Source: Bacteroidales bacterium (GTDB taxonomy: Bacteria; Bacteroidota; Bacteroidia; Bacteroidales; UBA932). From it: 49,418 nucleotides of DNA. The position numbers and the translations under genes were made by a program. Shown piece by piece: positions 1 through 49,418 of the stretch. How positions within the stretch are numbered: the first letter of the stretch is position 1; each line of letters begins with the position of its first letter. The notes beneath the pieces are model-generated. The model had not been told where the DNA came from. It searched no databases and saw only the letters and a program-made list of their open reading frames with translations. Location: contig JAQXKS010000067.1 of assembly GCA_029010575.1 (NCBI GenBank), positions 1-49,418 of the forward strand, read 5' to 3'.

Positions 1-413
1 AACTGTCCTTCAATGCCTTCAATGAGGGTACAAGGCTGATACATTGCCTGAAGATGCATAAGAGGTTGTTCGGAGTTGAAGCAAAGAAAGTGGGAGGAGA
101 CACCGGTTATGCCGGAACCGACAACAGAGACTACTGCAAGGAGAACGGGATACAGACATCGTTCGTGAAGCGAGGAAGGCCGTTCAGCGGGGAGAAGAAG
201 GGAAAAGACCTTGTCAGAAAGGAACTTGCCAGGGTGAGGGCGACAGCGATGGAGGGCTCGTTCGGAACACAGAAAGAGCACTATGACCTGAGGCGAGTCA
301 AGGCCCGGACGAAGCTGACGGAAATCCTGTACATCTTCTTCGGCATCCACACGGCAAATGTGGTGCAGCTGGCGGACAGGATAGAGCAGAGATCACAGCT
401 GGCGGCCTCCTGA
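1..413 (+). mobile_element. IS transposase, 3' part (DDE type, IS5/IS1182-like), cut by window start
   Basis: The reading frame is open to the left edge, so the ATG at 54 is internal and the N-terminal half lies outside the window. The visible part begins with a Leu-Ser-Phe-Asn-Ala-Phe-Asn stretch, as in Bacteroidota DDE transposases. It continues with GGDTGYAGTDNRDYCKENGI, which should carry the second acidic catalytic residue, and with EGSFGTQKEHYDL, which should carry the final catalytic Glu. A Lys/Arg-rich linker lies between them, and the end is an IHTANVVQLADR helix. The protein would cut and join IS ends. The TGA stop is at 411-413. I assign the DDE_Tnp_1-like class with good confidence, but not the exact IS family. 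GC content here is higher than in the following genes, which fits an acquired element. Confidence 0.8.
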
Positions 414-670
414 AACGAAAATATGCACATGGAAATGTGCTTTCACAGGGGAACTGCGCCTCTGTCATAGAGAATAGACAAAAAATCCGGCCGAAAAGAC
501 CGGAAAGAGATATAAAACGGAAATTTGATGGACTGAAAGCAGAAACGGATGGGACCAGTCGCCGATTGCGGTCAAATAAAGAACATTTAACGACAGTCAC
601 TATTGTACAACATTTGCGTTCATTCTGCTCATTTTATGTGCAGAATGCACATGTCGATTTTAAATTAAAT
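414..670. other. Non-coding flank between the transposase and the ppdK terminator
   Basis: There is no convincing gene here; the open frame at 437-679 resembles nothing known. The stretch probably holds the right end of the insertion sequence. I could not define a terminal inverted repeat because the left end is outside the window. At 621-652 two mutually exclusive hairpins overlap: CATTCTGC (621-628) pairs with GCAGAATG (640-647), and ATGTGCA (636-642) pairs with TGCACAT (646-652). Confidence 0.5.
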
Positions 671-707
671 AGGCGGTAAGCCCTTGATTTTGAAAAGCCT
701 ACCGCCT
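671..707 (-). terminator. Probable ppdK terminator
   Basis: AGGCGGTA (671-678) and TACCGCCT (700-707) form a perfect 8-bp stem around a 21-nt loop. Read on the minus strand, the stem lies about 20 bases after the ppdK stop codon and is followed by an AT-rich run (ATTTAATTTAAA). The T tract is not pure, so termination strength is uncertain. Confidence 0.6.
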
Positions 708-728
708 AAATAGTTGTAATTCAATAAT

Positions 729-3449
729 TTACTTTGAATGCTTAATGGCAGCCTGCGCCGCAGCGAGACGTGCGATAGGAACTCTGAAAGGAGAGCATGA
801 TACGTAGTTCATACCAACAAGGTGGCAGAATTCTACTGAATCGGGATCTCCTCCATGTTCACCGCAGATACCGATCTTAAGTTTGGGATCTGTTGAACGT
901 CCACCTTTGACACCTAATTCGATGAGTTTTCCAACAGAGTCTCTGTCAATAGTCTGGAAAGGATCCTTTTCGATAATCTTATTGCTGAGATAGTCACCCA
1001 TAAATACCCCGATGTCATCTCTTGAGAAACCGAATGTCATCTGTGTGAGGTCATTGGTACCGAATGAGAAGAATTCGGCTACCTGGGCCATTTTGTCTGC
1101 AATAATGGCAGCACGAGGTATTTCTATCATTGTACCGAACTTATAGGTAAGAGCTATACCTTCTTTAGCTTCTACTTCCTTGCGTGCCTTTTCACAGATT
1201 ACCTTCTGGAATGACAATTCATTTTCAGATACTGTTACAGGTATCATGATTTCAGGGAGTGGATTGAATCCTCCTTTTATTAACTGTGCAGTTGCAATGA
1301 AGATCGCTTCAAACTGCATCTTGCTGATTTCAGGATATGATATACCAAGACGTACACCTCTATGACCCATCATCGGGTTGACTTCATTGAGACTTTCACC
1401 ACGTTTGCGGATCTCTTCAACGGAGATACCGAGCATTTCAGCAAATTCTTTCTGCTTTTCAATGGTATGAGGAACGAATTCATGCAAAGGAGGGTCGAGC
1501 AGACGGAAAGTTACAGGCTTGCCATCCATAACCTTAAGGGTGTCCTTGATAGCCTGAATAAGGAAAGGACGGAGTTCTTTAAGAGCAACTTCTCTCTCTT
1601 CCTTGGTATTGGAAAGGATCATTTTGCGGAGTTTTGCCAGAGGTTCGTCTGAATTCCTTCCGTAGAACATGTGTTCGATACGGAAAAGACCGATGCCTTC
1701 AGCTCCCATATTCAAAGCGTTCTTTGCATCGTATGCGGTGTCTGCATTGGTTCTTACGCCCAATACACGATACTTGTCCACGATCTTCATGTATTCCACG
1801 AAACGGGGATTCTCTGAAGCATCCATTGTCTCGATTGCAGTGTCATAAACGAAGCCTTTGCTGCCGTTGAGAGAGAAAATCTGACCTTCCTTGTAGGTCT
1901 TGCCGTTGATTTTCATGCTTCTGGTAGAGCCTTCAAGTGTAATATGTATAGCATCACATCCTACAATACAACATTTACCCCATCCGCGTGCAACAAGTGC
2001 AGCATGTGAAGTCATACCTCCGCGAGCAGTAAGAAGACCATCTGCAGCGCGCATTCCCTCTACATCTTCAGGGTTGGTCTCTTCACGTACTAGGATAACC
2101 TTTTCACCTCTTGCAGCTGCAAGAATTGCAGATTCAGATGTAAAATAGAGTTTGCCGACAGCACCTCCAGGACCTGCAGGAAGACCTTTGGCAACTACTA
2201 TGGCCTTCTTTTCAGCAGCAGGGTTGAGAATAGGGTGAAGGATTTCATCAAGCTGTGAAGGAGCAACTCTCATTACAGCTGTCTTTTCATCGATAAGTCC
2301 TTCATGGAGCATATCCATTGCCATGTTGAGTGCAGCCAGACCGGTTCTCTTTCCTATGCGGCACTGGAGCATCCAGAGTTTACCGTCCTGGATAGTGAAT
2401 TCGATATCCTGCATGTCATGGAAGTGTGACTCCAGGTGCTTCTGTATTTCATCAAGTTCCTTGTAAACTTCAGGCATTGCCTTTTCAAGAGATTCAAGGT
2501 CTTTGTTATGTTCGTTCTTTGTAGCTTCGTTAAGAGGATTGGGAGTTCTGATACCTGCTACAACATCTTCTCCCTGTGCATTGATGAGCCATTCTCCGTA
2601 GAATTTGTTTTCTCCGGTGGCAGGGTTACGTGAAAATGCAACACCGGTAGCGGAGTTGTTTCCCATATTTCCGAATACCATTGCCTGAACATTTACTGCT
2701 GTACCCCAATCGTCAGGAATACCTTCAATGCGGCGGTATGCAATTGCTCTTTTACCGTTCCATGATTTGAATACTGCTCCGATACCTCCCCACAGCTGTT
2801 CGTAAGCATTATCAGGGAACTCTTTTCCAAGGACCTCTTTGACCTTTACCTTGAAATCTTCACAAAGCTGAATCAGATCCTCTTCAGTAAGGTCTGTATC
2901 GCTGCTATATCCCTTTTCAACCTTGACTTTGTGGAGAAGTCTGTCGAGCTGGACTCTGATACCCTGACCTTCTTCAGGTTCAATTCCTTCTGCCTTTTCC
3001 ATTACTACATCAGAATACATCATGATGAGACGTCGGTATGCGTCGTAAACAAAACGTGGATTCTGTGTTTTTTCGATCATTCCTGGAATAGTGTCGGAGC
3101 AGAGACCAATGTTAAGAACAGTTTCCATCATACCTGGCATGGAAGATCTTGCACCTGAACGGCAAGAGACCAGGAGAGGATCTTTCTTGTCTCCGAATTT
3201 TCTTCCCATTTTTTCTTCAGCGCGAGTCAAAGCTGCGTTAACTTCAGCTTCAAGATCAGCCGGATACTTGCAGCCCAATTCGTAGTACTCTGTACAACAT
3301 TCTGTTGTGATGGTAAAACCTGCTGGTACAGGCATACCTAATGTACACATTTCAGCGAGGTTCGCACCTTTGCCTCCGAGGAGGTTTCTCATGGAGCCGT
3401 TACCTTCAGCCTCCTTACCTCCAAAATAATAAACTCTTTTGATCGACAT
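729..3449 (-). CDS. ppdK: Pyruvate, phosphate dikinase
   Basis: This cytoplasmic enzyme interconverts pyruvate + ATP + Pi and PEP + AMP + PPi. In anaerobic Bacteroidota it links glycolysis, PPi and gluconeogenesis. The 906 residues match the family length. The N-terminal ATP-grasp part has LLGGKGANLAEM (residues 23-34). The swivelling phosphohistidine domain has GGMTSHAALVARGWG with the catalytic His at 482. The C-terminal PEP/pyruvate barrel has IGICGEHGGDP with the catalytic Cys at 862. Start: an ATG preceded by a perfect -7 element (TATTTTTG) 26 bases upstream. The gene follows phoH on the same strand after 42 bases but appears to have its own promoter and terminator. Identification is firm. 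Confidence 0.97.
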   Translation of the reverse strand: MSIKRVYYFGGKEAEGNGSMRNLLGGKGANLAEMCTLGMPVPAGFTITTECCTEYYELGCKYPADLEAEVNAALTRAEEKMGRKFGDKKDPLLVSCRSGARSSMPGMMETVLNIGLCSDTIPGMIEKTQNPRFVYDAYRRLIMMYSDVVMEKAEGIEPEEGQGIRVQLDRLLHKVKVEKGYSSDTDLTEEDLIQLCEDFKVKVKEVLGKEFPDNAYEQLWGGIGAVFKSWNGKRAIAYRRIEGIPDDWGTAVNVQAMVFGNMGNNSATGVAFSRNPATGENKFYGEWLINAQGEDVVAGIRTPNPLNEATKNEHNKDLESLEKAMPEVYKELDEIQKHLESHFHDMQDIEFTIQDGKLWMLQCRIGKRTGLAALNMAMDMLHEGLIDEKTAVMRVAPSQLDEILHPILNPAAEKKAIVVAKGLPAGPGGAVGKLYFTSESAILAAARGEKVILVREETNPEDVEGMRAADGLLTARGGMTSHAALVARGWGKCCIVGCDAIHITLEGSTRSMKINGKTYKEGQIFSLNGSKGFVYDTAIETMDASENPRFVEYMKIVDKYRVLGVRTNADTAYDAKNALNMGAEGIGLFRIEHMFYGRNSDEPLAKLRKMILSNTKEEREVALKELRPFLIQAIKDTLKVMDGKPVTFRLLDPPLHEFVPHTIEKQKEFAEMLGISVEEIRKRGESLNEVNPMMGHRGVRLGISYPEISKMQFEAIFIATAQLIKGGFNPLPEIMIPVTVSENELSFQKVICEKARKEVEAKEGIALTYKFGTMIEIPRAAIIADKMAQVAEFFSFGTNDLTQMTFGFSRDDIGVFMGDYLSNKIIEKDPFQTIDRDSVGKLIELGVKGGRSTDPKLKIGICGEHGGDPDSVEFCHLVGMNYVSCSPFRVPIARLAAAQAAIKHSK

Positions 3450-3474
3450 ATTTTAAATTCTTAAGTTGCGTTTG

Positions 3475-3482
3475 CAAAAATA
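3475..3482 (-). promoter_or_regulatory. Bacteroidota -7 element for ppdK
   Basis: Minus-strand TATTTTTG matches the TAnnTTTG consensus exactly. It lies in the 42-base gap between the phoH stop and the ppdK ATG. I see no clear -33 TTTG, so this rests on the -7 match and its position. Confidence 0.55.
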
Positions 3483-3491
3483 GTAAAAAAG

Positions 3492-4844
3492 TTATAGAAG
3501 TCGTCCAGCCAGTTGAGATAGCTTGCTTCTTTCTCCTTTGATAAGGTTGACATGCTCGAATACTTCCTGACCACGGAATCCTTCGCACAGATGTGCAAGG
3601 CCATTTGAATTGATATCCAGATAGGGCTGATCTATCTGGAAGAGGTCCCCTGTAAATACAAGTTTTGTTCCTTCTCCAGCTCTTGTTATAATAGTCTTTA
3701 TTTCGTGGGGAGTCAGGTTCTGGGATTCATCGACAATAAAGAAAGTCTTGCTGAGACTTCTTCCCCTGATATATGCCAAAGGGCTTATTTGCAACTTCTT
3801 GCTGTTCAGCATCTGCTCTATTTTCTCAATTTTGTCAGAATCCTCAGGGAGATTGTGTTTGATAACGCTCAGATTATCGAACAAAGGGAGCATGTAGGGG
3901 CTGATCTTGTTGTTGACAGAACCCGGAATAAATCCCAAGTCCTGGTTCTTTAGCGGGATGACCGGTCTTGACAGGAGAATGCTGTCAAAATCATTTGCCT
4001 GTTCAAGAGCGCAGGCCAAGGCCAGAAGGGTTTTTCCGGTTCCTGCATATCCCGTTAGAGCCACTATCTCGATATCCTTGTCCATAAGAGCATTCATGGC
4101 AAGCATCTGCTCCTGGTTGCGGGCCGATATGTTGAAAGCTTTTACAGGCAGTATCCTCTCAACCATATCGTTCTTCCCGTTGAAGCGGGCAGGTATACTC
4201 TCCTTGTCACTAAGGAATATTTTGAACAATTGGTTGTTTCTGGGCCTTTTAGAGATACCTAAAGCACTGAAATGGAATGAATTGACACCCTTTGAAATCG
4301 CTTCATGCGTTTTGGCTGGAAATTTCTTTATCGAGACTATCTCCTTTTCGTTCCTGATTACTTTCTTTTCTTCAATCTGACCAGTCAGATAATCTTGCGC
4401 CATAAGTCCCAAAGCCTTGGCCTTAAGTCTCATATTGATGTCCTTGGTCACCAGTATCACACTTCTTTCTGTCATATTCTGATGAAGCCACATCGCGGTA
4501 GCAATGATTCTATGGTCGGGAATGTCGTCACACAAAGAATCTCTCATCTGCTGAGTATAGGCGTGCCCCATCTCGATCTTTATGATACCTCTGTTTCTGC
4601 CCAGAGATATTCCCTTTTCGAACAGGGAGTTGCATGAAATCCTATCCAACTCCCTGACAAAGTTTCTGGCATTGAAACTGAGAATATCGTCACCTTTCTT
4701 GAATTTATCAAGCTCTTCAATCACAGTCACAGGTATATATACATCATTCTCCTGAAAACTGTAAATAGCCTTGCTGTCATGAAGAACTACATTCGTGTCA
4801 AGGACGAATATCTTAGGCCGTTTTACTGATGCTGCTCTATCCAT
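3492..4844 (-). CDS. PhoH family ATPase with N-terminal PIN domain (PhoH2 type)
   Basis: The protein has 450 residues. The PIN ribonuclease domain comes first: KIFVLDTNVVLHDSKA near residues 11-26, then VTVIEELDKFKKGDD, and an acidic VILVTKDINMRLKA segment. The PhoH ATPase domain follows, with Walker A in LTGYAGTGKTLLALA (about residues 263-277) and Walker B in TFFIVDESQNLTPHEIKT, ending in an FTGDLFQID segment. PIN-PhoH proteins are described as RNA-binding, ATP-dependent nuclease/helicase-like enzymes; the cellular role in this group is unsettled. The ATG overlaps the 3' end of purL by 22 bases, suggesting translational coupling. The family call is firm; the function is only known by analogy. 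Confidence 0.92.
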   Translation of the reverse strand: MDRAASVKRPKIFVLDTNVVLHDSKAIYSFQENDVYIPVTVIEELDKFKKGDDILSFNARNFVRELDRISCNSLFEKGISLGRNRGIIKIEMGHAYTQQMRDSLCDDIPDHRIIATAMWLHQNMTERSVILVTKDINMRLKAKALGLMAQDYLTGQIEEKKVIRNEKEIVSIKKFPAKTHEAISKGVNSFHFSALGISKRPRNNQLFKIFLSDKESIPARFNGKNDMVERILPVKAFNISARNQEQMLAMNALMDKDIEIVALTGYAGTGKTLLALACALEQANDFDSILLSRPVIPLKNQDLGFIPGSVNNKISPYMLPLFDNLSVIKHNLPEDSDKIEKIEQMLNSKKLQISPLAYIRGRSLSKTFFIVDESQNLTPHEIKTIITRAGEGTKLVFTGDLFQIDQPYLDINSNGLAHLCEGFRGQEVFEHVNLIKGERSKLSQLAGRLL

Positions 4845-7800
4845 ATTCTGCCGTTTATGAACATATCAATCCAGGGAGTAATTTCGTCATCTCTCCTTGA
4901 GTGTGGATAGTATGCCCAGTTCCAAGGTCTCAGAGCTCTCTCGGGGTGTGGCATCATCGCAAGGTGGCGTCCATCCTTTGAGCATACGGAGGCTATTGCT
5001 TCAGGGCTTCCGTTAGGATTGGCAGGATAAGCATTATAATTGTATCTGGCTGCTATACAATACTCTGAAATCGGCTTGGGGAAAGAGAACTTGCCTTCAC
5101 CATGAGCAACCCATATTCCCAAAGAGGAACCTTTCAGGGAAGAAAGGAGGACTGAAGGTGAATTTTCAATGGTAACCCCCACAAATCCGGATTCATATTT
5201 ATGAGAGTCGTTGTGTTTCATCTTAGGTGAAACCTCTCTGTTTTCAGGCGATATCAATCCAAGTTCGGCCATAAGCTGGCATCCGTTGCAAACACCAAGG
5301 CTCAATGTATCTTTCCTTGCATAGAACCTATCTATGGTCTCCTTGGCCTTCTTGTTATAAAGCAGGGCTCCAGCCCATCCTTTTGCGGAACCAAGTGTAT
5401 CTGCATTCGAAAATCCACCAACGAATACTATCATGTTGACATCATCGAGAGTCTCCCTTCCACTGACAAGGTCTGTAACATGGACATCCCTTACATCGAA
5501 ACCTGCAGCCCAAAGCGCATATGCCATCTCCCTGTCTCCATTTGAACCGGTTTCGCGGATGATTGCAGCCTTTGTCTTCCTTTCACCTTCAAATTTTTTG
5601 TATTTACCTGAAAAAGAGGCAGGGAAGGAGAATCGGAGCGGCTGTTTCGCATAGTTGGCATATCTTTCTGAAGCAAAACTTTCTCCTGTCTGGATCGAGT
5701 CGAAGAGATATGATGTCCTATACCAGATATCTCTGGTCTTTCCTATATTGAATGAAACCGACTTATCGTTGCCATCAGCCTTGTATTCTATGCTTAATGT
5801 ACCGTCTGAAGTAGGGTAACCTATTCTGTAACAAGCAATATCGCCCAGTAAAGATTTGAATGTCTCACTTTCGCTATTACTTATCTGAAGGATGATACCA
5901 GGTACTTCACTCAGCAGGATGTTTGAGGAGTTGAACTCTCTCAAATCAATTCTCATTCCGGCATCTGAGCAAGGGAAACACATTTCAAGCAGTGTTGTAA
6001 CCAAGCCGCCGGCTGAAATGTCGTGGCAGGCGAGGGCAGGGGTGCTCTCATTTCCAAAGAGTGCTTTCTGAACCATATTGAAACACTTCCTGAAATAGGC
6101 TGGATCTTTAATATCGGCGCAGTCGGAGCCTATTGACGAAACTGTCTGTGCATAGGCTGAGCCTCCCAGAGGGAATGATTTGTCAGATGAGACTTCTTTA
6201 ACAAAAGGTATGTAGAATATTGAACTCTCCTTACAATTTACCAAAGATGCATGGAGCGTCTTCCTGACATCCGAACTCTGTCCTGTAGCCGAGATAATAA
6301 GAGTACCGGGGGAAAGGACCTTATCACCGTTGGGGTATTTCTGGGTCATTGACATTGAATCCTTACCTGTAGGAATATTAACTCCTATCGAGATTGCAAA
6401 ATCGCTTGCACCTTTTACCGCATTGTACAGACGGGCGTTTTCCCCTTCATTCTTGCATGGCCACATCCAGTTGGCACTGAGAGATATACCTTCAATACCA
6501 TCTTCGATCGGCGTAGCGATTATATTTGTAAGAGCCTCTGCAATTGACATCCTGGAACCTGCAGCAGGGTCTATAAGTGCCACAGCCGGAGCATGGCCGA
6601 TTGAGACAGCGATACCCTCTTTGTTCTCATATCCTATCGCAGTGACTCCGAGGTCATTCAGGGGCAGCTGTATCTCACCGCAGCACTGCTGTGTCGAGAT
6701 AAGACCGGTGACAGATCTGTCAACCTTGTTGGTGAGCCAGTCCTTGCAGGCTACAGCCTCGATGCTCAATACATTCTCTACACTCTTGATGAGCTCATCT
6801 TCGCTCAATGACGATATTGAACTTCCGATTGCTTTGAAACCGCCTTTGCCATCTGCGCCACCTTTACATGATGTATCAGTCATGACGGTTTTGGGTGTGG
6901 AACCGAGCATATCGGAGATTGCCAGGTCAATGGGTTTCTCCCCATTCTTCCTGTTTTCAATGGTGAAATTATGCTCTCCGGTAACCTCTCCTATGATGTA
7001 CATCGGCGCTCTTTCTCGTGCTGCAATCTTCTTGAGCTCTTCGGTGTCATCGCTTTTCATCACCAGTCCAATCCTTTCCTGGCTCTCATTACCGATAATC
7101 TCTTTGGCCGAGAGGGTAGGGTCTCCGATAGGAAGCTCATCCAGGTAGATGTTTCCGCCTGTCTCTTCAACAAGTTCAGAGAGACAGTTAAGGTGTCCTC
7201 CGGCACCGTGGTCATGTATGGAGATGATTGTATTATTGTCTTTTTCAGATATTGCACGGATTGCATTGTAGGCTCTCTTCTGCATTTCGGGGTTTGAACG
7301 CTGGATTGCATTCAGCTCTATGGCATTGGCATATTCTCCTGTAGCAACGGAAGATACAGCACCACCGCCCATTCCGATTCTGTAATTGTCTCCACCCAAG
7401 AGAACGACACTGTCCCCTTTGCCGGGCACCTCTTTGGCTGCATCGCTCTTCTTTGCAAAACCAACTCCACCGGCCAGCATGATCACTTTGTCATAACCAT
7501 ATTTTCTTTCAGATCCGTCAGGGTCTTTTTCAAAATGCTCAAGGGTGTTGAGTGAACCGCAGATAACAGGCTGTCCGAACTTGTTGCCAAAGTCAGACGC
7601 ACCATTCGATGCCTTTACAAGAATCTCAGCCGGGGTCTGATAGAGCCACTTTCTGGGAGGAACAGCTTCCCAGGCCCTGCCATCTTCAAGTCTTGGATAA
7701 GATGTCATATATACCGCAGTTCCGGCAAGAGGGAAAGAACCTTTTCCTCCGGCAATCCTGTCCCTGATTTCCCCGCCGCTGCCTGTCGCGGCACCGTTGA

Positions 7801-8587
7801 ACGGGTCCACCGTGGTGGGAAAGTTGTGTGTTTCTGCCTTGAGAGAGATAACTGTCTCCTCTTCAGACATCTTGAAACTGCTTGGTCCGGTGGGATCCGA
7901 AGGGGTGAACATCTCAATCCTGGGTCCCTGGATAAAAGCACAGTTATCTTTGTAAGCTGATATTATTCTTCCTCTGTTTTCCGCTGATGTCTTTTTTATC
8001 ATCTTGAAAAGTGAGGATTCCATCTCCTTTCCGTCGATGATGAAGGTTCCATTGAAAATCTTGTGGCGACAATGTTCGGAATTGACCTGTGAGAATCCGA
8101 AAACCTCGCTGTCTGTCAGAGGTCTTCCTATCTTGGCCGAGAGGTTCTTCAGATAACCTATCTCTTCATCGGAGAGGGCAAGTCCCTCCTCGATATTGTA
8201 AGCTTCGAAATCTTCTATATATCTTATCGGCTCAGGTTTTGTATCAACGGTAAAGATATTGCCGTCAAGCCCATGGTATATTCTCTGGAGCATTTTATCG
8301 TGCGGTATGAGAGTATCATCTTCATACATACCATCCACTTTGAAATACTCTTCAATGCGGCTGATGCCGGTGATATTCATGTTTTTGGCAATTTCGACAG
8401 CTGCGGTACTCCAAGGAGTAATCATTTCACGTCTTGGACCAATGAATGTTCCTTCAATTTTTTTTTCTTTGATTAAAGAGGCTCCGCTAAAAAGCCAGGT
8501 CAGGGTATCGACTACATCCGTAGAAAAGTCCTTTTCGGACTGGACTGCTATAATGTGCTCTTCCGATGAGCTGAAAAAGTAAATCAT
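4823..8587 (-). CDS. purL: Phosphoribosylformylglycinamidine synthase, full-length PurL
   Basis: This cytoplasmic purine-synthesis enzyme converts FGAR + glutamine + ATP to FGAM. The 1254 residues correspond to the large single-chain form, with N-terminal, two AIRS-like synthetase, and glutamine amidotransferase parts. Visible motifs are QVNSEHCRHKIFNG (early), LKAETHNFPTTVDPFNGAATG (ATP/FGAR site), SIHDHGAGGHLNCLSELVEE, and in the amidase domain SLGVCNGCQLMAE with nucleophile Cys 1100 and MMPHPERALRPW with His 1214 and Glu 1216. The ATG at 8587 lies about 23 bases after a perfect -7 element. It is divergent from folC and overlaps phoH downstream. Identification is firm. Confidence 0.97.
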   Translation of the reverse strand: MIYFFSSSEEHIIAVQSEKDFSTDVVDTLTWLFSGASLIKEKKIEGTFIGPRREMITPWSTAAVEIAKNMNITGISRIEEYFKVDGMYEDDTLIPHDKMLQRIYHGLDGNIFTVDTKPEPIRYIEDFEAYNIEEGLALSDEEIGYLKNLSAKIGRPLTDSEVFGFSQVNSEHCRHKIFNGTFIIDGKEMESSLFKMIKKTSAENRGRIISAYKDNCAFIQGPRIEMFTPSDPTGPSSFKMSEEETVISLKAETHNFPTTVDPFNGAATGSGGEIRDRIAGGKGSFPLAGTAVYMTSYPRLEDGRAWEAVPPRKWLYQTPAEILVKASNGASDFGNKFGQPVICGSLNTLEHFEKDPDGSERKYGYDKVIMLAGGVGFAKKSDAAKEVPGKGDSVVLLGGDNYRIGMGGGAVSSVATGEYANAIELNAIQRSNPEMQKRAYNAIRAISEKDNNTIISIHDHGAGGHLNCLSELVEETGGNIYLDELPIGDPTLSAKEIIGNESQERIGLVMKSDDTEELKKIAARERAPMYIIGEVTGEHNFTIENRKNGEKPIDLAISDMLGSTPKTVMTDTSCKGGADGKGGFKAIGSSISSLSEDELIKSVENVLSIEAVACKDWLTNKVDRSVTGLISTQQCCGEIQLPLNDLGVTAIGYENKEGIAVSIGHAPAVALIDPAAGSRMSIAEALTNIIATPIEDGIEGISLSANWMWPCKNEGENARLYNAVKGASDFAISIGVNIPTGKDSMSMTQKYPNGDKVLSPGTLIISATGQSSDVRKTLHASLVNCKESSIFYIPFVKEVSSDKSFPLGGSAYAQTVSSIGSDCADIKDPAYFRKCFNMVQKALFGNESTPALACHDISAGGLVTTLLEMCFPCSDAGMRIDLREFNSSNILLSEVPGIILQISNSESETFKSLLGDIACYRIGYPTSDGTLSIEYKADGNDKSVSFNIGKTRDIWYRTSYLFDSIQTGESFASERYANYAKQPLRFSFPASFSGKYKKFEGERKTKAAIIRETGSNGDREMAYALWAAGFDVRDVHVTDLVSGRETLDDVNMIVFVGGFSNADTLGSAKGWAGALLYNKKAKETIDRFYARKDTLSLGVCNGCQLMAELGLISPENREVSPKMKHNDSHKYESGFVGVTIENSPSVLLSSLKGSSLGIWVAHGEGKFSFPKPISEYCIAARYNYNAYPANPNGSPEAIASVCSKDGRHLAMMPHPERALRPWNWAYYPHSRRDDEITPWIDMFINGRIWIEQHQ

Positions 8588-8609
8588 CTGTGAAAAAATT
8601 TTTATCTTT

Positions 8610-8617
8610 CAAAAATA
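8610..8617 (-). promoter_or_regulatory. Bacteroidota -7 element for purL
   Basis: Minus-strand TATTTTTG matches TAnnTTTG and sits 22 bases upstream of the purL ATG, in the 89-base AT-rich divergent gap with folC. No good -33 TTTG is visible. The purL-phoH transcript would start near 8603. Confidence 0.5.
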
Positions 8618-8676
8618 GGAGTTTTTATTTAAAATCTATTAAAAATTCCCATTTTTGCGTGCAAAATAGATAAAAA

Positions 8677-9993
8677 ATGGCATCTTATCAAGATATTATC
8701 GGAAAATTATACGAAATCGCACCCTCTTTCCAAAGTGTAGGAAGGGCTGCATTTCATCCTGGAACAGACTCCATGGTACGTTTCATGGAACATTGTGGAA
8801 ATCCTCATGAAAGGTGGGACTCGATCCATGTGGCCGGAACCAATGGGAAGGGTTCTGTATCACACCTGCTTGCCTCCCTGCTCAGTTGCGGACGCATGAG
8901 AATGAAGGTGGGTCTGTATACCTCCCCGCATCTGATTGATTTCAGGGAAAGGATGAGGATTGTTTATCTGGATGAACAGGGCAATGCTCGATGTGAGATG
9001 ATTTCTGAAGAGGAGGTTGTCAGATTCTGGGAAGAGAATCAGGATTATATACTTGCCCAACGACCATCTTTCTTTGAAATCACGACAGCAATGGCATTCG
9101 ACTGGTTTGCCCGTATAGATATCGATATTGCAGTTGTCGAAACCGGTCTTGGAGGCAGGTACGACTCCACGAATGTGATTACACCTATTCTCTCCGTAAT
9201 CACCTCTATCGGTCTTGACCATCAGAATATTCTGGGAAGTTCATATCGTGAAATCGCCTTTGAAAAAGGGGGAATAATAAAGGAAGGAGTGCCTGTTGCA
9301 GTAGGCAAGGTCAATAATGAGGCATTGGGAGTTCTCAGATCTATTGCCATTGAAAGTGACTCTCCGTTTGCAGACAGCTCCTTTGAATCATTCATAGATC
9401 CCAACGAAGATATGATTGTTGAAAACATGGATCTCAGGTCAGCAGTACAAAGGGTCAATCTCAGGACGGTCTCTGCATCAGTCATGATGCTCTCGGAACT
9501 TTATGGCATGGATGTAATCATGGAGCCAGAACCGCTTATCCACGCAGCAGAAATCACAAAACTTCATGGAAGATGGGAAAAACTTTCAGATTATCCTGAG
9601 GTCATTTGCGACATTGGTCATAATGAAGAGGCGTTGAGCTATACCATGAAACAGCTCGAAGTGGCTGCCGCCGGAAGGAAACTTCATATGATACTCGGTA
9701 TGGCATCTGATAAGGATATCAAGTCGGCTGCCCGTTACTATCCAAAGAATGCTTACTACTACTACACAAATGCCAAAGGCACAAGAGCAATGAAAAGCGA
9801 GCTTCTGCGCAAAGAGGTTGACAGCATCAGATGCGAAGCAGGTGTCTCTCCTGAATACAGCTCTTCGGAGTATTTCAATACCGTTGAAGAGGCGGTAAAC
9901 AGGGTTATGTCAATAGCAGATAGTGATGATATGGTCTTTATCGGAGGAAGTAGCTTTGTAGTGGCTGAGGCGCTCCCTCTTTTCTTGGGTTAA
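8677..9993 (+). CDS. folC: Folylpolyglutamate synthase / dihydrofolate synthase (Mur ligase fold)
   Basis: The enzyme adds L-glutamate to dihydropteroate or to folates using ATP, in the cytoplasm. It has 438 residues, the usual FolC size. The P-loop is IHVAGTNGKGSVSHLLAS at about residues 50-67, followed by GLYTSPHLIDFRERM and the family motif TGLGGRYDSTNVI (about 157-169). The C-terminal domain holds ICDIGHNEEAL and LGMASDKD. Start: ATG in a short AT-rich leader, divergent from purL. It is followed by a strong bidirectional terminator. No odd features. Confidence 0.95.
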   Translation: MASYQDIIGKLYEIAPSFQSVGRAAFHPGTDSMVRFMEHCGNPHERWDSIHVAGTNGKGSVSHLLASLLSCGRMRMKVGLYTSPHLIDFRERMRIVYLDEQGNARCEMISEEEVVRFWEENQDYILAQRPSFFEITTAMAFDWFARIDIDIAVVETGLGGRYDSTNVITPILSVITSIGLDHQNILGSSYREIAFEKGGIIKEGVPVAVGKVNNEALGVLRSIAIESDSPFADSSFESFIDPNEDMIVENMDLRSAVQRVNLRTVSASVMMLSELYGMDVIMEPEPLIHAAEITKLHGRWEKLSDYPEVICDIGHNEEALSYTMKQLEVAAAGRKLHMILGMASDKDIKSAARYYPKNAYYYYTNAKGTRAMKSELLRKEVDSIRCEAGVSPEYSSSEYFNTVEEAVNRVMSIADSDDMVFIGGSSFVVAEALPLFLG

Positions 9994-10042
9994 CAAAATT
10001 GTTATACAATATAACAAATCTGTTTTATATACTTAATTACAG

Positions 10043-10077
10043 AAAAATAGAGTACAGAAAGAATGTACTCTATTTTT
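10043..10077. terminator. Bidirectional intrinsic terminator between folC and the aldolase-like gene
   Basis: A perfect 13-bp stem pairs 10043-10055 (AAAAATAGAGTAC) with 10065-10077 (GTACTCTATTTTT) around a 9-nt loop. T-rich tails occur on both strands. It ends folC on the plus strand and the convergent aldolase-like gene on the minus strand, and it overlaps the stop codon of the latter (10070-10072). Confidence 0.9.
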
Positions 10078-10690
10078 TTAGTTTTATTAGTTCCAAAATT
10101 TGGTCGTTGGGGATAAAAGAGGTGTTAGGTCCGGTCGTAACTATGATTCTACAAGCCATTTCCATAAAAATTGCTTTTTGAATACAATCTTTATATGAAC
10201 TGCCACATACGACCTGTCCGTGATTACTCAGAAGGGCAGCATCGGCACCGCTTCCCATTGCTTCCACTACTGCCCGGGCAAGCTCATCCGACCCCGGAAG
10301 ATAAAATGGAATGACAGGAATGGATGTGCCCACGTATAGAGGAATCTCAAGTGTGACATTGTAATTCTCCGGCTTGTTTTCCATACAACTGACAATAGTG
10401 GCATATTCCGACTGGAAATGCAGGACTGTATCTATATCCTTCCTGCAGCGGTAAAGTCCCAGATGAAGATTTTTTTCAATAGATGGTTTGGGACCGCTGA
10501 TAACCGATGAATCCTCCACGCAGCAGAGTGAGATCTGCTCCGATGAGATAGAGCCCAGCCACGAACCGGTACCGCTGATAAGCACTTTATCACCAATTCT
10601 ATGAGAGAGATTTCCGCTGCTGCATTTCATCAGATTCTCCTCTCCGGCATACTTTGCCCACTTGATAAACTCATCATACAATTCTTTCAT
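10070..10690 (-). CDS. Class II aldolase/adducin family protein with an altered zinc site
   Basis: The 206 residues have the fold signature of L-fuculose/L-ribulose phosphate aldolases: KCSSGNLSHRIGDKVLISGTG (residues 22-42), then PKPSIEKNLHLGLYRCRKDI, then HFQSEYATIVSC, and ALLSNHGQVVCG. In the family a Glu and three His bind and use zinc; here E72, H91 and H157 are present, but the second His of the usual HTHS motif is Gln (Q93). The protein may use another metal geometry or be non-enzymatic. A sugar-phosphate or methylthioribulose-phosphate related role is possible, but the substrate cannot be read from the sequence. It stands alone, convergent with folC. Family call firm; specific function unknown. 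Confidence 0.8.
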   Translation of the reverse strand: MKELYDEFIKWAKYAGEENLMKCSSGNLSHRIGDKVLISGTGSWLGSISSEQISLCCVEDSSVISGPKPSIEKNLHLGLYRCRKDIDTVLHFQSEYATIVSCMENKPENYNVTLEIPLYVGTSIPVIPFYLPGSDELARAVVEAMGSGADAALLSNHGQVVCGSSYKDCIQKAIFMEMACRIIVTTGPNTSFIPNDQILELIKLKK

Positions 10691-10799
10691 GACACTATTC
10701 CTATTAAGTAATCCTCAAAAAATAACCTGCATCATCTTTGAAAATCTGACCTCGAAAATCTAATTCAAATCTGACGCAACTTATTATTTTCATATTACT

Positions 10800-10834
10800 A
10801 AAAAAGAGAGACTGACATCGTGGTCAATCTCTCT
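10800..10834 (-). terminator. Intrinsic terminator after tRNA-Val
   Basis: Read on the minus strand, AGAGAGA-t-TGAC, a 6-nt loop, and GTCA-g-TCTCTCT form an 11-bp stem with one internal mismatch. A TTTTTT run follows directly. It begins one base past the tRNA CCA end (10835), so the tRNA is transcribed as a single gene. Confidence 0.9.
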
Positions 10835-10912
10835 TGGTGGGAGCAGAGGGAGTCGAACCCCCGACCCTCTGCTTGTAAGGCAGATGCTCTAAACCAACTG
10901 AGCTATGCTCCC
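10835..10912 (-). tRNA. tRNA-Val (anticodon TAC), CCA encoded
   Basis: Acceptor stem GGGAGCA (10912-10906) pairs with TGCTCCC (10845-10839), followed by discriminator A and an encoded CCA (10837-10835). The D arm reads AGCTCAGTTGGTTTAGAGC. The anticodon stem TCTGC/GCAGA encloses the loop CTTACAA with anticodon TAC, which reads GUA valine codons. The T arm GGTCGGGGGTTCGACTCCC is canonical. It has a matched promoter and a terminator of its own. Confidence 0.97.
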
Positions 10913-10928
10913 TTTCTTTTAGCGAGTG

Positions 10929-10959
10929 CAAATATAGAGCTTTTTCCTTAATCTCCAAA
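10929..10959 (-). promoter_or_regulatory. Promoter of tRNA-Val
   Basis: Minus-strand TTTG (10959-10956), a 19-base spacer, and TATATTTG (10936-10929) match the Bacteroidota -33 / -7 consensus with ideal spacing. Initiation about 7 bases downstream would give a leader of roughly 10 bases before the tRNA. Confidence 0.85.
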
Positions 10960-10968
10960 AAATATTTG

Positions 10969-11769
10969 CTATTCTATCTTAAAAATGCATGTAATATCAT
11001 CGGATTGCCCCCAATCTTCTACCATTATAGAAACGGAAAGAAGGGCAATGTCAAGTACCAGAGAGACGTCAGACATTACCGGACTCTCTAGGTCAATACC
11101 CATCTCAAATAATATCTCCCCCAGCGGAATCCTGAACGATTCTCCATAAATGTCAGATATTGAAATATATACATCTTTACGACTTAGTTGCCTTATGAAA
11201 TTGAATGTATCGGATTCACAATTGTTACAGATGAATGCATGTCCGCCATTGAGAGGAATACCCTCGAATGTATAGCCGGATGAACTACTGACAATTTTGA
11301 CCTCCTGACCCTCAAGACTATTATTTTCATCAATAATCTCTACATGTATAGAAGAGGTGTAGCGCCGTAAAATAGGAGTCTCTGACCAATACTCTGAAAA
11401 ACATCTTATTGTGTTGCGGTAAAACAGCAACGCATCCGGGTACCTTCCAAATACAAGTGAAACCTCTTTTTTCTGCGAATCGTAGTAAGAGCCGTTCTTG
11501 ATGTTGCCCCAGACATTAAACGAGTATTCCCCTTTGGGAAGTTTGAACTTATGGCTACAGTTAAGGGAATCACCTTCTATATATTTGTCAACCAATATAT
11601 TGCCGGTTGCGTTATCCGCTATCACTATTCTGATGTTTTCAGTGGTATTTGACTCTATTGCAGACAGGTCCACCTCCATTGTGAAAGGACAGAGACTCCT
11701 GTTCTCCTTTATGCAACTTTGGACAATAACAATGGCAATTGATAAAAGTACTGTTTCAATAATTCTCAT
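10969..11769 (-). CDS. FimB/Mfa2-family fimbrial anchor-type lipoprotein
   Basis: The protein has 266 residues. It begins with a hydrophobic signal ending in a lipobox-like VQSC (Cys 19), followed by IKENRSLCP, the Cys-Pro pattern seen at the start of FimB/Mfa2 proteins. A beta-rich body follows (KFKLPKGEYSFNVWGN; RYTSSIHVEI), as in the two transthyretin-like domains of this family. Such proteins anchor fimbriae of the Mfa/Fim type to the outer membrane and limit their length. It overlaps the upstream OmpA-like gene by 4 bases (ATGA). No fimbrillin subunit gene is in the window. The family call is likely but based on pattern, not on a profile search. Confidence 0.72.
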   Translation of the reverse strand: MRIIETVLLSIAIVIVQSCIKENRSLCPFTMEVDLSAIESNTTENIRIVIADNATGNILVDKYIEGDSLNCSHKFKLPKGEYSFNVWGNIKNGSYYDSQKKEVSLVFGRYPDALLFYRNTIRCFSEYWSETPILRRYTSSIHVEIIDENNSLEGQEVKIVSSSSGYTFEGIPLNGGHAFICNNCESDTFNFIRQLSRKDVYISISDIYGESFRIPLGEILFEMGIDLESPVMSDVSLVLDIALLSVSIMVEDWGQSDDITCIFKIE

Positions 11770-13649
11770 AATCCATATTTGTTGATTAGTTTTCCGATTT
11801 CAGGGTCAAGATTAGCTCTGAAACGAAGGGAAGGATCCATCTCCTTTGCTTTCAAATAGTACTCGATTGAAGATTTTTCATCTCCTATTCTGGAATAGAT
11901 GATACATAACAGGTAATCCCTCTTAGGACTCTCCGGGAGTCTTTCGAGAACCTTCAATGCGGATGCATTATAATCCAACGAAATGAACGCCAGTGCACTG
12001 TTTATGTCACCGTATGGGCCGAGCAATATTACCGCAGTTTGATAGTCCCTCTCTTTTAGTGCATTAAGTCCTTTCATGTAGGTAGTGTCAATTACCGTAG
12101 TATGTATAGTATCCTTAATCATGCCCTTCTTGTGAAGATGAAAGTCGAAAACTACTCTCCTTAACTCCGGATAGAAGTTATCCAGCAGCTTTCTATACTC
12201 CTTGTGTCTTCTGATCCGCTCCTTTCTCTCTTTTATATCTTTTATTGAACAGATGCCAAGCAATGTCTCTTTATCTTTCAGAATGAGAGTATCTCTTCTG
12301 ATCATTGATTCGAGTTCCTCCCAATTTTCGGCTATATATCTGGGAATCAGCTTGAAATGGATAAAGTCATTCTCATATTCATCCATTTCGTCCAGATTTA
12401 TGATTACTCCCTGATTATGGACTCTCAACGAATCCGAGCAGATTTCGATATACTTTGTTATTTCTTCACCCCTTCTGCGTGAGAGTTCCCTGTTTCGTGC
12501 ATAGTTACCTTCCGGGGAGGAGGAGGCCGTTACTGTTATGCTGTCTATATTGTATTCGCTGTCAAACATCAGCTCTTCAAGTATTCCCTTTATTCTTTCC
12601 AGTTCGTAAGGGTTGTTTCCAAAGTTATACTCCACATCGTATTTCCCCTTTCTGAATTCAATCATTGAAGATGTGTTGAGAAAGGCTTTTCTTTCAATTA
12701 CTTTTGTCATATACTTCTCTATCTCCTCTGTCATGCTGGAGAAAGAGGAGATATAATAAGTGATAGGAGAGGAGGGAGGTATTGAGAACAGGAGGTTCTG
12801 GTTGAAGTCCACAATCTCTCCAAATACAATCAGGTCAACTCTCTTCAGATCCCTTCTGGCCTTGAGTCCCTGTGAATAACAGTATTTGATCCTCTTTTTG
12901 TCATTGGAAATCACGGAATCTAGCCGTATTCCGCTTGTGGCAAGTGTATCTTTCACATACTCTCTGTATTTTTTCTCCTTGTTTTTGATGAGGTAGTTAT
13001 TCCAGTAGATTACCCCTTTTTTGGAGTAATACTCTCTGACCTTGTCCTGACTTATGGAGTAGTATTCTTTCCTTGACAGGAAAGTCTCCATGAGTTCAGT
13101 ATAAATAAGCTTTGATGAATCTGTAATAATCCTGTTGAGATACTTGTTGTACTTGTTGTACCCCTCAAGCAGATCTTTTCTGTACTCTTCACCTGTTATC
13201 AGGATCCTCTCGAGAGAAGTGGTATCTTCTCCTATAATAAGTATAGGGCTCAGTCTTATCTGCCAGTTATTGTCCAGCATCATATCAGGAATCTCAAGGT
13301 CAAAGTCGAGGGAGACCATTCCGTTTCGCTCAGGTACATTCCTGAACTTGGCTGTTACTATTGCAGGTTGCAACTCTTCGGATGCTATGAGCGTTCCTGT
13401 CGAGTCAACAGTTGCTTTCATAAAGAAGACTCTGTTGCCTTGGGGGTCAATGACGGTGAGTGTATCTGATGATTCTGTGTGGGTGGTGTCACAAACTTCC
13501 CTTTCGCTATGAAGAGGAGAGGTTCCTGCCAGATTGACTATTGTCGTGGGATTCTCCTTTCTTAGTCTTTTCAGTTTGAATAATGCAGAACAGGAGCTTG
13601 TTACTGCAAATAGGAACATTGTCAGTAAAATAACCATCAATCTTCTCAT
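11766..13649 (-). CDS. DUF3868/OmpA-like lipoprotein with C-terminal TPR-like repeats
   Basis: The protein has 627 residues. A signal with lipobox-like VTSSC (Cys 20) predicts an outer-membrane lipoprotein. Residues around 75-160 are a beta-rich region (LQPAIVTAKFRNVP, MVSLDFDLEIP), as in DUF3868. A charged helical insert follows, then an OmpA-C-like segment: FRKGKYDVEYNFGNNPYELE and ASSSPEGNYARNRELSRRRG, the ASPEG...N..LS..RA motif of these proteins. The last 70 residues look like TPR helices (SALKVLERLPES, SSIEYYLKAKEMDPS). It sits 10 bases after the DUF3575 gene and overlaps the FimB/Mfa2-like gene. Members of this family occur with Mfa-type fimbria genes; a peptidoglycan-linking or assembly role is inference. 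Confidence 0.72.
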   Translation of the reverse strand: MRRLMVILLTMFLFAVTSSCSALFKLKRLRKENPTTIVNLAGTSPLHSEREVCDTTHTESSDTLTVIDPQGNRVFFMKATVDSTGTLIASEELQPAIVTAKFRNVPERNGMVSLDFDLEIPDMMLDNNWQIRLSPILIIGEDTTSLERILITGEEYRKDLLEGYNKYNKYLNRIITDSSKLIYTELMETFLSRKEYYSISQDKVREYYSKKGVIYWNNYLIKNKEKKYREYVKDTLATSGIRLDSVISNDKKRIKYCYSQGLKARRDLKRVDLIVFGEIVDFNQNLLFSIPPSSPITYYISSFSSMTEEIEKYMTKVIERKAFLNTSSMIEFRKGKYDVEYNFGNNPYELERIKGILEELMFDSEYNIDSITVTASSSPEGNYARNRELSRRRGEEITKYIEICSDSLRVHNQGVIINLDEMDEYENDFIHFKLIPRYIAENWEELESMIRRDTLILKDKETLLGICSIKDIKERKERIRRHKEYRKLLDNFYPELRRVVFDFHLHKKGMIKDTIHTTVIDTTYMKGLNALKERDYQTAVILLGPYGDINSALAFISLDYNASALKVLERLPESPKRDYLLCIIYSRIGDEKSSIEYYLKAKEMDPSLRFRANLDPEIGKLINKYGL

Positions 13650-13659
13650 AATCAGCAGT

Positions 13660-14250
13660 CTAAATGTTGAAAGTTAAAGAGATCTTGATATCTGTCGGAG
13701 CTATGAACCATCTGCTGTCTCTCTGAAGAATATCTCCGCATGAGGGGCATGAATATCTGGAGTAGAATGTATATCCACCCCATACTCCCAAAGAAAAGTC
13801 GATGTTGAAATGTTTAGAAATGATAAGTGAATAGCCGGCAGAAATGGCAATACCGAAAGCATCACCCTCTACAGTCTGAGGGGAGATTATTCCTCCGATA
13901 TTATATTCGCACCACTGTGTTTTTACCCCGAAATTAAATCCGGAAAAGAGATAGAATGGCCAATACTTGACACCTGTTCCTATAGTCAAATGCTTGAATT
14001 GCATACGGTTATCAGCGTCATTCTTGTTGAATACAAATGGGTTGTAACTTCCGTCTATAGAAAATGTCCAGTTCCTGGCTACTGCAGTCCCCACTTCCAG
14101 ATTCATTGTTACAAATTTTGCATAATCCAGAATATTGGTAGAGATACCAACAATCTGTCCTGATGCCTCTTGTCTCGAAATAGAGAGTATTGTCACCAAC
14201 ATGACAATACTCAAACCAATCCTTTTTCTCATCTTTCGCCTCTCTCTCAT
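13660..14250 (-). CDS. DUF3575 family outer-membrane beta-barrel-like protein
   Basis: About 196 residues, with a basic N terminus and a hydrophobic signal (GLSIVMLVTILSI) cleaved near Ser-Gly-Gln. The mature part starts GISTNILDYAKFVTMNLEVG and continues with NWTFSIDGSYNPFVF and GVKYWPFYLFSGFNFGVKTQ, the alternating amphipathic pattern of DUF3575 proteins, ending in an aromatic/hydrophobic ISLTFNI as in barrels. The computed TTG start at 14256 is less likely than the ATG at 14250; an ATG at 14232 is also possible. It is the first gene of a three-gene operon with the OmpA-like and FimB/Mfa2-like lipoproteins. Cys-Pro-Ser-Cys near the C terminus is unusual for a barrel. Confidence 0.75.
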   Translation of the reverse strand: MRERRKMRKRIGLSIVMLVTILSISRQEASGQIVGISTNILDYAKFVTMNLEVGTAVARNWTFSIDGSYNPFVFNKNDADNRMQFKHLTIGTGVKYWPFYLFSGFNFGVKTQWCEYNIGGIISPQTVEGDAFGIAISAGYSLIISKHFNIDFSLGVWGGYTFYSRYSCPSCGDILQRDSRWFIAPTDIKISLTFNI

Positions 14251-14268
14251 AATCAATATGGTTTAAAT

Positions 14269-14334
14269 ACCATCCGATTTTTCCATTCGCCACGGAACCC
14301 TCCATTATTCCACTCTTCCCTTCAATCGGATGGT
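14269..14334 (-). promoter_or_regulatory. Large foldable leader (11-bp inverted repeat) before the fimbria-type operon
   Basis: ACCATCCGATT (14269-14279) and AATCGGATGGT (14324-14334) are perfect inverted repeats separated by 44 bases. On the minus strand the predicted transcript would begin almost exactly at the outer arm, so the whole leader could close into one stem. A GGAA/TTCC pair could form inside. The base of the stem lies 18 bases before the ATG at 14250. Function is not known; a regulated or stabilising 5' UTR is inference. Confidence 0.6.
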
Positions 14335-14338
14335 TGTG

Positions 14339-14369
14339 CAAAAGTATCTCTCCGGATTATATTAAGCAA
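14339..14369 (-). promoter_or_regulatory. Promoter of the DUF3575-OmpA-FimB/Mfa2 operon
   Basis: Minus-strand TTG (14369-14367), a 20-base spacer and TACTTTTG (14346-14339) fit the Bacteroidota consensus. The -7 element is exact and the -33 is partial. The expected start point is near 14332. Confidence 0.65.
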
Positions 14370-14546
14370 GTGCTAGACTGTGCATTATGAGGTGTTTATA
14401 GAATTATGAAAACTGATTTATTTTCAGAAATAGCAAATATCTGTCCCACATGCCGCTGTAATGTCATTTTGGCAGTTATTCTGTGATGGTATGTATTTTG
14501 TTCAAGAGACCTTCAAAAACGGAAAATATTAAAATTAAATACAAAA

Positions 14547-16568
14547 ATGAAAGATCAAAAAGGAACAATAGGGGTAACTACTGAGAATATTTTCCCCGTC
14601 ATCAAGAAATTTCTCTACTCTGACCATGAAATTTTCTTAAGAGAGATGGTGGCAAATGCGATAGATGCCACAGCAAAGCTCAAGACATTGTCAGGCACTG
14701 GTGAGTTCAAGGGTGAACTCGGAGACCTTAGAGTGGAAGTAATCGCTGATAAGGATAACAACACTCTCACAATCAAGGATTACGGTGTGGGTATGACTGC
14801 TGAAGAGGTAGATAAATATATTAATCAGATTGCCTTCTCAGGAGCCGGTGAGTTCATCGAAAAGTATAAAGATGCCAACATTATCGGCCATTTCGGACTT
14901 GGATTCTACTCCTCTTTTATGGTTTCAAAGAAGGTTGTAATAGATTCTCTTTCATGGAAAGAGGGAGCTAAGGCTGTAAGGTGGGAATGTGAAGGTGACC
15001 CTAACTTCTCCATGACTGAAGGCGAAAGGACTGAAAGAGGTACCACAATCACACTCTATCTTGATGATGAATCAAAGGAATTTTCTGAAAATACGAAAGT
15101 TGCAGAGCTACTTGGAAAGTATTGCAAATTTATGCCTTTCCCCATTGTCTTTGGTAAGGAGCAAGAGTGGAAAGATGGCAAGTATGTAGATACCGACAAA
15201 GATAAAATCATAAACAATTCTGCACCTATATGGAATAGAAAACCTTCGGAACTTAAGACTGAAGATTACATGAATTTCTATAGGGAACTCTACCCGATGC
15301 AGGATGAGCCTCTCTTCTACATCCATTTGAATGTCGATTATCCTTTTAACCTGACAGGAATCCTCTACTTCCCGAAGATTAAAGACAGACTGGAGGTTAC
15401 ACGTAACAAGATCCAGCTCTATTGTAATCAGGTATTTGTGACTGATTCTGTGGAGAATATCGTTCCTGACTTCCTGACTCTTCTGCACGGCGTAATTGAC
15501 TCTCCGGACATTCCTCTAAATGTATCGAGAAGCTACCTGCAGTCTGATTCCAATGTCAAGAAGATCTCCACATATATCACAAAGAAGGTAGCAGATCGCC
15601 TGGAAGAGATCTACAAGAATGAGAGAAGCGAATACGAACAGAAGTGGGATAATCTCAAGCTCTTCATTGAATATGGTATGCTTACAGATGAAAAATTTGC
15701 AGAAAGAGCAATGAAGTTCGCTCTCCTGAAGAATTGCGATGGCAAGTACTTCGGATACGAAGACTATAGAAAGGCTATTGAAGCAAATCAGACAGATAAG
15801 GACAATAAGGTCGTTTATCTCTATTCAACAGATACTGTAGAGCAATATCAGTATATCGAAGCTGCAAAGACCAAGGGATATGATGTCCTCCTGTTTGACT
15901 GTCAGCTCGATGCACATTTTGTTAATTTGCTTGAATCAAAAATTAAAAATTCTTCTTTCGTACGAGTGGATGCAGATTCAATAGACAAGCTTATCAGAAA
16001 GGAAGATATCTCTGAGCCTGAACTCACTGATGCAGAAAAGAAAGATCTTTCATCTATCTTCGAATCAGTGCTTCCTGAAGGAAACCACTATTATATTAAG
16101 GCAGAAAACCTTGGCGAAACAGGAGCTCCTATTCTGATTACTCAAAGCGAATTCATGAGAAGATACAGAGATATGTCGGCATTAGGCGGTGGTATGAACT
16201 TCTATGGTGAAATGCCAGTCTCCTACAACATAGGTATCAATGTTGAACATCCTCTAATCAAGAGAATACTTGATTCCAAGATTGAAAAGACAGCAGCTGG
16301 ATGTTCAGGATTCGATAGCAGAATCTCTACCCTCAATTCTCAGATTGAAAAGATCAAGGATTCTGACAAACAGGAAGACAAGGACTTGAGGTCATCTCTG
16401 GAGAAAGAGATTGAAGGTGTAGAAGAGGAAAGAAAGGCGGTGATGGTGGACTTTGCAAAAGACAATATCCTTATTCATCAGGTAGTTGACCTTGCCCTCC
16501 TTGCCAACAACATGCTTAAAGGAAAAGATCTTTCAGCATTCATCAAGAGGAGTATCGAAGTACTTTAA
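14547..16568 (+). CDS. htpG: Molecular chaperone HtpG (Hsp90 family)
   Basis: A cytoplasmic ATP-dependent chaperone dimer. The 673 residues cover the N-terminal GHKL ATPase domain (FLREMVANAIDATAKLK, TIKDYGVGMTAEEV, GHFGLGFYSSFMVS), the middle domain (ITLYLDDESKEF, PLNVSRSYLQSD) and the C-terminal dimerisation part. The lid motif carries GAGEFIEKYKD in place of the more usual GTKEFLE, a small change. The gene stands alone and its stop abuts the stop of the convergent secreted protein gene with no gap. The upstream 130 bases have a near-consensus TATTTTG but no exact -7. Confidence 0.96.
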   Translation: MKDQKGTIGVTTENIFPVIKKFLYSDHEIFLREMVANAIDATAKLKTLSGTGEFKGELGDLRVEVIADKDNNTLTIKDYGVGMTAEEVDKYINQIAFSGAGEFIEKYKDANIIGHFGLGFYSSFMVSKKVVIDSLSWKEGAKAVRWECEGDPNFSMTEGERTERGTTITLYLDDESKEFSENTKVAELLGKYCKFMPFPIVFGKEQEWKDGKYVDTDKDKIINNSAPIWNRKPSELKTEDYMNFYRELYPMQDEPLFYIHLNVDYPFNLTGILYFPKIKDRLEVTRNKIQLYCNQVFVTDSVENIVPDFLTLLHGVIDSPDIPLNVSRSYLQSDSNVKKISTYITKKVADRLEEIYKNERSEYEQKWDNLKLFIEYGMLTDEKFAERAMKFALLKNCDGKYFGYEDYRKAIEANQTDKDNKVVYLYSTDTVEQYQYIEAAKTKGYDVLLFDCQLDAHFVNLLESKIKNSSFVRVDADSIDKLIRKEDISEPELTDAEKKDLSSIFESVLPEGNHYYIKAENLGETGAPILITQSEFMRRYRDMSALGGGMNFYGEMPVSYNIGINVEHPLIKRILDSKIEKTAAGCSGFDSRISTLNSQIEKIKDSDKQEDKDLRSSLEKEIEGVEEERKAVMVDFAKDNILIHQVVDLALLANNMLKGKDLSAFIKRSIEVL

Positions 16569-19500
16569 TTATCTTGAAGCTGTAAGAAATTTGATTGCCT
16601 CGCACAGAAGTTTATTGATACTCTCGTGCGAGGTAATTGATTCTATGGGGAACCCGAAGACAATGGATCTGTAATCGGTTCCATCGTAGGCGATAGCTGC
16701 ACCATTGTTGGAACCATTATATCTCATCCATGTATGTGCTGCCATATCGGTAGGTATCAGAGCATCTGTTGACTCGCTACAGAATGTCAAAGGTGATGGA
16801 GTAACTGCAATCTCATATACATCCTGTGAATCAGACGTTCTTCTGATTATTCCGGTTGATGAGGCAAACGCATTTGTCCATCTTGTTTTAAGTATCTCTG
16901 AAACGAAAGATTCTATCTTATACTCCTCCATAACCTCTTTCTCTATTTCTGAGATTAATTCGGAGAGTTTCACAATATTAGAAATCGTACTGTCATTTCT
17001 TCCAGCTGAAGCGATTATCTGACGTTGCAATTCACTGATATTCTTTGTAATATAGGTCTCATAATAGTTATATCCAAGGGAATCATTAGACTTGACAGCC
17101 TTGTGTGTTATGGATTGGGATTCCTTGAGGGACTTTTCCATCAGTATTTTAGCTTTATTCAGATGTTCCAGAACAGAGGCATTGAGTGCTGAGAGATCAG
17201 AGATGGGTGTAACACCGTTGGAATAGGGAGAGGAAGATGAGCCTATGTATGCGCCTGAGATTATGATGGAACCGCTGTTTCTGCAAAATTGGGATATCTC
17301 TTTCCTGAGCTTAAGAGGAAAAATCTTCTCCGGACTGTTTTCCTTGCCTGTAATGATATCAAGTACCTTGTATTCAGAAAGATTTGGGGTATTGTCTTCC
17401 AAAAGTATTGACACCGATGAAGAGGAGAAGCTCATTCCACATTCAAGGAATGCTCTTCCATGGATAGAGGGGTAGTCCATACTGTTTCCGGCTACACCTT
17501 CCCTGGTATAATCTATATATGATGCACCGAATCCAGGCTGCCAGTCGGTTCTCCAGTCCTGATGTTTGTTGAAGTTGTACTGGCCGCCAACATATGAATA
17601 GTCGTGTTTATATGGTGTGCCGCTCTCGGTACTCTGATGGTATCCATTGCTATTAAAAAGAGAGCTTTCTAAGTAGGATGGAGAGCTTGTCTTATAGTAA
17701 TTGTTGATAATCAGTGCTTTGCTCGCTCCTTTGAGGTATCCAGCGGAAAGGACTTCGCTTGGAAACGACTCTCCTCCGTTATTAGCAGCTGCTATTTTGA
17801 AACTATAAATCTTACCCTCTTCAAGTTTAATTTCAGCAGATGTGCCATTGATGATTCTGCCATTGTCGAATCCGACATTGTATTTGTCAGATGAAGGGTC
17901 TGTCACCCTGGTGTATAGTATATAGCATGTAGGAGTGGCACTGGGCTCGAGTGGATCTTCTCGCCCCTGCCAGTTAAGAATGACAACTCCCTCTTTTTCA
18001 TTAGACAAAAGAGCAGAAAAATTTTCTACCGGAAGGGGTTGAACTGTGTATTTGTTATTTCCAGTATATGCCAGATATTTAAGAATTCCTTTGTATAGAG
18101 AGCGGGCTACTGTGAACTTGAACTTTGGATCGGTGCCGTATTTCATATCCGAGTAATTCTGATGCGCAAAGAGTTCAATGAGCAGGGATGGTACTTCCGG
18201 TATGCGTGCCTCCACATACGATTTGTCCCAAAGCCCTCTTCGGGTCCAGTCTATTCCAAATACGGATGAAACATCCTCAATGATTTGGCTCTGAACAATA
18301 TCGGCAAGTTCTCTTGATGTGGTTCGACTTCTTCCGTCACTGTATTTAGTCTTGTTGGATGACTTCGTACTGAAAATGGCAAGTGTACCGACAATAGAGT
18401 CTGTCAGATGCTTTCCTGCATCTGAATGGACCGATAGTGACAAATCCACGGGAACGTTGAAATCTTCAATCAGACTATTGACCCAAAGCCCCCTTGACCA
18501 ATAATCATCTTTATAATCGTTTTGGCCCTCGAATTTGGAATATACACTATATGGAAAACCGCACCATTGCAGCCAATATCTTCCTCCTTCAGCATAACGT
18601 GGCATTCCAGAAATTTCTCCGGCTCTTGAGATGTTACCCATGCCACCACCGAATCTAACAGCATCTGTTGTCACTATTGCATCGCTTTGATTATCATTGA
18701 TGTTAATGTTTGTAACTATAACCCCTTGTCCAAGGAGATCTTTGTCGAAATGGAATTTTCCCAGGTACACCCATGTGCCACCGCCCATCTTCTGGTTGAC
18801 TCTGAATATGGTTTCACCTGAAGAGTGTCTGACTGTATACTCTGCACAATTCGTGGAATTTGGCAAGGTAGAGTAGGATACATAGACTCCGTATTCGCCT
18901 GATTTTCCGAAGACAGGAAGGTAAGAAGCTATTGTCGAGCCATCTTTGGAGAGTGGTACCATCCTGCTTGTTCCATTGCTAAAGGGGTTTGTGTTATCCT
19001 TGATGGAAGAGCCCAAGTCAGATGAGAATCCTTTTACCGGAGAGTATTCCCATCTGTATGCATTGCTGCTCAGGTACTCTTCATTGTAGAAATCCGAACC
19101 ATTGTCAATAATTATCTCCTCCATATTAAAATCCCTCTCTCGTGAGATGGTGGTATAAGCTCCTGCATTTTCCAGCATGGGGGCCAGATAGTTAACAGTA
19201 ATATCGTGGGTGAGCAAATCTTCAATTGTAGAGAAGAATGGAGCCCTTTGCCACATCCATCTGTTTTCATCATTGGAATAGTACCATCCGTGACTTGGTG
19301 TCAAGGCTATTATTTTGTTGCTCAGGCCGTTCTTGCATTGGATCTGACGGGAAGCGTTCTTCACCCATTGCGAATGGCTTCTTGAACTCCTGACAGAGGA
19401 TTCCCTTCCTGAAAAATAGGTAGAAGAGAGTTCTTCAAGGGTTTTATTTGCGCTCTTGACGGTGAACTTTTTTCCGGAGCATTCCTTGGGGAGATTTCTC

Positions 19501-19790
19501 TTGACAATACTTTTTATTGCTATTACATCATCTTCTCTTATAGGATATTCGGATAGTTCTCTCGAAAATTCCAATGATAATCTGCCATCTTTGCCAGTTT
19601 TGACATCTACCAGACGTATTGGCTTGTCGATGACAGCCCGACCCTCAAGGTATCTCTGTAGGGAGTCGGCTATATGAATGAATTTTATGTTGGATATGTC
19701 GGGTTTGAGTGGTTGTGCAGATAGTATTCCGGCAGATATTATAAAGGTAAGTGTGTAAAAAAGTTTTAGAGTTAAAGTTCTGGTTTTCAT
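16569..19790 (-). CDS. Secreted multidomain protein: Amidase_3-like domain split by a golvesin-like domain, plus FnIII ('xanthan lyase'-type)
   Basis: The protein has 1073 residues with a signal peptide ending near AGILSAQ (20-26). Residues 158-220 start an N-acetylmuramoyl-L-alanine amidase-like domain: IIALTPSHGWYYS with His 167, then LAPMLENAGAYTTISRERDF. Residues 285-385 form a golvesin/sialidase-CBD-like beta domain (ASYLPVFGKSGEYGVYVSYS; GTWVYLGKFHFDKD; ATTDAVRFGGG type end). The amidase resumes with DLSLSVHSDAG (His 455) and EVPSLLIELFAHQN (Glu 539). An FnIII domain covers about 605-690. The rest resembles Bacteroidota proteins often labelled xanthan lyase. I infer a periplasmic or surface wall amidase. 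It overlaps the upstream vanZ-like gene by 4 bases. Confidence 0.75.
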   Translation of the reverse strand: MKTRTLTLKLFYTLTFIISAGILSAQPLKPDISNIKFIHIADSLQRYLEGRAVIDKPIRLVDVKTGKDGRLSLEFSRELSEYPIREDDVIAIKSIVKRNLPKECSGKKFTVKSANKTLEELSSTYFSGRESSVRSSRSHSQWVKNASRQIQCKNGLSNKIIALTPSHGWYYSNDENRWMWQRAPFFSTIEDLLTHDITVNYLAPMLENAGAYTTISRERDFNMEEIIIDNGSDFYNEEYLSSNAYRWEYSPVKGFSSDLGSSIKDNTNPFSNGTSRMVPLSKDGSTIASYLPVFGKSGEYGVYVSYSTLPNSTNCAEYTVRHSSGETIFRVNQKMGGGTWVYLGKFHFDKDLLGQGVIVTNININDNQSDAIVTTDAVRFGGGMGNISRAGEISGMPRYAEGGRYWLQWCGFPYSVYSKFEGQNDYKDDYWSRGLWVNSLIEDFNVPVDLSLSVHSDAGKHLTDSIVGTLAIFSTKSSNKTKYSDGRSRTTSRELADIVQSQIIEDVSSVFGIDWTRRGLWDKSYVEARIPEVPSLLIELFAHQNYSDMKYGTDPKFKFTVARSLYKGILKYLAYTGNNKYTVQPLPVENFSALLSNEKEGVVILNWQGREDPLEPSATPTCYILYTRVTDPSSDKYNVGFDNGRIINGTSAEIKLEEGKIYSFKIAAANNGGESFPSEVLSAGYLKGASKALIINNYYKTSSPSYLESSLFNSNGYHQSTESGTPYKHDYSYVGGQYNFNKHQDWRTDWQPGFGASYIDYTREGVAGNSMDYPSIHGRAFLECGMSFSSSSVSILLEDNTPNLSEYKVLDIITGKENSPEKIFPLKLRKEISQFCRNSGSIIISGAYIGSSSSPYSNGVTPISDLSALNASVLEHLNKAKILMEKSLKESQSITHKAVKSNDSLGYNYYETYITKNISELQRQIIASAGRNDSTISNIVKLSELISEIEKEVMEEYKIESFVSEILKTRWTNAFASSTGIIRRTSDSQDVYEIAVTPSPLTFCSESTDALIPTDMAAHTWMRYNGSNNGAAIAYDGTDYRSIVFGFPIESITSHESINKLLCEAIKFLTASR

Positions 19791-20191
19791 TTTTTTTTGA
19801 AAATTATATTATGTAGGGCAATTGGTAAAAGACCTATTGTCAGACCGCAAAGGTCTGCTATGAAATCAAATATGTCAGCTGTTCTATTCTGAGTCAATGT
19901 CATTTGGGCTATCTCTGTCCCTGCCGCAAAGAGGATACCGGATAGAATTGATGATAAGAAAGCATACTTCTTGATCCAAGGAATATGTATGGAGTATCTG
20001 AGTGCAAGCCAGCAAAAATATGGATAAGGCATGAACATCAGAGAGTGTATGAATTTATCTGCAGGGATTCCTAAATAACTCTCTTCCAACTTAATATTTG
20101 TATCTGAAAAGTTAAAGAGACAAAGAAACAAGACAGCCGCTATATATATGATGTAAAATACTTTCGATTGAATTCTTTTCGCTATAAACAT
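19787..20191 (-). CDS. VanZ-like integral membrane protein
   Basis: About 134 residues with four hydrophobic segments: YIIYIAAVLFLCLFNF, MPYPYFCWLALRY, LSSILSGILFAAGTEIAQM and IADLCGLTIGLLPIAL. The Asp-Lys-Phe-Ile-His (DKFIHSLMF) and GTEIAQMTLTQNRTADIFDF motifs are typical of VanZ-like proteins. VanZ itself gives low-level teicoplanin resistance; the role of the wider family is not established. I start at the ATG at 20191 because the computed TTG start at 20212 lies inside a perfect -7 element. Its stop overlaps the ATG of the secreted amidase-like protein, so both may act on the cell envelope. Confidence 0.85.
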   Translation of the reverse strand: MFIAKRIQSKVFYIIYIAAVLFLCLFNFSDTNIKLEESYLGIPADKFIHSLMFMPYPYFCWLALRYSIHIPWIKKYAFLSSILSGILFAAGTEIAQMTLTQNRTADIFDFIADLCGLTIGLLPIALHNIIFKKK

Positions 20192-20209
20192 TGTTTTATT
20201 ATTTTTCTG

Positions 20210-20217
20210 CAAATATA
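20210..20217 (-). promoter_or_regulatory. -7 element for the vanZ-like gene
   Basis: Minus-strand TATATTTG, exact match to TAnnTTTG, 18 bases upstream of the ATG at 20191. It rules out the TTG at 20212 as a start codon. No clear -33 element. Confidence 0.65.
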
Positions 20218-20245
20218 AATCTTTTTTTAATCGTCGATGCCTCGA

Positions 20246-20277
20246 TTTGTGGAATTGTGAAAAGAAATGTAAATTTG
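20246..20277 (+). promoter_or_regulatory. Promoter of the DUF4954 gene
   Basis: TTTG (20246-20249), a 20-base spacer and TAAATTTG (20270-20277) fit the Bacteroidota consensus at both elements. The start point would be near 20285 and the leader about 14 bases long. Confidence 0.8.
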
Positions 20278-20298
20278 TAAGATATAAATGAAATAGTT

Positions 20299-22179
20299 AT
20301 GAAAGATAGTTTAAGATCCTTGAGAAGAGAGGAGATAGAATTACTTCAGGCAGAAGGTTGCTCAAGTGATAGCTGGCATAGTGTTATGATTGAGGGAGAA
20401 CTTGGTGAAAGCCGTTTCTCGAATGTGCACTTTACAGGTGAAATCCGGATAAATAAGCAAAGCAGACCTTCTGTGGTATGCAATGCCACTCTGAAAAATG
20501 TGACTTTGGGGTTCGGTCTGAGCATCAAAAACGTGAATGGAGTCATTGAAAACTGTAATATATCAGATAATGTTATTATAGAAAATGTGGGTGTTATTAC
20601 ATGCACTCCCGGTTCCTCTTTCGGTAATGGCACTGTAGTCGAAGTATTGAGTGAGACAGGAGATAGAGGCGTCCGAATTTTTGAAGGGCTCGATTCACAG
20701 ATGGCATATATCTACTCTTTATATAAATACGATAAGGATCTTATTATTGCTCTTGACAGGATTATAGATGCTGAAATAGCTTCTAAAACAGAAACCAGAG
20801 CACTGATTTCAAAAGGTGCAATCATAAGGAATACTACTAGAATGACAAATGTCAAGGTAGGGCCATTCTCTATTGTAGATTCTGCTTTATGTCTTGAAAA
20901 CGGCACTATTGTCTCTACAAAGACATTCCCTGCACATATAGGTCCAGGTGTAATTATGAGGAACTTTATCGTAAATAAAGGGACAGTGGTAGAAGATAAT
21001 GCCTCAATATATGATAGTTACATAGGTCAAGCGTGCCATGTAGGTAGGGGATTCACATCGAGTCATTCACTGATTTTTTCAAATTCACATTTTGAAAATG
21101 GTGAGTCAGCCGCAATGTTTGCACTTCCTTATAGTGTTTCCCATCATAAATCTTCGCTTATGATAGGAGGTCTCTACTCATTTATGAATGCAGGCTCTGC
21201 TACCAATTTTAGTAACCACTTGTATAAGGCAGGACCTATCCACTATGGACTCTTCGACAGGGGAGTAAAGTTCGCCTCAGGCTCATATACTATGCTTCCG
21301 GTACACATAGGGGCTTTCTCTACAGTAATGGGACATCACAAGGGGCATCCTGATACATCCCATCTTCCTTTTTCATATATTGTTGAATCAGAGAATGGAA
21401 CATCAGTGATTCCAGGTGTATCTTTCTCTACTGTAGGGCTTTATAGAGACACTGGGAAATGGCCATCCCGTGATAAGAGAGATACAATAGAATATCTTGA
21501 CTCCATTACTTTTGATGTTCTTTCTCCGTATACAGTTGAGAGGATGTTGCAGGGAGTAAATTTTCTACAGAGCGGAGAGAAGGGCATAGGTTATTCAGTA
21601 TCAGAGCGTCATCGAAAAAATGGAGTAACGATATATACTGAAGCTATGGAGATATATTTTGGGTCACTATACCTGAATCACCGAAATGTTTATTCATCTG
21701 AAGATGAGAATGAGCATATAGGAAATAATTGGGTGGATATCGGTGGACTGATAGCACCGGCCTCCAAGGTGTCTGATATTCTAACTCGACTAAAGAACGG
21801 GAAGATCAGCAGTGTCTCTTCTCTAAGATATGAATTTAATATCCTTCATGAATTGTACAGATCTCATGAATGGAGCTGGGCAATATCAAAAATAAGGGAG
21901 CTGTTCTCCCTCTGTGGTGAACTTTATTCCGAAGAGAATTACACAAAGGTATCAGAAATTTACCGCAAATCTTATATCAGTCATTTAAATAAAGTACTGA
22001 AAGACGCTGAAAAAGAATATAATGAGCCTCTTTTAAGTAACTTTGGAGCTGATTCATTCGGTTCTGAATCTGTGAAAGAAGCTGATTTGATGGCATCAAG
22101 AGGTCTTTATGAAGAGAATAAAATAGTAAAAGAGTTAAGGAAAGAGCTGAAGAGAGTCTCATCCCTCCAGACTCTTTAG
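20299..22179 (+). CDS. DUF4954 family protein with left-handed beta-helix (acyltransferase-like) repeats
   Basis: The protein has 626 residues and no signal peptide, so it is probably cytoplasmic. Residues about 40-330 carry hexapeptide-like repeats of small and beta-branched residues (VICNATLKNVTLGFGLSIKN-like pattern; KGAIIRNTTRMTNVKVGPFS; HIGPGVIMRN; DNASIYDSYIGQACHVG), as in sugar-nucleotide and acyl transferases. A conserved segment includes MGHHKGHPDTSHLPFSYI and PSRDKRD. The C-terminal 150 residues are helical and charged. DUF4954 proteins are common in Bacteroidota and have no established reaction; a nucleotide-sugar or acyltransferase-like role is only suggested by the fold. The 3' end overlaps the convergent HAD gene by 21 bases. 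Confidence 0.82.
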   Translation: MKDSLRSLRREEIELLQAEGCSSDSWHSVMIEGELGESRFSNVHFTGEIRINKQSRPSVVCNATLKNVTLGFGLSIKNVNGVIENCNISDNVIIENVGVITCTPGSSFGNGTVVEVLSETGDRGVRIFEGLDSQMAYIYSLYKYDKDLIIALDRIIDAEIASKTETRALISKGAIIRNTTRMTNVKVGPFSIVDSALCLENGTIVSTKTFPAHIGPGVIMRNFIVNKGTVVEDNASIYDSYIGQACHVGRGFTSSHSLIFSNSHFENGESAAMFALPYSVSHHKSSLMIGGLYSFMNAGSATNFSNHLYKAGPIHYGLFDRGVKFASGSYTMLPVHIGAFSTVMGHHKGHPDTSHLPFSYIVESENGTSVIPGVSFSTVGLYRDTGKWPSRDKRDTIEYLDSITFDVLSPYTVERMLQGVNFLQSGEKGIGYSVSERHRKNGVTIYTEAMEIYFGSLYLNHRNVYSSEDENEHIGNNWVDIGGLIAPASKVSDILTRLKNGKISSVSSLRYEFNILHELYRSHEWSWAISKIRELFSLCGELYSEENYTKVSEIYRKSYISHLNKVLKDAEKEYNEPLLSNFGADSFGSESVKEADLMASRGLYEENKIVKELRKELKRVSSLQTL

Positions 22180-22977
22180 CTCAACATCTGTTTTTATCTT
22201 CTCTATAATGGAGGTTACTACATTCCAGATCTTTCCTCCCTTCGAGTAATCAGCGGGGCAGACGAAGTGTACCCTTTGTTCTTGATATAGTTGTTTTGAT
22301 TTTTCGTAGTTGTCTCCCTCTGGATTATAGACAGCGATCGAGTGACCCCCGAATTGCTTTACGAGTTTCATACATGGTATGTCTGTTGCTCCGTCTCCGA
22401 AGTAGATCATCCTTGAGAAGGGAACAGGTCTTTCACTCTCTGGGAGAAATTGGTTAACCAGTGAGTGGTCTCTGATGCTATGAACACCTTTATTGATTTT
22501 GAAGAGGAACTGAGTCTTGGCAGTATAGTCGACAGCAACCGCAGGCCAGATAGCTTCCCCATTTTCATATAGGAATGAACAGGCATATACTTTCTTGAAT
22601 TCATTATATATGGAGGTTCCCTCTATCATCTCCGTCAGTCCTGATGAATTGATATAGTGAACCACATCTATTCCCCGTTCTGCTCCATAACTGTTGATCT
22701 GACTGAACCACTCGCTTACTCCGGGGTAGAGCTTTACCATAGAGCCGAACTTTCTGAAGCTCTCGCGGCTCAGCGTGACCCCCTTGGCTTTGGCCTCATC
22801 TATCATGGTCTTCATGTAACACAAAATCTCACTGGCATCGTTCATTTCAGAGAGTGTATTGCTTTTGTTCCAAAACTGAGCAGGATTGGAACCGAATGTC
22901 TGAATAAGTCCGAACTCTTGCATATTCGCTGGAGATAGTGTACCGTCAAAATCATATATCAGTGCAACTGTAGTCAT
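22159..22977 (-). CDS. HAD-superfamily phosphatase (phosphoserine phosphatase-like)
   Basis: The protein has 272 residues and is cytoplasmic. Motif I is YDFDGTLSP with Asp 9 and Asp 11. Motif II is VHYINSSGLTEMIEG. Motif III/IV is RMIYFGDGATDIPCMKLVKQ, with the GDGxTD loop that binds magnesium. A long helical cap follows motif I. The substrate cannot be read from sequence. It is convergent with the DUF4954 gene, overlapping it by 21 bases, and divergent from the M19 dipeptidase gene with a 70-base AT-rich gap. Confidence 0.88.
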   Translation of the reverse strand: MTTVALIYDFDGTLSPANMQEFGLIQTFGSNPAQFWNKSNTLSEMNDASEILCYMKTMIDEAKAKGVTLSRESFRKFGSMVKLYPGVSEWFSQINSYGAERGIDVVHYINSSGLTEMIEGTSIYNEFKKVYACSFLYENGEAIWPAVAVDYTAKTQFLFKINKGVHSIRDHSLVNQFLPESERPVPFSRMIYFGDGATDIPCMKLVKQFGGHSIAVYNPEGDNYEKSKQLYQEQRVHFVCPADYSKGGKIWNVVTSIIEKIKTDVELKSLEG

Positions 22978-23047
22978 CTTTTTCCTTTTTTTTTACAAAA
23001 TTGGTAAAATTTTCCCTATTTTTAACTTTTTAATACCAGTTCTGTAA

Positions 23048-24166
23048 ATGAAAGATTTTGATAATATATATATCCTTGATTCTCATTGTGATACCCCATC
23101 AATGCTGATTGAGGGCATTGATCTCTCTGTAAGAAACACACATTCTCATGTCGATATACCAAGACTCAGAGAGGGTGGTGTAGATGCTATATTCTTCTCT
23201 ATTTATACCCCTGTTACATATTTTGGCAATCAGGCGACTGAATATGCAATTAACCTTATATCAAAGAGTTATATGGCTATTTCAGATAATTGTGAAGATT
23301 TGGCTCTCGCCAGAACAGCATCTGATGCATATGAAAACAAGAAGAATGGAAAGATATCCGTCTTTCTGGGTATGGAGAACGGAACTCCTATTCAAGAGGA
23401 TTTTTCTTTCCTACATCTGTTCAATGACTTTGGAATAAGGTATCTTACACTGTGTCATAATTCTGATAATCAGATATGTGATTCAGCGGTAGGAACTCAT
23501 GGTACTTGGGGCGGGTTATCTCCTTTCGGAAAGAGACTCCTTGAGGAACTTAACTCTTTGGGAATATTGGCAGATTGCTCTCATGCCAGTGATGCTACAT
23601 TTTATGATATGCTCAAATATTCCAAGGCTCCAATCATTGCATCCCACTCAAGCTGCAGAAAACTGTGCAACCATCCGAGGAATATGACCGATCAGATGAT
23701 TAGGGATCTTTCATCTGAAGGAGGGTTGGTGCAGATTAATTTCTATCCCAGATTCATTGATGAGTCATTTGCAGTAGAAAACCAGCGCTACAGAAGATTG
23801 TCTGAATTTATGGAAAAGTGGCAGGCCATATATAGAGAGGACCTCTACAATGATATAGCCAAGGATAACTATTTTTCTGCTATTGAGGAACTTAAGACCA
23901 TAAAAACTCCAGGAATAAGCAAGGTGGTCGACCATATAGACAGGGCAGTGATTCTAGCCGGCTACGAGTCTGTCGGTCTTGGATCAGACTTCGATGGTAT
24001 AGATGTTGCGCCCAGAGGACTCGAGGATATATCTTCTTATTACAAAATAGCCTCGGAATTGAAATCCCGAGGCTACTCGACTACTCATATTGAAGCTATT
24101 ATGGGTGGTAATCTGCTCAGAGTTTTGGATGAAGCTGCTCGATTAGCTTCTTTCTTAAGAAGTTAA
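23048..24166 (+). CDS. Membrane-dipeptidase family (M19) dipeptidase
   Basis: The protein has 372 residues and a TIM-barrel binuclear zinc site. Ligand motifs are ILDSHCDTPSML (His 13, Asp 15), FLGMENGTP (Glu of the metal bridge), ADCSHASDATF, IIASHSSCRKLCNHPRNM and VGLGSDFDGID. The family hydrolyses dipeptides, including those with D-residues at the second position. No signal peptide or anchor is seen, so the enzyme is probably cytoplasmic. Peptide uptake and breakdown would supply amino acids to a fermenting cell, which is inference. The last 50 bases overlap the convergent cinA gene. Confidence 0.93.
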   Translation: MKDFDNIYILDSHCDTPSMLIEGIDLSVRNTHSHVDIPRLREGGVDAIFFSIYTPVTYFGNQATEYAINLISKSYMAISDNCEDLALARTASDAYENKKNGKISVFLGMENGTPIQEDFSFLHLFNDFGIRYLTLCHNSDNQICDSAVGTHGTWGGLSPFGKRLLEELNSLGILADCSHASDATFYDMLKYSKAPIIASHSSCRKLCNHPRNMTDQMIRDLSSEGGLVQINFYPRFIDESFAVENQRYRRLSEFMEKWQAIYREDLYNDIAKDNYFSAIEELKTIKTPGISKVVDHIDRAVILAGYESVGLGSDFDGIDVAPRGLEDISSYYKIASELKSRGYSTTHIEAIMGGNLLRVLDEAARLASFLRS

Positions 24167-25394
24167 GGGCATTTGCGGCAAATCTCTCTATATTGGTAGC
24201 TCTATTGGACGAGAAATTGAAACGTATGGTTTCAGCTACATCCTTGCCCAGGTTATTGTCCTTGTATGCTACTGCCACCCATACTGTTCCGACTGGTTTC
24301 TCGTCTGACCCACCGTCTGGTCCTGCTATACCTGTGGTAGAGAGGGCAAAATCGCATCCAAGCGCCTTTTTGGCTCCCAGAGCCATTGCTTTTGCGCACT
24401 CTGAACTGACTGCTCCATAATTTGAAAGTATTTCATCCGATACATTAAGCAAAGACTTCTTAACTTCATTGCTATAGGAAGTTACCGAGCCTATAAAATA
24501 CTTTGACGAACCTGCATTGGCTGTAAAAAGAGAAGCTATTCTTCCGCCCGTACATGATTCGGCTACTCCTATAGTCTTGCCGTTGGCCATGAGTATTCTG
24601 GCTATTGCAATAGTTAATGTATCTTCACCTTCGCCATAAACAGCATCTGCCAGAAGAGGCAAAATTTTCGCAAACTCCTCATCTATCCTTTTCATACCAT
24701 TCTCTCCGGCACCATATATGGAAAGCCTGAGTTTCACTCCATTAAGCGCATTCGGAAGATATGCAAGCTTCATATCGCATGGGAGAGAATCCTCCCAAGA
24801 TGCTATCTTGGCGGCAAGCATTGACTCAGGGATGCCGAAAGTCGTTATTGTCTTGTGTTCAATGTGTTCCAAGGAGAAATGACTTCTTATATCCTGCATG
24901 ATATCGGGCAGGAGGGAGAGTGCTTCAAATGGAACTCCGGGAAGGTTGTAAAGCCTACTGTTTCCTACCTGTGTAACTATGCATGGAGCTGTACCGAGAC
25001 GATTGACGATTACTTCGCATTTTGACGGTACAAGTGCTTGATTTATATTTATTTCAGATAACTCAATTCCTCTAACTGTCAAGACTCTTTTCACCACTTC
25101 TAACTGCTCGTTATTCATCTTCCAAGAGTCACTTGATGAGAGTCTCATAAGTGCTGTTTTGGTAACGTCGTCCTTGGTCGGACCTAGTCCTCCGGTAACT
25201 ATGACTATGTCGAAAGAATCGAGAAGTGCGGAGAGATGCCCCTCAATATCTTCAAGTCTGTCAGATATTGAAGTCATTCTGTCGACCTTAATTCCAAGTT
25301 TGTTAAGTTCTCTTGCGATGTGTGAAGAGTTGGTATCTACAATCTGTCCGATAAGGATTTCATCTCCAATAGTACATATTGCAGCTGTTGTCAT
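24117..25394 (-). CDS. cinA: CinA: fused MoCF-binding-like domain and nicotinamide-nucleotide amidase (PncC)
   Basis: The protein has 425 residues. The N-terminal MoCF_biosynth-like domain has IGDEILIGQIVDTNSSHIA and IVTGGLGPTKDDVT. The C-terminal CinA/PncC domain has GVAESCTGGRIAS with the catalytic Ser, SVTSYSNEVK, and TTGIAGPDGGSDEKPVGTVW. PncC deamidates nicotinamide mononucleotide in NAD recycling; the N-terminal part is linked to ADP-ribose pyrophosphatase activity in some members. It lies one base after pyrD in an HTH-pyrD-cinA minus-strand group. Its end overlaps the dipeptidase gene. Confidence 0.95.
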   Translation of the reverse strand: MTTAAICTIGDEILIGQIVDTNSSHIARELNKLGIKVDRMTSISDRLEDIEGHLSALLDSFDIVIVTGGLGPTKDDVTKTALMRLSSSDSWKMNNEQLEVVKRVLTVRGIELSEININQALVPSKCEVIVNRLGTAPCIVTQVGNSRLYNLPGVPFEALSLLPDIMQDIRSHFSLEHIEHKTITTFGIPESMLAAKIASWEDSLPCDMKLAYLPNALNGVKLRLSIYGAGENGMKRIDEEFAKILPLLADAVYGEGEDTLTIAIARILMANGKTIGVAESCTGGRIASLFTANAGSSKYFIGSVTSYSNEVKKSLLNVSDEILSNYGAVSSECAKAMALGAKKALGCDFALSTTGIAGPDGGSDEKPVGTVWVAVAYKDNNLGKDVAETIRFNFSSNRATNIERFAANALNFLRKKLIEQLHPKL

Positions 25395-25395
25395 T

Positions 25396-26448
25396 TTATG
25401 CCTCCTTTTTCAACGCCTCTTTATTAAGGTATTTAAGTATTTTTCTTACGAATCCAGGGCCGTTATAAATGAAGCCGGAATAGAGTTGAATCAGGGAAGC
25501 TCCGGCATCAAGCATATCTTTTGCCTGTTGTGGTGTCATTATACCTCCGACCCCTACGATAGGGAGCAGGCCATTGGTCTTGTCATGTATGTATCTTATG
25601 AATTCGAGTGATCTTTCATGAAGCGGAGCGCCACTGAGTCCTCCGTTTCCAATTGATTTCAACTTTTCATCCGATGCTTTAAGTCCCTCTCTTGAATTAG
25701 TTGTATTAGTGGCAATTATGCCATCAAGACCGGATATTAATGCAAGATCGATTACTTCGTCAAGATGCTCTTTCGAGATGTCGGGAGAGATCTTCAGGAG
25801 GATCGGCCTGTACTCATCATTGTACCTTCTTATTGTTAGAAGATGGTCGATGATATTAGATAGGTGATTTATATCCTGAAGCTTTGTAAGGTCTTTGACA
25901 TTGGGGCATGATACATTGATTGTGAAGTAGTCGACAAAATCGTACAGCAGTGAAAATGATTTTTCATAATCTTTATAGGCCTCTTCATTGGGTGTAGAAG
26001 AAGCTTTTGAAAGATTGCCTCCCACTATAACATTTGGCGATCTTTTTTGCAGACACTGTGCAGCATATTTTACGCCTTTATTATTGATACCCATGCGATT
26101 AATTATTGCCTTGTCTTCAACGAGCCTGAAGCATCTTGGTTTAGGATTGCCAGGCTGAGGCTCAGGTGTAAGTGAGCCGATTTCAACAAAACTGAATCCG
26201 AAGTTCCCCAATTCGTTATAACACTCTCCGTTCTTGTCGAGCCCTGCTGCTATTCCTACCGGATTCTTGAAGGAAAGACCGAATACTTCACGATGTAACT
26301 TCCCCGAAGTATCCTTGACATTATAGCAAGCTCTGGTGATAGAACCAAGAAAAGGAATATTTCTCATGACCTTCAACATTCTGAATGTGAGGTTGTGAGC
26401 TGTCTCTGGGGAGAAAGAGAACAAGATAGGTCGAATCAATCTATACAT
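25396..26448 (-). CDS. pyrD: Dihydroorotate dehydrogenase, class 2-type chain
   Basis: It oxidises dihydroorotate to orotate in pyrimidine synthesis; class 2 enzymes bind the membrane and reduce quinone. The sequence starts MYRLIRPILFSFSPETAHNL, the amphipathic N-terminal helix of class 2, then VGIAAGLDKNGECYNELG, TPEPQPGNPKPR, NRMGINNKG, and the FMN-binding VGVGGIMT. The catalytic-base motif reads INVSCPNVKDL, with Cys where class 2 enzymes usually have Ser. I chose the ATG at 26448 (about 350 residues) because it gives the conserved N terminus and because the computed TTG start at 26469 lies inside a perfect -7 element. It follows the HTH gene by 30 bases and abuts cinA. Confidence 0.94.
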   Translation of the reverse strand: MYRLIRPILFSFSPETAHNLTFRMLKVMRNIPFLGSITRACYNVKDTSGKLHREVFGLSFKNPVGIAAGLDKNGECYNELGNFGFSFVEIGSLTPEPQPGNPKPRCFRLVEDKAIINRMGINNKGVKYAAQCLQKRSPNVIVGGNLSKASSTPNEEAYKDYEKSFSLLYDFVDYFTINVSCPNVKDLTKLQDINHLSNIIDHLLTIRRYNDEYRPILLKISPDISKEHLDEVIDLALISGLDGIIATNTTNSREGLKASDEKLKSIGNGGLSGAPLHERSLEFIRYIHDKTNGLLPIVGVGGIMTPQQAKDMLDAGASLIQLYSGFIYNGPGFVRKILKYLNKEALKKEA

Positions 26449-26466
26449 AATATGCAAACTATACTG

Positions 26467-26474
26467 CAAATATA
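26467..26474 (-). promoter_or_regulatory. -7 element for pyrD-cinA
   Basis: Minus-strand TATATTTG, exact consensus, in the 30-base gap between the HTH gene and the pyrD ATG at 26448. It would allow pyrD and cinA to be expressed apart from the HTH gene. No good -33 element was found. Confidence 0.5.
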
Positions 26475-26478
26475 GCTC

Positions 26479-26856
26479 TTATTTCGGAAAGAATTCTTGA
26501 AAAGAACCGTCTGAAAAGAAAATAGTAATCCTTTGGATTCTTTTAGAACTCTCTTCCACATCAGAAGAGCAGAAGAGGGAATCATTATCGCCTTTGTCGA
26601 AAAGTTCCTCCTGAGGCTCCGGGGGTAGTGGCTCTGTGAGTATTCCGTTCTTCATAGGTGAGCCCGTTCCCAACAAGAGCCATTCTATATTGACTTGGGG
26701 ATATATTTTGGCAATTTTTGTGAAGAAGTCATAGCCGGGTTTGTTCCTTCCGGAAAGAAGGTGAGACATGGTTGAGCGCTGGACACCAATATTGTTTGCA
26801 AACTGTGCTGGATTTGTCCCTAAAAGGTCAATCAAATGCTGTAAACGTGTTTTCAT
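26479..26856 (-). CDS. XRE/Cro-type helix-turn-helix regulator
   Basis: About 125 residues. The HTH domain runs from residue 1 to about 65: TRLQHLIDLLGTNPAQFAN, then IGVQRSTMSHLLSGRNKPG (recognition helix region), then a conserved hydrophobic YPQVNIEWLLLGTGSPM. The C-terminal 60 residues are acidic and Pro/Glu-rich, with no recognisable domain. The open frame extends upstream to 26937, but that extra 27-residue part is AT-rich and unlike the family, so I start at the ATG at 26856, 21 bases after a perfect -7 element. It lies upstream of pyrD; whether it regulates pyrD or itself is not known. Confidence 0.82.
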   Translation of the reverse strand: MKTRLQHLIDLLGTNPAQFANNIGVQRSTMSHLLSGRNKPGYDFFTKIAKIYPQVNIEWLLLGTGSPMKNGILTEPLPPEPQEELFDKGDNDSLFCSSDVEESSKRIQRITIFFSDGSFQEFFPK

Positions 26857-26871
26857 TGTTGTAACCATTAA

Positions 26872-26887
26872 TATTACAAAAGTAATA
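26872..26887 (-). promoter_or_regulatory. -7 element and overlapping palindrome upstream of the HTH gene
   Basis: Minus-strand TACTTTTG at 26884-26877 is an exact -7 match. It lies inside the palindrome TATTAC-AAAA-GTAATA (26872-26887), which is a reasonable operator for self-repression by the HTH protein. No functional evidence beyond position. Confidence 0.5.
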
Positions 26888-27321
26888 ATAAATCTGTTTA
26901 CATAATTAAAAATATTAAAATTGTCATCTGTAAACAAATCTGAGAGGGTAGGAGGATTATCTACTGTAGGTCAAATAGATATATTAGTGACATTGTTATC
27001 TATATTAAATGTGTAAATAAATACTATAAATTACTTATATAGAGTATTATAAACATTGTGGTAATTGAAATATTTGCCTATTTTCAGCCAAAACACATAA
27101 AATTAACCATAAAGCTTATACTAAAAGTGTAATCAAAGTGATTAAGTAGCTCATAAACAGCGAAATATATCCAAATAATTGCTCGATAATAAAAAATTAT
27201 TGAAGTGATTTTCAATAGGGTGAACGCATGTTCTTTTATGTAAATACATGTTGTATATTGTGTATTTTGCAATGTTCTCTTGTGAATTCCTTTTGTGAAC
27301 ACTTTTTCGAATTTCAAAGAT
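26888..27321. other. AT-rich intergenic region with several small inverted repeats
   Basis: No gene is supported here; the open frame at 27084-27317 (-) has biased, low-complexity composition. Visible repeats are GTTTACA near 26895 with TGTAAAC near 26929; TAATCA-AAG-TGATTA (27130-27144); and GCCTATTTTCAGCC (27076-27089), an imperfect inverted match to GGCTAAAATAGGC (27364-27376). I found no DnaA-box cluster that would mark an origin. Confidence 0.5.
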
Positions 27322-27352
27322 TTTGACTTAAGAGATATATTGTATAGCTTTG
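27322..27352 (+). promoter_or_regulatory. Promoter of queA and downstream genes
   Basis: TTTG (27322-27325), a 19-base spacer and TAGCTTTG (27345-27352) match both Bacteroidota promoter elements. The leader would run from about 27359 to the ATG at 27392 and contains ATAGGCTAAAATAGGCC. Confidence 0.85.
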
Positions 27353-27391
27353 TGTCGGAAATAGGCTAAAATAGGCCTTAAAATATGATTT

Positions 27392-28624
27392 ATGAATTGT
27401 CCCAAAATTGATATTTCGGAGTTCAGCTATGACCTTCCCCACGATAGAATCGCTACCTATCCGGCTCAAAGGAGGGATGCATCGCGACTCCTTATATATA
27501 ATAAAGGTGTAATCGATGATACTGCATTTACATCTTTGCCATCTGTGCTCTCACCTGGATCACTCATGGTATTCAATAATACGAAGGTGGTTCCTGCTCG
27601 GCTTTTGTTCCAGAAGTCTACAGGAGCTCTTATTGAGATTTTCTGTCTAGAACCTCACGAACCGAGAGACTATGCAGTCTCTTTTGCCTGTGACTCCACT
27701 TGTGTCTGGAAAGTAATCGTAGGTAATAAGAAGAAATGGAAGGATGGAGACCTTGAACTGTATACCACTCAGGGAAATCGAGAACTTGATATTATTGATT
27801 TAAGGGCTTCCATGGCTGGCGAGGATGAAAATGGTGTTTATGTACGATTTTCATGGAAGGGACAGCTCCCTTTTTCTCAGGTATTGGATATGTGTGGCAA
27901 GATTCCTATCCCTCCATACCTTAACAGAGAGACTCAGGATATTGACCTTGAAAGGTATCAGACCACATATGCCCTTGTAAGGGGATCAGTAGCTGCCCCG
28001 ACAGCCGGTCTTCATTTTACAGATTCTGTACTTGGGGAGATCGATTCCAAAGGGATTCATAGAAGTACAGTCTGTCTACATGTGGGTGCAGGAACTTTTT
28101 TACCGGTCAAATCCCGCTATATCAGCGGGCATCAGATGCATTCTGAGCCCTTCTCGATTTCATTGAATACTTTAGACCAACTATATAAAACTATTGATAA
28201 TGGTGATATTATAGCTGTAGGAACTACCTCTGTAAGGACTTTGGAATCCCTCTATTATATGGGCTTGAGATGCTATAATGCAGTAAAGTCCGGTTCCCAA
28301 TGGTGTGAGGATGTCACCTCTCAGTGGGAGCCATATAATACCGATGAACAACTCTCTCCAAAGCAGAGCATTGAGTCACTTCTTGATTATATGACTTCCA
28401 AGTCGCTCTCTTCTCTGACAGGCAGGACAAGGATAATAATAGTGCCATCATATAAATTCAAGTTTGTAACCAGGCTGGTAACCAATTTTCATCAGCCTCA
28501 AAGCACGCTCCTGCTATTGATAGCCGCCTTTATTGGGGAAGATTGGAAGCGAGTATATGATTATGCTATGAAAAACGATTTCAGGTTTTTAAGTTATGGT
28601 GATTCTTCTTTGCTGATACCGTAG
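27392..28624 (+). CDS. queA: S-adenosylmethionine:tRNA ribosyltransferase-isomerase
   Basis: QueA transfers and isomerises the ribosyl group of SAM to preQ1-modified tRNA, making epoxyqueuosine. Motifs: FSYDLPHDRIATYPAQRRDASRLL near residues 7-30, SLMVFNNTKVVPARL, YQTTYALVRGSVAAPTAGLHFT, HVGAGTFLPVK, HSEPFSI, VGTTSVRTLES and TNFHQPQSTLLLLIAAF. The 410 residues are longer than the roughly 350 of proteobacterial QueA; the extra part lies in the middle and near SQWCEDVTSQWEPYN, a longer form that I recall from Bacteroidota. It is followed by an M28 peptidase gene after 6 bases. Confidence 0.93.
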   Translation: MNCPKIDISEFSYDLPHDRIATYPAQRRDASRLLIYNKGVIDDTAFTSLPSVLSPGSLMVFNNTKVVPARLLFQKSTGALIEIFCLEPHEPRDYAVSFACDSTCVWKVIVGNKKKWKDGDLELYTTQGNRELDIIDLRASMAGEDENGVYVRFSWKGQLPFSQVLDMCGKIPIPPYLNRETQDIDLERYQTTYALVRGSVAAPTAGLHFTDSVLGEIDSKGIHRSTVCLHVGAGTFLPVKSRYISGHQMHSEPFSISLNTLDQLYKTIDNGDIIAVGTTSVRTLESLYYMGLRCYNAVKSGSQWCEDVTSQWEPYNTDEQLSPKQSIESLLDYMTSKSLSSLTGRTRIIIVPSYKFKFVTRLVTNFHQPQSTLLLLIAAFIGEDWKRVYDYAMKNDFRFLSYGDSSLLIP

Positions 28625-28630
28625 TCTGAT

Positions 28631-30196
28631 ATGAAAAAGTTCTTGAAAATAGTCGTTTTTTTGCTTGTTATCGCTCTGTCTGCGCTTGCATTCAAGTGGG
28701 TATATTACCATAACCGCTCACTTTCTGTAGATAAGTTCAATGCACGAAGGGCTTTGAATGATATATCTATCATTGCTGATAAGCCTCACTCGGTTTTCGA
28801 TGATTCTGAGCGTGATGCAGTCCGGTCTTTCCTTGTAGGCAGGCTTGTGCAACTTGGTGGAGAACCTATCGTCTATGACTACGACTCGGTTGAATGTAAA
28901 TTTGGCAAATTATTGAATGTAAGCAATATATATTGTGAGTTCAGACCTGAGGCAGAGACTGAACCATCTTCATGGGTTCTTCTCACTGCACACTATGATT
29001 CGCGATATAGATATGTAAGAGATAATGCATTGCAGATTTCAAAAGGGGCTGCTGATGACGGTTATGGTCTGGCTGTTATTCTGGAACTTCTTCGCGGGGC
29101 TCTCTCTTATCGAGGTGAGTGGAATCAAGGTATCAAAGTGATATTCACTGATGGAGAGGAGGTTGCCATGGCCGGTTCATCTACCCTGATGAAGATGAAC
29201 CCATCTCTGGTTGATGATGTTGGCCTGCTTGTCAACATTGAGGCACGGGGAGCTAAAGGTCCTGCCATGATTTTTGAGAGTACGAAAGGTAATTCGAAGG
29301 TTATGGATTTCTATTTTGACAATTCGCCTCTTCCGCTTTCATACTCACTCTCCTCGTTCGTTTATGACCGTTTGCCATCCTATACTGATTTTCAGCAATT
29401 CAGCCAAAAATGTAATGGTCTGAATATAGCGGTGATAGATAATCTCGACATTTACCACTCATCGAAGGATAACTACAATAATGTGAGCGAAGAGTCACTC
29501 CTTAACTATGGGATACAGCTTGAGCCACTGCTTAGGTCTTTCCTTGTCGGAAAAGAGTATTCTGATCCTCATTATTTTGATTCAGAGGAAGATATGATAT
29601 TCTTCTCTATACCGCTTTTGGGTTCGTTCTCATGTGGCAAGGGATTATGGTATTTTCTTAACTCGTTATTGGTCCTTTTATTTTCTTTTATCTTCGGAAT
29701 ATATCTGAGTCTTGGTAAGATTACTGTAAAGGGTATGATGGGCAAATCATGTCTGATTCTGATAATAGCATTGGCATCTGCTGCTTTGGCTGCTGTAATA
29801 GGCTTATATTCAGTTATTCCCTCCTTTTTGGTGTTTATTGTGGTATATCTTGTCAAGAGGAAAAACAATACTAATTATCCCTTTGAGATGCTCTTTGGGA
29901 TCTCTTTGTTGTTGTTTATCTTTGCCCTTGTACTCTTTATTTCAACAGGTGAGACATTTGTGTTTGCCATTCCTTTATTCGCCATTCTCATGGCATTAAT
30001 GCTGCACTTGGTCGTATTCCTGAATAATTTGGCTGCTCTTTCAGCTTCTCTTATTGTATTGTCTGGATACTCGTTCTTGTATATTCTCGCTTTATCATTG
30101 GGTACTATGGCGGGTATACCCATTGCTTTTTTGGCAGTAATGTATCTTACTGCAATCGTATCTTTGTTTGAAATATTTATGATCCAAAAACGTTGA
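28631..30196 (+). CDS. M28-family metallopeptidase with C-terminal membrane domain
   Basis: The protein has 521 residues. An N-terminal hydrophobic helix (KIVVFLLVIALSALAFKW) is a signal anchor. The M28 zinc-peptidase domain covers about 40-300, with LLTAHYDSRYR (His 121), GAADDGYGLAVILELL (Asp 142/143), IFTDGEEVAMAGS (Glu 176/177), VNIEARGAKGPAMIFES, and YHSSKDNYNNVS (distal His). The C-terminal third has about six hydrophobic segments (PLLGSFSCGKGLWYFL to LTAIVSLFEIFMI). The catalytic domain would face the periplasm. A membrane-tethered aminopeptidase is likely; the substrate is unknown. The stop is followed closely by the acyltransferase gene. Confidence 0.88.
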   Translation: MKKFLKIVVFLLVIALSALAFKWVYYHNRSLSVDKFNARRALNDISIIADKPHSVFDDSERDAVRSFLVGRLVQLGGEPIVYDYDSVECKFGKLLNVSNIYCEFRPEAETEPSSWVLLTAHYDSRYRYVRDNALQISKGAADDGYGLAVILELLRGALSYRGEWNQGIKVIFTDGEEVAMAGSSTLMKMNPSLVDDVGLLVNIEARGAKGPAMIFESTKGNSKVMDFYFDNSPLPLSYSLSSFVYDRLPSYTDFQQFSQKCNGLNIAVIDNLDIYHSSKDNYNNVSEESLLNYGIQLEPLLRSFLVGKEYSDPHYFDSEEDMIFFSIPLLGSFSCGKGLWYFLNSLLVLLFSFIFGIYLSLGKITVKGMMGKSCLILIIALASAALAAVIGLYSVIPSFLVFIVVYLVKRKNNTNYPFEMLFGISLLLFIFALVLFISTGETFVFAIPLFAILMALMLHLVVFLNNLAALSASLIVLSGYSFLYILALSLGTMAGIPIAFLAVMYLTAIVSLFEIFMIQKR

Positions 30197-30201
30197 ATGA
30201 A

Positions 30202-31332
30202 ATGGAAATGAATTGTTTTGATAATATAAGACCATATACTGAATCAGAAACAGTTGAAGCCCTTAAGAGGGTTGCGGATTCACCTCTTATTGATTTGATA
30301 CCCAAGTATATAGATGAAATAGATGCTACATCTTTGAGGTATGCTCTCAGAAATGTCAAGGGAATTGATGATTTTCAGATTAATATCATGGCTAATGTAG
30401 TCAGGGCTGTTATAGCTAAGACTTCATCCGGGTTAAGTGTCAGTGGTACTGAGTATTTCAAGACAGGCGGCAAGCATATTTTTCTTTCGAATCATAGAGA
30501 TATAATGCTGGATCCTGCCATTTTGCAGCTTATTCTCTTCGAGAATGGGGTCTCCACCACTGAAATAGCTGTTGGCGACAACCTTATTGCCAATTCACTA
30601 ATCGAGGATGTGTTCAGATCCAACAGGATGATTAAAGTATCCAGGTCAGGTTCTCCAAGGGAGAAGTATGTCGCGTCAATGACCCTTTCAAACTATTTGA
30701 GATCAAGTGTCGCATCAGGAAGATGTTCTGTATGGATTGCACAGAGAAATGGCAGATCTAAAGATGGTAAGGATCATACTGAGCAGGGAGTTCTTAAAAT
30801 GTTGGACATGAGTGGAAAAAATAGGTTTGTACAGAATTTTATGGAGCTTTCTATCCTACCTGTCTCTATCTCTTACGAATATGAGCCTTGTGATTTCCTA
30901 AAGGCGCGCGAGCTCTACATCTCCAAGAGGGAAAAGTATGTCAAGAAACCAGGCGAGGACCAGCATAGCATACTTACAGGAATCATGCAGCACAAAGGAG
31001 GCATTTCATTTGATTTTTCTCCTGCCATTACGCTTGAAGAGATTGAAGAATGCGCAGGATTGGACAAAAACGAGCGTTTTGTCGCTCTTGCCGCTAAAAT
31101 AGACGAACGTATCAATACTCGTTTCAAACTCTGGAAAACAAACTATATAGCGTGGGATATTCTCAATTCAGCATCGAAATACCACTCTTATTATACCTTG
31201 GAAGAGAAGGCTGCTTTCGAGAGCTATATGGAAAAGGGCCTTTCGGCAATAGTTGCAAAAGACCCTGATATTGATATTAAGGAGCTTGAATCGATTTTCC
31301 TTTCAATCTATTCTAATCCTATTTCGCTATAG
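30202..31332 (+). CDS. PlsC-like 1-acyl-glycerol-3-phosphate acyltransferase family protein
   Basis: About 376 residues, no obvious membrane helix. The acyltransferase block I reads IFLSNHRDIMLDPAIL; the His and Asp are separated by five residues, not the canonical four. Block II/III equivalents are FRSNRMIKVSRSGSPREK and SVWIAQRNGRSKDGKDHTEQG, and block IV is LPVSISYEYEPCDFL. The family transfers acyl groups in phospholipid synthesis or lipid modification; the substrate is unknown. I prefer the ATG at 30202 over the computed TTG at 30193, which overlaps the preceding stop. It is probably co-transcribed with queA and the M28 gene. The 3' end overlaps the convergent mscS gene by 14 bases. Confidence 0.82.
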   Translation: MEMNCFDNIRPYTESETVEALKRVADSPLIDLIPKYIDEIDATSLRYALRNVKGIDDFQINIMANVVRAVIAKTSSGLSVSGTEYFKTGGKHIFLSNHRDIMLDPAILQLILFENGVSTTEIAVGDNLIANSLIEDVFRSNRMIKVSRSGSPREKYVASMTLSNYLRSSVASGRCSVWIAQRNGRSKDGKDHTEQGVLKMLDMSGKNRFVQNFMELSILPVSISYEYEPCDFLKARELYISKREKYVKKPGEDQHSILTGIMQHKGGISFDFSPAITLEEIEECAGLDKNERFVALAAKIDERINTRFKLWKTNYIAWDILNSASKYHSYYTLEEKAAFESYMEKGLSAIVAKDPDIDIKELESIFLSIYSNPISL

Positions 31333-32227
31333 TACCGTCGATATGTACATCGAGCTGAGGGAAGGGGAATCTTATTCCATTCTTTGGCAGCTCGTTATAG
31401 AACACTTTGTTCATATCCCATAGTACATTCCAATAATCAGGAGTGTTGACCCATGCTCTTGCAGAGATGATTACAGCGCTGTCTCCCAGTTCACTAACTA
31501 TAGCGTAAGGTTCTTCGGGAACGGAGAGAACTCTTTGGTCTTCTTTCAGAAGGGAGGCCATTGTTTTTATTGCATTGTCTGCATCATCACCATAACTGAT
31601 GCTGACCAGCCACTCTATACGTCTGTAAGGCGCCATGGAGTAGTTTTCGATATTGTTGTTGGCAATAGGACCATTGGGCAAGTGTATGATTTTGTTATCC
31701 GGTGTATGAATTTGTGTAGTGGTTATAGTAATTGCATCAACTGTTCCGGAAAGCCCGTTCACGTTGATAAAGTCTCCAACTTTGAAAGGCTTGAAAAGCA
31801 ATATCATGACACCACCGGCAAAGTTCTGGAGGGTTCCGCTCAATGCCATACCTACCGCAAGACCTCCGGCAGCAAGCAAGGCGGCAAAAGTGCTTGTAGG
31901 GACACCCAATATGCCTACAATGATGACAAAAAGAACAACCGTAAGTGTTATATTCACAAAGCTAAGAGCAAATGTGGCGAATGAGGCCTCCATCTCTCTT
32001 TTTTTAAAGATTGAAATAAGTATTTTCCGGATTCTCTTGATGAGCCATCTGCCAACAATGTAGATGAGCATTGCCGCGATTACTTTCAGACCCCATTTGA
32101 GGATTATACGTATCAGAGAATCAATTATTTCGCTTCCAGACATTGTTGATACTTTCTCCAAAACGTCTGCTATCGCCATTCCTAAAGTATCCGTTGGTTC
32201 AGGCTTGAATGTCAAAAAAGGTAACAT
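31319..32227 (-). CDS. Small-conductance mechanosensitive channel (MscS family)
   Basis: The protein has 302 residues. Three predicted membrane helices: WGLKVIAAMLIYIVGRWLI (TM1), FVNITLTVVLFVIIVGIL (TM2) and the pore helix FAALLAAGGLAVGMALSGTLQNFAGG (TM3). The beta domain follows with KPFKVGDFINVNGLSGTVDAI and NKIIHLPNGPIANNNIENYS, then an alpha/beta C-terminal end. It releases solutes under hypo-osmotic shock. The ATG at 32227 is only about 8 bases from a perfect minus-strand -7 element (TAAATTTG, 32242-32235), so the transcript may be almost leaderless. It is divergent from the lysine operon. Confidence 0.93.
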   Translation of the reverse strand: MLPFLTFKPEPTDTLGMAIADVLEKVSTMSGSEIIDSLIRIILKWGLKVIAAMLIYIVGRWLIKRIRKILISIFKKREMEASFATFALSFVNITLTVVLFVIIVGILGVPTSTFAALLAAGGLAVGMALSGTLQNFAGGVMILLFKPFKVGDFINVNGLSGTVDAITITTTQIHTPDNKIIHLPNGPIANNNIENYSMAPYRRIEWLVSISYGDDADNAIKTMASLLKEDQRVLSVPEEPYAIVSELGDSAVIISARAWVNTPDYWNVLWDMNKVFYNELPKNGIRFPFPQLDVHIDGTIAK

Positions 32228-32234
32228 TTTAGTA

Positions 32235-32242
32235 CAAATTTA
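32235..32242 (-). promoter_or_regulatory. -7 element for mscS, very close to the start codon
   Basis: Minus-strand TAAATTTG, an exact TAnnTTTG match. Initiation about 7 bases downstream would fall at the ATG (32227). No clear -33 element. Either a leaderless mRNA or a downstream start for mscS. Confidence 0.45.
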
Positions 32243-32275
32243 TCTGTTTGACTGCGAAAATAACTAAAAATTTAT

Positions 32276-32283
32276 TATATTTG
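32276..32283 (+). promoter_or_regulatory. -7 element of the lysine fermentation operon
   Basis: TATATTTG is an exact match to TAnnTTTG, 31 bases before the atoD ATG, giving a leader of about 25 bases. A TTTG at 32247-32250 is 25 bases upstream, wider than the usual 19-21, so the -33 region is weak. That would fit a promoter needing an activator, which is inference. Confidence 0.6.
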
Positions 32284-32314
32284 CTAACTTTTAAAAATAA
32301 AAATTCTATCTTCG

Positions 32315-32965
32315 ATGAAAAAAGAAATATCTCTCGAACAGGCCGTTGCAATGGTAAAGGACGGCATGACGGTAATGATAGGAGGCTTCCTTGGTGTTGG
32401 AGCGCCTTTGCAAATCGTTGATGCTCTTGCTAATAGCGGAGTGAAAGATTTGACTGTCATTTGTAACGATACAGCATTTCCCGACAAATCTCTCGGTAAA
32501 CTTGTCGTAAATAAACAGATTAAGAAGGTTATTGTGTCCCATGTAGGAACTAATCCCGAAACAGGAAACCAGATGAATTCTGGTGAACTTGAAGTAGAAT
32601 TTTCTCCTCAAGGTACAATCGCAGAAAGAATCAGAGCAAAAGGTGCTGGACTTGGTGGAGTTTTGACCACTACCGGTCTGGGTACTTTGGTTGCTCAAGG
32701 AAAGGAGGTGGTTACTGTCGACGGCAAGGAATATCTTCTCGAGAAACCTCTTGGTGCCGATATTGCACTCATAGGAGCCTCCCTCGCTGATGAATCAGGA
32801 AACCTTGTCTACTACGGCACCACACAGAACTTTAACCCTATAATGGCAATGGCTGCCGATCTGGTAATCGTAGAGGCTCAGGATGTTGTTCCCACTGGAG
32901 AAATTGCTTCTCATCAAGTTCATACCCCCGGAATTTTCGTAGACTATATTTATAAAACAAAATAA
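32315..32965 (+). CDS. atoD: Butyryl-CoA:acetoacetate CoA-transferase, alpha subunit
   Basis: The family I CoA-transferase alpha chain has 216 residues. It holds the CoA-binding GGFLGVGAPLQIVDAL, VICNDTAFPD, SHVGTNPETGNQMNSGELEVE, and GLGTLVAQGKEVVTVDGKEYLLE motifs. With AtoA it moves CoA from butyryl-CoA to acetoacetate, giving butyrate and acetoacetyl-CoA, which closes the lysine pathway. The partner beta subunit is encoded eight genes and 8.3 kb downstream in the same operon, not adjacent as is usual. It is the first gene of the operon, 9 bases before kal. Confidence 0.92.
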   Translation: MKKEISLEQAVAMVKDGMTVMIGGFLGVGAPLQIVDALANSGVKDLTVICNDTAFPDKSLGKLVVNKQIKKVIVSHVGTNPETGNQMNSGELEVEFSPQGTIAERIRAKGAGLGGVLTTTGLGTLVAQGKEVVTVDGKEYLLEKPLGADIALIGASLADESGNLVYYGTTQNFNPIMAMAADLVIVEAQDVVPTGEIASHQVHTPGIFVDYIYKTK

Positions 32966-32974
32966 TAATATACT

Positions 32975-33367
32975 ATGGGTGCAAAATCTATTATCAGACT
33001 CAGAATGAGCTCACATGATGCTCATTATGGTGGAAATCTCGTTGATGGTGCAAGGATGCTCCAGCTCTTTGGTGATGTTGCTACAGAGCTGCTTATTATC
33101 AACGACGGAGACGAAGGACTCTTCAAGGCATATGACAATGTTGAATTCATGGCTCCTGTATTTGCAGGCGACTATATCGAAGCTGAGGGCGAAATCGTAT
33201 CTGTTGGAAATACATCCAGAAAGATGGTGTTTGAAGCACGCAAGGTAATCGCTCCCCGTACAGATATCTCTGATTCTGCTGCAGATGTTCTTGCTGAACC
33301 TGTGGTTGTATGCCGTGCCAGCGGTACTTGCGTAGTCCCTAAAAAATGTCAGAGAAAAGGAGAATAA
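32975..33367 (+). CDS. kal: 3-aminobutyryl-CoA ammonia-lyase
   Basis: Kal removes ammonia from L-3-aminobutyryl-CoA to give crotonyl-CoA. The 130 residues match the small hotdog-fold family, with [25 protein letters not shown] early, [18 protein letters not shown], and [18 protein letters not shown]. The C-terminal end is rich in Lys and Cys ([10 protein letters not shown]). The order kal-kce-kdd-kamA is the standard one in lysine fermenters, so context strongly supports the call. Gaps of 9 and 6 bases join it to its neighbours. Confidence 0.93.
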
Positions 33368-33373
33368 TTCGCT

Positions 33374-34201
33374 ATGGACAAACTTATTATCACAGCCGCT
33401 ATCTGCGGCGCCGAGGTGACAAAAGAACAGAACCCCGCAGTCCCTTACACAGTAGAAGAGATTGTAAGAGAGGCAAAATCTGCAGTTGATGCTGGGGCTG
33501 CAATAGTTCACCTTCATGTAAGGGAAGATGATGGTACTCCCACTCAGAGTAAAGCACGCTTCAAAGAGTGTATTGATGCTATCTACAAGGAGTGTCCTGA
33601 CGTAATTATCATCCCCTCTACAGGTGGTGCTGTCGGAATGACTGCTGAAGAACGTCTTCAGCCTACCGAGCTTTATCCCGAAATGGCTACTTTAGATTGC
33701 GGTACATGTAATTTCGGTGATGATGTGTTCGAAAATACAATGCCTATGATGAGGGCTTTCGGAAAGAGAATGCTTGAAAACGACATCAAGCCTGAATACG
33801 AGTGCTTTGAAATGGGCCATCTCGATACAGTCCTCAATATGGCACGTAAAGGTCAGGTGCCCGGTGCCCCCATGCAGTTCAATTTTGTTCTCGGTGTTCC
33901 AGGATGTTCTCCCGCAACAGTCCAGAACCTTGCATGGATGGTAAATGCGATTCCCGCAGGAAGTACCTGGACAGCTACAGGAATCGGCAGAAACGCTTTC
34001 ACACTTGCAGCAGCTGCAATCGTTATGGGTGGTAACGTCCGTGTAGGTTTCGAAGATAACCTCTATCTCGAAAGGGGTGTCCTTGCAAAATCAAACGGAG
34101 AGCTTGTAGCTAAAGTTGTCCGTCTTGCAAAAGAATTGGGCAGAGAGGTTGCAACTTCTGCCCAAGCAAGAGAAATCCTGAACCTCAAACCAAGAAAATA
34201 A
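33374..34201 (+). CDS. kce: 3-keto-5-aminohexanoate cleavage enzyme (BKACE family)
   Basis: Kce condenses acetyl-CoA with 5-amino-3-oxohexanoate and releases acetoacetate and 3-aminobutyryl-CoA. The 275 residues form the zinc TIM-barrel of the BKACE/DUF849 family. The zinc ligands His 46 and His 48 are in AAIVHLHVRED; a conserved Glu near the end is in VGFEDNLYLERG (Glu 227). PSTGGAVGMTAEERLQP and NFVLGVPGCSPATVQNL are also typical. It lies 6 bases after kal and 29 before kdd, the largest gap in the operon. Confidence 0.95.
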   Translation: MDKLIITAAICGAEVTKEQNPAVPYTVEEIVREAKSAVDAGAAIVHLHVREDDGTPTQSKARFKECIDAIYKECPDVIIIPSTGGAVGMTAEERLQPTELYPEMATLDCGTCNFGDDVFENTMPMMRAFGKRMLENDIKPEYECFEMGHLDTVLNMARKGQVPGAPMQFNFVLGVPGCSPATVQNLAWMVNAIPAGSTWTATGIGRNAFTLAAAAIVMGGNVRVGFEDNLYLERGVLAKSNGELVAKVVRLAKELGREVATSAQAREILNLKPRK

Positions 34202-34230
34202 ATCATTAACACAATCAAACACATACTAAT

Positions 34231-35277
34231 ATGGCACAGAAAAAAGGCAGTAAATATGGCGTACACAGAGTGATCGAACCTAAAGGAGTTCTTCCTCAGC
34301 CTGCAAACAAAATAGACAACAACATGGATGAGATCTATGACAACGAAATTCTCATCGATGTACAGACACTTAATATCGACTCAGCATCTTTTACCGACAT
34401 TTCGGCACGCGCAAACGGTGATCCTGAACAGATCAAGAAGATCATGTTTGAAATAGTTGAAAAACAGGGTAAACACCGTAACCCTTGGACAGGTTCAGGT
34501 GGAATGCTTCTCGGTACTGTTGAAAAGATTGGAGATGCTCTCAAAGGCAAAATTGATCTTAAGGAAGGTGACAAGATAGCAACTCTCGTATCTCTCTCAC
34601 TTACTCCTCTTCGTATCGATGAAATCCTCGAAATCCGCGCTGATGTCGATCAGGTGGATATTAAAGGTAAGGCAATCCTCTTTGAAAGTGGTATCTATGC
34701 AAAGATTCCTTCAGACCTTCCTGAAAAGCTTGCACTTTCTGCTCTTGACGTGGCAGGTGCTCCCGCACAGACAGCAAAACTCGTTAAGCCCGGAGACACA
34801 GTTCTCATTATCGGAGCCGGTGGAAAATCAGGTATGCTTTGCTGCTACGAAGCTAAGAAACGCGCTGGTGTAACAGGTAAGGTAATCGGTCTGTGCCACA
34901 GCGAAAGAAGTACCAAACGTATGCAGGAACTCGGTTTTTGTGATTATGTATTCTCTGCAGATGCTACACAGCCTGTTCCCGTTCTCGAAAAGATTGAAGA
35001 ACTTACCAATGGACAGATGTGCGATGTAACCATCAACAACGTTAATATTCCCGACACTGAAATGACTTCTATCCTCTGTACCAAGAATACAGGTGTCGTT
35101 TACTTCTTCTCTATGGCTACCAGTTTCACAAAGGCAGCTTTAGGTGCAGAAGGTGTGGGCAGTGACGTTACAATGATTGTAGGAAATGGATATACTAAGG
35201 GTCACGCCGAAATAACACTCCAGGAACTCAGAGAGTGTGAAGCTCTAAGAAAAATCTTTACCGAACTCTACGCTTAA
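34231..35277 (+). CDS. kdd: L-erythro-3,5-diaminohexanoate dehydrogenase
   Basis: Kdd oxidatively deaminates 3,5-diaminohexanoate to 5-amino-3-oxohexanoate, producing reduced pyridine nucleotide and ammonia. The 348 residues match known Kdd. The Rossmann region is VLIIGAGGKSGMLCCYEAKK (about residues 190-209), followed by VIGLCHSERSTKRMQELGF. The N-terminal part holds NPWTGSGGMLLGTVEKIG and GDKIATLVSLSLTPLRID. The SER stretch after beta-2 leaves NAD versus NADP preference open. It lies 12 bases before kamA. Confidence 0.94.
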   Translation: MAQKKGSKYGVHRVIEPKGVLPQPANKIDNNMDEIYDNEILIDVQTLNIDSASFTDISARANGDPEQIKKIMFEIVEKQGKHRNPWTGSGGMLLGTVEKIGDALKGKIDLKEGDKIATLVSLSLTPLRIDEILEIRADVDQVDIKGKAILFESGIYAKIPSDLPEKLALSALDVAGAPAQTAKLVKPGDTVLIIGAGGKSGMLCCYEAKKRAGVTGKVIGLCHSERSTKRMQELGFCDYVFSADATQPVPVLEKIEELTNGQMCDVTINNVNIPDTEMTSILCTKNTGVVYFFSMATSFTKAALGAEGVGSDVTMIVGNGYTKGHAEITLQELRECEALRKIFTELYA

Positions 35278-35289
35278 TACCACATTTAT

Positions 35290-36540
35290 ATGGTAGATAT
35301 TTCAAGAAGACACATATTGTTCCCGGAAGTTACCGATGAACAGTGGAATGATTGGAAATGGCAGGTAAGGAACAGAATAGAGACTCTTGACCAGCTCAAG
35401 AAATATATATCATTGACTCCTGAAGAGGAAGAGGGTGTAAAAAAGACCCTCTCCACTCTCAGGATGGCAATCACTCCTTATTATCTCTCTCTGATTGATC
35501 CTGATGATCCTAATTGTCCTATCAGGAAGCAGGCCATTCCTACAGGAGCTGAAACACATCAGTCTGCTGCAGACCTCTTGGACCCTCTCCATGAAGATGA
35601 GGATTCACCTACACCGGGACTAACACACCGTTATCCGGATAGGGTACTGATGCTTATCACTGATATGTGTTCTATGTATTGCAGACATTGTACCCGTAGA
35701 AGATTTGCAGGTCAGAAAGACTGTGAATCTCCTCAAGATAGGATTGAAAAGTGCATTGAATATGTAGAACGCACCCCTCAGGTCAGAGATGTTCTTCTCT
35801 CAGGTGGTGATGCACTTATGGTCAGTGATGAGAAACTGGAATACATCATCAAGAGATTAAGGGCGATACCTCACGTAGAGATCATCCGTATAGGCAGCCG
35901 TACTCCTGTTGTATGTCCTCAGCGTATTACTGAGAATCTTGTCAACATGCTGAAGAAGTACCATCCTATATGGCTCAACACACACTTTAACCACCCCAAG
36001 GAGGTTACTCCTACTTCTGCTGCTGCATGTGCACGTCTTGCTGATGCCGGTATTCCTTTGGGTAACCAGTCAGTTCTCCTTCGTGGTGTTAACGACTGTG
36101 TGAATGTCATGAAGCGTCTGGTTCACGAACTTGTGAAGATGAGGGTAAGACCTTATTACATCTACCAGTGTGACTTATCTATGGGACTTGAACATTTCCG
36201 TACTCCTGTTTCAAAGGGTATAGAAATTATCGAAGGTCTCAGAGGTCATACTTCAGGATATGCTGTTCCGACATTTGTTGTAGATGCTCCAGGCGGAGGT
36301 GGTAAGACACCTGTAATGCCTCAGTATGTGATCTCCCAGTCGCCTGGAAAGGTAATTCTCAGGAATTTCGAAGGAGTCATAACTACCTATACAGAACCTT
36401 CTGACTATAAGAATGAATGTCATTGTGAAGATTGCAGAAGGAATGAAAAGGTAGAGGGTGTATCTTCACTTTTGAAGGGCCAGAGATTGTCGATTGAGCC
36501 TAAGGTGCTCTATCGTCATGAAAGGCATGTCAAAAAGTAA
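35290..36540 (+). CDS. kamA: L-lysine 2,3-aminomutase (radical SAM, PLP)
   Basis: KamA converts L-lysine to L-beta-lysine, the first step of the pathway. The 416 residues match the clostridial enzyme. The radical-SAM cluster motif is DMCSMYCRHCTRRRFA (Cys 127, 131, 134). The PLP-binding Lys is Lys 339 in DAPGGGGKTPVMPQY. Asp 295 (QCDLSMG) and Asp 332 (VVDAPGG) correspond to the substrate-amine contacts. A C-terminal CHCEDC cluster matches the zinc/dimer region. The cluster needs anaerobic conditions. It lies 14 bases before the first ATG of the next gene. Confidence 0.96.
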   Translation: MVDISRRHILFPEVTDEQWNDWKWQVRNRIETLDQLKKYISLTPEEEEGVKKTLSTLRMAITPYYLSLIDPDDPNCPIRKQAIPTGAETHQSAADLLDPLHEDEDSPTPGLTHRYPDRVLMLITDMCSMYCRHCTRRRFAGQKDCESPQDRIEKCIEYVERTPQVRDVLLSGGDALMVSDEKLEYIIKRLRAIPHVEIIRIGSRTPVVCPQRITENLVNMLKKYHPIWLNTHFNHPKEVTPTSAAACARLADAGIPLGNQSVLLRGVNDCVNVMKRLVHELVKMRVRPYYIYQCDLSMGLEHFRTPVSKGIEIIEGLRGHTSGYAVPTFVVDAPGGGGKTPVMPQYVISQSPGKVILRNFEGVITTYTEPSDYKNECHCEDCRRNEKVEGVSSLLKGQRLSIEPKVLYRHERHVKK

Positions 36541-36554
36541 ATCATCTTTTGGTG

Positions 36555-37514
36555 ATGCCATTTATCCAAGAGATATTGAAATACGGATCACTCTCAGTCG
36601 TAGGTCTTGAAAAGAATTGCGGCAAGACAGAGTGTCTTAATTACATATTAAACCGCTTACCTAAGGAGGGACGCAAAATTTGCGTCACCTCCATAGGTAT
36701 AGATGGTGAAAGGATAGATCAGGTTACTTCGACAAGCAAACCTGAAATCACTCTTTCAGAAGGGCTGCTTTTTTCTACATCTGAAAAACATTACAGAATT
36801 AGAAACCTTCTGTCTGAGGTGGTTGGCATTTCTGAAGAGACTACTTCGCTTGGCAGGGTAATCACTTCAAAGGTAATAAGAGAGGGGAAAGTGATTCTTT
36901 CAGGTCCCTCTTCGTCTGCATCATTGATAAGGTGGATGAAGGAGGTCAAGGCTTTGGGAAGTGATCTTGTGATTGTAGATGGAGCTCTCTCAAGACTCAG
37001 CAGTGCATCCCCGGCGGTTACAGAGTCAATGATTCTTGCCACAGGTGCTGCACTCTCGTCCAACATTCCCACGCTGGTGGCCAAAACGGCTTTCGTTGTC
37101 CAGATGATAGGACTGGATTTGATGGATCCTACTATTTCCCGTCATGAGACAGTAACTATTTCATCAATGGCTGCAGAGTTTGAGCCCACTCCAGAATGTC
37201 GCAGGGTGATGATTTCGGGAGCTCTGACAGACAGAATGTTGAATAGGATTGCCCAGGAAAAGAACCTTGGAACATTTGAGGTGGTGGTAAGGGACTTTAC
37301 CAAACTATTCATTACACCACGAACTTATGGTGCTTTTGTAAAACTTGGCGGCAGATTACGTGTAGAGAGCAGGAGCAAACTCGTTGCAGTGTGTGTTAAC
37401 CCTCTCTCTCCGAGCGGTTTCAGACTCGATTCTGACACTCTTTGCAGGGAACTCTCTGATAGGATTTCGCTACCGGTTTACGATATAGTAAAGAACAGAT
37501 ACATAACAAATTAA
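36555..37514 (+). CDS. kamB: KamB-like P-loop protein of the lysine operon, function unproven
   Basis: The protein has about 319 residues and no signal. Start: the ATG at 36555 is preferred to the TTG at 36549. A phosphate-binding loop lies at residues 17-25 (GLEKNCGKT); with five residues between the glycines it is one longer than the canonical GxxxxGKT. VILSGPSSSASLIRW, DLVIVDGALSRLSSASP and ILATGAALSSNI follow, suggesting a Walker-B-like Asp. Position between kamA and a MutS-like gene matches the gene I recall as kamB in other lysine fermentation clusters, whose function is not established. The gene overlaps kamC by one base (TAATG), a sign of coupled synthesis. I infer a partner ATPase of KamC for care of the aminomutases. 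Confidence 0.7.
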   Translation: MPFIQEILKYGSLSVVGLEKNCGKTECLNYILNRLPKEGRKICVTSIGIDGERIDQVTSTSKPEITLSEGLLFSTSEKHYRIRNLLSEVVGISEETTSLGRVITSKVIREGKVILSGPSSSASLIRWMKEVKALGSDLVIVDGALSRLSSASPAVTESMILATGAALSSNIPTLVAKTAFVVQMIGLDLMDPTISRHETVTISSMAAEFEPTPECRRVMISGALTDRMLNRIAQEKNLGTFEVVVRDFTKLFITPRTYGAFVKLGGRLRVESRSKLVAVCVNPLSPSGFRLDSDTLCRELSDRISLPVYDIVKNRYITN

Positions 37515-38890
37515 TGAGACTCAGAGATATTATTGATTCACCTTGTGGAATAAGGTATATGCTGGAGGAACTGCCGCTTTCATGTAGTTTCTCGTATACC
37601 TATCTGCTCAATACTGAACTTGCATCTGATGCAGGAACGGTAAGGGATCGTTATTCTCTCGTCAGACACTATTTTAGAATTCTGGAACGCAGCAACAGCA
37701 ATGCTCTCATTAATTTGAGGCACAGATTCTTTACTTTGAAGGATATAGGCAGGACCATCGACAGAATCGATTCAGATGATACTGTGGATGATATAGAGCT
37801 TTACGAGGTCAAACATCTCATTCTGACAGGTATCCATATACATGATATTCTGGTAGAGTGTCGGATATCCCCGGATGGCATTGATAAAGAGAAGTTGCAT
37901 GAAGCTCTCCATATACTCGATCCTCAAGATGAGATGGTCGATGCTTTTTATGTTTATGATTCTTATTCGGCTGAACTGACGCGTATTAGGGAAGCCATTT
38001 CAAAGCAGAGCTCAGTAGAATCTCTGGAGCTCCTCAAGCAAGAGGAACTGATTGAACAGATAAAAATCAGAGAGGAGATCTGCAGTAGGCTCAGGCCATT
38101 CTGCTCTCATCTGAGGTCTTTGCTGATTACACTTATTGAGTGTGATATAGCTATTGCAAAAGGAGAGCAGATTACATCATTGGGGTTGGTTATTCCAGAG
38201 GTTACCAGAGGTGGAATGTGTGAATTTACCTCCCTTTTCCATCCTCTGGTCAGGTCTTCGCTTGAAGCTATTGGTAAGGAATTTACTCCAGTCGACATCT
38301 CTTTCAGTGACAGACCTGTCGTTCTTACCGGAGCCAACATGGGTGGCAAGACTGTCGTCCTGAAAATGGTGGCACTCTCATATTACCTCATGCTCATGGG
38401 AATGGGTGTTCCCGCAGCCAAGGCGGTTATCCCTTTCCGCAGTTCTCTGTTTTTTGTATGCGGTGACTCGCAGGATATAGAAAGTGGTCTCTCTTCATTT
38501 GCAGCTGAGATGAAGAGCATTGACATGGCGATTAAAGCCTCTGAAGATGAAAGCAGGTGTACCGACATGGTAGTTCTGGTTGATGAACCGGCCAGAAGTA
38601 CCAATCCGCTTGAGGGAACAGCCCTTGTGGAGGCACTTGTATCCATTTTCTCAGCAAGACATGTCAATACCTTGATAACCACGCACTACAATATCAAGGC
38701 TGAAGGATGCGACCTCTATAGGGTAAGGGGGTTTGAAAATGGAAAAATGAATTACAGACTCTTTAGAACAGATCTGTCGGAGGCTCCCAGAGAGGCACTC
38801 AGAGTAGCAGCCATGATGGGAATTTCGCCATATTGGATTCAAATGGCAGAAGAGCAGCTAAAATCTGCCGAAGGTTTGAAAAATAATTGA
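37514..38890 (+). CDS. kamC: KamC-like MutS-family ATPase, lacking the mismatch-binding domain
   Basis: The protein has 458 residues and resembles the lever/clamp and ATPase parts of MutS. Walker A is LTGANMGGKTVVLK (residues 271-284). GDSQDIESGLSSFAAEMKSI matches the MutS signature (318-337). Walker B is VVLVDEPARSTNPLEGTAL (353-371), and the H-loop is LITTHYNIKA. No N-terminal mismatch-recognition domain with Phe-x-Glu is present; the first 200 residues are helical. The gene is in a lysine catabolic operon, so DNA repair is unlikely. It matches the gene recalled as kamC in related clusters. A chaperone or reactivase role for lysine 5,6-aminomutase is inference. Confidence 0.8.
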   Translation: MRLRDIIDSPCGIRYMLEELPLSCSFSYTYLLNTELASDAGTVRDRYSLVRHYFRILERSNSNALINLRHRFFTLKDIGRTIDRIDSDDTVDDIELYEVKHLILTGIHIHDILVECRISPDGIDKEKLHEALHILDPQDEMVDAFYVYDSYSAELTRIREAISKQSSVESLELLKQEELIEQIKIREEICSRLRPFCSHLRSLLITLIECDIAIAKGEQITSLGLVIPEVTRGGMCEFTSLFHPLVRSSLEAIGKEFTPVDISFSDRPVVLTGANMGGKTVVLKMVALSYYLMLMGMGVPAAKAVIPFRSSLFFVCGDSQDIESGLSSFAAEMKSIDMAIKASEDESRCTDMVVLVDEPARSTNPLEGTALVEALVSIFSARHVNTLITTHYNIKAEGCDLYRVRGFENGKMNYRLFRTDLSEAPREALRVAAMMGISPYWIQMAEEQLKSAEGLKNN

Positions 38891-38908
38891 AAAATTAATA
38901 TATATAGT

Positions 38909-40462
38909 ATGAATAGTAAGTTAGGATTGGATTCCGCCAAAATCGCCAAGGCGAGGGCTCTTGCAGCCAGTATCGCTAAAAATGTCCAGGACTTTGCAGA
39001 TGGATACACAACTGTAGCAGTTGAAAGGACTATCTGCCGTCTTTTGGGTATTGACGGCATTGATGCCAATGGCGTTCCCCTTCCAAATGTTGTAGTTGAC
39101 GAGCTTAAGGCTCAGGGGTTGCTCAACGAAGGGGTTATTTATTATATGGGTGCAGCTGTCGCAGCTACTGGCCTTACACCTAATCAAATAGCTGAGAATA
39201 TTGCCGATGGTAAATTTGAAATATCCAAGGTACATCCTATCTCTCCTGAAGAATCTGAAAAGGCTCTGCAGCCTTTTATCACAGCTTCAATAGAACACAT
39301 CCGTGCCAGAAGAGCACGTAGAGAGGAGTATCTCAGAACTATCGGTGAGGGCCCTAAGCCCTACCTATATGTAATCGTTGCAACAGGTAACATCTATGAA
39401 GATGTCGTTCAGGCTGAGGCTGCTGCACGTCAGGGTGCTGATATCATCGCTGTAATCAGAACCACTGGCCAGTCGCTTCTCGACTATGTTCCCTATGGAG
39501 CCACCACAGAGGGCTTCGGAGGTACTTTTGCCACACAGGAAAACTTTAGAATCATGAGGGCCGCTCTTGACAAGGTCGGTGAAGAGGTAGGACGCTACAT
39601 AAGACTTTGCAACTATTGTTCAGGTCTGTGTATGCCGGAAATTGCAGTCATGGGTGCTCTTGAGGGTCTTGATGTCATGCTCAACGATGCTCTCTACGGA
39701 ATCCTTTTCAGGGACATTAATATGCAGAGAACCTTGATAGACCAGTATTTCTCCAGGGTTATCAATGGCTTTGCAGGTGTTATAATCAATACAGGTGAAG
39801 ACAACTATCTGACTACTGCAGATGCTGTGGAGGCTGCTCATACAGTACTTGCCTCAGATATCATTAATGAACAGCTCGCCATTCTTGCCGGACTTCCAGA
39901 AGAGCAGATGGGTCTTGGACATGCCTTCGAGATGGATCCCATGCTCGAAAACGGCTTCTTATACGAGCTTGCACAGGCCCAGATGATCCGTGAAATATTC
40001 CCCAAAGCTCCTCTGAAGTATATGCCTCCTACAAAGTTCATGACGGGTAACATCTTCCGTGGACATATACAGGATGCATTGTTCAATATCATTGGAATAT
40101 GGACTAATCAGGGTCTCCAACTTTTGGGTATGCCTACAGAAGCCATTCACACGCCTTTTATGTCTGACCGATTCCTCTCGATTGAGAATGCCAAATATAT
40201 CTTCAATAACATGAAGAACATCGGCGACGAGGTCGAGTTCAAAGAAGGCGGTATCATCAGGGAAAGAGCCCACAAAGTACTCAATGACGCAACAGATCTT
40301 CTCGAAAGAATGAATGAGGAGGGTCTCTTTAGTGCACTTGAGAAGGGTATCTTCGGAGATGTTAAACGTCCACGCAACGGTGGAAAGGGTCTGGATGGAG
40401 TGGTCGCAAAAGGAAAGAACTACTCTAATCCGTTTATTAATTTAATGAAAGGAGTAAAATAA
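38909..40462 (+). CDS. kamD: Lysine 5,6-aminomutase, alpha (large) subunit
   Basis: KamD and KamE together use adenosylcobalamin and PLP to move the terminal amino group of beta-lysine, giving 3,5-diaminohexanoate. The 517 residues match the alpha subunit, a TIM barrel that holds PLP and substrate. Recognisable segments are YLYVIVATGNIYEDVVQAEAAA, ADIIAVIRTTGQSLLDYVPYG, TTEGFGGTFATQENFRIMR, and EMDPMLENGFLYELAQAQMI. The stop is one base before the kamE start, consistent with a fixed subunit ratio. It follows the kamC-like gene by 18 bases. Confidence 0.96.
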   Translation: MNSKLGLDSAKIAKARALAASIAKNVQDFADGYTTVAVERTICRLLGIDGIDANGVPLPNVVVDELKAQGLLNEGVIYYMGAAVAATGLTPNQIAENIADGKFEISKVHPISPEESEKALQPFITASIEHIRARRARREEYLRTIGEGPKPYLYVIVATGNIYEDVVQAEAAARQGADIIAVIRTTGQSLLDYVPYGATTEGFGGTFATQENFRIMRAALDKVGEEVGRYIRLCNYCSGLCMPEIAVMGALEGLDVMLNDALYGILFRDINMQRTLIDQYFSRVINGFAGVIINTGEDNYLTTADAVEAAHTVLASDIINEQLAILAGLPEEQMGLGHAFEMDPMLENGFLYELAQAQMIREIFPKAPLKYMPPTKFMTGNIFRGHIQDALFNIIGIWTNQGLQLLGMPTEAIHTPFMSDRFLSIENAKYIFNNMKNIGDEVEFKEGGIIRERAHKVLNDATDLLERMNEEGLFSALEKGIFGDVKRPRNGGKGLDGVVAKGKNYSNPFINLMKGVK

Positions 40463-40463
40463 T

Positions 40464-41252
40464 ATGAGCGGCGGATTATATTCGATGGAAGGTAAGGATT
40501 TCGACAAGAATCTTGACCTCAAAGCAATAAAGCCTTATGGCGATACAATGAATGATGGTAAGGTACAGCTTAGCTTTACTCTTCCCGTCGAAAAGGGTGA
40601 TGAAGCGATAGAAGCTGCCAAACAGCTTATCAAGGCAATGGGACTCGATAATCCTCAGGTGGTTTTTTATGAAGAGCTCACACCAGGATTCACTTTCTTT
40701 AACTGTTACGGCTCATGCAAACATACGGTTGACTATACCTCTATCCATGTTCCAAAGGTTGAATCAAATGTTATGGATATGCATGAAACTGATGAATATA
40801 TCAAGGAGCATATTGGCAGAAAACTTGTTATCGTTGGAGCATCTACAGGTACAGACGCCCATACCGTTGGTATCGACGCCATTATGAATATGAAGGGATA
40901 CGCTGGTCACTACGGTCTTGAAAGATATGACATGATTGATGCATATAACCTTGGAAGCCAGGTTCCCAATGAAGAGTTTATTGCCAAGGGTATCGAGCTC
41001 AATGCAGATGCTCTCATCGTTTCACAGACTGTGACCCAGAAGGATGTCCACATCAAGAACCTTACGGAACTTGTCGAAATGATGGAAGCAGAGGGTTTAA
41101 GAGACAAGATGATACTCGTATGTGGAGGTGCCCGCATTACACATGAGCTTGCAAAAGAGCTGGGATACGATGCCGGTTTCGGCATGAACACCTACGCAGA
41201 CAATGTTGCATCTTTCATAGCTGAAGAATTTGTTCGTAGAAATAATAAATAA
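40464..41252 (+). CDS. kamE: Lysine 5,6-aminomutase, beta (cobalamin-binding) subunit
   Basis: The 262-residue beta chain has a Rossmann B12 domain. The base-off cobalamin motif DAHTVG places the ligand at His 133. Lys 144 in MNMKGYAGHYGLERYD is the residue that forms the internal aldimine with PLP in studied enzymes; both numbers agree with those I recall for the homologues. ALIVSQTVTQKDVHIKN and MILVCGGARITHELAKELG complete the B12 fold. It lies one base after kamD and 11 before atoA. Confidence 0.96.
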   Translation: MSGGLYSMEGKDFDKNLDLKAIKPYGDTMNDGKVQLSFTLPVEKGDEAIEAAKQLIKAMGLDNPQVVFYEELTPGFTFFNCYGSCKHTVDYTSIHVPKVESNVMDMHETDEYIKEHIGRKLVIVGASTGTDAHTVGIDAIMNMKGYAGHYGLERYDMIDAYNLGSQVPNEEFIAKGIELNADALIVSQTVTQKDVHIKNLTELVEMMEAEGLRDKMILVCGGARITHELAKELGYDAGFGMNTYADNVASFIAEEFVRRNNK

Positions 41253-41263
41253 ATCGTATAGAA

Positions 41264-41923
41264 ATGGATAAAAACCAAATCAGAGAGGTAATAGCCAGAA
41301 GGGCTGCTCTTGAACTCAAGGACGGAGATGTAGTAAATCTCGGTATCGGTCTTCCTACTTTGATTCCCGATTATCTTCCTGAAGGAGTCAATGTCGTTCT
41401 CCAGAGTGAAAATGGTCTTGTTGGTATGGGGCCTACTCCTGCAGCAGGAACAGAAGATCCTAATTTCATCAACTCCGGTGGTGGATTCATCACTGCTGTC
41501 CCAGGTGCTTATGCATGCAGCTCACTTGCATCTTTTGAAATTATCAGAGGCGGTCATGTGGATGTAACTTTCCTCGGAGCCCTTGAAGTGGATGAAAAAG
41601 GAAACCTTGCAAACTGGATTATTCCTGGTAAGAAAGTTCCTGGAATGGGAGGAGCTATGGACCTGTTGGTAGGTGCCAAAAAAGTGATTCTCACAATGGA
41701 ACATACTGCCAAAGGCGCTCCCAAGATTCTCAAAAACTGTCGTCTTCCTCTCACTGCAGCCGGTCAGGTCAATATGATTATCACTGAGATGGGTGTAATG
41801 GAAATTACAGACAAAGGTATTGTTCTTAAGGAGATCCATCCTGAATTTACTGTAGAACAGGTACAGGCAGCAACAGAGGCAACTCTTGTAGTATCACCTG
41901 ATCTGAAACCCATGCAGCAGTAG
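41264..41923 (+). CDS. atoA: Butyryl-CoA:acetoacetate CoA-transferase, beta subunit
   Basis: The 219-residue beta chain of a family I CoA-transferase. GDVVNLGIGLPTLIPDYLPEG opens the chain, and the catalytic Glu (Glu 49) lies in VLQSENGLVGMGPTP. DVTFLGALEVDEKGNLANW and PGMGGAMDLLVGAKKVI are typical. It pairs with AtoD, encoded at the operon's first position. The six-base gap to crt indicates one transcript. Confidence 0.93.
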   Translation: MDKNQIREVIARRAALELKDGDVVNLGIGLPTLIPDYLPEGVNVVLQSENGLVGMGPTPAAGTEDPNFINSGGGFITAVPGAYACSSLASFEIIRGGHVDVTFLGALEVDEKGNLANWIIPGKKVPGMGGAMDLLVGAKKVILTMEHTAKGAPKILKNCRLPLTAAGQVNMIITEMGVMEITDKGIVLKEIHPEFTVEQVQAATEATLVVSPDLKPMQQ

Positions 41924-41929
41924 TCGCTT

Positions 41930-42712
41930 ATGGAATACACTTTTGTCAAATACGAGATTATTGAGCAGGGCATAGCGCTTTTGTCAATTAATTCTCCAGC
42001 GACTCTCAATGCACTGAGCCGTCAGGTACTTGAAGATATCGACAGATGTATCAGCAGGGTAGACCTTAGCAGTGTCTCTGTTCTTATCATCACCGGTGCA
42101 GGTGAAAAGGCCTTTGTGGCCGGCGCTGACATCTCTCAGATGGCGGGTCTTGACAAGTACGACGGAGAGGAGTTCGGAAATTACGGTTCTCGTATTTTTA
42201 ATAAAATCGAAGATTTGAAGATTCCCGTTATCGCTGCTGTAAACGGTTTTGCACTCGGAGGAGGCTGCGAACTTGCAATGGCTTGCGATATCAGAATCGC
42301 CTCAGACAAGGCCCGTTTCGGTCAGCCTGAGGTTAAACTTGGAATTATCCCCGGCTTCTCCGGAACATACAGGCTTGCAAAGCTGGTAGGTCAGGGATAT
42401 GCCAAGGAGATGATATACTCGGGAAGAATGATAAATGCTGAAGAGGCTCTCAGAATCGGTCTTGTAAATCATGTTGTTCCTGCCGGAGAACTTATGGAGT
42501 ATGTATTGAATCTCTCTCGCGACATTCGTGCCAATGCACCTATTGCAGTCTCCAAGGCAAAGTCCTGTATCAACTGCAATTATGATATGTCGCGTGGTGA
42601 TGCCATCTCCATGGAGAATATCCGTTTCGGAGAGTGTTTCGACACTGAAGACCAAAAAGAGGGAATGGAGGCATTTTTAGCAAAAAGAGTTCCACACTTC
42701 ACTAAGAAATAG
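41930..42712 (+). CDS. crt: Enoyl-CoA hydratase / 3-hydroxybutyryl-CoA dehydratase (crotonase)
   Basis: The 260 residues have the crotonase fold. The oxyanion-hole segment is KAFVAGADISQMAGL, and the catalytic Glu residues lie in ALGGGCELAMACDIRIAS and FGQPEVKLGIIPGFSGTYRL. It interconverts 3-hydroxybutyryl-CoA and crotonyl-CoA. Lysine breakdown reaches crotonyl-CoA through Kal, so crt and hbd add the branch from acetoacetyl-CoA. It lies 13 bases before hbd. Confidence 0.93.
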   Translation: MEYTFVKYEIIEQGIALLSINSPATLNALSRQVLEDIDRCISRVDLSSVSVLIITGAGEKAFVAGADISQMAGLDKYDGEEFGNYGSRIFNKIEDLKIPVIAAVNGFALGGGCELAMACDIRIASDKARFGQPEVKLGIIPGFSGTYRLAKLVGQGYAKEMIYSGRMINAEEALRIGLVNHVVPAGELMEYVLNLSRDIRANAPIAVSKAKSCINCNYDMSRGDAISMENIRFGECFDTEDQKEGMEAFLAKRVPHFTKK

Positions 42713-42725
42713 ATAAAATAACTAT

Positions 42726-43574
42726 ATGGAAATTAACAAGATTGCCGTGATAGGCACAGGTACCATGGGTGCCGGTATCGTTCAGGCTTTTGCACAGGCC
42801 GGACGCAAAGTGACAATGAAGAGCAGAAGCCAGTCAAGTAACGACAAGGCTTTCGGAAAGATTACCAAATCACTGTCTAAACTCGTTGAAAAGGGTAAGA
42901 TGGCTCAAGCTGACATGGATGCAGTAATAGCCAACATCACCCTTACCACAGAGTACAATGATATTGCTGATGCAGATCTGATTATCGAAGCAGCTGTAGA
43001 AGAGATGGATCTGAAGATCGAACTCTTCAAGATGCTCGACACTCTTTGCAAACCGGAAACAATCATAGCCACCAATACATCATCTCTTTCAATTACAGCA
43101 ATTGCAAATGCCGTTTCACGCCCTTCGCAGATTATCGGTATGCATTTCTTCAACCCCGCTCCAGTGATGAAGCTGGTTGAACTTATCAAAGGTAAAAAGA
43201 CCTCTGAAGAGGTATTCAAGGCTATCTACGATCTTTGTGCCGCAATAGGCAAGACCCCTGTTGCTGTCGACGAAGCTCCCGGTTTCGTAGTAAACAGAAT
43301 TCTCATCCCTATGGTTAACGAAGCTGTCGGCATTCTTGCTGATGGTGTCGCTACAAAAGAGGATATTGACAATGCCATGAAGTTGGGCGCTAACCATCCT
43401 ATGGGGCCCCTCGCTTTGGGCGACCTGATTGGTCTTGATGTTTGTCTTGCAATTATGGAGGTTCTCCATAGCGAGTTCGGTGAAGACAAATATCGTCCCC
43501 ATCCTCTGTTGAGAAAAATGGTAAGGGCAAATCTGCTTGGCAGAAAAACAGGCGAAGGTTTTTATAAATATTAA
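42726..43574 (+). CDS. hbd: 3-hydroxybutyryl-CoA dehydrogenase, predicted NADPH type
   Basis: It reduces acetoacetyl-CoA to 3-hydroxybutyryl-CoA. The 282 residues match the clostridial enzyme closely: AVIGTGTMGAGIVQAFAQAG (residues 7-26), ATNTSSLSITAIAN, GMHFFNPAPVMKLVELIKG with the catalytic His, EAPGFVVNRILIPMVNEAVG, and GANHPMGPLALGDLIGLDVC. After beta-2 the sequence is VTMKSRSQSS. The acidic residue that binds the NAD ribose in the NADH form (in the R-D-I position) is replaced by Ser 33, with Arg 34 beside it, which suggests NADP(H). It lies between crt and bcd with gaps of 13 and 14 bases. Confidence 0.93.
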   Translation: MEINKIAVIGTGTMGAGIVQAFAQAGRKVTMKSRSQSSNDKAFGKITKSLSKLVEKGKMAQADMDAVIANITLTTEYNDIADADLIIEAAVEEMDLKIELFKMLDTLCKPETIIATNTSSLSITAIANAVSRPSQIIGMHFFNPAPVMKLVELIKGKKTSEEVFKAIYDLCAAIGKTPVAVDEAPGFVVNRILIPMVNEAVGILADGVATKEDIDNAMKLGANHPMGPLALGDLIGLDVCLAIMEVLHSEFGEDKYRPHPLLRKMVRANLLGRKTGEGFYKY

Positions 43575-43588
43575 TAGAGTTATATACA

Positions 43589-44731
43589 ATGAATTTCAAA
43601 TTGACTCCTACTCAGTCTCTTTTCAAACAGATGATAAGAGAATTTGCTGAAAAAGAGGTTAAACCGCTTGCAGCAACTATTGATGAAGAGGAAAGATTTC
43701 CTCAAGAGAGTGTTGACAAGATGGCAGCACTCGGGCTCTTCGGAATACCCCTTCCTGTAGAATATGGCGGGGCAGGCGGAGATAATATCATGTACTCCAT
43801 TGCAGTTGAAGAACTCTCAAGAGTCTGCGCTACTACAGGCGTAGTGCTTTCTGCCCATACATCCCTCTGTCTTGCACCTATTTACGAAAACGGTACAGAA
43901 GAACAGAAGAAAAAATACCTTCCCAAGCTCGCTTCAGGTGAATGGATTGGTGCATTCGGTCTGACAGAACCCAATGCAGGTACAGATGCTTCCGCACAGC
44001 AGACCACAGCTGTCCTTGATGGAGATGAATGGGTACTCAACGGAAATAAGATATTCATCACAAATGCAGGTCATGCCCACGTTTATGTCATCTTTGCAAT
44101 GACTGACAAATCTCTGAAAAATAAAGGAATCTCTGCATTTATCGTAGAAGCCGGAACACCTGGTTTCGAAATTGGAAAGAAAGAGCTCAAACTTGGTATC
44201 AGAGGATCTGCTACAGCAGAACTCATCTTCACCAATTGCAGAATTCCTAAGGCCAACCTTCTTGGCAAGGTAGGTGGAGGTTTCGCAATTGCCATGAAGA
44301 CTCTTGACGGAGGTCGTATCGGTATTGCATCACAGGCGCTCGGAATTGCACAGGGTGCTCTCGATGAGACTGTTAAATATACCATGGAAAGAAAACAGTT
44401 CGGAAAATCACTTTCACAGTTCCAGAATACTCAGTTCCAGATGGCAGACCTCAAGACAAAAGTCGAAGCATCACGCCTATTGGTACGCTCTGCAGCATTC
44501 AAGAAAGACTGCAAGGAAAACTATTCAGCTGACGCTGCAATGGCAAAACTCTTTGCCGCTGAAACTGCAATGGAAGTGACCACCAAGGCCGTACAGTTCC
44601 ATGGAGGATACGGTTACACCCGTGAATATCCCGTAGAGAGAATGATGAGAGATGCCAAGATTACCGAAATCTATGAAGGTACTTCTGAAGTACAAAGAAT
44701 GGTGATTGCAGCAGCAATGTTTAAAAAGTAA
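43589..44731 (+). CDS. bcd: Butyryl-CoA dehydrogenase (acyl-CoA dehydrogenase family)
   Basis: The FAD enzyme of 380 residues converts crotonyl-CoA to butyryl-CoA with electrons from EtfAB. Family motifs are AFGLTEPNAGTDASAQQTTA (about residues 129-148), ELKLGIRGSATAELIF, KQFGKSLSQFQNTQFQMADL, QFHGGYGYTREYPVERMMRDAKI, and EIYEGTSEVQRMVIA, which carries the catalytic Glu. It lies directly before etfB and etfA, the usual arrangement of the electron-bifurcating Bcd-Etf complex. Confidence 0.95.
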   Translation: MNFKLTPTQSLFKQMIREFAEKEVKPLAATIDEEERFPQESVDKMAALGLFGIPLPVEYGGAGGDNIMYSIAVEELSRVCATTGVVLSAHTSLCLAPIYENGTEEQKKKYLPKLASGEWIGAFGLTEPNAGTDASAQQTTAVLDGDEWVLNGNKIFITNAGHAHVYVIFAMTDKSLKNKGISAFIVEAGTPGFEIGKKELKLGIRGSATAELIFTNCRIPKANLLGKVGGGFAIAMKTLDGGRIGIASQALGIAQGALDETVKYTMERKQFGKSLSQFQNTQFQMADLKTKVEASRLLVRSAAFKKDCKENYSADAAMAKLFAAETAMEVTTKAVQFHGGYGYTREYPVERMMRDAKITEIYEGTSEVQRMVIAAAMFKK

Positions 44732-44753
44732 TTAATATCGAGAATACAATAAT

Positions 44754-45536
44754 ATGAATATAGTAGTTTGTATCAAACAGGTACCTGATACCAACGAGAT
44801 CAAGATCAATCCCGTTACCGGTACTCTTATCAGAGACGGCGTTCCCAGCATTATGAACCCTGACGACAAGGGCGGTCTGGAGATGGCTTTGCGCCTCAAG
44901 GATGAACTCGGTGCACATGTAACAGTTATCACTATGGGACCCCCTCAGGCAGACCTTGTACTCAGAGAAGCATTCGCAATGGGTGCAGACAGAGCAATAC
45001 TTCTTTCCGGAAGAGAATTTGCGGGCGCAGATACCCTTGCTACATCAAACGCCCTTGCAGGTGCACTCAGAACCCTTCAGTTTGACCTGCTTATCTGTGG
45101 AAGACAGGCGATAGACGGTGATACTGCACAGGTGGGTCCACAGATGGCGGAACATCTTGATCTTCCCCAGATCAGCTATGTATGTGACATCAAGGTTAAA
45201 GACGAAAAGACCGTAAGGGTAGTAAAGGAAAACGAAGACGGTCATCAGATCCTCGAAGCTCAGATGCCTTGTCTTCTCACATGTCTTGCTTCTGCAGTAC
45301 ATCCACGTTATATGAATGTTGCCGGCATTGTTCAGGCTTACAACAAGGAGGTGGAAGTATGGGGAGTTGACAGAATCGATGTGGATCTTGCCAAACTCGG
45401 TCTTAAGGGCTCTCCTACCAAGGTGCTCAAGGCATTCGCCAAGGGTCTCAAGGCTCCGGGAGAGGTCTTCGAAACAGACCCTGAAGAAGCAGTAGGTATC
45501 ATTATCTCAAGACTCAAGGAAAAGTTCATTATCTAA
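44754..45536 (+). CDS. etfB: Electron transfer flavoprotein, beta subunit
   Basis: The 260-residue chain starts IVVCIKQVPDTNEIKINPVTG, then NPDDKGGLEMALRLKDELG, ITMGPPQADLVLREAFAMGA, and GREFAGADTLATSNALAGAL. These match the beta chains of Bcd-linked Etf of anaerobes. DLLICGRQAIDGDTAQVG and QMPCLLTCLASAVHPRYMN follow. In bifurcating Etf the beta chain binds the FAD that takes electrons from NADH; bifurcation with ferredoxin is likely by context but not proven by sequence. Sixteen bases separate it from etfA. Confidence 0.94.
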   Translation: MNIVVCIKQVPDTNEIKINPVTGTLIRDGVPSIMNPDDKGGLEMALRLKDELGAHVTVITMGPPQADLVLREAFAMGADRAILLSGREFAGADTLATSNALAGALRTLQFDLLICGRQAIDGDTAQVGPQMAEHLDLPQISYVCDIKVKDEKTVRVVKENEDGHQILEAQMPCLLTCLASAVHPRYMNVAGIVQAYNKEVEVWGVDRIDVDLAKLGLKGSPTKVLKAFAKGLKAPGEVFETDPEEAVGIIISRLKEKFII

Positions 45537-45552
45537 CCACTTAATTCTGAAA

Positions 45553-46563
45553 ATGATGAATAAGAACGATTATAAAAACATATTTGTATTTGCAGAGCAG
45601 AGAGGTGGTAAGATTCAGCCTGTGGCTCTCGAACTTATAGGAAAGGCATCAGACCTTGCAGCGGAACTTGGCGAAAAGGTAGTGGCTATGCTTCTTGGCT
45701 ACAATGTTTCTTCCCTTGCTCAGGAACTTATTGAATACGGTGCAGATGAGGTGATTGTAGCAGACGCTCCAGAACTCGAACACTACATCACCGAAGAGTA
45801 TGCTCAGGTGGTATCACAGATTGCTGACAAATATCTTCCCAGCATCATTCTTTTCGGTGCTACTACAATAGGACGAGACCTTGCGCCCAGACTCTCCGCA
45901 CGTCTTACAACAGGTCTTACAGCAGACTGTACAAAACTCGAAATCTCCGAAGGCAAAGAGCTCATGATGACACGTCCTGCATTCGGTGGTAACCTTATGG
46001 CAACCATCATGTGTACAGAACACCGTCCTCAGATGTCTACAGTACGTCCCGGTGTGATGCAGAAGAAGGATCGTCAGCCCTCACGAGAAGGTGTAATCAC
46101 CAATTTCGAAGTAAAGATAGACATGTCACGCGTGAAGGTAAAACTCATCGAAGAGGTAAAGGCAGAAAAGGACAATAGAATAGACATCTCTGAAGCCAAC
46201 ATTCTCGTATCAGGAGGCCGCGGAGTAGGAACAAAAGAAAACTTTGCGAAACTTACAGAACTTGCCGATGTTCTCAATGCTCAGGTATCTGCTTCACGTG
46301 CAGTTGTCGACGCAGGCGTTATCCCTCACGACCGTCAGGTAGGACAGACAGGTAAAACTGTGCGTCCCAACCTCTACTTCGCACTCGGTATCTCTGGCGC
46401 AATCCAGCACCTGGCAGGTATGGAAGAATCAGACTACATCATTGCTATCAACAAAGATAAGTTTGCTCCTATCTACTCAGTGAGTGACCTTGGTATTGTC
46501 GGTGATGTTAACAAGATCATTCCTCTGCTGACTGAACGTCTGAAGAAAGAATTTTCGAAATAG
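45553..46563 (+). CDS. etfA: Electron transfer flavoprotein, alpha subunit
   Basis: The 336-residue chain has an N-terminal half with VVAMLLGYNVSSLAQELIEYG and ILFGATTIGRDLAPRLSARL. The C-terminal FAD domain has ILVSGGRGVGTKENFAKL, VDAGVIPHDRQVGQTGKTV, ALGISGAIQHLAGMEESDYI and INKDKFAPIYSVSDLGIVGD. It is the last gene of the lysine operon, and a 14-bp hairpin follows directly. An ATG at 45556 is an alternative start. Confident assignment. Confidence 0.94.
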   Translation: MMNKNDYKNIFVFAEQRGGKIQPVALELIGKASDLAAELGEKVVAMLLGYNVSSLAQELIEYGADEVIVADAPELEHYITEEYAQVVSQIADKYLPSIILFGATTIGRDLAPRLSARLTTGLTADCTKLEISEGKELMMTRPAFGGNLMATIMCTEHRPQMSTVRPGVMQKKDRQPSREGVITNFEVKIDMSRVKVKLIEEVKAEKDNRIDISEANILVSGGRGVGTKENFAKLTELADVLNAQVSASRAVVDAGVIPHDRQVGQTGKTVRPNLYFALGISGAIQHLAGMEESDYIIAINKDKFAPIYSVSDLGIVGDVNKIIPLLTERLKKEFSK

Positions 46564-46573
46564 TTTATATACT

Positions 46574-46608
46574 CAATTGGTCAGGCAGGATTCTTGCTTG
46601 GCCAATTG
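46574..46608 (+). terminator. Hairpin at the end of the lysine operon, possible terminator
   Basis: Bases 46574-46587 pair with 46595-46608 in a 14-bp stem with two G-U pairs and a 7-nt loop, starting 10 bases after the etfA stop. The tail TATTATGTTT is only partly T-rich, so it may terminate weakly, process the mRNA, or protect its 3' end. It also rules out the TTG at 46577 as a start for the next gene. Confidence 0.65.
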
Positions 46609-46612
46609 TATT

Positions 46613-47791
46613 ATGTTTGGTATGCAAAGGAATATTGGGCTATTTAATGACAGTTTTCCTCCTGTAATGGATGGTGTCGGAATATGCGTAAGGAACTATG
46701 CATATTGGATGCAGAAGAGAGTAGGAGGGGTATCTGTAATTACCCCTGCAAATCAGGGTGCAGATTACAGTGATACCGAGTATGAGGTTCTTACCTATGC
46801 TTCTATCCCTGTCCCAATGAGTTCTCCTTATGTTACGGGTGTTGCTGAAATTGACCCTTTCTATCTTACCAAAATACTCAAACGATCTTTCAAGATAGTG
46901 CATGCGCACTGTCCGTTCACTTCAGGACTTGCTGCCTCAAGAGTGGCAAAACTGCAGAGAATACCTTTTGTCGCCACCTTTCACACCAAGTATAGGGACA
47001 ACTTCGAAAGGGTCCTCAAGAACAAGTTCATCGTTGATAAGGCGGTGGACTATGTCGTCAATTTTTATCAAGGAGCAGATCAGGTATGGGTACCTCAGGA
47101 ATCTGTAAAGGAGGTCTTGTACTCATACGGATTCAAAGGTAATATCGAGGTTGTACAGAATGGTTGCGATCTGGGATCTGATTATCCTGAAATCTTTTTT
47201 GAAGAGTCAAGAAAGGCTTTGGGAATCTCTCAAGATGAGTTTGTACTGCTTTATGTGGGACAGCATATATGGGAGAAGAATCTACGATTTACCATTGAGG
47301 CACTCAGTAGAATTCAGGATCTTCCATATAGAATGTTCTTTGTCGGAAGAGGATATGCCCAGGAACAGATGAAGGAACTGGTATCCGAACTTGGAATTGA
47401 AAACAAGGTCACATTCACAGGACCTGTTATGGACAGAGAACAGCTCAAACGCTACTATGCAGCGGCAGACCTGTTCCTCTTTCCTTCGCTTTATGATACG
47501 GACGGAATCGTGGTCAGAGAGGCAGCAGCCTTCAATACACCCTCTGTTATGCTCTCCGATGCCACCGCATCATCTATGCTGGTGAACGGTCAGACGGGAT
47601 ATCTCATCGACAATAACCTTGATTCTTTTGAGAGGCTGCTCCGAAAGCTGTTTAAATCACCACAGGAGCTGGAAATCGTGGGCAAAAGAGCTTCCAAGAC
47701 AATAGTCAGATCTTGGGAAGATATTGCCGCAGAGGTGATTGACCGCTATAATTCCCTCATTGCTAAGAAGGCACTCATAACGAAGATCTGA
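46613..47791 (+). CDS. GT4-family glycosyltransferase (GT-B fold)
   Basis: About 392 residues. The N-terminal domain starts NIGLFNDSFPPVMDGVGICV, with HAHCPFTSGLAA and PFVATFHTKYRDNF as in GT4 lipid/glycan glycosyltransferases. The linker VVQNGCDLG leads into the nucleotide-sugar domain: VLLYVGQHIWEKNLRFTIEAL, ADLFLFPSLYDTDGIVVREA with the Glu pair of the EX7E-type motif. It probably adds a sugar to a diacylglycerol-type lipid or surface glycan; acceptor and donor are unknown. Start: ATG at 46613 or 46622, since the TTG at 46577 sits in the operon hairpin. It ends one base before the convergent phosphoesterase gene. Confidence 0.9.
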   Translation: MFGMQRNIGLFNDSFPPVMDGVGICVRNYAYWMQKRVGGVSVITPANQGADYSDTEYEVLTYASIPVPMSSPYVTGVAEIDPFYLTKILKRSFKIVHAHCPFTSGLAASRVAKLQRIPFVATFHTKYRDNFERVLKNKFIVDKAVDYVVNFYQGADQVWVPQESVKEVLYSYGFKGNIEVVQNGCDLGSDYPEIFFEESRKALGISQDEFVLLYVGQHIWEKNLRFTIEALSRIQDLPYRMFFVGRGYAQEQMKELVSELGIENKVTFTGPVMDREQLKRYYAAADLFLFPSLYDTDGIVVREAAAFNTPSVMLSDATASSMLVNGQTGYLIDNNLDSFERLLRKLFKSPQELEIVGKRASKTIVRSWEDIAAEVIDRYNSLIAKKALITKI

Positions 47792-47792
47792 G

Positions 47793-48770
47793 TTACAACA
47801 GTTTAAGAGCCTCTTCCACATCCTCATCAGTGAGGATTCCTTTTACCCTCTTGAACCTGAAGTCACTGTAGCTTTCAGGACCGATGTATATATACCTGCA
47901 TGAAATGCCGGTAGTTCCAATCCAATAGCTGATTCTCTCTTCGATATCGCCCCACTGCTGTGTAACGCCGCATAAAGTCCCGGGCAGTGCCTCCTTCTCC
48001 CATTTTCTCAGCAGAGCTCCAAGCCCGAATCTACTCCATTTGCCTGTAACAACTATAGGAGCATTTGACCTCTTACAGAGGCTCTCAAGAGCATCATATC
48101 CGCTTCCATCTTCACCAATGAGTTCACTGACATCGGCAAAAATCACCTTATCAGGCAATATCAGCCCGTTATTTATGAAAAGACCGTTCCTCGCATCAGA
48201 GATCTGCTTTTCGATATTCGCTTTGACACAGGCAAAAGAGACCGGTCTGAAGTCATTATTGTCGACACCGACATCATACTGAAGAGGAAAAAGCGAAGAG
48301 AGCCTCACCATGTCAAGCCCTGAATTATTGTACGGACCCGAGTGGACGTGACCGAACAGCTGCCAGGTATTGCGGTACGAGCCGCCGTAACAGAGCATTG
48401 GATTGTGGTTCAAGATAATTTCCTGACCATCAACAACTATTGTCATCTGCTCCGCCATTGCTTCGAATCTGCCGGCAAAACCTTCTTTTATTCTTTCTAT
48501 ATCATGATTCCCGATGATAAAATAAATTTTCCCGTTTAATCTGTCAAGAATACTCTTCCAGAAGGTACTCCCTTTCATACAAAAGTCCCCCAGAAAGAAT
48601 ACGGTTCCCTCTTTGGGAACAGTCTCATTCCAATTCTTGATAAGAGTCTCGTTCATCTGCTCTATAGAGCTGAAAGGTCTTGAACAGAAAGAGATGATAT
48701 TATTATGGCAGAAATGGGTATCAGATGTAAAATATAGATTTTCAGAGGAAAAATGGCGTATTAAGTTCAT
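47793..48770 (-). CDS. Metallophosphoesterase fused to a degenerate HAD-like domain
   Basis: About 325 residues counted from the ATG at 48770. Residues 1-190 form a calcineurin-like phosphoesterase: YFTSDTHFCH (Asp 17, His 19), FFLGDF (Asp 62), IIGNHD (Asn 88, His 89), LNHNPM (His 122) and FGHVHSG (His 141, His 143). Residues 205-325 resemble the HAD domain found in RNA-repair 'Swiss army knife' proteins: VIFADVSELIG, IVVTGKWSRFG, and a GILTDEDVEEALKLL tail. Here the second Asp of motif I is Ser 215 and the motif IV acidic loop is IYIGPES. A nucleic-acid or nucleotide role is possible but unproven. It follows the LysO-like gene by 10 bases on the same strand. Confidence 0.82.
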   Translation of the reverse strand: MNLIRHFSSENLYFTSDTHFCHNNIISFCSRPFSSIEQMNETLIKNWNETVPKEGTVFFLGDFCMKGSTFWKSILDRLNGKIYFIIGNHDIERIKEGFAGRFEAMAEQMTIVVDGQEIILNHNPMLCYGGSYRNTWQLFGHVHSGPYNNSGLDMVRLSSLFPLQYDVGVDNNDFRPVSFACVKANIEKQISDARNGLFINNGLILPDKVIFADVSELIGEDGSGYDALESLCKRSNAPIVVTGKWSRFGLGALLRKWEKEALPGTLCGVTQQWGDIEERISYWIGTTGISCRYIYIGPESYSDFRFKRVKGILTDEDVEEALKLL

Positions 48771-48780
48771 GACGGAGTGT

Positions 48781-49418
48781 TTAAAGAGAACAAAAAAAAG
48801 AGACCAAGAAAGGTACACTGAAATCTGTAAGAAAACCGCATATTATACAGGCTGGTACTATACTCTCTCCTACACACCTTACAGTCAACGGCATGCAGAC
48901 ATCCATTGCTGTAGCCCCTGCTGCGGCAACCGGAGCATACGGTGAAAAATACCGAGCCATGAAAGGTATGCCGATAAGTGTAATGCTTTCTCGTATAATA
49001 TTGGCCAACAGAGCAGTGGTACCAAGTTCCGCAGCTATGGCCGTACCTGCCAACGGCTCTTTGAGAGCAGTAATCAGAACAGAGGAGAGTGAGTAGTAGC
49101 CCATACCGCTTCCCATTGCCAAAACATCATATAGAGATGCTCCTGTGACAAGAGGAGAGACCAGAGCCGACATGGCCAGAGATGCAGCAATAGAAGCGAC
49201 AGGAAGCACCAAAAGTGCAGGGGAGATACCTTTAATAATATTCTTTGTCTGTTCACCTGAACCAAGGGAGGCTCCGACACAAAAGAGCAGAAAATAGAGT
49301 GCAATCATCGGAAGGTCAAACGGCACAGCCTCCAGCAGCCTGTTGCAGCCCGCCATTCCCGCGACTATGCCTGCAACAAGAAAGAGGATAATCTTCAAAC
49401 TTCCTTTCAGCTGGGAAA
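48781..49418 (-). CDS. lysO: LysO-family lysine exporter (DUF340), N terminus outside window
   Basis: The frame is open to the window edge; the TTG at 49398 is probably internal. About 212 residues are visible, with roughly six hydrophobic segments: IILFLVAGIVAGMAG, LPMIALYFLLFCVGASLG, ALLVLPVASIAASLAMSAL, VLAMGSGMGYYSLSSVLITAL, TALLANIIRESITLIGIPF and SIVPACIICGFLTDFSVPF. The family motifs GMGYYSLSSVL and NIIRES match LysO/YbjE, which exports lysine and the toxic analogue thialysine in E. coli. It lies 2.2 kb beyond the lysine operon on the other strand. Whether it adjusts internal lysine for fermentation, or imports it, cannot be told from sequence. Confidence 0.82.
   Translation of the reverse strand, partial: SQLKGSLKIILFLVAGIVAGMAGCNRLLEAVPFDLPMIALYFLLFCVGASLGSGEQTKNIIKGISPALLVLPVASIAASLAMSALVSPLVTGASLYDVLAMGSGMGYYSLSSVLITALKEPLAGTAIAAELGTTALLANIIRESITLIGIPFMARYFSPYAPVAAAGATAMDVCMPLTVRCVGESIVPACIICGFLTDFSVPFLVSFFCSL

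Follow-up and report, generated by a model that had tools for sequence, protein, structure and literature searches.

The KamB family is wider than its name and goes with cobalamin-binding mutases, among them one without a name that stands in a conserved operon. In the stretch of Bacteroidales DNA analysed here (the window, all 49,418 nucleotides of contig JAQXKS010000067.1), kamB and its neighbour kamC lie between the genes of the two lysine aminomutases, and their products are likely to constitute a nucleotide-driven maintenance machinery of lysine 5,6-aminomutase (KamDE), an enzyme of adenosylcobalamin (AdoCbl) and PLP. The ATP-driven maintenance of KamDE proposed in the initial annotation finds partial support in the NCBIfam names of both proteins, in their co-occurrence with KamD, and in the relatives of KamB that accompany another B12 mutase.

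The window carries a lysine-to-butyrate gene row, all on one strand, in the order CoA-transferase subunit (AtoD-like), kal, kce, kdd, kamA, kamB, kamC, kamD, kamE and second CoA-transferase subunit, downstream of which follow crotonase-, 3-hydroxybutyryl-CoA dehydrogenase- and acyl-CoA dehydrogenase-like genes and two electron-transfer flavoprotein subunits. The genes from kal to kamE are named by NCBIfam models (the accessions of kal, kce and kdd being given in the order in which they were reported), and the flanking ones by inspection:

32975-33367, + strand: kal, over the cut-off of NCBIfam NF052388
33374-34201, + strand: kce, over the cut-off of NCBIfam NF052387
34231-35277, + strand: kdd, over the cut-off of NCBIfam NF052381
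35290-36540, + strand: kamA, lysine 2,3-aminomutase, TIGR03820 at 630.3 bits (cut-off 525.4)
36555-37514, + strand: kamB, 319 aa, NF052386 at 301.5 bits (cut-off 210)
36603-36629, + strand: P-loop of KamB, GLEKNCGKT, residues 17-25, pattern GxxKNxGKT
37512-37516, + strand: TAATG stop/start junction of kamB and kamC, with a one-base overlap
37514-38890, + strand: kamC, 458 aa, NF052383 at 345.7 bits (cut-off 300)
38909-40462, + strand: kamD, NF052384 at 920.3 bits (cut-off 600)
40464-41252, + strand: kamE, NF052385 at 416.1 bits (cut-off 280)

Two overlapping reading frames joined by TAATG between kamA and kamDE had been described initially, and both are complete and lie exactly where they had been placed, kamB starting with the ATG at 36555 (an alternative TTG at 36549 could add 2 residues) and kamC with the ATG at 37514. 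Because they are full, in frame, and found in the same placement in three phyla, they are not chance reading frames. In KamE, His133 and Lys144 coincide with the published cobalt- and PLP-binding positions, whose roles are given in the accessible part of PMC3958899.

By their sequences, KamB and KamC are members of families that NCBIfam has already named, since the window proteins reach the membership cut-offs of the equivalogs NF052386, “lysine 5,6-aminomutase reactivase subunit KamB,” and NF052383, “lysine 5,6-aminomutase reactivase ATPase KamC.” The earlier statement that neither protein has an established function therefore stands as regards experiments, none of which was found in the literature searched (with few subscription papers covered), and does not stand as regards names. 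In the legend of its figure 2, a 2011 paper on lysine fermentation counts “HP” and “mutS” with the genes of the cluster (accessible text of PMC3149608).

KamB is a P-loop protein of predicted SIMIBI fold (model pLDDT 89.1). Its loop, which had been called nonstandard, reads GLEKNCGKT at residues 17-25 as described, but the idea of an oddity was dropped, since G17, K20, N21, G23, K24, and T25 are identical in 25/25 aligned rows of KamB and KamB-like proteins, and the same G, K, N, G, K, and T in all 35 rows of another alignment, which makes the loop a trait of the family. The loops of dethiobiotin synthetases have the same spacing. SRP GTPases and dethiobiotin synthetase are among the best structural matches of the model, with the same Z, so that the fold gives a class and not a function, and Foldseek returned nothing at E ≤ 0.001. 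In Pfam nothing passes the threshold, HypF_C being the only sub-threshold match at E ≤ 1, and in NCBIfam at E ≤ 0.01 only NF052386 is matched; a relationship with cyclic 2,3-diphosphoglycerate synthetase was also considered and rejected (a weak match at E 0.045, weakening to 0.2 with the profile).

KamC carries GANMGGKT, DIESGLSSF, and VDEPARSTNP, in other words, all the MutS ATPase motifs that the initial annotation had listed, and MutS_V is the sole Pfam family recognised in it (70.7 bits, cut-off 30.2). The domain V ATPase, with Walker A, Walker B, and signature, places it with MutS and MutS2. The absence of a mismatch-recognition part had likewise been read correctly, as the alignment with MutS begins only at the core domain, and a stretch of some 65 residues is missing at the clamp position; thus, by alignment, KamC is without the domains which we take to be I and II (mismatch recognition and connector) and IV (clamp), and in this respect is not a MutS. 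Nor is it a MutS2, as it stops after the ATPase domain, has no C-terminal SMR (nuclease) tail, and branches outside MutS2, in a clade apart from both MutS2 and MutS (support 99/96 for KamC and 100/99 for MutS2). The predicted model (pLDDT 89.8) has the MutS2/MutS core fold, and its structural alignment with residues 1-519 of MutS2 covers 427 of the 458 KamC residues, where the smaller MutS2 tip may partly remain.

The distribution of both proteins was followed from KamD. A KamD profile search of GTDB gave at least 572 confirmed candidates, and the nearest 80 loci, from Bacteroidales and related Bacteroidota, were fetched. Among these nearest 80 of at least 572, kamB and kamC are both on the fetched DNA in 42, with the order kamA-kamB-kamC-kamD in 41 of the 42; three have a kamC match only, two of them at a contig edge beside kamD and the other (L091) where the fetched stretch ends, 9 kb away from kamD; and 35 have neither, the DNA upstream of kamD amounting to 3 kb or more in 27 of these. 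Whole genomes were then searched for 34 of the 35 pair-less loci (L067 was left out) and four pair-bearing controls. KamB is over the cut-off in 35 of these 38 genomes (31 of the 34 pair-less at the kamD locus) and KamC in 36 (32 of the 34), with KamB missing from G286, G287, and G300, and KamC from G286 and G287, all genomes of 1.8–2.0 Mb. Of the 31 genomes with both, 10 carry KamB and KamC on separate contigs, and 7 of the 34 loci hold less than 3 kb upstream of kamD, where a linkage with kamB and kamC is possible. Many Bacteroidales of the gut and rumen have their kamD, usually along with kamE, away from the remainder of the lysine cluster (for example L050, L052, and L062-L065), and their kamB and kamC lie elsewhere, sometimes apart from each other.

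The KamB model was made from the window protein and 34 of 42 collected sequences, and the KamC model from the window protein and 36 of 42. KamC was counted only over the cut-off (E limits 1e-60 in the 38 genomes and 1e-72 in the same-order draw described next), since weak matches of MutS and MutS2 turn up in 198/198 genomes of the phylum and in 12 of the 14 control genomes. In an even draw of 80 genomes of the same order, KamD occurs in 7 and KamB in the identical 7 (Fisher's p = 3e-10, ignoring relatedness), with kamB and kamD on different contigs in four of them; KamC is over the cut-off in 6 of the 7, while the 73 genomes without KamD have none over it, and the seventh genome, G202, has a kamC that runs off its contig (L133). 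Across 198 genomes of the phylum, the KamB, KamC, and KamD models exceed their cut-offs only in the window's own genome. Genomes with KamDE that regularly go without the pair, which had been named beforehand as evidence against the maintenance idea, were thus not seen, neither in the same-order draw (0/7, counting the one KamC cut by a contig end) nor in the second sample, with KamB absent over the cut-off from 3/38 and KamC from 2/38. This co-occurrence alone does not name the client, because the genes of the whole pathway would co-occur too. Outside the Bacteroidota, Acetoanaerobium noterae and Fusobacterium vincentii share the gene order, with identities of about 30% for KamB and about 69% for KamD. 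The records of these two organisms, the PLSDB plasmids NZ_CP154629.1 (2.6 Mb) and NZ_CP084075.1 (2.1 Mb), look like whole chromosomes and are almost unannotated.

Relatives of KamB are also found where KamD is not. In two genomes of the phylum set, G093 and G014, both without KamD, relatives below the cut-off lie directly downstream of a gene of some 600 codons, the product of which in G093 has the Pfam B12-binding domain PF02310 (40.7 bits, cut-off 32.1) and a weakly KamD-like barrel. Among 197 genomes of that class, a KamB-like protein occurs in 14 and this fused mutase in 15, all 14 having both (p 1.6e-20 over the 197 genomes, ignoring relatedness); in the fifteenth mutase genome, G339, the contig ends within the mutase match. 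The two genes are no more than 150 bases apart in 12/14 and 2.8 kb apart in G425, and in G348 the two matches are fragments on different contigs. Neighbourhoods were fetched for 11 of the 14, and all 11 hold the mutase and the KamB-like gene together and, upstream, a PLP enzyme, a DUF6917 protein, and a diaminopimelate-dehydrogenase-like gene, and 10 also have a GntR-type regulator (the stretch of L178 ends where it would lie); a corA-like gene intervenes in two (L036 and L178). In G093 this gives:

L036, 8576-17788: operon of gntR, diaminopimelate-dehydrogenase-like gene, DUF6917 gene, SelA/SepSecS-like PLP enzyme, fused mutase, and KamB-like gene

The same operon is found in ten further loci (L037 and L170-L178). 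The diaminopimelate-dehydrogenase-like gene of L036 is over the cut-off of TIGR01921, and DUF6917 is mentioned nowhere in the searched literature. None of the 11 fetched stretches has a match for kamA, kdd, kce, kal, or kamC, and KamD is absent from 15/15 fused-mutase genomes, the same model having found it in 7/80 genomes of the window's order. The operon parallels the row of genes for ornithine fermentation, and may represent an undescribed route of amino-acid degradation.

The B12 part of the fused mutase resembles KamE (hhalign 97.3%; phmmer in 11/11 loci), and its barrel resembles KamD weakly (hhalign 39%, E 3e-4; phmmer in 10/11 loci; KamD chains at E 1.7e-4), with PF09043 found on part of the protein at E 0.033 and absent from the matches of the whole protein at E ≤ 0.1. 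A plain fusion of KamD and KamE was considered and set aside, given this weak likeness of the barrel beside a KamE-like B12 part. At the place of the PLP-binding lysine of KamE, 11 residues past the cobalt histidine, the fused mutase has a Leu (10/10 rows, by simple offset), and it keeps a Lys 5 residues past that histidine in the same number of rows.

Since relatives of KamB adjoin a fused B12 mutase, KamB tracks B12 mutases and not just lysine fermentation, and the common factor of both its settings is a cobalamin-binding mutase. A kamB without kamDE had been held to count against the maintenance idea; KamB-like proteins do exist in genomes without KamD, and the presence there of another cobalamin mutase refines the idea. 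In G346, a genome without KamD, the KamB-like protein (G346:C1:928999-929991, L140) reaches 210.4 bits against the NF052386 cut-off of 210, and for it the name “lysine 5,6-aminomutase” is too restrictive, because its mutase partner differs; beside the fused mutase, the NCBIfam name of KamB would be wrong. The KamB-like partner of the unnamed mutase suggests that there is a second client, and perhaps a new pathway; since KamC is missing from this setting, KamB can probably act without KamC.

If we accept that KamB and KamC maintain KamDE, the process could have been as follows: (i) substrate-induced suicide inactivation would leave damaged cobalamin on KamE; (ii) KamB, as an NTPase of the SIMIBI class, would dock at the B12 (Rossmann) domain of KamE and gate the swap of this damaged cobalamin for AdoCbl; (iii) and finally, KamC, as a MutS-type ATPase that would have kept its lever arms without the MutS clamp insert, would supply a larger ATP-driven movement, opening the domains of KamDE. 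This supposes that the two proteins would form a complex, hydrolyse ATP, and exchange cobalamin, and that KamDE would be reactivated by them; the division of labour, in which KamB would work on the B12 domain and KamC would serve as the motor, is possible and rather doubtful. If true, a MutS-type motor that has lost its DNA parts and acts on an enzyme would show a repair protein in an unusual new role.

Such a machinery recalls the protein E2, described by the Stadtman group for the 5,6-aminomutase of C. sticklandii and given without a gene name in the accessible parts of PMC3958899 and PMC9081730. In the former, E2 is an auxiliary protein of about 80 kDa that had AdoCbl synthetase activity when isolated, with label moving from ATP to the mutase, E1; in the latter, a review of 2022, it reactivates E1, perhaps by swapping the bound cobalamin. 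E2 is like KamB and KamC, as proposed here, in being linked to ATP and auxiliary to KamDE, and its size is roughly compatible with theirs, which summed 1:1 come to about 87 kDa in the window and about 94 kDa in A. noterae (an upper value, with KamC taken from its first ATG). The pair kamB and kamC are candidate genes for E2, which is otherwise geneless in what is accessible of the reviews, for an enzyme that inactivates itself in turnover. The same two sources report that OraS of ornithine aminomutase restores the ATP regulation of KamDE, so that KamB and KamC need not be the source of ATP effects on this enzyme. For this reason a lower probability is given to a more far-reaching reading, somewhat short of probable, in which KamB would found a separate class of SIMIBI chaperones for at least two cobalamin mutases (KamDE with KamC, and the fused mutase), KamC would be a protein-remodelling motor derived from DNA repair MutS, the fused-mutase operon may be an undescribed route, and KamB together with KamC may be E2.

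The ATP label that the E2 fraction passed to E1, together with its dAdoCbl synthetase activity (accessible part of PMC3958899), would also agree with KamB and KamC making or delivering AdoCbl for KamDE, by ATP:corrinoid adenosylation or loading, and not removing damaged cofactor, as would the intact P-loop of KamB and its clustering with B12 mutases. However, the published activity belongs to a protein fraction and not to a named gene product, and KamB and KamC match no adenosyltransferase family in NCBIfam (E ≤ 0.01) or Pfam (E ≤ 1), which leaves this explanation unlikely. A further objection to the maintenance of KamDE is that the co-occurrence fits any function in the lysine pathway, and that the adjacency of kamA and kamB gives a hint towards KamA. 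The two genes adjoin in 3/4 fetched genomes with scattered genes (L133, L134, and L136; not L138) and also in L039:

L134, 7017-9349: kamA directly upstream of kamB
L136, 7979-10335: kamA directly upstream of kamB
L133, 1072-3407: kamA directly upstream of kamB

The kamA of L136 spans three overlapping reading frames, from a broken gene or assembly errors.

In the three listed loci kamD is on another contig or elsewhere, and no genome without KamD has a KamC over the cut-off in the samples of the phylum and the order; both would suit proteins that assemble or regulate the pathway broadly, acting for instance on KamA or in PLP loading, with KamDE as one of several clients. Nevertheless, all 11 fetched KamB-like stretches are, within their bounds, without kamA, kdd, kce, and kal, each holding a B12-binding mutase, and their genomes lack KamD, so that so broad a role appears even less probable than AdoCbl supply. 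Finally, that KamC would be a MutS2-like DNA or ribosome factor placed in the operon by chance, with KamB as an unrelated passenger, is hardly credible: KamC, rejected on these grounds as a repair or ribosome MutS2, has no recognition domains, MutS clamp insert, or SMR tail and forms its separate clade, the source genome has MutS2-like and MutS-like proteins of its own (L002 and L003), and KamC is kept with KamD even when unlinked. The maintenance of KamDE thus continues to be the likely function of the pair.

Chaperones of acyl-CoA B12 mutases are known in MeaB, MMAA, and IcmF, whose G domain has the SIMIBI P-loop fold predicted for KamB and is of the same class. KamB differs from them in its GxxKNxGKT loop, in having KamC as a partner, and in matching SRP GTPases and dethiobiotin synthetase at an equal Z, and it matches no ArgK (MeaB/MMAA) family model in NCBIfam (E ≤ 0.01) or Pfam (E ≤ 1). 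Reactivases of the GlmL and diol dehydratase types are thought to be actin-like ATPases; GlmL and Or-4 are encoded beside an AdoCbl aminomutase, as KamB and KamC are, but belong to another protein family, and GlmL or dehydratase reactivase models in NCBIfam and Pfam match neither KamB nor KamC. Ornithine 4,5-aminomutase is a relative of KamDE; at its two loci examined (A. noterae and G156), KamB and KamC are absent, and Or-4 (NF040744, GlmL-related), which matches GlmL models, directly follows OraE in both (L131:6393-9945 and L132:9956-13605). The idea of kamB and kamC as general aminomutase equipment was accordingly rejected, and related mutases use different neighbours.
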